Shown here: positions 1-40,358 of the stretch, in pieces | Layout: every line of letters starts with the position of its first letter | Numbering within the stretch: the first letter of the stretch is position 1 | Source: PS1 clade bacterium | GTDB lineage: Bacteria; Pseudomonadota; Alphaproteobacteria; RS24 | Assembly (NCBI GenBank): GCA_016779015.1 | Contig: JADHOK010000002.1 | Location: forward strand, 1 to 40,358 | Reading direction: 5' to 3' | DNA length: 40,358 bases | Translations under genes and position numbers: made by a program | Notes under the pieces: generated by a model | Told to the model about the DNA's origin: nothing | The model's database searches: none | The model's input: the letters and a program-made list of their open reading frames with translations, nothing else

Positions 1-450
1 GCGCTGGCGCTGGGTGTGGCTTGCGACTGGCGCGTAGCGTCGGATGATTGCGATATCCGCCTGCCGGAAGTGCCGCTGGGCATTAATATGTCGTGGCAAG
101 CCAATCCGCGTATAACCGCGCTTATCGGCCCGTCGCGCGCCAAACAATTGGTCATTTTGGGTGAGAATATCGGCGCTGCTACGGCCGCCGATTGGGGGCT
201 TGTCGATGTCGTCACGCCGTCAGGCGGCGCGCTCAAAGCGGCTGAAGGGCTGGCGAAAAAAGTGCTCGCCTTGCCGCCCGTGCCGGTGCGTATGAGTAAG
301 CAAGCCATCAACGCCCATGCCAATGCGCTCAACCATTTAGCCAGCTATATGGACCGCGAGCAATATGCGCTGCTCACCGGCTCGGAAGAAAACAAAGCCG
401 CGGTGCGCGCCGTGATCGGACAAAATCGCAACTCAACAAAAAAGGATTAG
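1..450 (+). CDS. enoyl-CoA hydratase/isomerase family protein (5' truncated by window edge)
   Basis: Frame is open from base 1 (ALALGVACDWRVAS...); crotonase-fold motifs ACDWRVASDDCDIRLPEVPLGINMSW and the C-terminal KQAINA region. Confidence 0.85.
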   Translation, partial: ALALGVACDWRVASDDCDIRLPEVPLGINMSWQANPRITALIGPSRAKQLVILGENIGAATAADWGLVDVVTPSGGALKAAEGLAKKVLALPPVPVRMSKQAINAHANALNHLASYMDREQYALLTGSEENKAAVRAVIGQNRNSTKKD

Positions 451-459
451 GAGACAGCC

Positions 460-1227
460 ATGCGAGTACAGGGAAAAATGGCCTTCATCACCGGCGCCGC
501 GTCGGGTCTGGGCAAAGCCTCGGCCATGATGCTGGCGCGCGAGGGGGCTAAAGTCGCGGTCAGTGATATTAATGAGGACGGCGTTAAAGCCGTCGCCGAT
601 GAGATTAATGAGGCTTATCCGGGGCAAGCTTTCGCCTATCGCCTCGATGTCACCAATGAGGAAAACTGGCAAGCGGCCTTAGAGGCCGCGCATGCCGATA
701 TGGGCGGGCTCAATGTGCTGCTCAACAATGCCGGTATTGGTGGCGGCACGACGGTCGAGGATACGGATTTCGAGACCTGGAAACGCGTCCATGCGGTCGA
801 TGTCGATAGCGTGTTTTTGGGCTGCAAATATGCCATCCCGCTAATGGTCGCCCATGCGCCGGGCTCCATCATCAACATCTCGTCGATTGCCGGTCTCATC
901 GCCGGACACAATATGGCGGCCTATAATTCGGCCAAAGCGGGCGTCTGGCTGCTGTCGAAATCAGTGGCGCTGCATTGCGCCAAGCGCGGCTATAAAATCC
1001 GCTCCAACTCCATCCATCCGACTTTCATCGACACGCCTATTCTTGACGGCATGGCTGACCAGATCGGCAAGGACGCGCTGGTGGAAAAGCTGGCGCGGCA
1101 AGTGCCGCTGGGTGAGATTGGCGACCCTGATGATGTCGCCCATGCGGTGCTTTATCTGGCCAGCGATGAAAGCAAGTTCATGACCGGCGCCGAGCTTAAG
1201 CTCGATGGCGGCATTTCGGCTATGTAG
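460..1227 (+). CDS. SDR family oxidoreductase
   Basis: N-terminal TGAASGLG, NNAG, YNSAKAG catalytic motif, C-terminal LDGG; preceded by aggaga RBS. Confidence 0.93.
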   Translation: MRVQGKMAFITGAASGLGKASAMMLAREGAKVAVSDINEDGVKAVADEINEAYPGQAFAYRLDVTNEENWQAALEAAHADMGGLNVLLNNAGIGGGTTVEDTDFETWKRVHAVDVDSVFLGCKYAIPLMVAHAPGSIINISSIAGLIAGHNMAAYNSAKAGVWLLSKSVALHCAKRGYKIRSNSIHPTFIDTPILDGMADQIGKDALVEKLARQVPLGEIGDPDDVAHAVLYLASDESKFMTGAELKLDGGISAM

Positions 1228-1236
1228 GGGTCAAAA

Positions 1237-2337
1237 ATGCTGACACCCGCCGATGATTATCCGCTGCACCAGACGCCAGAGCCGATGGCCTATGCGGGCA
1301 GCGACCGCAATTTTTACGACCGCTTTTTCTTCAACGGCTATAGCGCCGATGGGGCGGTGTTTTTCGCCGCCGCGCTCGGCGTTTATCCGCAGCTCAATAT
1401 TATGGATGCCAGCTTCTCGCTTTCTTATGAGGGGCGGCAATATAATTTGCGCGCCTCGAAGGAAATGTTGGGCGATAGGCTGGCGCTGAGCATCGGCCCG
1501 ATAACGGTGGAAATCGTCAAGCCGATGCAAGAGACCCGCATCACATTGGCCGATAATGAGGGTGGGCTGACCGGCACATTGACCGCCACGGCGCGGCATT
1601 TGCCGATTGAGGAGCCGCGCTTCACCCGCCGTCAGGGCACCAGATTGATGATGGATCTGACCCGCGCCACGCAAAATATCGACTGGCAGGGCGCGCTCGA
1701 TTTGCGCGGCCAAAAAATTGATATTGTCGGCTGTCGCGGCACGCGTGATAGAAGCTGGGGCATTCGGCAGGTCGGCGCGGGCGACCCACAAGCCCCGGTG
1801 CCGCCGGCACCGCAACAATTTTACTGGCTCTGGACGCCGTGCAATTTCGACGCCGCGGCTTTCTTCTGCCACACTAATGATGATGGCGCGGGCGTGCCTT
1901 GGAACCGCAAAGCGGTGTTTGACGATTTCGCCAATAGCAGCCGCACCGAGCTGTCGCAGCTTGAGATTGCACCCCAATATTATGACGCAACGCGCCGCGT
2001 CTGCGGGCTGACGCTTTCCGGCGGCGGGCTGACGGCGGAGTTTAAACCTTTGGCGCGGATGTTTTACATGCAAGGCCTTGGCTATATCCACCCCGAATGG
2101 AACCACGGCACGCATCACGGCGCGCTGCGCGTCGGCTTTGACGAGATCGATTTGGCCGAGGGCGAGGCGGCGCTGAAAGGCGGCAAGATGGAAAATCTGC
2201 ACGTGCAAACCCTGTCCGAGGTGGCGCTGTCGGTCAATGGCGCCTGGCATCACGGCATGGGCGTTATCGAACAGCTTTTCATCGGCCCGCATGGCCCCAG
2301 CGGTTTTGAAGACCTTGTCGACCGGATAATGACATGA
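1237..2337 (+). CDS. uncharacterised protein (possibly DUF7064/7065-like; lipocalin/hydratase-like beta-rich)
   Basis: 366-aa ORF whose 3' end overlaps the next gene (ATGA-type); tight spacing to the upstream SDR. Family call tentative. Confidence 0.7.
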   Translation: MLTPADDYPLHQTPEPMAYAGSDRNFYDRFFFNGYSADGAVFFAAALGVYPQLNIMDASFSLSYEGRQYNLRASKEMLGDRLALSIGPITVEIVKPMQETRITLADNEGGLTGTLTATARHLPIEEPRFTRRQGTRLMMDLTRATQNIDWQGALDLRGQKIDIVGCRGTRDRSWGIRQVGAGDPQAPVPPAPQQFYWLWTPCNFDAAAFFCHTNDDGAGVPWNRKAVFDDFANSSRTELSQLEIAPQYYDATRRVCGLTLSGGGLTAEFKPLARMFYMQGLGYIHPEWNHGTHHGALRVGFDEIDLAEGEAALKGGKMENLHVQTLSEVALSVNGAWHHGMGVIEQLFIGPHGPSGFEDLVDRIMT

Positions 2338-3401
2338 GCTTGCGCGACCATCCGGAGAAATTTGACACCGCTTTTTTGGCCGCTTTGTTTGACCGGCCGG
2401 CCGAGGCTTTGCGCGGATTTGATTTCGTACCGGTCGGCACCGGTCAGGTCGGCGATAGTTTTCGCGTGACGCTCGATTGGCGCGAGGATGAGGGGCTTTT
2501 TGAAACCCCGCCCAAAACGCTTGTCGCTAAATGTCCGGCGGCCGATGCGGTGAGCCGCGGCACCGCGCATAGCATGCAGCTATATGAAATCGAGACGCAG
2601 TTTTATGCGCATTTCGGCGCGGCTTGCGGTGCCCGCGTGCCGCATGCCTATCTGGCCGATTATGATGCGGCGAGTGGCGACGGCTTGTTGCTGTTTGAGG
2701 ATATGGCCCCGGCCAAGCAGATTGCGCAAATGGATGGTTGCTCGCTGGCGCAGCTCGAGGCGACCCTCGATGAGGCGGCGCGCCTGCATAAAAGCCATTG
2801 GAACGATGCGAAACTGTCGGGCCATGCTTTTTTGACCTATAGCCAGCAAGCAGAACGCCGCGCTTTTGTCGCCGCGCTATTGCCGAGCGTCTATCCGGAA
2901 TGGCGGGCGCGTTATGCGGAGCGGCTGGATGCGGATATTCTCGATATGGGCGCGGCGCTGGTGGCGCGGTTTGACGCGTATATCACCCCGCGCGAGGGGC
3001 CGGTGGTTTTGACGCATGGCGATATGCGCCTCGATAATATGCTGTTCTCCGATGCTGACGGGCGCACTGTGCTGCTCGATTGGCAGACCGCATCGGCCGG
3101 CCCTCCGATGGGCGATATCGCCTATTGTATCTCGACCAGTTTGAAACAAGCGCAAGAGCGCACCGCCCACGAAGAGCGGCTGGTCGCTGCCTATCATGCC
3201 AAGCTGGGCGCGTGCGTCGGCGCTTATGACCTCGACGCGGCCTGGGCCGATTACCGCCGCGCCAGCTTTGCCGGTTTCATTATGGCGGTTATTTCGGCGA
3301 TGATTGTGGAGCGCACGCAACGCGGCGATGAAATGTTCGCCGTGATGGCTGAACGCTCGGGCTGGCAGGCCTTGCATCTCGATGCGCTGTCGTTAATTTA
3401 A
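2334..3401 (+). CDS. phosphotransferase (aminoglycoside phosphotransferase/EcKinase-like fold)
   Basis: LTHGDMRLDNMLF (catalytic loop) and VLLDWQTASAGPPMGDIAY (metal-binding DxD-like region) motifs. Confidence 0.85.
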   Translation: MSLRDHPEKFDTAFLAALFDRPAEALRGFDFVPVGTGQVGDSFRVTLDWREDEGLFETPPKTLVAKCPAADAVSRGTAHSMQLYEIETQFYAHFGAACGARVPHAYLADYDAASGDGLLLFEDMAPAKQIAQMDGCSLAQLEATLDEAARLHKSHWNDAKLSGHAFLTYSQQAERRAFVAALLPSVYPEWRARYAERLDADILDMGAALVARFDAYITPREGPVVLTHGDMRLDNMLFSDADGRTVLLDWQTASAGPPMGDIAYCISTSLKQAQERTAHEERLVAAYHAKLGACVGAYDLDAAWADYRRASFAGFIMAVISAMIVERTQRGDEMFAVMAERSGWQALHLDALSLI

Positions 3402-3445
3402 AGCTTAAAGCGGGTGCGAAATTGTGACCGCGCAAGGAGATGAAA

Positions 3446-4285
3446 ATGAGTTATCAATGTTTTGACCTGTCCATCGCCGAGGGCATCGCCCATATTGTGA
3501 TGAACCGGCCGGAAGTGCGCAATAATATGAACCCCGCTTTCTGGGAGGAATTGCCAAAACTCATCGACGAGATTGACGCCAATGCCGAGGCGCGGGTAAT
3601 CGTTATTTCATCCACCGGCCCCCATTTTTGCGGCGGTCTCGATGTCTCCATGTTCGGCTCGGACGCGGTCAAAGACGCCGCGCCAGATGCCTATGCCGAG
3701 CGTCAGCGTGGCCTCAAATTCCTCGATACGGTGAAGCGTATGCAAGGCTCCATCTCGGCGCTGGAAACGTGCCGCTTGCCGGTTCTGGTCGCCATTCAGG
3801 GTGGTTGTATCGGCGGCGGGGTGGATTTGGCGACGGCTGCCGATATGCGTTACGCCACCGCTGATGCGTTTTTGACGATTTATGAAACCAAGATCGGCAT
3901 GACCGCCGATGTCGGCACTTTTCCGCGTATCGTCAAGCTCATCCCGGAGGGCATTGTCCGCGAAATGGCTTATACGGGCCGCCGCATGCCAGCCGCCGAG
4001 GCGCTCAATATCGGCCTTGTCAATCGCGTCTTTGACGACCATCAAGCGATGCTGGACGGGGTCATGGATATAGCGCGCGAAATTGCCGCCAATGCGCCAC
4101 TGGCCGTGCATGGCTGCAAGCGCGCCATCACCTATGCGCGCGACCACAACACGCAAGACGGTCTCGATTGGATCGGCATGTGGAATGCCTCCATGCTGCA
4201 TCCGGAAGAAATTCACGAAGCCATGCAAGCGCGGGCTGAAAAACGCGACGCCGAATTTGCCGCGCTTCCAAAACGGCGCGCCTGA
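3446..4285 (+). CDS. crotonase/enoyl-CoA hydratase family protein (dienoyl-CoA isomerase-like)
   Basis: HFCGGLDVSMF, IQGGCIGGGVDLATAADMRYA, AYTGRRMPAAEALNIGLVN. Start set at the second ATG because aaggag abuts the first. Confidence 0.9.
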   Translation: MSYQCFDLSIAEGIAHIVMNRPEVRNNMNPAFWEELPKLIDEIDANAEARVIVISSTGPHFCGGLDVSMFGSDAVKDAAPDAYAERQRGLKFLDTVKRMQGSISALETCRLPVLVAIQGGCIGGGVDLATAADMRYATADAFLTIYETKIGMTADVGTFPRIVKLIPEGIVREMAYTGRRMPAAEALNIGLVNRVFDDHQAMLDGVMDIAREIAANAPLAVHGCKRAITYARDHNTQDGLDWIGMWNASMLHPEEIHEAMQARAEKRDAEFAALPKRRA

Positions 4286-4291
4286 CCGCTC

Positions 4292-4897
4292 ATGACGATT
4301 TTCAACACGCCAATTTTGAGCTCGCTTTTGAAACTCATCGCCTGGGGGGTGCTGCTGATTATTGGTTGGCGGCCGGGGCCGACCATTCCCAAAGAGATTC
4401 CCAAATGCATCGTCGTCGCCGCGCCGCATACATCGAATTGGGATTTCGGGTTATTTTTGCCGCTGGTGTTCGCGCTCAATCTGCATGTCCGCGTGCTTAT
4501 CAAACACACGCTGTTCATCGGCCCGGTGGGCTGGTTTTTGCGCTATTGCGGCGGCATCCCGATCGACCGGCGTTCGGCGCGCGATTACGTCTCCCAAATG
4601 GCCGAGCAATTTGAGAAAAATGATATTTTTCATCTGGTGGTGACGCCGGAGGGCACGCGCAGCCCGCGCACCCGTTGGAAAACCGGTTTCTACAATATGG
4701 CGGTGGCGGCCAAAGTGCCGATTATTCTGGCCGGCATAGATTGCGACAAGAAGTCGGTCGGGGTTAACCGCATCATGCACCCATCGGGTGATTTGGAGGC
4801 CGATATGGCCGAAATTTACGCGTTTTTTGACGGTGTGCGCGGTGTCAGGCCGGAGAACTATGCCTCGCCCAACAAACCGGCACCCGACGCGTCTTGA
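4292..4897 (+). CDS. 1-acyl-sn-glycerol-3-phosphate acyltransferase family protein
   Basis: PHTSNWDF (HX4D-like) and TPEGTRSPRTRWKTGFYNMA motifs. Confidence 0.85.
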   Translation: MTIFNTPILSSLLKLIAWGVLLIIGWRPGPTIPKEIPKCIVVAAPHTSNWDFGLFLPLVFALNLHVRVLIKHTLFIGPVGWFLRYCGGIPIDRRSARDYVSQMAEQFEKNDIFHLVVTPEGTRSPRTRWKTGFYNMAVAAKVPIILAGIDCDKKSVGVNRIMHPSGDLEADMAEIYAFFDGVRGVRPENYASPNKPAPDAS

Positions 4898-4900
4898 ACC

Positions 4901-4920
4901 GGCAGGCTAGCTGCCTAGCC
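4901..4920. terminator. compact overlapping hairpins between convergent genes (possible bidirectional terminator)
   Basis: GGCAGGCTAGCTGCCTAGCC contains GGCTAG-CTGC-CTAGCC and the alternative GGCAG-GCTAG-CTGCC; no T-tract. Confidence 0.35.
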
Positions 4921-5295
4921 GCCCATTTTGTAAAAGCACAGCTTATTGCCGTCCGGGTCGCGCGCATAAGCGCCGTAAAATACGCCCGGCACGCGTTCGC
5001 CCGGCGCGCCCTCATCAGCGGCGCCCAGTTCCAGCGCTTTGGCGTGCATGGCGTTGATTTTGGCATCGTCCTCGCATTTCAGCGCCACCATGACGCCATT
5101 GCCGACCGATGCGGCTTGCGCGTCATAAGGCCCGCCAACCACGACAAACGGCCCCGCCGGATCGCTGCCGTAAAAATACAAACGTTCATTGTCAAACAGC
5201 TCGCTCATGCCCAGCTCGCCCAGAAGGGCGCTGTAAAAAGCGCGGGCTTTTTCGATATTATTGGTTCCGAGTGTCACATATCCTAGCATTTTCAT
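4915..5295 (-). CDS. VOC/glyoxalase family protein
   Basis: MLGYVTLGTNNIEKARAFYSALLGELG ... ARDPDGNKLCFYKM typical VOC fold signature. Confidence 0.9.
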   Translation of the reverse strand: MKMLGYVTLGTNNIEKARAFYSALLGELGMSELFDNERLYFYGSDPAGPFVVVGGPYDAQAASVGNGVMVALKCEDDAKINAMHAKALELGAADEGAPGERVPGVFYGAYARDPDGNKLCFYKMGG

Positions 5296-5408
5296 CTCCC
5301 AAGTAAAATCCTACGCCAGGGCGCGGCGGCCACGATTACAAGGCGAAAAGCAATTTGCGATTTGTCGCCGCTTGCGGCACAATGCAAAGAAATTTAAGGG
5401 AGATTGTC

Positions 5409-6017
5409 ATGCTGGACGATACAACAGACGTAAAAGAGCGGGCGCAGTTCTCGGCCATGATTGATGGCAAGGAAGATGATTATCAAAAAATCTCTGCGGC
5501 CTTTGGTGAATTTTCAAAGAGCCTGCCCGACCGCGTGATGGAACATTTGAAAATGCTGCAGGGCGATTTTGGCGGCTTTGCGGTTGACCGTTTTGAGCAC
5601 AGTCTGCAAACCGCGACGCGGGCGCATAAAGATGGCCGCGATGAGGAATATGTGGTGTGCGCGCTGCTGCACGATATTGGCGATTTGCTGGGCACTTTCA
5701 ACCATGCCGAGCTGGGCGCAACGATTTTGAAGCCGTTTATTTCCGAGCAGAATTATTTCATGCTGCAAAATCACGGCGTCTTTCAGGGCTATTATTTCTT
5801 CCATCATATCGGTCTCGACCGCGATGCGCGCGAAGCCTTCCGCGATAGCGAGCATTTTGAATACACCGCGCAGTTCTGTCATCTGTATGACCAGAACAGT
5901 TTCGACCCGGAATATGAAAGCTATAAGCTGGAATTTTTTGAGCCGATGGTGCGCCGCGTTATGGCACGGCCGCGCGACTCGATTTATATGAAGGAAGATG
6001 GCGAAGCGGCTATCTAG
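5409..6017 (+). CDS. HD-domain protein, PhnZ-like (putative diiron HD oxygenase/phosphohydrolase)
   Basis: FEHSLQTATRAHKDG...ALLHDIGD...NHAELGATILKPFIS HD motifs; aaggga RBS supports ATG at 5409. Confidence 0.75.
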   Translation: MLDDTTDVKERAQFSAMIDGKEDDYQKISAAFGEFSKSLPDRVMEHLKMLQGDFGGFAVDRFEHSLQTATRAHKDGRDEEYVVCALLHDIGDLLGTFNHAELGATILKPFISEQNYFMLQNHGVFQGYYFFHHIGLDRDAREAFRDSEHFEYTAQFCHLYDQNSFDPEYESYKLEFFEPMVRRVMARPRDSIYMKEDGEAAI

Positions 6018-6057
6018 CGCGGCACTTGCCGCCGCCCGCTTCGGTTAAGAGGTTTTT

Positions 6058-6354
6058 ATGGGTGCGGTGCTGACGCTGGTTTCCCAGCTCATCGAATTTT
6101 ATATCTGGATTATCATTGCCTCGGCCGTGTTGAGCTGGCTGGTGGCGTTTGACGTCATCAATATGCGCAATCGTTTTGTGTTTATGATCGGCGTTGCGCT
6201 CAATCGCATGACCGAACCGGTCTATCGCCGCATTCGCCGCTTTCTGCCCGATATGGGCGGGCTTGACCTGTCGCCTTTGGTGCTGATTTTCGGGCTTTTG
6301 TTTCTGCGCAATCTGATGTGGGAAGTGTTGGGCCCGGCGGTCTATGGCGGCTAG
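6058..6354 (+). CDS. YggT family membrane protein
   Basis: 98 aa, hydrophobic, with RMTEPVYRRIRRFLPDMGGLDLSPLVLIF. Confidence 0.9.
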   Translation: MGAVLTLVSQLIEFYIWIIIASAVLSWLVAFDVINMRNRFVFMIGVALNRMTEPVYRRIRRFLPDMGGLDLSPLVLIFGLLFLRNLMWEVLGPAVYGG

Positions 6355-6366
6355 AAGGAGAACGGC

Positions 6367-7260
6367 GTGAGCGCGCAGCGTATTGATGGCAAAGCCATCG
6401 CCGAAAATTTGCGCGGCCGTATCGGCGCGGCGGTGGGGGCGCTTGAAAAAGCCCATGGCAAAACCCCGGGCCTTGCCGTGGTGCTGGTCGGCGAGGATGC
6501 GGCGAGCCAAGTCTATGTGCGCAATAAAGGCATCGCCACCAAAGAGGCGGGCATGACCTCGCTGGAGTTCCGCCTACCCGCCGATACACCCGAAGCGGTG
6601 CTGCTCGATAAAGTGCGCACGCTGAACGCCGATGCGGCGGTCAATGGCATTCTGGTGCAGTTTCCGGTGCCCGACCAAATCTCGCAACAGCGCGTTATCG
6701 ACACCATTGATCCGGCGAAAGATGTCGATGGGCTTAACCCGCTGAACGCCGGTCGTCTGGTCTCGGGTCTCGATGCACTGACGCCATGCACACCCTTGGG
6801 CAGCGTTATCCTTGCCAAGGAAACCTTGAAAGATTTAACCGGCAAGCACGCCGTCGTTATCGGCCGCTCCAATCTGGTCGGCAAGCCGGTGGCGCAGCTT
6901 TTGCTGAAAGAGAATTGCACCGTCACCATGGCCCATTCGCGCACCGCCGATCTGCCCGCCATATGCCGCAGCGCCGATATTCTGGTCGCCGCTGTGGGCA
7001 TTCCGGAAATCGTCAAAGGCGATTGGGTGAAGCCGGGGGCTTGCGTCATTGATGTCGGCATTAACCGCATCGACGCGCCTGAAAAAGGCGAAGGCAAAAC
7101 CCGCCTTGTCGGCGATGTTGATTTCGCCGCCGCCGAAGCGGTTGCGGCTCATATCACACCGGTGCCGGGCGGGGTCGGCCCGATGACCATTGCCTGCTTA
7201 TTAAGAAATACGCTGACCGCCTTTTGCCGTCAAAACGGCTTTGTCGAAGTGGAGGTCTAG
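6367..7260 (+). CDS. folD: bifunctional methylenetetrahydrofolate dehydrogenase/methenyltetrahydrofolate cyclohydrolase
   Basis: [59 protein letters not shown] start. Confidence 0.97.
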
Positions 7261-7274
7261 CCGCTTGCGCCGTG

Positions 7275-8498
7275 TTATTTTCTCCGCCCGAGGAGCTTCA
7301 GCCGCAGCGCATTCAGCTTGATAAAGCCTTCGGCGTCGAACTGGTCATACACCGCGTCTTCTTCAAACGTCACATGCGCCTCGGAGTAAAGCGAGTGGGG
7401 GCTGGTGCGCGACACCACGGAGACCGAGCCTTTATACAGCCGCACCACCACCTCGCCCGATACATGGGCCTGGCTTTCATCGATGGCCGCTTGCAGCATT
7501 TGGCGCTCCGGCGCGAACCAGAAACCATTATAGATGAGCTCGGCATAGCGCGGCATGAGCTCGTCTTTGAGGTGCATGGCACCGCGGTCGAGCGTGATTG
7601 ATTCAATGCCCCGATGCGCGGCCAGCAGCACCGTGCCGCCCGGGGTCTCGTAGACGCCGCGCGATTTCATACCGACAAAGCGGTTCTCGACAAGGTCGAG
7701 CCGACCAATGCCATTGGCGCCGCCCAGCTCATTGAGATGCGCTAATAACGTCGCCGGTGACATTTTTTGGCCATCCACCGACACCGCGTCGCCGGCCTCA
7801 AAACCAATGGTCACATCGGTCGGCTTATCGGGCGCGTCTTGCGGTGAGACGGTGCGCTGGTAAACAAATTCCGGGCACGGCGCGGCCGGGTCTTCCAGCA
7901 CTTTGCCCTCGCTGGAAGTGTGCAGCAAATTGGCATCGACCGAAAACGGCGCTTCGCCGCGCTTGTCTTTGGGTACCGGAATTTGGTTTTGCTCGGCATA
8001 GGCGATGAGCTTTTCGCGGCTTTGCAGATCCCATTCGCGCCATGGCGCGATGACTTTGATATCGGGATTGCAGGCATAATAGCCGAGCTCGAAGCGCACC
8101 TGGTCATTGCCTTTGCCGGTGGCCCCATGGCACACCGCATCGGCGCCGGTTTCAGCGGCAATCTCGACCTGCCTTTTGGCAATCAGGGGCCGCGCGATAG
8201 AGGTGCCGAGCAGATAGACGCCTTCGTAAAGCGCGTTGGCGCGAAACATCGGGAACACATAATCGCGGACAAATTCCTCGCGCAGGTCTTCGATGAAAAT
8301 CTCTTTAATGCCCAACATTTCGGCTTTCGCCCGCGCCGGTTCCAGCTCCTCGCCTTGGCCCAAATCGGCGGTGAAGGTCACCACCTCGCAGGCATAGGTC
8401 TCCTGCAACCATTTCAAAATGATTGAGGTGTCCAGACCGCCCGAATAGGCCAGCACTACTTTTTTGATGTCGCTCTTCTCGACCATCATATTCTCCAT
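7275..8498 (-). CDS. argG: argininosuccinate synthase
   Basis: [40 protein letters not shown]-track start is upstream of the conserved N-terminus. Confidence 0.96.
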
Positions 8499-8738
8499 AT
8501 CTCGCGCCTTTATAAGCCGAATGGCAAAAAATGGAAGTATTTGCACAAAGGTAAAAAATTTTGCTGTTTCAACCAGTGCGTGTGGTGAAGCATAGCAAAC
8601 ACGCATAACTATGTTTTGGGAGGGGTTGTTCCCTTTCGGTGACAATCGGGATGCGAGGCCTAATGTTGCGTATTTTCAGTCGTAAATTGGCCGTTGTTGT
8701 TGTTTGGATTTCCTGTTGCCCGATTGTCACTCATCATT

Positions 8739-9878
8739 TTAGCGGCCCAGACCGCGGGCCGCCAATTCAGCCATTTTCTTCTCCGCCGCCGTCTGCTTCA
8801 CACTGGCAGATTTCAATTGACCGCACGCGGCCATAATATCGCGGCCGCGCGGGCGTCGCACTGGGCTCGCATAACCGGCGCGATTGACGATATCGGCAAA
8901 GGCCTGCATGCGCGCTGCGTCCGAACATTCATAGGGCGCGCCGGGCCACGGGTTGAAAGGAATGAGGTTAATTTTGGCCGGAATGCCGGCCAGCAAGCGC
9001 ACCAAAGCGCGCGCATCGGCATCGCTATCATTGACCCCTTTCAGCATGACATATTCAAAAGTAATGCGCTTGGCGTTGGAAAGCCCCGGCCAATTGCGGC
9101 AGGCAGCCAGCAAATCTTCTATCGGATATTTCTTGTTCAGCGGCACCAGCTCGTCGCGCAGCGCATCGGTGACGGCGTGCAGCGAAATGGCCAGCATGAC
9201 ACCGGTCTTGGCACCCATATCGGCGATCTCCGGCACCACGCCCGAAGTCGATAAGGTGATGCGCCGTTTTGACAGGCTCAAACCGTCGCCATCGCTCATC
9301 ACATTCAGCGCGGCGGCGACATTGTCGCTATTGTAAAGCGGCTCGCCCATGCCCATCATCACCACATTGGTAATCTTGCGGCTGCCGCTATTGGAGCGCT
9401 CTTGGAGGCCCCAATCCTCAAGGTCGTCGCGCGCCGCCACCATCTGGCCGGTAATTTCGGCGGCGCTCAGATTGCGCACCAGTTTTTGTGTGCCGGTATG
9501 GCAAAAGCGGCAGGTCAGTGTGCAGCCGACCTGGCTCGACACACACAACGTGCCGCGGCCCATTTCCGGAATATAAACCGTCTCGACCAATTGCCCGTCG
9601 GCCAGCCGGAACAAATATTTGCGGGTACCGTCATTTGACAGCTGCGCCTCGGCCATTTGCAACCGGTCGAGCGTGTAGTTTTCAGCCAGTGCATCGCGCA
9701 GCGTCTTGGCGACATCGGTCATAGTGTCGAAATCGCGCGCCCCGCGCGCATAAAGCCAGCTCCAAATTTGGCCGACGCGCATGCGCAATTGTTTTTCCGG
9801 CACGCCAAGCAGCGCCAAAGCGGCGCGTAGCTCCTCGCGGGTCATGCCGACAAGGCTGGGTTTTTCCGTTATGTCCAT
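8739..9878 (-). CDS. rlmN: 23S rRNA (adenine2503-C2)-methyltransferase
   Basis: [11 protein letters not shown] radical SAM motif, [32 protein letters not shown]. Confidence 0.96.
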
Positions 9879-9888
9879 GGCACAGGTT

Positions 9889-10416
9889 TTACGGGGCGGG
9901 GCAGGCGGCGTCCAGCGCCTTCATCGCCGCGGTGACGCCCTTCAGCGAATAGCTATCCGTGGTCAGTGTGCCGCGCGCCGATGTGCCTTTGAACATCAGC
10001 TCATTGCCGCGCTTCATGGCGGTGACCAGACGCGCTTGGTCGTCCAGCTTTTCCAGCCAGGCCCATTCATCGGCACCGTTTTCCACCTGCGCGCCGGTGA
10101 AAAAGGCGTAATTGTCGCTGCCGATACGCGCGAAAGGTTCCGATGTTGCCGAGAACGGATAGCCGACGCGCACCGATACTTCATTGCGCACGCCTTGGCC
10201 GGGGCGGTGCGAGACAATCAGGAAAATATCGCCACGGCGGGCATTTTCCGGTGTGGAGCGCTTTGGCTCGCCGGCGATATAACAGTTTTTCGCTTGCCCG
10301 CTGCCGCTGACAAACATCCGCCAATCGCCATATTCGCCAACCGGCGCTGCTGCCGCCATGCCGGGCGAGGCAGCGAAAAGGCCCAGAAACCCGACCAAAA
10401 ATGCAGTTCTTAACAT
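9889..10416 (-). CDS. invasion associated locus B (IalB) family protein
   Basis: Signal peptide followed by YGDWRMFV...KNCYIAGEP...[21 protein letters not shown], located upstream of rlmN. Confidence 0.85.
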
Positions 10417-10500
10417 GCAAGCCAATCTAAGCTGATTTGGCCCGCGAAGCCAGCCCGCTTTTGCTTGCTTTTATGCGCTCAATAGCCTCTACTGAATTGG

Positions 10501-10542
10501 CGTACGGATCATTGTACGTGTTTACGCACGGAATATTGTGCG
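10501..10542. promoter_or_regulatory. two tandem operator-like dyads upstream of the ECF sigma gene
   Basis: CGTACGGATCATTGTACG (10501-10518) and CGCACGGAATATTGTGCG (10525-10542), 24-bp period; consensus CGYACGGAWYATTGTRCG, inverted arms CGTAC/GTACG and CGCAC/GTGCG. Confidence 0.5.
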
Positions 10543-10563
10543 TGTTAGAGAGGTCTCAAGACC

Positions 10564-11229
10564 ATGTCAGCGAGTGGCCAGAACACCGGCTCCGCGCGAA
10601 CCGAAGTAGAAGTAGATCAAGTCAGCAACCAAAGCGAAGGTGCTGATGCCGCGAAAGAGGCGGGTGCGTTAGGGTCAAAAGACCAAAAACCCGATTTCGC
10701 AGGTCTTATCGAAAAGATCGCCGAATCCAAAGATCGCGACGCATTTGCCGCGTTATTCGCGCATTTTGCGCCGCGCCTGAAAGGCTATTTAATGCGCCTT
10801 GGTGCCTCCGACGGCCAAGCCGAGGAAGTGCTGCAAGAGGCGTTATTGACGGTATGGCGCAAAGCGCATTTATTCGACCGCAAAAAAGCCGCCGCCTCGA
10901 CGTGGATTTTCACCATTGCCCGCAATCGCCGTATCGATATTCTGCGCAAGCGCAAATTCCCCGAAATCGACGCCGAAGACCCGAGCTTGGTGCCGGATGC
11001 GCCGCCGGCTCCTGATGAGGAAGTCATCGGGGTGCGCGAAGGCGAAGCGGTGCGCGCCGCATTGGAAAAATTACCCGAGGAGCAGCGCGAACTGGTGCGC
11101 TTGGCATTTTATAATGGCTGGTCGCATTCGCGCATTGCCGCCGACACTAATCTGCCCTTGGGCACGGTGAAGTCGCGGCTGAGACTGGCGTTTTCAAGAT
11201 TGCGCAATGAGCTGGAAGGGCGGCTTTAA
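10564..11229 (+). CDS. RNA polymerase ECF-type sigma-70 family factor
   Basis: EEVLQEALLTVWRKAHLFDRKKAAASTWIFTIARNRRIDILRKR (region 2) and LPEEQRELVRLAFYNGWSHSRIAADTNLPLGTVKSRLRLAFSRLR (region 4). Confidence 0.94.
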   Translation: MSASGQNTGSARTEVEVDQVSNQSEGADAAKEAGALGSKDQKPDFAGLIEKIAESKDRDAFAALFAHFAPRLKGYLMRLGASDGQAEEVLQEALLTVWRKAHLFDRKKAAASTWIFTIARNRRIDILRKRKFPEIDAEDPSLVPDAPPAPDEEVIGVREGEAVRAALEKLPEEQRELVRLAFYNGWSHSRIAADTNLPLGTVKSRLRLAFSRLRNELEGRL

Positions 11230-11243
11230 AGCCTATCGCCCCT

Positions 11244-11738
11244 TCACGGTGTGAATTGCACGCCTTTTTCGCCACCCGGCATAATCGGCCGCGCGCTAAA
11301 CTGCCCGAGACTTTGCAAGCGGTCATACATCACAATGGCACCGGCGATTTGCACATTGACGCAAAACCGCGTCGGGATGCGGATGAGGTGGTCGCATTTG
11401 GCGCGCATGGCGGCGGATAAATCGCCGCGTTCCGGCCCCATCACATAAGCCGCGCAACGCGGATGGGTGAAGCTCGGCAGGTCAACCGCTTCATCGGTCA
11501 ACTCGACCCCGACCAGACTGCATTGCTTGGGCAGCTCCATTGCGTCGATATCCGACCAGTCATACCACGGCACTGAATGCGGCGTCTTTGAGGTGTCGGA
11601 GCGCGCTTCGCGCACGCGGTAATGCGCCTCGACGGTGAAGATAAATGCCGCGCCAAAAGCATGCGCCGAACGCATTAGATTGCCGGTGTTCATCGGCTTT
11701 GACGCCCTTTCAATACCAATGGCAAAATAACCTTTCAT
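11244..11738 (-). CDS. TrmH/SpoU family RNA methyltransferase
   Basis: NTGNLMRSAHAFGA, YVMGPERGDLS, IPTRFCVNVQIAGAIVMYDR SPOUT motifs. Confidence 0.9.
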   Translation of the reverse strand: MKGYFAIGIERASKPMNTGNLMRSAHAFGAAFIFTVEAHYRVREARSDTSKTPHSVPWYDWSDIDAMELPKQCSLVGVELTDEAVDLPSFTHPRCAAYVMGPERGDLSAAMRAKCDHLIRIPTRFCVNVQIAGAIVMYDRLQSLGQFSARPIMPGGEKGVQFTP

Positions 11739-11899
11739 CCGTACACCTCTTACTGACGCATTATTTCCGCTTCTCATTATGCCTGACTGGCTTATGATGG
11801 CGGCCATATGAAGAGGGTTCCCATTTTAAGAGCATGGGGGCTGAAAGAAAACCCCGCGCGGCTAAGCCGCTGCAGCGGGCCAGATAAAGGGAGATAAAA

Positions 11900-12913
11900 A
11901 TGAAAGCCGTATTGTGCAAAGAATTTGGGCCACCTGAGAACCTGGTGGTGGAAGATATCGCCTCGCCGGAGCCTGGCCCCGGTGAAGTGGTGCTGGAGGT
12001 GCACGCGGCGGCGGTCAATTTTCCCGATGTCTTGATCATTCAAAACAAATACCAGTTCAAGCCGCCCCTGCCATTCGCGCCGGGCGGCGAGGTTGCCGGT
12101 GTCGTCTCCAAGCTGGGCGATGGGGTGAAGAACCTCAAAATCGGCGACCGCGTTATCGGCTCGTGCGGCCATGGCGGTTTTGTCGAGGAGATTGCGCTCA
12201 ATGAAGCTCAGTGCATACCGGTGCCCGATGAAATGGACTTGGAAACCGCCTCGGCGCTGGTGCTGACCTATGGCACCTCGCATTACGGGTTGAAAGACCG
12301 CGCTGCGTTGAAAAAAGGCGAAACGCTTTTGGTCATGGGCGCGGCCGGCGGCGTCGGCCTTGCGGCGGTCGAGCTCGGCAAAGCGATGGGCGCGCATGTC
12401 ATTGCCGCCGCCAGTTCGCAAGACAAGCTTGATGTCTGTGTAGAGCATGGCACCGATGACACCATCCTCTACCCGTCAGGGGCGCTTGACCGCGACCAGC
12501 AAAAAGCGTTCTCCGATGCGATTAAAGAAAAGACCGGCGGCAAAGGTGCCGATGTGATTTACGATCCGGTCGGCGGCGCTTATGCCGAACCGGCTTTGCG
12601 CGCTACCAATTGGGAAGGCCGTTATTTGGTTATCGGTTTTGCGGCCGGTGACATCCCCCAAATCCCGCTCAATCTGGCGCTGTTGAAAAGCTGTCAGATT
12701 GTCGGCGTGTTCTGGGGCGCTTTCACGGCGCGCGACCCGCAAGGCAATCAGGCCAATTTGCAAGAGCTTATGGAGATGTATAAAGCCGGTACCATTCGCC
12801 CGCATATTTCCGATAAATTCCCGCTCGAGCAAGCGGCCGACGCGCTCAATAAAATGGCCAATCGTGAAGTCAAAGGTAAAGTTATTCTGACCACGGGCCG
12901 TTCAGAAAGCTAG
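11900..12913 (+). CDS. NADPH:quinone oxidoreductase family (zinc-type MDR) protein
   Basis: MKAVLCKEFGPPENL, VHAAAVNFPDVL, VMGAAGGVGLAAVELGKAMGA. Confidence 0.92.
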   Translation: MKAVLCKEFGPPENLVVEDIASPEPGPGEVVLEVHAAAVNFPDVLIIQNKYQFKPPLPFAPGGEVAGVVSKLGDGVKNLKIGDRVIGSCGHGGFVEEIALNEAQCIPVPDEMDLETASALVLTYGTSHYGLKDRAALKKGETLLVMGAAGGVGLAAVELGKAMGAHVIAAASSQDKLDVCVEHGTDDTILYPSGALDRDQQKAFSDAIKEKTGGKGADVIYDPVGGAYAEPALRATNWEGRYLVIGFAAGDIPQIPLNLALLKSCQIVGVFWGAFTARDPQGNQANLQELMEMYKAGTIRPHISDKFPLEQAADALNKMANREVKGKVILTTGRSES

Positions 12914-12920
12914 ACCTAGC

Positions 12921-13919
12921 GTGTCCAAAGCAAAAGCCGAGCCGGTACGCCAGCCGGTTGACAATCGCCGCGCCGCTTTCTGGCTTCTGGCCTCAGCCGT
13001 CATGTTCACCTTCACCGGCGTGTTGGTGAAGACGCTGGGTGAGACGTTGCACCCGTTCGAAATTTCGTTTTTTCGCGGTCTGGTGGCGCTGGCTGTCATC
13101 TTGCCGATATTCTCGCGCACCGGTGGCATTCGGGCTGGCATGCGGACGCAAATACCGTTGCTGCAAATGACCCGCGGCGTGGTCGGCTCATTGGCGATGT
13201 TTTTGGGTTTTTACGCCATTGTCGCCCTGCCTTTGGCCGACGCCCAAGCCATCAGCTTTTCGCGCAATTTGTTTTTGGTGCCGCTGGCGGCGTTTATTTT
13301 GGCCGAGGCGGTGGGGCCGCGCCGCGCCATTGCGGCCGGGGTCGGTTTTATCGGCGTGTTGATTATGCTGCGCCCGGGAAGCGGCGATGCCGGGTTGTAT
13401 CTCAGTCTCGGCGCGGCGGCGGCTTTGGGGCATGCGTTTTTGGTGGCGCTGGCCACCGTGCTGGTCAATATCGCGTCGCGCTATGACGGGCCGGTGACGC
13501 TGATGTTTTACACCAATACAGTGTCGGTGACGCTGATTGCCATTCCGACTTTTTTCGTTTGGCAGACGCCGAATATGACCGAGCTGATGATGCTCATCGC
13601 CATGGGCATATTGGCGACGGCGTCGCATAATTGTTTCATCCGCGCTTTTGCGATGGGCGAGGCCAGTGTCATCGCGCCGGTGGATTATTCGCGGCTCATT
13701 TTTGCCGCGCTGGCAGGCTGGCTGGTATTTGCCACTGTGCCGGATATGTACACCATTAGCGGAGCGCTGATTATCGTCGCATCGAGCTTTTATATTCTGC
13801 GCCGCGAGGCGATGGTGGCCAAAACCGACAGCCAGTCAGAAACTAAGAAAGGTATTAAGAAAGGTACTAAGAGAGGTATTGTGACGGATGCGCCGCCGCC
13901 GCCGCCGCCAATTCCTTAG
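12921..13919 (+). CDS. DMT (EamA-like) family transporter
   Basis: Ten-TM-like hydrophobic protein with FEISFFRGLVALAVILPIF, APVDYSRLIFAALAGWLVF; GTG start. Confidence 0.88.
   Translation: MSKAKAEPVRQPVDNRRAAFWLLASAVMFTFTGVLVKTLGETLHPFEISFFRGLVALAVILPIFSRTGGIRAGMRTQIPLLQMTRGVVGSLAMFLGFYAIVALPLADAQAISFSRNLFLVPLAAFILAEAVGPRRAIAAGVGFIGVLIMLRPGSGDAGLYLSLGAAAALGHAFLVALATVLVNIASRYDGPVTLMFYTNTVSVTLIAIPTFFVWQTPNMTELMMLIAMGILATASHNCFIRAFAMGEASVIAPVDYSRLIFAALAGWLVFATVPDMYTISGALIIVASSFYILRREAMVAKTDSQSETKKGIKKGTKRGIVTDAPPPPPPIP
13842..13877 (+). repeat. 12-bp imperfect tandem repeat in codon phase (3 copies)
   Basis: ACTAAGAAAGGT / ATTAAGAAAGGT / ACTAAGAGAGGT encoding TKKG-IKKG-TKRG in the transporter C-terminus. 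Confidence 0.85.
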
Positions 13920-14029
13920 GGCCCTTAAGGCCCTTAAAGCCCTAAAACCCAATCAGCGCTTGCGCCGCGCCGCCTGACTGAATAAAGTCCGCACCATATT
14001 TTCGACGAAACTTCTGTGGGAGAGAGCAA

Positions 14030-14812
14030 ATGAAACTCGATTCAAATATTACCGCCATCGTGACCGGCGGTGCCTCGGGCCTCGGTGAAGCCACCGTCCG
14101 CCTGCTGGCCGAAAAAGGCGTGAAATGCGGTATTTTCGACCTCAATGAAGAAAAAGGCGAAGCGGTTGCCAAAGAAGTCGGCGGCGCATTTGCCAAAGTC
14201 AATGTCACCTCGGATGACGAGGTCGATGCCGGTTTTGCCAAAATCCGCGACGCGTTGGGCCAAGAGCGTATTCTGATCAATTGCGCCGGTACCGGCAATG
14301 CGGTGAAAACCGCATCGCGCAACAAAGAGACCGGTGAAATCAGTCACTTCCCGCTCGATGCGTTCAACCTCATCATTCAGATCAATCTGGTCGGCACATT
14401 TCGCTGCATCGCCAAATCGGCTGCCGGTATGATGAGCCTCGACCCGCTGGAATGCGGCGACCGCGGCGCTATCGTCAACACCGCCTCGGTGGCGGCTGAA
14501 GACGGCCAAATCGGTCAAGCTTCTTATTCAGCTTCGAAAGCCGGCGTTGTCGGCATGACCTTGCCGATCGCTCGCGACTTGTCGCGCGAAGGCATTCGCG
14601 TCAACACGATTTTGCCGGGTATTTTCGATACGCCGCTTTTGGCCGGCGCGCCGGAAAATGTGCGTCAGGCGCTGGGCGCTATGGTGCCGTATCCGTCGCG
14701 TCTCGGCCTGCCGGATGAATATGCCAAGCTGGCCGCCACCATGTGCGAAGTGAATTATTTCAATGGTGAGGATGTGCGTCTTGACGGTGCCATCCGTATG
14801 GCGCCGCGCTAG
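14030..14812 (+). CDS. SDR family protein (3-hydroxyacyl-CoA dehydrogenase type-2/HSD17B10-like)
   Basis: VTGGASGLGEATVRLLAEKG, NCAGTG, YSASKAGVVGMTLPIARDLSREGIRVNTILPGIFDTPLL. Confidence 0.93.
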   Translation: MKLDSNITAIVTGGASGLGEATVRLLAEKGVKCGIFDLNEEKGEAVAKEVGGAFAKVNVTSDDEVDAGFAKIRDALGQERILINCAGTGNAVKTASRNKETGEISHFPLDAFNLIIQINLVGTFRCIAKSAAGMMSLDPLECGDRGAIVNTASVAAEDGQIGQASYSASKAGVVGMTLPIARDLSREGIRVNTILPGIFDTPLLAGAPENVRQALGAMVPYPSRLGLPDEYAKLAATMCEVNYFNGEDVRLDGAIRMAPR

Positions 14813-14835
14813 GGCGCGCAGCCGAATATCGCCGC

Positions 14836-15300
14836 TCAGATATCCATCTGATTTGAGGCGAGCAATTGACAGCCGGCGATCTTCCAAGATCCATCCGGCT
14901 GTTTTTGCATCATGTAACGCGCCTTATGGCTGGTGCCGCGATCATCGACCAGATAGACATCCTGCAGGCGAATATGCGGCGTGTCGGAGACGGCGCGCGC
15001 CGGGCCGGTAAAGCTCAGCGTGCGCGCTTTATAAACCGGTCGATAATGCGCCCGCACCATCGCCATAAAGCGATTGGGGGCGACAAATTGGGCGCGCAAA
15101 TCGGGTGAGGCGAAGCCGAAAGCGGTGACGTCATCCTCGCGCTTAAACGCCTCTATCTGCGCTTCAATGGCGGTGCGAATATCGCGGTCATGCAGGGCCA
15201 TGGGTTGATGGCGGTTTTGCAAGAGCGCGGTGGCAATGGCGAGCGCTGCCAGCAGCGCCAAAACGGCAATATCGGCAAAGCTGATGCGCCCGCCGCGCAT
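14836..15300 (-). CDS. DUF4864-like protein
   Basis: N-terminal TM helix then DIRTAIEAQIEAFKREDDVTAFGFASPDLRAQF...DGSWKIAGCQLL; start abuts the pcd stop. Confidence 0.75.
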   Translation of the reverse strand: MRGGRISFADIAVLALLAALAIATALLQNRHQPMALHDRDIRTAIEAQIEAFKREDDVTAFGFASPDLRAQFVAPNRFMAMVRAHYRPVYKARTLSFTGPARAVSDTPHIRLQDVYLVDDRGTSHKARYMMQKQPDGSWKIAGCQLLASNQMDI

Positions 15301-15609
15301 TTATTTTGCCCGGCCTGCAGCACCGGCTGTCTTGTCCATGAAAGTCGCCATTTTGATATCGAGCGGCGATAGTCCGCCCGCATCATGCGTGGTCAGCACC
15401 ACATTGACGCTCTTATAGACATTGTCCCATTCCGGGTGATGGTCCATTTTCTCCGCCTGCATGGCGACGCGGCTCATCCACGCAAATGCGGCGCTGAAAT
15501 CGGCAAAGACAAAGCGCTTTTCAATTGCCTCGCGGCCGCGGGTTTTTTTCCAGCCTTTGAGCTTGGCCATGGCGGCGCGCTTTTCGGCATTGGATAATTT
15601 CTCAACCAT
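15301..15609 (-). CDS. 4a-hydroxytetrahydrobiopterin dehydratase (pterin-4a-carbinolamine dehydratase)
   Basis: [54 protein letters not shown]. Confidence 0.94.
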
Positions 15610-15635
15610 AGTGCTGTCTCCTTTTAGCCCTCGGA

Positions 15636-16676
15636 TTATGGGCACAGATTGGGGGCGCGCAAATGCACCTCTTCAATATCGGCCAAAATCTCATCGCTGA
15701 GCTCGATATCGAAACTGGTCACCGCCAGTTTCAACTGTTCCATACTGGTGGCACCGATAATGTTCGAGGTCACAAAATCGCGCGTCGTTACAAACTGATT
15801 GGCCAGCTGCGACGGGTCAAGGCCATATTTCTTGGCGATCGCCAAATAGCCTTCAATCGCCTGTTCCGCGCCCGGCACTTCATAGCGTTGCAAGCGGTCA
15901 AATAGCTGCTTGCGCGAGCCTTGCGGATTGGCCCCGCCTTGATATTTGCCGGTCAAATAACCCTGCGCCAAAGGCGAATAGGCGAGCAGGCCAACCCCCT
16001 CGCGGTGGAAAATTTCCGACGCGCCAAGCTCGTAAATCCGGTTCAGCAAATTATAAGCGTTTTGCACCGACACCATGCGCGGCAGGCCTTTGACTTCGCC
16101 ATGGTGCAGAAATTTCATAATGCCCCAAGGGGTCTCATTGGAAAGGCCGAAATGGCGCACTTTGCCGGCTTTTTGAATATCGGCCAGCGCGCCCAGAATA
16201 TCCTCAATCTTATTTATCTCGCCGCCCATTTCTTTGTGCCCCATACCGCCGAAAATACGAATGGGCCGGTCGGGCCAGTGCAATTGGTAAAGGTCGATGT
16301 AATCGGTCTGCAGGCGTTTCAGACTTTTATCGACCGCTTCATGGATTTGTGCCGCGCTGTGTTCGGTGCCGCTGCCATCATCGCGCAGCCAGTTCATCGG
16401 CGCGCGTCCGGCCACTTTGGTGGCGAGGATGATGTCTTCGCGCTTGCCGGTTTTGTTGAACCAAGTACCGATAATTTCTTCGGTGCGGCCTTGCGTTTCG
16501 GCGCGCGGCGGCACCGCATACATCTCCGCCGTATCGAAGAAATTAATCCCCATCTCGACGGCATAATCCATCTGTTCGTGCCCCTCGGCTTCGGTGTTTT
16601 GTTCCCCCCAAGTCATGGTGCCCAAACAAATGGCGCTGACCTCAATATCGGTATGGCCCAAACGACGATATTCCAT
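15636..16676 (-). CDS. aldo/keto reductase (Tas-like)
   Basis: [69 protein letters not shown]. Confidence 0.94.
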
Positions 16677-16693
16677 AAAATTATGCTCCCTGA

Positions 16694-17398
16694 TTACTGT
16701 TCTACGCGCACCAGCAATTGTTCGACCACCGGCGTTATGTTTTCCACGATGACCTCCACGCCATCACGATTGGGGTGGATGCGGTCGCCGAGATTGAGCC
16801 TCGGGTCACCGGCCACGCCTTCGAGGAAAAAAGGATAAAACACCAAGCCATATTGTTTGGCAAGGCGCGGATAAAGGCCGTTAAAAGCGCGCTCATAGGC
16901 AGGCCCCAAATTGGGCGCGGCCAGCATACCGGCCAGCATTACTTTGAGGCCGCGCGCTTGCAACGTCTCGATGATTTGCCGCAGGTTTTTCTCGGTCATT
17001 TGCGGCGATAGACCGCGCAGCATGTCATTGGCCCCAAGCTCGACAATCACCGCTTGGGTTTTATCATTGACCACCCAATCGAGCCGCGCCAGCCCACCGG
17101 CGCTGGTGTCTCCGGACACGCCGCCATTATGCACTATGACGCGGTGACCTTTGGCCAGTAGCGCGGTCTGCAATTGTGCGGTAAAGCCGTCTTGCGGGGC
17201 CAGCCCGTAGCCGGCGGTCAGGCTGTCACCCAAGGCGACCAAATGTATGGGCGCCGGGTCGCCACTGGCGGTTTGCGCCTGCGCGGGTATCATGAGAGCC
17301 AATGCGAGGCTTATCTGGAGGCTTATTATAAAGCCTATGATACCGCCCATGCTAACGCCCATCCAGCGCCGCCGAACGCGCGTAAACAGACTATGCAT
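16694..17398 (-). CDS. GDSL-type arylesterase / lysophospholipase (TesA-like)
   Basis: VALGDSLTAGYGL, GGVSGDTSAGGLARLDWV, VIVELGANDMLRG, DRIHPN; signal peptide-like N-terminus when started at 17398. Confidence 0.92.
   Translation of the reverse strand: MHSLFTRVRRRWMGVSMGGIIGFIISLQISLALALMIPAQAQTASGDPAPIHLVALGDSLTAGYGLAPQDGFTAQLQTALLAKGHRVIVHNGGVSGDTSAGGLARLDWVVNDKTQAVIVELGANDMLRGLSPQMTEKNLRQIIETLQARGLKVMLAGMLAAPNLGPAYERAFNGLYPRLAKQYGLVFYPFFLEGVAGDPRLNLGDRIHPNRDGVEVIVENITPVVEQLLVRVEQ
17294..17365 (-). repeat. 12-bp-period imperfect tandem repeat in the esterase signal-peptide coding region (about 6 units)
   Basis: On + strand: GAGAGCCAATGC/GAGGCTTATCTG/GAGGCTTATTAT/AAAGCCTATGAT/ACCGCCCATGCT/AACGCCCATCCA; coding strand reads WMGV-SMGG-IIGF-IISL-QISL-ALAL. 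Confidence 0.7.
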
Positions 17399-17510
17399 AC
17401 GTCCCATGCCGCCCGATTTATCGCAATTAAACGGGTTTGACGCGGTTTCGCGTTCTATATAGGACAAACCGACTTGTGTTTTATCAGCCATATAAGGAAA
17501 GACCACCCGC

Positions 17511-18179
17511 ATGTCATCTGCAGTTATTGAGACAAAAAATTTGACCGTTACCCTGCCCAGTCGGGCCGGTGACGTCAATATACTTCGCGGTATTGATTTA
17601 ACGGTGGCGCGCGGTGAAACCGTCGGCCTTATCGGCCCGTCGGGGTCGGGCAAAACCACATTGCTGATGGTGCTGGCCGGTTTGGAACCGCCGACCGGCG
17701 GCACAGTAAGCGTGGCGGCGCATGATTACGCTGATATGAGCGAGGATGATTTGGCGCGCTTTCGGCGCACCCATATCGGCATTGTGTTTCAAAGCTTTCA
17801 TTTGGTGCCGACCATGACGGCGTTGGAAAACACCGCCTTGCCGCTGGAGCTGGCCGGTGAAAAAGACTGCCGCGCCCGCGCCGCCGAGGTGTTGGGGGAG
17901 GTCGGCCTGTCAGACCGACACGACCATTATCCGGCGCAAATGTCGGGCGGCGAGCAGCAGCGCGTGGCGCTGGCGCGCGCCATGGTGGCCAATCCGCCGG
18001 TGCTGTTCGCCGATGAGCCGACCGGCAATCTCGACCAGAAAACTGGCGAGAGCATCATGCAATTGATTTTGAACCTCGCCAAAAATCGCAATGCGACTTT
18101 GTTTCTCATCACCCATGACCGCGCTTTGGCGGAAAAATGCGACCGCATGCTGACCATGCGCGACGGGGTGTTGGTCTGA
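17511..18179 (+). CDS. ABC transporter ATP-binding protein (LolD/YbbA-like)
   Basis: Walker A GPSGSGKTT, signature MSGGEQQRVALARA, Walker B VLFADEPTGNLD. Confidence 0.95.
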   Translation: MSSAVIETKNLTVTLPSRAGDVNILRGIDLTVARGETVGLIGPSGSGKTTLLMVLAGLEPPTGGTVSVAAHDYADMSEDDLARFRRTHIGIVFQSFHLVPTMTALENTALPLELAGEKDCRARAAEVLGEVGLSDRHDHYPAQMSGGEQQRVALARAMVANPPVLFADEPTGNLDQKTGESIMQLILNLAKNRNATLFLITHDRALAEKCDRMLTMRDGVLV

Positions 18180-20773
18180 TGGTCGCGCCGCGAACCGGGC
18201 AAAAACGACTGGGCTGGGGGCTGGCGTTGAGACTGGCGCAGCGCGAAATGCGCGGCGATGGCGGCACCGGTTTTCTGTCCGGTTTCCGGATTTTTCTGCT
18301 CTGTCTCATTCTGGGTATCTTCACCATTTCCGGCGTCGGTTCGCTATCCGCCTCCTTGGTCGCCGGCATGGTGGCGCAAGGCCAGAGCATATTGGGCGGC
18401 GATATTGATTTCCGCCTCATCCAACGCGCCGCCAATGATAAAGAACGGGCATGGATGGGCGCGCAAGGCGCGGTGTCGGAGATTGCCACCATGCGCGCCA
18501 TGGTGCGCCTCGCGACCCCGCAGAAAAAGTCCGACGATTTCAACCAGTCAATGCTGGTCGAAGCCAAGGCGATCGATGCGGCCTATCCGCTTTTTGGCCG
18601 CGTTGAGCTGGCCGGGGCTGACAATCTTGAGGCGGCACTGACGTCACGCGACGGGGTCTATGGCGCGGTCGCAGAACAAGGCCTGTTTGACCGTTTGGCG
18701 CTGCCGCTCGGCGCGGTGGTGCAAATGGGCGATATAGATGTGCGCCTCAATGGTGTGATTAAGAGCGAGCCCGACCGCAATGCCGGCGGTTTTCCACTGG
18801 CCCCCCGCCTGATGGTGCGCCACGATACATTGCAAGCGGCGGGCCTGCTGCGCCCCGGCGCGCTGGTTAATTATCATTATCGGTTGCGCGTGCCGCAAGG
18901 GGCCGACAATGCGGCGGTGAAGACCATCGTCGAAAGCGCGCCGCAGAAATTCCCGCTCGCCGGTTGGCGCATTCGCGACCGCAGCGATGCCTCGCCTTCC
19001 ATGCGCCGCTTTATCGAACGCCTCGGCCTGTTTTTGACACTGGTCGGTTTGACCGCTCTGGTGGTCGGCGGGGTCGGTGTCGGCAATGCCATTCACGCCT
19101 ATTTGCAACGCCGCCGCGAAACCATTGCCGTGTTGAAAGCGCTGGGCGCATCAGGGCGATTTATCTTTCGTATTTATGCCGTGCAAATCAGCCTGCTCAG
19201 TCTGGTGGCGCTGACCATCGGCCTCGGTTTGGGCGCCGCGACACCGGTGGTGGTGAAGCTTTTCTTTGCGGCGCTGCTGCCGGTCGAACTGGCGGTCGGG
19301 CTGTATCCGGCTCCGCTTATGGCGGCGGCGGGTTTCGGTCTTTTGGCGGCGGCGGCTTTTGCGCTATGGCCGCTGGGCCAGGTCGAGCTGACGCCGGTGA
19401 CGGCGTTGTTTCGCGCCGAGACGAGCGGTGAAATGCGCGCGCCGCCGATGCCCTATATCGTCGCCATTGGCGCATGTTTTATCGCTTTGGGCGGTCTGGC
19501 CATGCTGATTTCAGAACGCCGCGATGTCGCGTTGTGGTTCGCCTTGGGTGTCAGTCTGGCTTATCTGGCGCTGCGCGGTGCGGCGGCGCTACTGGTCTGG
19601 TTGGCCAGAAGGGCCGGGCGTCCCAAGCGCCCCGAATTGCGCTTGGCGCTGGCCAATATCACCCGCCCGCAAGCGCCGGTGCGCGCCGTCATGTTGTCCA
19701 TCGGTCTGTCGGTGACGCTGCTCTCGGCCATTTCCATGGTCGACGGCAATATTAACGCGCAGATTAGCGGCGACCTGCCCGAGCGCACGCCAAGCTTTTT
19801 TCTGCTCGATATCGGCCCGCAGCAAATCGACAATGTTATCGAGGCGGCGCGCGCGCAAAACGCGGTCGGGCCGATCGAGCAAGCGGCCCTGCTGCGCGGC
19901 CAAGTGATGTCGCTCAAAGGCATTGCGGCGGCCGATTATAACCCGCCGCCGGAAGCGGCTTGGGTGCTGCGCGGCGATCGCGGTCTGACCTATGCGGCGT
20001 TGCCGCCCGAAGGCGGCGAGATTGTTGCCGGCGCATGGTGGCCGGAAGACTATGCCGGCCCACCGCTGGTTTCTTTCGCGGCCGAGGAAGCGGGCGAGCT
20101 TGGCCTCTCGGTCGGGGATAAGATTACCGTCAATGTGCTGGGCCGACCGCTGGAAGCGGAGATTGCCAATTTGCGCTTTGTCGATTGGGCGTCGGGGGGG
20201 ATGAATTTCATCATGGTGTTCTCGCCCCATCCGCTCAAAAACGCGCCGCATACTTATCTGGCATCGGTCAGTCTTGAAGGAGCTGATGAGGCGGCGTTCT
20301 TGCGCACCATGACGCGCGATTTTCCCAATGTCACCATCATCCGTGTCAAAGAAGCCATCGCCACCATGCGCGATGTGCTGAACAATCTCGGCCTCGGCAT
20401 TCGCGCCATGAGCTTGGTGACCATGCTGGCCGGTATTTTGGTTCTGGCCGGTGCCATGGCCAGCGGTCATCGCGCACGGGTTTATGACGCCGTGGTGATG
20501 AAAGTGCTGGGTGCCACGCGCGGTCGCATCATGCTGGCTTTCGCGTTGGAATATGCGCTGATGGGTCTGGGGGCGGCATTGATTGCCGCCGCCGCCGGAA
20601 CGCTGGCGGCTTATGGTTTGATTGTTGGGGCGATGCAGGCGGAGTTTGTCTTTTTGCCCGCTACATTGGCGTTAAGCGTGCTGGGCGCGGTGTTTTTGAC
20701 CGTCACATTGGGGCTTTTGGGCACCTACCGGGCGCTGGGGGCGCCGGCTGCGCCGGTATTGCGCACCGAATAG
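18179..20773 (+). CDS. FtsX-like ABC transporter permease (YbbP-like)
   Basis: Large multi-TM protein; TGATG overlap with the ATPase gene; VLKALGASGRFIFRIYAVQ and VMKVLGATRGRIMLAFALEYALMG FtsX repeats. Confidence 0.92.
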   Translation: MVAPRTGQKRLGWGLALRLAQREMRGDGGTGFLSGFRIFLLCLILGIFTISGVGSLSASLVAGMVAQGQSILGGDIDFRLIQRAANDKERAWMGAQGAVSEIATMRAMVRLATPQKKSDDFNQSMLVEAKAIDAAYPLFGRVELAGADNLEAALTSRDGVYGAVAEQGLFDRLALPLGAVVQMGDIDVRLNGVIKSEPDRNAGGFPLAPRLMVRHDTLQAAGLLRPGALVNYHYRLRVPQGADNAAVKTIVESAPQKFPLAGWRIRDRSDASPSMRRFIERLGLFLTLVGLTALVVGGVGVGNAIHAYLQRRRETIAVLKALGASGRFIFRIYAVQISLLSLVALTIGLGLGAATPVVVKLFFAALLPVELAVGLYPAPLMAAAGFGLLAAAAFALWPLGQVELTPVTALFRAETSGEMRAPPMPYIVAIGACFIALGGLAMLISERRDVALWFALGVSLAYLALRGAAALLVWLARRAGRPKRPELRLALANITRPQAPVRAVMLSIGLSVTLLSAISMVDGNINAQISGDLPERTPSFFLLDIGPQQIDNVIEAARAQNAVGPIEQAALLRGQVMSLKGIAAADYNPPPEAAWVLRGDRGLTYAALPPEGGEIVAGAWWPEDYAGPPLVSFAAEEAGELGLSVGDKITVNVLGRPLEAEIANLRFVDWASGGMNFIMVFSPHPLKNAPHTYLASVSLEGADEAAFLRTMTRDFPNVTIIRVKEAIATMRDVLNNLGLGIRAMSLVTMLAGILVLAGAMASGHRARVYDAVVMKVLGATRGRIMLAFALEYALMGLGAALIAAAAGTLAAYGLIVGAMQAEFVFLPATLALSVLGAVFLTVTLGLLGTYRALGAPAAPVLRTE

Positions 20774-20795
20774 ATAAAATTAAGCGCGAAACGCC

Positions 20796-20823
20796 TTGAA
20801 AATGACAAGATTTGTGCTGATAT
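20796..20823 (+). promoter_or_regulatory. candidate sigma70-like promoter for the BI-1 gene
   Basis: TTGAAA (20796-20801), 16-nt spacer, TGATAT (20818-20823), upstream of ATG 20858. Confidence 0.4.
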
Positions 20824-20857
20824 AGTCAGTAACGCATTTTCGAAAGGATTGAGAGAA

Positions 20858-21574
20858 ATGGCTGATAACTGGTCGGGTAATCAAACCACACAGACCACCG
20901 AGGCAGGCACGCAAGCGGTCGATGAGGGTCTGCGCATTTATATGACCAAAGTCTATAACTATATGGGGCTGGGTCTGCTGGCCACCGCGGTGACCGCTTA
21001 TATCGGGGCCGCTTCGGGGATTTATGTTGCGCTGGCGCAAACCCCGCTCATCTGGCTGGTTGTTTTCGCGCCGTTGGGCATGGTGCTCTATCTGTCGGCG
21101 CGTCTGCACCGCATGAGCGAGCGCGCGGCGAAAACCACTTTCTGGATTTATGCCGCCATGACCGGCCTGTCACTGTCTTATGTGCTGCTGGCCTTTACCG
21201 GCGTTTCGGTGGTGCGTACTTTCCTTATCACCGCCGCTTCTTTCGGTGCGCTGTCGCTTTACGGCTATACCACCAAGCGCGACTTGAGCGGCATGGGTTC
21301 GTTCCTGTTTATGGGCCTTATCGGGATTATTCTGGCGTCCATCGTCAATCTGTTCCTGCAAAGCTCGGCCATGCATTTCACGATTTCGGTAATCGGTGTG
21401 CTGATTTTTGCCGGTCTGACAGCTTATGACACGCAAGACATTAAGCGGATTTATTTCGCCGGTGACAGCCGCGAGATTGCCGAGAAAAAAGCCATTATGG
21501 GGGCGTTGCGCCTGTATCTGGACTTTATCAATATGTTCTTGTTCCTGCTGCAATTCCTCGGCAATCGCGAATAG
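20858..21574 (+). CDS. Bax inhibitor-1/YccA family membrane protein
   Basis: Seven-TM-like; TAYDTQDIKRIYF, GALRLYLDFINMFLFLLQFLGNRE C-terminus. Confidence 0.95.
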   Translation: MADNWSGNQTTQTTEAGTQAVDEGLRIYMTKVYNYMGLGLLATAVTAYIGAASGIYVALAQTPLIWLVVFAPLGMVLYLSARLHRMSERAAKTTFWIYAAMTGLSLSYVLLAFTGVSVVRTFLITAASFGALSLYGYTTKRDLSGMGSFLFMGLIGIILASIVNLFLQSSAMHFTISVIGVLIFAGLTAYDTQDIKRIYFAGDSREIAEKKAIMGALRLYLDFINMFLFLLQFLGNRE

Positions 21575-21596
21575 TCGCGCAGAGTTGTAATATTTT

Positions 21597-21631
21597 AAAA
21601 CCCGGCCCCGTCAAACGGGTCGGGTTTTTTT
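21597..21631 (+). terminator. Rho-independent terminator after the BI-1 gene
   Basis: aaaacccggccccgtcaaacgggtcgggttttttt: GC-rich stem, short loop, T7 tract. Confidence 0.9.
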
Positions 21632-21657
21632 CATGTTCAGTGTCGGGCGATGGCCTT

Positions 21658-22062
21658 CTAATCGACCAAGCGGAGAGATTTGCGGTCAAAAAACCGCATC
21701 AGCGCGGGCAGGTCGTGGCCGCGGCGCAAAACCCGCCCATCCATGGCGCGCAGCACATATTGGCCTTGCTTGCGGTGCAGGGCGGGAATTTTATCGATGC
21801 GGAATAAAGGCACTTCGCTGGCGCGGCGGAAGATCGAAAAACACGCCGCTTCGCGGCCATCGCTAATGGCATAATCGCGCCACAGACCGGCCGCCACCAT
21901 GCGGCCATAGACATTCAACAAATCGCCCAGCTCGTGGCGCGTCCACATCACCCGCTTGGGCGGGGCTTGTTTGGCGCGGCGTTCGCGCTCAAAGGCGTTG
22001 CCAACGACGACCAATTGTTTGCGGGGCATGAATGGCTTGCGCGTTTTGCTCATGGATTTCAT
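21658..22062 (-). CDS. DUF2794 domain-containing protein
   Basis: FTRHELGDLLNVYGRMVAAGLWRDYAI-like region (read as MWTRHELGDLL...) ... VPLFRIDKIPALHRKQGQYVLRAMDGRVLRRGHDL; start uncertain (22098, 22062 or 22053). Confidence 0.8.
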   Translation of the reverse strand: MKSMSKTRKPFMPRKQLVVVGNAFERERRAKQAPPKRVMWTRHELGDLLNVYGRMVAAGLWRDYAISDGREAACFSIFRRASEVPLFRIDKIPALHRKQGQYVLRAMDGRVLRRGHDLPALMRFFDRKSLRLVD

Positions 22063-22099
22063 GGTGGCGCGATGCGGGCGCGATTGCAAGGGGGCCATA

Positions 22100-22154
22100 A
22101 AAATTGCGCCAAAATTGCGCCAAAATTGCTCAGAAATTGCCCTGAAATTGCCCT
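22100..22154. repeat. 11-bp phased A-tract repeat array (5 copies)
   Basis: AAAATTGCGCC-type units; the AAATTG core recurs exactly every 11 bp (TT at 22104, 22115, 22126, 22137, 22148). Confidence 0.85.
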
Positions 22155-22211
22155 ATTTCAGACTTTTTATTGTCCCAATTATGGTGAAACTGAAACCTGC
22201 TTGAAGAGCCC

Positions 22212-22260
22212 TGCCCGGCGCGCCGCCTCGTTCTCTCCTCCCATGACAGCGCGCCGGGCA
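22212..22260 (+). ncRNA. candidate structured RNA element/sRNA hairpin with CUCCUCCC loop
   Basis: Perfect 12-bp stem TGCCCGGCGCGC (22212-22223) / GCGCGCCGGGCA (22249-22260); loop contains CTCCTCCC (22235-22242); followed by A/T-rich atttatttta. Confidence 0.45.
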
Positions 22261-22351
22261 ATTTATTTTAAGCCCCATTAAGGGGGGGCACGCCTTGCGC
22301 GCGAAAAGCGCATTGCCAGCAGCTTTTTCTTCACCTAAAGGTTGGGGTCAC

Positions 22352-22382
22352 AACCCGATAGCGCAGGGCCGGTCGGGTTTTT
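22352..22382 (+). terminator. terminator-like hairpin upstream of the gldA-like gene
   Basis: AACCCGA ... TCGGGTT stem followed by a T-run (22378-22382), located before ATG 22405. Confidence 0.55.
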
Positions 22383-22404
22383 GAGGGATTGACGAGTCAC
22401 ATCG

Positions 22405-23388
22405 ATGATTGAAGTCGAACATTTGGTCAAAAAGTTTGGGGATTTCACCGCCGTCGCCGACCTCTCCTTCACGGTGGAGCGCGGCCAAGTGATGGGTTTT
22501 TTGGGGCCCAATGGCGCCGGCAAATCGACCACTATGAAAATGATTACCGGCTTTTTGCGCCCGACATCGGGCACGGCGCGCATTATGGGCCTCGATATTT
22601 GTGACGATATGCTGGCCGCGCAGCGCCATTTCGGCTATCTGCCCGAAGGCGCACCGGCTTGGCCCGATATGACGCCGCGCGCTTTTTTGCAATTTATCAC
22701 CCGCATTCGCGGTCTCGACAAAGCCGCCGCGCGCGCTGCTGAAGGCCGCGCTATTGAGATGACCGAGCTGCACGGCGTGCTCGACCAGCCGATCGATACA
22801 TTGTCGAAAGGCTATCGCCGCCGCGTCGGGCTGGCGCAGGCGATTGTTCACGACCCCGATGTGCTGGTGATGGACGAGCCGACCGACGGCCTCGACCCGA
22901 ACCAGAAATTCCAAGTGCGCCGCGCCATTACCGATATGGCCGCCGACAAAGCCATCATCATCTCGACGCATATTCTAGAAGAAGTGGATGCGGTGTGCGC
23001 CGCGGCGATGATTATCGATCGCGGGCAAATTGTTGCCGAGGGTACGCCTAGCGAACTGGCGGCGCGCTCGCGCTATAGCGGCGCGGTAACGTTGACATTG
23101 GCGTCGGAAAAATTGCCCGCCGCCCGCGACATCTTAAAGGCTGTGCCGCATCGCGCGGCCGAGCTGGTGACACGCGGTGATGAAAGCACGCTGCATATTT
23201 TTGCGCCCGAGGGCGGCGAACCCGGCGCTCTGCTGGCCGATTTGCGCGCCCGTGTCGGCGAAGCCGGTTTGGCACCCCGCGCCTTGGCATTGGAGACCGG
23301 ACGCCTCGACGATGTGTTCGGCGCGCTGACCGGCAAAGCGCGTCCGGCGGCCGCAAGTTTCGATGCCGGTCAGGAGGGCAGCGCATGA
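22405..23388 (+). CDS. ABC transporter ATP-binding protein (GldA-like)
   Basis: GPNGAGKSTTMKMITGFLRPTSG, LSKGYRRRVGLAQAIVHDPDVLVMDEPTDGLDPNQ. Confidence 0.94.
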   Translation: MIEVEHLVKKFGDFTAVADLSFTVERGQVMGFLGPNGAGKSTTMKMITGFLRPTSGTARIMGLDICDDMLAAQRHFGYLPEGAPAWPDMTPRAFLQFITRIRGLDKAAARAAEGRAIEMTELHGVLDQPIDTLSKGYRRRVGLAQAIVHDPDVLVMDEPTDGLDPNQKFQVRRAITDMAADKAIIISTHILEEVDAVCAAAMIIDRGQIVAEGTPSELAARSRYSGAVTLTLASEKLPAARDILKAVPHRAAELVTRGDESTLHIFAPEGGEPGALLADLRARVGEAGLAPRALALETGRLDDVFGALTGKARPAAASFDAGQEGSA

Positions 23389-24128
23389 TGCGGTCTTTAA
23401 TGGCAATCACGGCGCGCGAATTTGGCGGTTATTTTGCCACGCCATTGGCTTTTGTTTTCATCATTGTGTTTTTGCTGGCCAATGGTCTGGCGACCTTTTA
23501 TCTGGGCGCTTATTTCGAAATGGGCCAAGCCGACCTGACCAGCTTTTTCATGTTCCACCCATGGCTGTATCTGTTTTTTCTGCCCGCCATTTCGATGCGG
23601 CTATGGGCCGAGGAGCGGCGCAATGGCTCGATCGAATTGCTGCTGACCCTGCCGGTGCCGCTCACCGCTGTGGTGATCGGTAAATACATCGCCGCTTTGG
23701 CGTTTTCGGCGCTGGCGCTGGCGCTCACTTTCCCGATTTGGGTGACGGTGAATTATCTCGGCCAGCCCGATAATGGCGTCATCTTTGCTTCTTATATCGG
23801 CTCGCTGATGCTGGCCGGCGGCTATCTGGCTATCGGCTCGTGCCTGTCGGCGCTGACCCGCAACCAGGTCATCGCTTTTGTTATTTCGGTGGTGGTGTGT
23901 TTTTTGTTCACCGTCTCGGGCGCGCCTTTGGTGCTGGAGATTTTTGACGGCTGGGCACCGCAAGCGCTCATCGAGACGTTGGCGAGCTTCTCTCTGCTGA
24001 CGCATTTTCGCGCCATTACCGGCGGCGTTATCGATATGCGCGATGTGATGTTCTTCGCCACGCTTATCGGCGTGTTTCTCACCGCGACAGTGATTGTCGT
24101 CGATATGAAAAAAGGTGAGGGGGCGTGA
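23385..24128 (+). CDS. ABC transporter permease (GldF-like)
   Basis: ATGA overlap with the ATPase; ABC-2-like permease: FFLPAISMRLWAEERRNGSIELLLTLPV. Confidence 0.9.
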   Translation: MMRSLMAITAREFGGYFATPLAFVFIIVFLLANGLATFYLGAYFEMGQADLTSFFMFHPWLYLFFLPAISMRLWAEERRNGSIELLLTLPVPLTAVVIGKYIAALAFSALALALTFPIWVTVNYLGQPDNGVIFASYIGSLMLAGGYLAIGSCLSALTRNQVIAFVISVVVCFLFTVSGAPLVLEIFDGWAPQALIETLASFSLLTHFRAITGGVIDMRDVMFFATLIGVFLTATVIVVDMKKGEGA

Positions 24129-26068
24129 TGCGCCGGGCTCTGACAGCGATATTTCTGGCGCGCCCGCATGCCCTGGCGCTGCTGCTGTTGGCAGTGGTGT
24201 TTTTGAGCCTCAATCTGTTTTCCAATCTGGCACTCAGAAATGCGCGGCTCGACCTGACACAGAACGGTCTGTTCACCTTGAGCCAAGGCACGCGCAATAT
24301 TGTCGCCGGATTGCAGGAACCGATAAGGCTGAAATTTTATTATTCGCAAGCAATAGCCGCCGAGCAGCCGGGCCTGCGCGTCGAGGCGCAGCGCGTGCGC
24401 GATATGTTGGAAGAAATTACCATGGCGGCGGACGGCATGGTTGAGCTTGATATTATCGACCCTGAGCCGTTTTCCGAGGCCGAAGATCAAGCGGTGGCGC
24501 AAGGTTTGGTGGCGCGCCCCGTGGCTGAGGGCGAGGTGGTGTATTTCGGTCTGGTCGGCACCAATTTGGTCGATAATGTCGAAATCATTCCCTATTTCGC
24601 CGCCGAGCGGCAGCAATATTTGGAATATGATTTGGCGCGCTTGCTGCACAATCTGGGACGCCCGCAAAAGCCGGTGCTTGGCATTATTTCCAATCTACCG
24701 CTCGACACCGGGGCCGGTGGCATTATGGCGGCGATGCGCGGCCAGTCGCAGCCTTTCCTCATCTATGCCGAGCTGGCCGACCGTTTCGACGTCGCGTTTA
24801 TCCCGCCGCAAGAGGTGAAAATCCCCAACCGCGTCGATGTGCTGCTCTTGGCTCATCCGCGCCCGCTCTCCGATGTGCAGGCTTATGCGGTCGACCAATT
24901 TGTGATGCGCGGCGGACGCGTCATCGCTTTCATCGACCCGCAATCCGAGGTCAGTCTGACGGCCGGGCCGAATGGCGAACCATTGAAAGGCTATACCGAG
25001 CAATCGGATATGCCGCGCTTGATGCGCCAATGGGGGGTCGCCATGGCGGGCGATCTTATTGTTGCCGATAGAAAACGCGCGCAACGTGTGGCGGCCGGGC
25101 GCGATGCGCGCCGCGCCCTCACGGATTATATTTTATGGATGGGGCTTGGCCCAAGCGAGATGAACGCGGACGACCCGATTACCGGCAATATTGACCGGTT
25201 GAATATCGGCACGGTCGGTGCGCTGATGCCGAGCGAGGGGGCGCGCACGCAATTCACCGCGCTGGTGACCTCATCCGATGAGGCGGGATTGATGACCCGC
25301 GATTATGTCTTGTCCGCGCCGACGCCCGATGCGCTGCAACGCCGTTTCGCGGTCGGCGAAGCGCCTTATGTTATCGCCGCGCGTCTGTCGGGCCGCGTCG
25401 CCAGCGCCTTTGCCGATGGCCCGCCCGAAGCGACCAATGATAAAGGCGACCGCGCGCGCGCCGAAAATCATATCGCCGCCACCGAGACGGCCAATATTGT
25501 GGTGTTCGCTGACAGCGATTTCTTCGATGATCGTTTTTGGGTGTCGGAGCAGAATTATCTCGGCCAGCGCTTTGGCGTGCCGATTGCCGATAATGGCAAG
25601 TTTCTTTTAAACGCGGTTGAGAACCTGATGGGGTCGAACTATCTTATCTCTCTGCGCGGGCGTGAAAAAGCAGCCCGTCCTTTCACCCGTATCGAAGCGC
25701 TGCGCCGCGCCGCCGAAGCCGAATATTTGGCCGAACAGCAAAACCTCATCGCCCGTATCGAAGCCGCGCAAGGCGAGCTTGACCGCTTGGAGCAAAGCGG
25801 CGCGCAACTGGCCGAGGCCGATGAAGCGGCCGTCGCCTATCGCGCTGAATTGGTAGCAGCGCGCAAAGCGTTGCGTCGTGTGCAGGGCAATCTGCGGCGC
25901 GATATTGAGGCGCTGCAAAGCCGCCTCACCTGGGCCAATATTGCGGTCATGCCGGTGCTGATTTCGGGCGTCGCGCTGCTCTTGGCGTGGCGACAAAGAC
26001 GCCAAAGACTGGCGACGCAAAAAGCCGGCGGGTTGATTGTCGAAGCGTCAAAGGAGGCAACGGGCTGA
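24125..26068 (+). CDS. GldG family (ABC-type uncharacterised transport system) protein
   Basis: RLDLTQNGLFTLSQGTRNIV, YSQAIA, IIDPEPFSEAEDQA; C-terminal coiled coil and TM. Confidence 0.9.
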   Translation: MMRRALTAIFLARPHALALLLLAVVFLSLNLFSNLALRNARLDLTQNGLFTLSQGTRNIVAGLQEPIRLKFYYSQAIAAEQPGLRVEAQRVRDMLEEITMAADGMVELDIIDPEPFSEAEDQAVAQGLVARPVAEGEVVYFGLVGTNLVDNVEIIPYFAAERQQYLEYDLARLLHNLGRPQKPVLGIISNLPLDTGAGGIMAAMRGQSQPFLIYAELADRFDVAFIPPQEVKIPNRVDVLLLAHPRPLSDVQAYAVDQFVMRGGRVIAFIDPQSEVSLTAGPNGEPLKGYTEQSDMPRLMRQWGVAMAGDLIVADRKRAQRVAAGRDARRALTDYILWMGLGPSEMNADDPITGNIDRLNIGTVGALMPSEGARTQFTALVTSSDEAGLMTRDYVLSAPTPDALQRRFAVGEAPYVIAARLSGRVASAFADGPPEATNDKGDRARAENHIAATETANIVVFADSDFFDDRFWVSEQNYLGQRFGVPIADNGKFLLNAVENLMGSNYLISLRGREKAARPFTRIEALRRAAEAEYLAEQQNLIARIEAAQGELDRLEQSGAQLAEADEAAVAYRAELVAARKALRRVQGNLRRDIEALQSRLTWANIAVMPVLISGVALLLAWRQRRQRLATQKAGGLIVEASKEATG

Positions 26069-27081
26069 TGGATATTCAGCGTCTCCTACGTCCCTTGGGA
26101 TTGGTCACCGGTGCCAGTCTGGTGCTGGCTTTTATCGGGTTGATGGGCGACCGGCCGGTCAATGCGGTGCCGCCGCCGCAAGTGCTGCTTGCCGATTATG
26201 CTGCGCATTTTCGTGACGCGCAAAAGCTGGAAGTGACGCATGGGCTGGGGCTGTCGGGCGTGCGCGGTTTGTATATGAGCCGCGGCGCGCAAGGCTGGAC
26301 GCTCGACCAGCGTTGGGGTTATCCGGCCAATGACGAGCTGGTCAATGAGACGCTGCTGGCGCTGGCCGATTTGAAAGCCGTCGAGGCGCGCACCGCGCAG
26401 CCCGACTGGCACCGCGCGCTGGGCCTCGTGGTGCCCGAAGAATTGGGCGCGGCGGTGCGCTTTCGCGTTACTGACAGCGGCGGCGAAGAACTGGCTTCCC
26501 TGCTGCTCGGCAAGGAGCAGCAAAGCGAGGCCGAGGCCAAGCAGCAGGTTGAGAATTACGGCCCCGAATTGCGTCAGTTTTATGTGCGGCGCGAGGACAG
26601 CAATCAGAGCTGGTTGGCGCGCGGACGCCTGCCGCGCAACCCCGAACCGGCGGCGTGGATAGACCCGCGCTTGCCGCGTCACGCGCCCGATAAATTGCGC
26701 CAAGTGCGGTTTGAAGGCGCGCCCGATGATTTCGCTTTTGTGCGTGTCGGTGAGGCGTGGTCAATGGCCGGCGCGGCGCGCTGGTTGCAGCGTCTGGACA
26801 CCTTGCGCCCCGATGATGTGGCGCGCGAAGATGCGATTAATTTTGAAAAGGCGCGCCGCTTTACCCTTATCTATGCCGACGGCGTGTCGATAAGATTTGA
26901 AAATATCGGCGCGGCGACAGTGATTTGGAGCCGCATGCGCATCACCGCCAAGCCAACGGCGAGCGCCGAAACCAAAGCGCTGGCCGACCGATTGAATGCC
27001 CGTTATGAGGGTTGGGCATTGCGCTATGACGCCGCGCGGACGCCGGTTTTAATGCCCGCCAAGCGCGACCTCGAAAGTTAG
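26068..27081 (+). CDS. DUF4340-like domain-containing protein
   Basis: TGATG overlap with gldG-like gene; N-terminal TM, repeated beta-rich DUF4340-like segments (LYMSRGAQGWTLDQRWGYPAND). Confidence 0.75.
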   Translation: MDIQRLLRPLGLVTGASLVLAFIGLMGDRPVNAVPPPQVLLADYAAHFRDAQKLEVTHGLGLSGVRGLYMSRGAQGWTLDQRWGYPANDELVNETLLALADLKAVEARTAQPDWHRALGLVVPEELGAAVRFRVTDSGGEELASLLLGKEQQSEAEAKQQVENYGPELRQFYVRREDSNQSWLARGRLPRNPEPAAWIDPRLPRHAPDKLRQVRFEGAPDDFAFVRVGEAWSMAGAARWLQRLDTLRPDDVAREDAINFEKARRFTLIYADGVSIRFENIGAATVIWSRMRITAKPTASAETKALADRLNARYEGWALRYDAARTPVLMPAKRDLES

Positions 27082-27105
27082 TCAACCGCCCCCTTTTCGG
27101 GTCAT

Positions 27106-27134
27106 TTGACTTTGCTAAATCGACGCAGTAAGTC
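27106..27134 (+). promoter_or_regulatory. candidate promoter for acnB
   Basis: TTGACT (27106-27111), 17-nt spacer, TAAGTC (27129-27134), 40 nt before ATG 27174. Confidence 0.35.
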
Positions 27135-27173
27135 AGTGCTAGCACCATTTTAATAGCTGAAAGCGAGTGAGCC

Positions 27174-29954
27174 ATGAGCCTTTATGACGCTTATCTTGAA
27201 GAGATTGAAACCCGCAAAAAACAGGGCCTGAGCGCCAAGCCGATCGACGATGCGGCGCTTCTGGCCGAGATCATCGCGCAGATTAAGGATGCGGGCCACG
27301 CGCACCGCGAAGCGTCGCTCAAGCATTTCATCTATAACACGCTGCCCGGCACCACCAGTGCGGCCGGTGAAAAAGCCAATTTTTTGAAAGAGATTATTCT
27401 CGGGCTGGCGGATGTGGCCGAAATCTCGACCGATTTCGCGTTTGAATTGCTGTCGCATATGAAAGGCGGCCCGTCAGTGGAAGTGCTGCTGGATTTGGCG
27501 CTGATGGATGGCGAGGGTGATGCCACTTCCCCTGCGACTGCCACGCAAGCCGCCGAGGTGTTGAAAACGCAAGTTTTTCTTTACGAGGCCGACACTGACC
27601 GCTTGAAACAGGCTTATGAGGCGGGCAATAGCATCGCCAAGGATATTCTGGAAAGCTATGCCAAAGCCGAGTTTTTCACCAAACTGCCGGATATTGAAGA
27701 CGAGTTGAAAGTCGTTACCTATATCGCCGCCGAGGGCGATATTTCGACCGACCTCTTATCGCCGGGCAATCAGGCGCATTCGCGCTCCGACCGCGAACTG
27801 CACGGCAAATGCATGATTTCAGAAGCGGCGCAAAAAGAAATCGAAGCGCTGAAATTGCAGCACCCCAATAAACGCGTCATGCTGATTGCCGAAAAAGGCA
27901 CTATGGGCGTCGGCTCGTCGCGCATGTCGGGGGTCAATAATGTGGCGCTTTGGACGGGCACGCAGGCCAGCCCTTATGTGCCTTTTGTCAATATCGCTCC
28001 GATTGTCGCCGGCACGAATGGCATTTCCCCGATTTTTCTGACCACGGTCGGGGTGACGGGCGGCATTGGCGTTGACCTTAAAAACTGGGTCAAGAAAATC
28101 GGCGACGATGGCAAGCCGCTTTTGAACAATGACGGCAATGCCGTGCTGGAGCAGAAATATTCGGTCGAGACCGGCACTGTTCTGACCATTAATACGAAAA
28201 CCAAAAAACTTTATAATGAGGGCGGCGATGAGGAGCTGGTCGATATTGCCGACAGCTTTACGCCGCAAAAAATTGAATTCATGAAAGCCGGCGGCTCTTA
28301 CGCCATTGTGTTCGGCAAAAAACTGCAAACCATGGCGTGCGAGACGTTGGGTGTGCCGTTGCAATCGGTGTTTGCGTCGTCGAAAGAGATTACCAATGAC
28401 GGCGTCGGCCTGACCGCGGTTGAAAAAATCTTCAACGCCAATGCGCTGGGCGTCGCCACTGACAAACCGCTGCACGCGGGCTCGGATGTGCGCGTCAAAG
28501 TCAATATTGTGGGCTCGCAAGACACAACCGGTCTCATGACCTCGCAGGAATTGGAAGCCATGGCGGCGACCGTATTGTCGCCCAGCGTCGATGGCGCGTA
28601 TCAGTCGGGCTGCCACACCGCCTCGGTATGGGACGCCAAAGCGCAAGCCAATACGCCGCGCCTGATGGCGTTTATGAACAAGTTCGGCCTCATCACGGCG
28701 CGCGACCCGAAAGGTCAATACCACGCCATGACGGATGTCATTCACAAAGTATTGAACGATATTACCGTCGACGACCGGGCCATCATCATTGGCGGTGACA
28801 GCCATACCCGTATGTCGAAAGGCGTCGCTTTTGGCGCTGATAGCGGCACGGTGGCGCTGGCGCTGGCGACCGGCGAGGCGACCATGCCGATACCGGAATC
28901 GGTGAAAGTTAGTTTCAAAGGCAAGATGGCCGAATATATGGATTTCCGCGATGTGGTGCACGCCACACAAGCGCAAATGCTCGACCAATGCGGCGGTGAT
29001 AATGTCTTTCAAGGCCGCGTCATCGAAGTGCATATCGGCACGCTATTGGCCGACCAAGCTTTCACCTTCACCGATTGGACGGCGGAGATGAAAGCCAAAG
29101 CGTCGATTTGTATTTCCGACGATGCGACGCTTATCGGCTCGTTGGAAATTGCCAAAGCGCGTATTCAGGTGATGATCGATAAGGGCATGGATAACGCGCA
29201 AGGTATGTTGCAAGGGCTTATCGATATTGCCGATAAGCGCATTGGTGAGATTAATTCGGGCGAAAAACCGGCGCTTAAGCCCGATGATAATGCCGAATAT
29301 TTCGCCGAAGTGGTGGTCGATCTGGACGTCATTAACGAGCCGATGATAGCCGACCCGGACGTCGAAAACGCCGATATTTCGAAACGCTATACGCATGATA
29401 CCATTCGCCCGATTTCCTATTATCGCGCCGAGAAGAAGGTCGATTTGGGTTTTGTCGGCTCGTGCATGGTGCATAAGGGCGATATGAAAATTGTCGCGCA
29501 AATGTTCCGCAATTTGGAAAAAGAAAATGGCGGCGTCACTTTCCAAGCGCCGCTGGTCATCGCGCCGCCGACTTACAATATTGTCGACGAGCTGAAAGAA
29601 GAGGGCGATTGGGATATTTTGCAGAAATATTCGGGCTTTGAGTTTGACGATAATGCGCCCAAGCAAGAAGCGCGCACGGCTTATGAGAACACGCTTTATC
29701 TGGAGCGCCCGGGTTGCAATCTGTGCATGGGCAATCAGGAAAAAGCCGCTAAAGGCGACACCGTGATGGCCACCTCGACGCGCTTGTTCAAAGGCCGCGT
29801 GGTGGAAGACAGCGATGAAAAAGCCGGCGAGTCGCTTTTGGCGTCAACGCCGGTCGTGGTGTTGTCCTCCATATTGGGCCGCACGCCGTCGCTGGACGAA
29901 TATCAAACCGCCGTGCAAGGCATTGATTTGACCAAATTCGCACCGCCAGCCTAA
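27174..29954 (+). CDS. acnB: bifunctional aconitate hydratase 2/2-methylisocitrate dehydratase (AcnB)
   Basis: 926 aa; VGSQDTTGLMT, GGDSHTRMSKGVAFGADSGTVALALATGEATMPIPESV, PGCNLCMGNQ Fe-S motif; domain order as in AcnB. Confidence 0.95.
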   Translation: MSLYDAYLEEIETRKKQGLSAKPIDDAALLAEIIAQIKDAGHAHREASLKHFIYNTLPGTTSAAGEKANFLKEIILGLADVAEISTDFAFELLSHMKGGPSVEVLLDLALMDGEGDATSPATATQAAEVLKTQVFLYEADTDRLKQAYEAGNSIAKDILESYAKAEFFTKLPDIEDELKVVTYIAAEGDISTDLLSPGNQAHSRSDRELHGKCMISEAAQKEIEALKLQHPNKRVMLIAEKGTMGVGSSRMSGVNNVALWTGTQASPYVPFVNIAPIVAGTNGISPIFLTTVGVTGGIGVDLKNWVKKIGDDGKPLLNNDGNAVLEQKYSVETGTVLTINTKTKKLYNEGGDEELVDIADSFTPQKIEFMKAGGSYAIVFGKKLQTMACETLGVPLQSVFASSKEITNDGVGLTAVEKIFNANALGVATDKPLHAGSDVRVKVNIVGSQDTTGLMTSQELEAMAATVLSPSVDGAYQSGCHTASVWDAKAQANTPRLMAFMNKFGLITARDPKGQYHAMTDVIHKVLNDITVDDRAIIIGGDSHTRMSKGVAFGADSGTVALALATGEATMPIPESVKVSFKGKMAEYMDFRDVVHATQAQMLDQCGGDNVFQGRVIEVHIGTLLADQAFTFTDWTAEMKAKASICISDDATLIGSLEIAKARIQVMIDKGMDNAQGMLQGLIDIADKRIGEINSGEKPALKPDDNAEYFAEVVVDLDVINEPMIADPDVENADISKRYTHDTIRPISYYRAEKKVDLGFVGSCMVHKGDMKIVAQMFRNLEKENGGVTFQAPLVIAPPTYNIVDELKEEGDWDILQKYSGFEFDDNAPKQEARTAYENTLYLERPGCNLCMGNQEKAAKGDTVMATSTRLFKGRVVEDSDEKAGESLLASTPVVVLSSILGRTPSLDEYQTAVQGIDLTKFAPPA

Positions 29955-29963
29955 AACAATGGC

Positions 29964-30632
29964 ATGAGTGATGTTCTATCTGATGCCGAGATAGGCGCGC
30001 GCCACGGCTTGAGCGCGGCGGCGTATGACGGCGCGCGCGAGCTGCGCGTTGAAGAGCTGGCCTGTACGCGCGGCGCGGCGCTGATTTTTGACAATTTATC
30101 TTTCACCGTGAAAGCCGGGGAGGCGCTGCTGGTCGGCGGTGCCAATGGCAGCGGTAAATCATCGCTGCTGCGCCAATTGGCCGGCCTGCTGCCGGTAGCG
30201 GCGGGGCGCATTGAGATGGCATTCGGCGCGCCCGACCAAACGGTGCATTATTTGGGCCATGCTGACGGTCTCAAAAATGCCCTGACGGTCGGCGAAACGC
30301 TGGCTTTCGAAGCGGCGCTGGTGGGTTGTGCTTTGCCCGCTCAAATCAGTGCAACCTTGGGGCTTGGTGCGCGCGATTGGCAATTTGTCGGCGATCTGTC
30401 GGCCGGCCAAAGACGCCGTCTGACATTGGCGCGTCTCATTATCGACCCGCGCCCGCTATGGTTGCTTGACGAGCCGATGACGGCGCTCGACACGCAAGCT
30501 CGCGCCCTTGTCGATGCTTTGGCGCAAGCGCATTTGGCACAAGGCGGCATGATTGTCGCCGCCAGCCATGAGGGTCTGGCGTTTGCCCAGAGCGAGATAA
30601 GATTGGGCCAAGCGATGGAAGCCGGGGCATGA
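29964..30632 (+). CDS. ccmA: heme ABC exporter ATP-binding protein CcmA
   Basis: Walker A GGANGSGKSSLLRQLAGLLP, HADGLKNALTVGETL, LSAGQRRRLTLARL; followed by ccmB-like gene. Confidence 0.94.
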   Translation: MSDVLSDAEIGARHGLSAAAYDGARELRVEELACTRGAALIFDNLSFTVKAGEALLVGGANGSGKSSLLRQLAGLLPVAAGRIEMAFGAPDQTVHYLGHADGLKNALTVGETLAFEAALVGCALPAQISATLGLGARDWQFVGDLSAGQRRRLTLARLIIDPRPLWLLDEPMTALDTQARALVDALAQAHLAQGGMIVAASHEGLAFAQSEIRLGQAMEAGA

Positions 30633-31306
30633 GTATGAAAATGAGCTTGTTCGCCGCCATTTGCCGACAGCATATGCAGCTCGCTTGGCGCGGCGGCCAG
30701 ACCGTGCTTGCGGTCAGCTTTTTGTTCATCGCCGTCACCCTGCTGCCATTCGGGCTGGGGCCGGAATTGAAATTATTGCGCGCGCTGGCCCCCGGCCTGC
30801 TCTGGGTGGTGCTGGCCATTGCGCTTTTGGCGACACTCGACCGGCTGTTTCAAGCTGATTTCGAAGACGGCGCGCTGGACCGTCTGATGCTGCTGCCGCT
30901 GCCTTTCGAGGCTGCGGTGTTGGCCAAACTGCTCGGCCATTTTCTGGCTTTGGTGGTACCGCTGTTGGTCAGTGTGCCGCTGGCCGGTCTTTTGTTGAAT
31001 ATTGAAGGCGCAAGGGTGCCCTTGGTCTTGGCCGCCATGGCGTGCGGCGCACCGGCACTGGTATTGTCGGGCGGCATTGGCGCTGCGCTGGCCGTCAGCG
31101 TGCGACGCGGTGGTCTGTTGACGGTGCTTATCGCCATGCCGTTTTATGTGCCGGTGTTAATTTTCGGCGCGGCCACGGCGCGTGTGGCGCTGGAAGGCGG
31201 TGTCGGCATTTGGCCTTATTTGGGGGTGCTGGCGGCGTTGAGCGGTGCGGCCTTATTATTGGCGCCATGGGCCATTGCCGCCGCCCTGCGCTCAGCGTTA
31301 CGCTAG
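30629..31306 (+). CDS. ccmB: heme exporter protein CcmB
   Basis: Six-TM-like protein, overlaps ccmA by ATGA, LLPLPFEAAVLAKLLGHFLALVVPLLVSVPLAGLLL. Confidence 0.92.
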   Translation: MSMKMSLFAAICRQHMQLAWRGGQTVLAVSFLFIAVTLLPFGLGPELKLLRALAPGLLWVVLAIALLATLDRLFQADFEDGALDRLMLLPLPFEAAVLAKLLGHFLALVVPLLVSVPLAGLLLNIEGARVPLVLAAMACGAPALVLSGGIGAALAVSVRRGGLLTVLIAMPFYVPVLIFGAATARVALEGGVGIWPYLGVLAALSGAALLLAPWAIAAALRSALR

Positions 31307-31332
31307 AGGAATTATGGTGAAAGAGATTTTAA

Positions 31333-32076
31333 ATGCTTAAAGCGCTTGAAAATATCTCGGCTTTTTATGCCAACCCGACCCGCTTTATGGGTTTGGCGGC
31401 GCGCCTGCACGCACCGCTTTGGGCGTTGGCTTTGGCTTTGCTCGCCTATGGTCTTTATCGCGTCGCCTTTGTGCCCGATGATTATCAGCAGGGCGCGACG
31501 GTTAAGATAATGTTTGTGCATGTGCCTGCCGCCTGGATGGCGCTGTTTGGCTATAGCTTCATCTTTTTTGCTTCAGTGACGGCGTTGGTGTTTCGCCATC
31601 CTTTGGGCCATGTGGCGGCGCGCGCGGCGGCCCCTATCGGGGCGGTGTTTACGCTTATCGCTCTGGTTACCGGCTCGCTGTGGGGCCAGCCCATGTGGGG
31701 CACGTGGTGGGTGTGGGATGCGCGCCTGACCTCGGTGCTGGTGCTGTTTTTCATCTATCTCGGTTATATCGCTTTGTGGCAGGCGATCGACGAACCGACC
31801 CGCGCGGCGCGCGCGGCAGCGATATTGGCCATCGTCGGTTTCGTCAATGTGCCGATTGTCAAATTTTCGGTCGATTGGTGGAACACGCTGCACCAGCCGG
31901 CCAGCGTTTCGCGGCTGGCGCGTCCGGCGCTGCATGCTGATTTTCTCTATCCGCTGCTGATAATGGGCGGAGCGTTTCTGGTGCTATTTCTGGCGCTGAC
32001 ATTGACGCGTATGCAGATGGAAGTATTGCGGCAGAAGCTGCGCGTTAAAGCCAATTTGCACGGTCACAAAGGATAA
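31333..32076 (+). CDS. ccmC: heme exporter protein CcmC
   Basis: FVHVPAAWMALFGY, GQPMWGTWWVWDARLTSVLVLFFIYLGYIAL (WWD domain). Confidence 0.96.
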   Translation: MLKALENISAFYANPTRFMGLAARLHAPLWALALALLAYGLYRVAFVPDDYQQGATVKIMFVHVPAAWMALFGYSFIFFASVTALVFRHPLGHVAARAAAPIGAVFTLIALVTGSLWGQPMWGTWWVWDARLTSVLVLFFIYLGYIALWQAIDEPTRAARAAAILAIVGFVNVPIVKFSVDWWNTLHQPASVSRLARPALHADFLYPLLIMGGAFLVLFLALTLTRMQMEVLRQKLRVKANLHGHKG

Positions 32077-32081
32077 GCGCC

Positions 32082-32222
32082 ATGTATGACAGCTATATAT
32101 ATGCCAGCTATATCGCCACTTTTGGGCCGCTGGTGCTGCTCGTCTGGTTCAGCTTCAAAGCTCTGGCGACGGCGCGCGCACGTGTGGACGCGCTGGACAC
32201 AGATGGGGAAGACGCCGCATGA
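32082..32222 (+). CDS. ccmD: heme exporter protein CcmD (46 aa; absent from the supplied ORF track)
   Basis: MYDSYIYASYIATFGPLVLLVWFSFKALATARARVDALDTDGEDAA; single TM, basic post-TM segment, between ccmC and ccmG, ATGA overlap with ccmG. Confidence 0.88.
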   Translation: MYDSYIYASYIATFGPLVLLVWFSFKALATARARVDALDTDGEDAA

Positions 32223-32776
32223 ACCGCCTGTTGCGCTTCGCCCCGGCGCTGGTCGGCGTGGCGCTTTTGGCTCTGTTTGGCGTCGGTCTGACTTTGGGGC
32301 CGCCCGATAGATTGGACAGCGCCTATCAGGACAAAGCGCTGCCCGCTTTCACCCTGCCGCCGCTTTATGACGAACAGGGCGATTTGACCTCGGATGATTT
32401 GCAAAGCGGGGGGCCGGTGCTGGTTAATATTTTCGCCAGCTGGTGCGCGCCGTGTCGGGTCGAACATCCGCAGCTTATGGCATTGAAAGAAAGCGGCGTG
32501 CCGATTTATGCGATAAATTACAAAGACACGCGCAATGCCGCAAAGCGGTTTTTGAACCGCCTCGGCAATCCGTACACCAAAATCGGTTTCGACAAACGCG
32601 GCGCGGTGGCGCTCAATCTCGGCGTCTATGGCGTGCCCGAGACTTTTGTTATTGACGGCGCGGGGCGGGTCCTCAAACGTCTTGTCGGGCCGTTGAGCGC
32701 GCAACATGTGCAGAACGATATTTTGCCCTATTTCACTTCCAAACCGAAGGAGACAGAAAATGCGGTTTCGCGATAA
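32219..32776 (+). CDS. ccmG: thiol:disulfide interchange protein (CcmG/DsbE)
   Basis: FASWCAPCRVEHPQLMAL thioredoxin-fold motif, GVYGVPETFVIDGAG. Confidence 0.95.
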   Translation: MNRLLRFAPALVGVALLALFGVGLTLGPPDRLDSAYQDKALPAFTLPPLYDEQGDLTSDDLQSGGPVLVNIFASWCAPCRVEHPQLMALKESGVPIYAINYKDTRNAAKRFLNRLGNPYTKIGFDKRGAVALNLGVYGVPETFVIDGAGRVLKRLVGPLSAQHVQNDILPYFTSKPKETENAVSR

Positions 32777-33383
32777 AACACGCGCTTACGAACAAGATAT
32801 GTCGTTTTCCAAAATCGTGCCGCATGATGACAGTTTCGAGCGCGATGTTTGCGACACTTGCGGGCTGATAAATTATATCAATCCGAAGCTTATCGCCGGT
32901 GTCGTGGCCGTTTGGGCGGAAGGCGATGGCGATAAAATCCTCATGTGCAAGCGCGCCATTGAACCGCGCAAAGGCTATTGGACGCTGCCCGCCGGTTTTA
33001 TGGAACAGGGCGAAACGGTGGCCCAAGGCGCGGCCCGCGAAGCGCGCGAGGAAGCCAATGCCGATGTCGAAACCGACGCGCTTATCGGCGTTTACAATGT
33101 CGAGCGCATCGCGCAAGTGCAGATGTTTTATCGCGGTCGCCTGCGCTCGGCGGATGTGTCGCCGGGCCCTGAAAGCGAAGCCGTGGCGCTTTTGTCTTGG
33201 GATGAAATTCCGTGGGACGCGCTGGCTTTTCCCGCCGTTTATCATGCGCTGCAGCACTATCGCGCAACCCGTGACGAAGAGCATTTCGCGCCGTTTACCG
33301 AGCCGGAAAACTGGGCCGATACCCCCGGTTTTGAGGCCTTACGCGCGCGCTATGAAAGCTCCGATAAGCCGGCTGATGGGTAA
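32760..33383 (+). CDS. NUDIX hydrolase with N-terminal zinc-ribbon-like segment
   Basis: GFMEQGETVAQGAAREAREEANADV Nudix box; start set at ATG 32760 (aggaga RBS). Confidence 0.93.
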   Translation: MRFRDKTRAYEQDMSFSKIVPHDDSFERDVCDTCGLINYINPKLIAGVVAVWAEGDGDKILMCKRAIEPRKGYWTLPAGFMEQGETVAQGAAREAREEANADVETDALIGVYNVERIAQVQMFYRGRLRSADVSPGPESEAVALLSWDEIPWDALAFPAVYHALQHYRATRDEEHFAPFTEPENWADTPGFEALRARYESSDKPADG

Positions 33384-33473
33384 GTTGGTGGGTAGGTTGA
33401 CGCGTAAGTCGCCGAGTAAGTCGGTGAGTAAGTCTCTGAGTAAGTCTCTGAGTAAGTCGATGAGAAGGATTAA
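33378..33473 (+). repeat. 12-bp imperfect tandem repeat spanning the NUDIX stop codon (7-8 units)
   Basis: GGGTAAGTTGGT/GGGTAGGTTGAC/GCGTAAGTCGCC/GAGTAAGTCGGT/GAGTAAGTCTCT/GAGTAAGTCTCT/GAGTAAGTCGAT/GAGAAGGATTAA. Confidence 0.92.
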
Positions 33474-33492
33474 GCTGTGCTAGCCTGCGTGC

Positions 33493-34647
33493 ATGAACAA
33501 AAACAAGAACCGGAAATCATCCATCTCCAGCCAAGATTTTTCCGTCACGCCGCCCGGTGATGATGTGAACGAAAAAATCCTCACTGCCTTTGATGCGCAA
33601 AGACGCGCTTGCGAGGTTTTGGGCTCGCCCCTGACCCGCGATGTGGTGGGCTTTTGTCACGATGATTTTGAAGCCGGTGGCATTATCGCCAAGCTGGTGC
33701 GCGGCTGGCAGGGCGATCCGCTCAACGACAATGTGCCTTTGCGGTTGGCCGGTTTTGCCCATCATGCGGCACTGGCGGGCGCTGCGGGGCTGGCGCAGTT
33801 TTACCAAAGCTGTGGCGGCGCTTATGACGAAAAAGCGCGCACCGCGCTCGAAGATGCGCTGCGGCATGTATTCACCGAAGACGAGGCGGGCGCGCGCAAA
33901 TTTCTTCGCAGCGCACCGCAAACCAATGAGACCGGCCGCAGTGCTTCTTTGCTGCTCGGTTTCTCCGAAATCAGCAAGCGGCTGAGCCTGCCTTTGCGGT
34001 TGCGTGAAATGGGCGCCAGCGCCGGGCTTAATCTGTTTTTTGATAAGTTCCACTTCGCCCTTCAAACCGATACCGGGGCGGTTCATTGGGGCGACGCCGA
34101 TAGCCCATTGACGCTTGAGGCGACGTGGCGCGGCGCAGCGCCCGCATTGGCCGGGGCCATTCAAGTGGCCTCGCGGCGCGGCTGCGATTTGTTTCCGGTC
34201 GATATCACGCAAGCGGATGAGCGGCGCAAATTGCAATGCTGGGTGTGGGGCGATATGCCGGCGCGGCGTGCGCGCCTCCTGGCGGCTTTGCAGATTGCCG
34301 ATCGTGCCCCGCCGCAAATCGACCGCGCCGATGCCGCCGGATGGGTGGCGGCGCAAATCATCGAGCGCCCGAAAGGCGAGGCGACCGTGCTCTATCATTC
34401 TATCGTCTGGCCGTATCTCAGTGTCGCGCAACGCTTCGCCATTGAGAGTGCTTTCGCGCAAGCCGCCGAGGCGGTGACGCCCGATGCGCCTTTGGTGTGG
34501 CTGAAAATGGATGGCCGTGAACTGGGCACCATCGCGCAGCTTTCTTACCGCATCTGGACCGGCGAGAACGGCCCTGAGGGCGAAGAGGTGATTATCGGCC
34601 CGTGCCATCCGCACGGCAATGATATGGAAATTCTAGCGGTTCTTTAG
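33493..34647 (+). CDS. DUF2332 domain-containing protein
   Basis: AFDAQRRACEVLGSPL...LREMGASAGLNLFFDKF...ILYHSIVWPY-like motif (VLYHSIVWPYLSVAQR). Confidence 0.85.
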   Translation: MNKNKNRKSSISSQDFSVTPPGDDVNEKILTAFDAQRRACEVLGSPLTRDVVGFCHDDFEAGGIIAKLVRGWQGDPLNDNVPLRLAGFAHHAALAGAAGLAQFYQSCGGAYDEKARTALEDALRHVFTEDEAGARKFLRSAPQTNETGRSASLLLGFSEISKRLSLPLRLREMGASAGLNLFFDKFHFALQTDTGAVHWGDADSPLTLEATWRGAAPALAGAIQVASRRGCDLFPVDITQADERRKLQCWVWGDMPARRARLLAALQIADRAPPQIDRADAAGWVAAQIIERPKGEATVLYHSIVWPYLSVAQRFAIESAFAQAAEAVTPDAPLVWLKMDGRELGTIAQLSYRIWTGENGPEGEEVIIGPCHPHGNDMEILAVL

Positions 34648-34661
34648 CTTTTGGCGGGTGG

Positions 34662-35237
34662 TTATTCCGACCCCAATTCGTCAAGCGCGCCGTGTTTTTT
34701 GAGCAGCGGCATTTGCAACGCCATGAAAGCCAGCGTCAGGGGCAGTATGCCGAAGACTTTGAAATTGACCCAAGCATCGGTCGAGAAATTGCGCCACATG
34801 ACTTCGTTGAGAGCGGCGAGAAAGATAAAGAAATAAATCCAACGCCGCGTCAGCACCACCCAGCCCGCCGCGTCCATGCGCAGCGCCTGACCCATCAGCA
34901 TTTGCAAATAGCTTTGGCCGCGCGCCAGACCGACCGCCAAAATGGCGGCGAACAGCACATAGACCAAGGTCGGCTTGATTTTGATAAATGTCTCATCCTG
35001 CAAAAACAGCGTCAGTCCCCCAAAGACGAACACAAAACCGGCCGAGGCCAGCGTCATATTATTGGGTTTGCCGCCGCGCGTATAAGTGAAGACCAGCGAT
35101 GCGGCGAGCGCCGCCATAAAGCCGCCCGTGGCGATGAGCAGCCCCTCGCTTTCGGGACGCCCCAGCAATTGGGGGCCGCGCGCATTGAGGATGAAGAACA
35201 CCAAAAGCGGTCCGAAATCTTCAAAAAATTTTGCCAT
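34662..35237 (-). CDS. inner membrane septation/intracellular-spanning protein YciB/IspZ family
   Basis: LLVFFILNARGPQLLG...FGGLTLFLQDETFIKIKPTLVY...LTRRWIYFFIFLAALNEVMWRNFSTDAWVNFKVFG. Confidence 0.94.
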   Translation of the reverse strand: MAKFFEDFGPLLVFFILNARGPQLLGRPESEGLLIATGGFMAALAASLVFTYTRGGKPNNMTLASAGFVFVFGGLTLFLQDETFIKIKPTLVYVLFAAILAVGLARGQSYLQMLMGQALRMDAAGWVVLTRRWIYFFIFLAALNEVMWRNFSTDAWVNFKVFGILPLTLAFMALQMPLLKKHGALDELGSE

Positions 35238-36163
35238 TACCCGGCCCCCTCCATCTCGGCCCCGACCAGCGCATGCGCGAAACGCGCGGCGCTGAAAGTT
35301 TGCAAGTCATCGGCCTGTTCGCCGACGCCGATGAAATATATCGGCAAAGCCAGCTTTTGAGCAATCGCCACCAGCCCGCCACCACGCGCCGTGCCATCCA
35401 GCTTGGTCATGATGAGACCGCTGGTCTGCGCCGCCGCCAAAAACGCCTCGGCTTGGGCGACGGCGTTTTGACCGGTTGTTGCGTCGAGCACCAACAGGCT
35501 TTCATGCGGCGCATCGGCGTCCAGCTTTTTGACCACGCGGATGATTTTTTCCAACTCGGCCATCAGATTATCATTCGATTGCAGCCGCCCTGCCGTGTCG
35601 ATCATCAGCACATCTATATCCTCGGCGCGGGCTTTCTCAAGCGCCTGAAAAGCCAGACCCGCCGCATCGGCACCGGTCGCGCCGGCCACAACCGGCACAT
35701 TGGCGCGCGCCCCCCAGACTTGTAATTGCTCAGAAGCGGCGGCGCGAAACGTATCGCAAGCGGCCAGCATAACGCTCTTGTTCTCGGCCTGAAACTTTTT
35801 GGCCAGCTTGCCGATGGTGGTGGTTTTACCGGCCCCGTTAACGCCGGCCAGTAGTATGACTGTGGGGGTCGCATCGGGCAGGGCGAAAGGTTTTTCGACC
35901 GGCTGCAGCAGGGCGGCAATCTCGCCCGCCAGTGCGGCGCGCACGCCCGCATCATCCAGTGTGGCGAGGTCGCGGCGCGCGCGCAAAGCCTCGGTAATGG
36001 CGGCCGCCGTGCCGACACCGAGATCGGCCATAATCAGCGCGTCTTCCAATTCGCCCAATGTCTCGGCCGATAATTTGCGCCCGCCCATCAGCCCCGACAG
36101 GCTGGAGCCCAGCGCGTCGGAAGAGCGCGAAAGTCCGGATTTTAAACGCGACCACAGGCTCAT
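35237..36163 (-). CDS. ftsY: signal recognition particle receptor FtsY
   Basis: GVNGAGKTTTIGKLA, CDTFRAAASEQLQVW, IDTAGRLQSNDNLMAEL, TKLDGTARGG. Confidence 0.97.
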   Translation of the reverse strand: MSLWSRLKSGLSRSSDALGSSLSGLMGGRKLSAETLGELEDALIMADLGVGTAAAITEALRARRDLATLDDAGVRAALAGEIAALLQPVEKPFALPDATPTVILLAGVNGAGKTTTIGKLAKKFQAENKSVMLAACDTFRAAASEQLQVWGARANVPVVAGATGADAAGLAFQALEKARAEDIDVLMIDTAGRLQSNDNLMAELEKIIRVVKKLDADAPHESLLVLDATTGQNAVAQAEAFLAAAQTSGLIMTKLDGTARGGGLVAIAQKLALPIYFIGVGEQADDLQTFSAARFAHALVGAEMEGAG

Positions 36164-37419
36164 GCAGCCCCCCCCGTCAGCATGAGGCCATTATCGCCGG
36201 TGATTTTGACGTTTACCAGCGAACCGGGCGCATGCTCGCCATGCATCCGCACGCGGGCGAAATTTTCAGCGCGTCCTTCGCTCATAGCGGCGGTGGATTT
36301 TTCAACCAATACGGAAAGCGTTCTGCCGTGCTGGCGCGCCAGCCAATTTTGTAAGTTTTGGCCCGCCGTTTGGCGCAAAGCGGCGGCGCGGGCTTTTATC
36401 TCGCCGCCGTCCAATTGTGGCATGCGCGCCGCCGGTGTGCCGGGGCGTGGCGAGAATGGGAACACATGCACAAAGCTTAAATCGCAATCGCCAATCAAGG
36501 CGCGCGAGTTTTCAAACATTGCTTCGGTCTCGGTCGGGAAACCGGCAATCAGGTCAGCGCCAAAAGCAATATCGGGGCGCGCCGATTTCAGCTTGGCGCA
36601 AAACGCCACCGCCTCGGCGCGGCTATGGCGGCGCTTCATGCGTTTCAAAATCATATCATCGCCGGCTTGCAGCGATAAATGCAGATGCGGCATCAGTCGC
36701 GGTTCATGGATGACCATATCCAATAGCGTCGGGTCGATCTCGACCGCGTCGATCGAAGACAGGCGCAGGCGCGCCAGTGTCGGCACACCATCTAGAATAG
36801 CGCGCACCAAGGGCCCCAAACCGGCCTCGCCAATATCCGGCCCGTATGAGGTGATGTCGACGCCGGTCAGCACCACCTCTTTATGCCCCGCCTCAACCAG
36901 CGCGCGGCAGCGGCTTACCAGCTCGGCCACCGGCACGGAGCGCGAATTGCCGCGCCCATAAGGGATGATGCAAAATGTGCAGCGATGGTCGCAGCCCGTC
37001 TGCACTTGCAGAAAAGCTCTTGCTCTTTTGGCTTGCTCGCGCTCGGGGTCAGCAAGCGGTAGAGGTAGAGGCAGAGGTGTCGCCTCGCTCTTTTGCATAA
37101 TATCCGATATGGCGGACGCCTCACCTTTATAATGCTCGGCTTGCAATTTTTCCTCATTGCCAAGCACGCGGTCGACCTCATCCATGGCCTCGAAAGTGGC
37201 GCTATCGGTCTGCGCGGCGCAACCGGTAACGATAACCTTATCGCCCGTCCGTTTGGCTTTGCGCGCTGCTTGTCGGGCTTGGCGCAGGGCTTCGCCGGTG
37301 ACGGCGCAGCCATTGATAATGGTGGTGTCTTGAAGCCCCGCCGCTTTGGCCAGCGCCTCGACGCTATCGCCTTCCAGCGCGTTCAAGCGACAGCCGAAAT
37401 TTTCGACTTTCACACTCAT
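36160..37419 (-). CDS. mtaB: tRNA (N6-L-threonylcarbamoyladenosine(37)-C2)-methylthiotransferase MtaB
   Basis: NGCAVTGEALRQARQAARKAKR, VQTGCDHRCTFCIIPYGRGNSRS, VLTGVDITSYG. Confidence 0.94.
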   Translation of the reverse strand: MSVKVENFGCRLNALEGDSVEALAKAAGLQDTTIINGCAVTGEALRQARQAARKAKRTGDKVIVTGCAAQTDSATFEAMDEVDRVLGNEEKLQAEHYKGEASAISDIMQKSEATPLPLPLPLADPEREQAKRARAFLQVQTGCDHRCTFCIIPYGRGNSRSVPVAELVSRCRALVEAGHKEVVLTGVDITSYGPDIGEAGLGPLVRAILDGVPTLARLRLSSIDAVEIDPTLLDMVIHEPRLMPHLHLSLQAGDDMILKRMKRRHSRAEAVAFCAKLKSARPDIAFGADLIAGFPTETEAMFENSRALIGDCDLSFVHVFPFSPRPGTPAARMPQLDGGEIKARAAALRQTAGQNLQNWLARQHGRTLSVLVEKSTAAMSEGRAENFARVRMHGEHAPGSLVNVKITGDNGLMLTGGAA

Positions 37420-38255
37420 GCCGCCCCGCTTTCGATTTCGACCTGCGCCTCAAAATCGTGCATGACCGGCCCGCGCATCAGCAAATGCGCGTCGGGCTGA
37501 TAATCAATGACCAGCACATCACGCGGATTATCGTCTAAATTAAAAGGCGGGCGAATGGTCACCGGGCCGGCGGTGCACAAGCCTTGCGCCACCGCTGCCA
37601 CCGCCGTGGCACACGCACCGGTGCCGCAGGCTTTGGTCAGGCCGACGCCGCGCTCCCATGTGTCGAGGCGGATGGTTGTATCATCAACCAGACTGGCGAA
37701 ATTAATATTGGCGCGCTCAGGAAATGCTTTGTGGCGCTCCAGTTGAAACCCATATTGTGCCGCCATCCCCGCCGTGCCGGTCTCGACAAAAATCACCGCA
37801 TGCGGATTGCCAATGGTCACCGGCAAAGCGGGCGGTAAATCCTGATGCAGTTGCAGCGGCGGGCCGATTATCGGCAGTTGCATCGCCACTTCGACTTGCA
37901 GCACGCCGTCACTTTTTTTGCTGCTGCAGGCCAACGGGCCGGCCAGTGTTTCGAGCGTCGCTTTGCCAATGCCGTTTTGCGCCAAATAGGCGGCGACGGC
38001 GCGCGTGCCATTGCCGCAGGCTTCGACCTCGCTGCCATCGGCGTTGAAGATTTGCATAAACACATCGCCCGCACCGCGGCTTGGACGAATAACCAGCAAT
38101 TGGTCGCAGCCTTTGGTCGTCGCATTTTCGCGCCCTGCCAAGGCGCGCACCGCGGCGGGCGTCAGCTCAAGCGAGCTGTCGCGTGCGTCGATGATGACGA
38201 AATCATTGCCGAGACCGTTCATTTTGGTAAAGGCGATGGTGGTGTTTTGCTTCAT
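37416..38255 (-). CDS. dapF: diaminopimelate epimerase
   Basis: FTKMNGLGNDFVIID, EACGNGTRAVA, WERGVGLTKACGTGACA. Confidence 0.97.
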   Translation of the reverse strand: MKQNTTIAFTKMNGLGNDFVIIDARDSSLELTPAAVRALAGRENATTKGCDQLLVIRPSRGAGDVFMQIFNADGSEVEACGNGTRAVAAYLAQNGIGKATLETLAGPLACSSKKSDGVLQVEVAMQLPIIGPPLQLHQDLPPALPVTIGNPHAVIFVETGTAGMAAQYGFQLERHKAFPERANINFASLVDDTTIRLDTWERGVGLTKACGTGACATAVAAVAQGLCTAGPVTIRPPFNLDDNPRDVLVIDYQPDAHLLMRGPVMHDFEAQVEIESGAA

Positions 38256-38326
38256 CCTGCCTATATAGGCTCTTCGCGCCGTAAACGCCATATCGGCGTG
38301 CGCGACCGCAAAAGAGACGGCCTTGG

Positions 38327-38362
38327 TTTTCTCGACCTTATCGGTTTTCTTGACTTTATCGG
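38327..38362. repeat. 18-bp imperfect direct repeat (2 copies)
   Basis: TTTTCTCGACCTTATCGG (38327-38344) / TTTTCTTGACTTTATCGG (38345-38362) in the dapF-ffh intergenic region. Confidence 0.85.
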
Positions 38363-38502
38363 CCTATCTGCCTATTTTGCCGCCACTTCTTGAAAAGAAG
38401 CGAGATTTAAATTGGTTTCAGCCCCCGGCATGGTGGGGCGAAATCGCCACCCGTCAGCAAGGTTTGCCCACGGGTGCATTTTTGGTTGAAGGCTTTCAGG
38501 CG

Positions 38503-40002
38503 ATGTTTGACACGCTGAGCGACAATCTGGATTCGATTTTTGACCGCCTGACGCGGCGCGGTGCGCTGTCTGAGCGCCAAGTCGAAGAAGCGCTGGGCGA
38601 CATTCGCACCGCTTTGTTGGAAGCCGATGTGGCCCTGCCCGTGGTGCGCAGCTTTATCGACCAGTTGCGCCCGCTGGCGATCGGCGCTGATGTTTTGAAA
38701 TCAGTGACGCCGGGTCAGCAGGTTGTCAAAATCGTCAATGACGCGCTCGTCGATATGCTGGGCGCTGCTGCGCCGCTGTCTTTCGATGCGGTGCCGCCGG
38801 TGGTGATGATGATGGTCGGCCTGCAGGGTTCGGGTAAAACCACCACCACCGCCAAGATTGCCAAATTCATCGCCGATAATGAAAAGCGCAAAGTGCTGAT
38901 GGCGTCGCTTGACACCCAACGCCCCGCCGCCATGCAGCAATTGGCGGTGCTGGGCGAGCAGACCGGTATCGACACATTGCCGATTGTTGAAGGACAATCG
39001 CCGGTTGATATCGCCAAGCGCGCTGTGCAAGCCGGTAAGCTGGGCGGTTTTGATGTGGTGATGCTGGACACGGCCGGCCGCACCAATGCCGATGAGGCGC
39101 TGATGGCTGAGATGGCGGTGATTGAAAACGCCACCGCCCCGAAAGAAACCCTGCTGGTCGCCGACAGTCTGACCGGCCAGGAAGCGGTAACCATTGCCGG
39201 TCAATTTGCCGCCCGCGTTACGCTGTCGGGCATTGTGCTGACGCGCGCCGATGGCGATGGGCGCGGCGGTGCGGCGCTGTCTATGCGCTATGTCACCGGT
39301 GTGCCGATTAAGTTCCTCGGCGTCGGCGAGGCCATCGACAAGCTTGAAATTTTTGACCCACAGCGTCTCGCCAATCGCATTCTCGGCATGGGCGATGTCG
39401 TCGGTCTGGTGGAAAAAGCCAGCGAGACCATGGATGCGGAAAAAGCCGAGAAGATTGCCAACCGCATGAAAAAAGGCCAGTTCACGCTGGATGATATGGC
39501 CGAACAATTAAAACAAATGCAGGCCATGGGCGGTATGAGCGGCGTGTTGGGCATGTTGCCGGGCATGGGCAAGATGAAAAAACAATTGGCGGCGTTGAAC
39601 ATGGATGAGCGCGAATTGCTGCGCCAGGCCGCCATCGTCTCCTCAATGACGCGGGCCGAGCGCGATAATCCGAAAGTGATGAATGCCAGCCGCAAGCGGC
39701 GTGTCGCCGGTGGCTCGGGCACCAGCGTGCAAGATGTCAATAAAGTGCTGAAAATGCACCGGCAAATGGCCGATATGATGAAGAAAATGGGCAAGGGTGG
39801 CCTTGCCGGTATGGCCAATATGCTGGGCGGTCTTGGTGGCAATATGGGTGGCAATATGCCCGGTAATATGCCGCAAATGCCGCAATTGGACCCGAATAAT
39901 CTGCCCGACCTCAACCAATTAGGGGGCAAATTGGGAGGCGCTGCGCCGCCCGATTTTCTCAAAGGTTTAGGGCTTCCTGATAATGGGCCGAAAAAGAAAT
40001 AG
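38503..40002 (+). CDS. ffh: signal recognition particle protein Ffh
   Basis: MFDTLSDNLDSIFDRLTRRGALSE, GLQGSGKTTTTAKIA, DTAGRTNADEALM, Gly/Met-rich M-domain tail; ORF-track start is too far upstream. Confidence 0.97.
   Translation: MFDTLSDNLDSIFDRLTRRGALSERQVEEALGDIRTALLEADVALPVVRSFIDQLRPLAIGADVLKSVTPGQQVVKIVNDALVDMLGAAAPLSFDAVPPVVMMMVGLQGSGKTTTTAKIAKFIADNEKRKVLMASLDTQRPAAMQQLAVLGEQTGIDTLPIVEGQSPVDIAKRAVQAGKLGGFDVVMLDTAGRTNADEALMAEMAVIENATAPKETLLVADSLTGQEAVTIAGQFAARVTLSGIVLTRADGDGRGGAALSMRYVTGVPIKFLGVGEAIDKLEIFDPQRLANRILGMGDVVGLVEKASETMDAEKAEKIANRMKKGQFTLDDMAEQLKQMQAMGGMSGVLGMLPGMGKMKKQLAALNMDERELLRQAAIVSSMTRAERDNPKVMNASRKRRVAGGSGTSVQDVNKVLKMHRQMADMMKKMGKGGLAGMANMLGGLGGNMGGNMPGNMPQMPQLDPNNLPDLNQLGGKLGGAAPPDFLKGLGLPDNGPKKK
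39838..39873 (+). repeat. 12-bp in-frame tandem repeat in the ffh 3' end (3 copies)
   Basis: GGCAATATGGGT/GGCAATATGCCC/GGTAATATGCCG encoding GNMG-GNMP-GNMP. Confidence 0.85.
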
Positions 40003-40038
40003 GCCCGAAGAAATGCTGTTTGATGAAAGGAAACTAAA

Positions 40039-40358
40039 ATGGCTTTGAAAATTCGTATGTCGCGTGGCGGCTCTAAAAAACTACCTTTTTACCGTATTGT
40101 GGTTGCCGATAGCCGGATGCCGCGCGACGGTCGCTATATTGAGCGACTGGGTACTTATAATCCGCTGCTGCCCAAAGATGGCGGCGAGCGCGTCAAGCTC
40201 GACACCGACCGCGCCAAGCATTGGATCGACCAAGGCGCCAAACCGTCGGACCGCGTGGCGCGGTTCCTCGACGATGCCGGCCTATGGAAACGCGAGCCGC
40301 GCAATAATCCTGAAAAAGCCAAGCCGGGCCTGAAAGCGCAGGAACGTCTGGAAGCGCA
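40039..40358 (+). CDS. rpsP: 30S ribosomal protein S16 (3' truncated by window edge)
   Basis: [48 protein letters not shown]; not in the ORF track because no stop lies inside the window. Confidence 0.97.

Follow-up and report, generated by a model that had tools for sequence, protein, structure and literature searches.

A putative small RNA with an anti-Shine-Dalgarno terminator loop between DUF2794 and ABC transporter genes in an alphaproteobacterial order

Organisation of the intergenic region

In the window, by which we mean the whole 40,358-nucleotide stretch of DNA analysed here, a DUF2794 gene on the minus strand (21658-22098; PF10984, E 3.3e-33) and an ABC transporter ATP-binding gene on the plus strand (22405-23388; PF00005, E 1.5e-28) diverge from one intergenic region. 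The ABC gene is presumably GldA-like, as the original prediction labels it. Between the two genes, the plus strand contains a perfect 12-bp stem with the 5′ arm TGCCCGGCGCGC at 22212-22223 and the 3′ arm GCGCGCCGGGCA at 22249-22260. The stem encloses a 25-nt loop (22224-22248) bearing an anti-Shine-Dalgarno (aSD) sequence, whose CTCCTCCC seed lies at 22235-22242. In the letters, stem, loop and seed are exactly as first described. The loop is unpaired in the predicted folds of nearly all relatives.

No other perfect inverted repeat of 12 bp with a 3-40-nt loop exists in the window beside the hairpin at 22212-22260, and such repeats (loop up to 40) occur on average 0.31 times per order-1 Markov window. 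None of 200 such random windows placed CTCCTCCC inside the loop of a repeat of this kind. The motif occurs once in the window and is by itself unremarkable, because about a third of shuffled windows contain one (at least one copy in 37 of 100). What is noteworthy is the motif, the stem and their conservation together. Folding of 22160-22390, as the original prediction had suggested, gave z = -2.16, with 5 of 200 shuffles equally stable.

The 3′ arm is followed by the T-rich stretch TTTATTTT (22262-22270, plus strand), which reads TTTTCTT to TTTTTTTT in most relatives, ATTTTCTT and TTTTTTTT being examples. The T-run is short in the window copy and absent or weak in two genomes of the genus, G005 and G010. 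The stretch likely makes the hairpin an intrinsic terminator. Both flanking genes face away, and the terminator-like hairpin therefore ends neither. The predicted sRNA core, given by the match of covariance model R1, spans 22199-22268 on the plus strand with its 3′ end at the T-rich stretch. A small hairpin towards the 5′ end (GCTTGATAAGC/GGCTTTGCGAGCC) is suggestive, its prediction being inconsistent among relatives.

The sRNA had been proposed to occupy 22160-22390 and to end at a second terminator-like hairpin at 22352-22382; we replace this with a short unit of about 22199-22268 whose aSD hairpin is itself the terminator. A single structured RNA over 22160-22390 was rejected, as the downstream half is the promoter region of the ABC gene and varies freely. 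The three downstream hairpins listed with it (GCCCC-ATTAAG-GGGG, TGCGC-GCGAAAA-GCGCA, and AACCCGA...TCGGGTT with a T-run) are present in the letters, but their structures are not conserved: GCCCC/GGGG has no counterpart in relatives, nor does the 22352-22382 terminator in any of those aligned, and TGCGC/GCGCA, which abuts the ABC promoter-like site, has lost its 5′ arm there. That promoter-like site lies downstream of the sRNA at 22313-22341 on the plus strand (TTGCCA at 22313-22318, 17 bp, TAAAGG at 22336-22341), with the same layout in relatives. The 22352-22382 hairpin and its T-run sit between this site and the ABC start, possibly as a species-specific attenuator or by chance.

Upstream (22161-22176, plus strand), the alignment reveals two GTC-like triplets at a spacing of 11 bp within a conserved block. 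The block reads GTC-N8-GTC at the other loci of the genus, and the window copy (GAC/GTC) is a G/C variant. The block likely serves the sRNA, DUF2794 or both as a promoter or activator site. The spacing of GTC-N8-GTC resembles that of a response-regulator box; a PHO-box reading, which would have only a likeness in spacing in its favour, is not adopted. Within 21500-22500 no sigma-70 promoter was recognisable.

Stem rewriting and loop conservation in relatives

The element was first located in sister genomes by DNA search. Each of the 12 genus genomes (13 loci in all) keeps the arrangement DUF2794, hairpin, ABC, as do genera g2, g4 and g6, which belong to the same order. Model R1 matches all 12 genus genomes with E values of 1e-13 to 1e-24; since 12 of the 13 genus loci went into the model, only the match in G010 and those in other genera are independent. 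In genus g3, DUF2794 has a different neighbour, and the locus contains neither an ABC match nor the hairpin. A dispersed palindrome or REP element was rejected, since the hairpin occupies a single place per genome, or two loci in G006. That assembly carries two diverged DUF2794-sRNA-ABC loci (C7:278025-278095 and C17:17896-17966), reflecting either duplication or mixed strains.

Both parts of the covariation check suggested at the outset, compensatory stem changes and a conserved loop motif, were found in these relatives. Across 19 loci, 6 of the 11 aligned stem pairs have two-sided changes (15 cells), and 98.1% of cells in the stem alignment are paired. The covariation score was 0.354 against 0.198 ± 0.019 for shuffled alignments, a value reached by 0 of 500 shuffles, where the alignment represents one small order, its sequences were hand-trimmed to the hairpin beforehand, and the shuffles ignore relatedness. 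Controls with slid partners gave 0-1 pairs with two-sided changes. The changes recur across several lineages, and an alignment restricted to the genus gives a weaker signal, with one such pair. Stems in the genus read GCCCGGCGCGC/GCGCGUCGGGC or GUCCGGCGCGC/GCGCGUCGGAC, in g6 UCUCGGCGCAC/GUGCGCCGAGA, in g4 ACCCGGCGUG/CACGUCGGGU and in g2 CUAAAGUCCGG/CCGGACUUUAG; in G022 the stem is imperfect.

While the stem is rewritten, the loop is frozen. Its core, CTCCTCCCATG, is unchanged in the 13 genus loci, TCCTCC lies in the loop at 21 of 21 loci from four genera, and in the g2 genome G012 an entirely different stem still presents UCUCUCCUCCCG. The base before the motif in the genus is T, not C. The window and the other loci shown each have a single intergenic CTCCTCC, except G016, which has a second copy. 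Together these comparisons make a structured plus-strand RNA element well supported as a prediction.

Searches of 289 alphaproteobacterial genomes with covariance models R1 and R2 gave no credible homologue outside the order. The best class-wide matches there were rejected as ordinary short-loop terminators with GCCCGGCGC stems, and the match L317 overlaps a coding gene. DUF2794 intergenic regions were compared at 29 loci from outside the order, at least 8 of them with an adjoining ABC gene, and at none was a comparable hairpin seen whose loop carries TCCTCC; at one locus outside the order, L105, a weaker fold 426 bp upstream contains CTCCTCC. On these searches the element is therefore order-specific, as far as sampled. 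Two intergenic GC-rich terminator-like hairpins from other alphaproteobacterial families, L303 1501-1565 (G149) and L315 1501-1542 (G267, near rplU), have pyrimidine-rich loops with CUCUCCUC and are possibly unrelated aSD-loop RNAs.

Strand and alternative explanations

We consider it likely that the plus strand encodes, at about 22199-22268, a short sRNA that acts in trans and whose terminator loop pairs with Shine-Dalgarno sites and lowers translation. The main alternative, which we judge unlikely, is that the hairpin lies in the 5′ UTR of the ABC operon as a leader or attenuator and controls readthrough. The hairpin is on the same strand, upstream of and always adjoining the ABC gene, and many genus members have a tiny ORF-like run (ATGGTGATGATGGAA...TGA) before it. 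That run, however, lacks a Shine-Dalgarno site and is missing in G001, G004, G005, G010 and the other genera. Moreover, the conserved promoter-like site separates the hairpin from the ABC gene, and in g4 and g6 it takes the form TTGC(C/A)A-N17-TA(T/A)NTS only 6-12 bp before the ABC ATG (L071, L080, L086, L087, L088, L089). The ABC mRNA, which from this spacing is probably near leaderless in g4 and g6, therefore cannot contain the hairpin there. The distance from loop to ATG ranges from 77 to 273, and the loop has no close match to any part of the ABC start region.

A GC-rich stem followed by a T-run could also describe a plain intrinsic terminator with a functionless loop, which would stop antisense or spurious transcripts arising between the two genes. 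As a rule, loops of terminators are short and subject to drift, whereas this loop of 14-27 nt keeps TCCTCC in four genera despite the rewritten stem, making this explanation very unlikely. We give still less credence to a functional RNA on the minus strand, in which a DUF2794 leader would display GGGAGGAG in its loop. The element does lie upstream of DUF2794, and either strand folds with similar energy. G-U pairs nevertheless occur in 14 cells on the plus strand, where the minus strand would have A-C mismatches, and the T-run is present solely on the plus side of the hairpin; both features favour the plus strand. In addition, no start codon follows GGGAGGAG at 4-12 nt on the minus strand, and g3 retains DUF2794 yet has lost the hairpin together with the ABC neighbour. 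Finally, the palindrome might be an operator bound by a regulator of the two divergent genes. This would suit a divergent promoter region but is scarcely credible, as the half-sites vary (GCCCG, GTCCG, TCTCG, ACCCG, CTAAAG) while complementarity is kept, the stem includes G-U pairs, which in DNA would be mismatches, and the fixed part is the spacer.

Candidate targets and relation to known sRNAs

For the trans-acting sRNA, we can hypothesise a mechanism. RNA polymerase would start between DUF2794 and the hairpin and stop at the hairpin T-run, leaving UCUCCUCCCAUG exposed in the large terminator loop. This sequence is complementary to (U)GGGAGGAGA, i.e. to Shine-Dalgarno sites, and would pair with mRNAs whose site reads (U)GGGAGGA(G), blocking 30S binding and thereby lowering translation of the target mRNAs. 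Hfq may help the sRNA; the hfq gene product was found in 11 of 12 genus genomes, including G000. NfeR1 silences ntrB, and its aSD loops pair with the translation start region (PMC10746234). By analogy, NfeR1-like silencing would be the most economical model for this element.

In the 12 genus genomes, GGGAGGA-N3-10-ATG occurs 169 times against 31 reversed-pattern controls, and sites for the 8-mer GGGAGGAG are not enriched (20 versus 17). The 115 proteins downstream of GGGAGGA include 27 orthologous clusters present in at least two genomes, 10 of them in four or five. Among the recurring clusters are two AMP-binding (acyl-CoA synthetase-like) proteins, GreA, a beta-lactamase-family hydrolase, MnhB, a MotA/ExbB-type protein, MAPEG, a PQQ-domain protein and an MFS transporter. 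From these we infer acyl-CoA synthetases, GreA, MnhB and MFS as candidate targets; the recurrence of GGGAGGA near ATG in the 27 clusters may be plain Shine-Dalgarno conservation. Duplexes between the loop and 102 sites have a mean of -16.9 kcal/mol, compared with -11.7 for the presumed sequence of the 16S tail, an advantage that arises partly by construction because the sites were chosen for GGGAGGA. The excess of GGGAGGA-ATG over control was 5.5-fold in g1, 4.9-fold in g6 and 10-fold in g2. It was 2.6-fold in g4, which has the hairpin (44 versus 17), and 2.0-fold in g3, in which the hairpin is absent beside DUF2794 (45 versus 22). The joint occurrence of the sRNA and of GGGAGGA sites in the different genera is suggestive only.

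A covarying, conserved stem with an exposed aSD loop is a general trait of aSD sRNAs, and the element has it. The alpha-r14/NfeR1 RNAs (Smr14C2) of Sinorhizobium and relatives and RFM SmelA075/SmelA099 likewise present a CUCCUCCC-type aSD in hairpin loops, and they are also intergenic and alphaproteobacterial, with variable stems and a constant loop motif. This pairing of variable stems with a constant aSD loop is described for alpha-r14/NfeR1, SmelA075/A099 and CcsR RNAs (PMC3927594, PMC10746234, PMC10253847). Whereas the alpha-r14/NfeR1 RNAs, which come from Rhizobiales, carry CCUCCUCCC in the loop of each of their three or four aSD hairpins, the element belongs to another order and has a single hairpin with U before CUCCUCCC and a larger loop, the aSD hairpin being itself the terminator. 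The CcsR1-4 or 'cuckoo' RNAs (CIN1 locus, Rhodobacter) also carry aSD hairpins, for which blocking of ribosome-binding sites has been proposed. They are tandem and co-transcribed with the DUF1127 gene ccaF1 (PMC10253847), whereas here a single unit lies between DUF2794 and ABC, and no DUF1127 gene (PF06568) was detected in the 12 genus genomes at E 0.001. AbcR1/AbcR2 (alpha-r15, SuhB-related, RF00519) similarly have CU-rich aSD motifs in unpaired regions and many transport and metabolism targets (PMC7143759), but they are 114-120 nt long with three stem loops and lie in tandem by lsrB, and the element has no RF00519 match. Short sRNAs such as Yfr1, RprA and Qrr1 share a GC-rich terminator hairpin with a U tail at the end (PMC3927594); here the recognition motif is in the terminator loop, and we claim no sequence similarity to them.

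An Rfam search returned no sRNA family for the element at an E of 5, noting that Rfam 15 may not include an alpha-r14 model; matches to mir-431 and HOTAIRM1 (miRNA/lncRNA) were rejected as chance. The original prediction had offered an independent sRNA of the cuckoo/CcsR class or a new one. An independent element of sRNA type with an aSD loop is supported, and membership of cuckoo/CcsR/alpha-r14 is not: we do not file it in alpha-r14/CcsR because it has one aSD hairpin, no DUF1127, other neighbours, a different preceding base and no Rfam match. The element is a putative, previously uncatalogued sRNA family of a known kind, set apart from alpha-r14 and CcsR. A stronger reading, which we hold to be rather doubtful, makes it a minimal one-hairpin aSD sRNA of the order that arose independently of cuckoo/alpha-r14, with the terminator as recognition loop and a dedicated GGGAGGA regulon (lipid, transport, growth) whose ribosome sites would be offset from the 16S optimum AAGGAGG.

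With the element, an uncultured order of Alphaproteobacteria that has streamlined genomes gains a putative sRNA family backed by covariation. With the same loop on unrelated stems and beside unrelated neighbours, it offers a clean case for asking if aSD-loop sRNAs arise repeatedly in the class. A single hairpin would serve as both terminator and pairing surface; the terminator role should make cloning and testing easy, and the list of candidate targets is short. Elsewhere in the window, the only Rfam match is the 'ffh' sRNA (RF01793) at 38433-38484 on the plus strand, with 54.5 bits.
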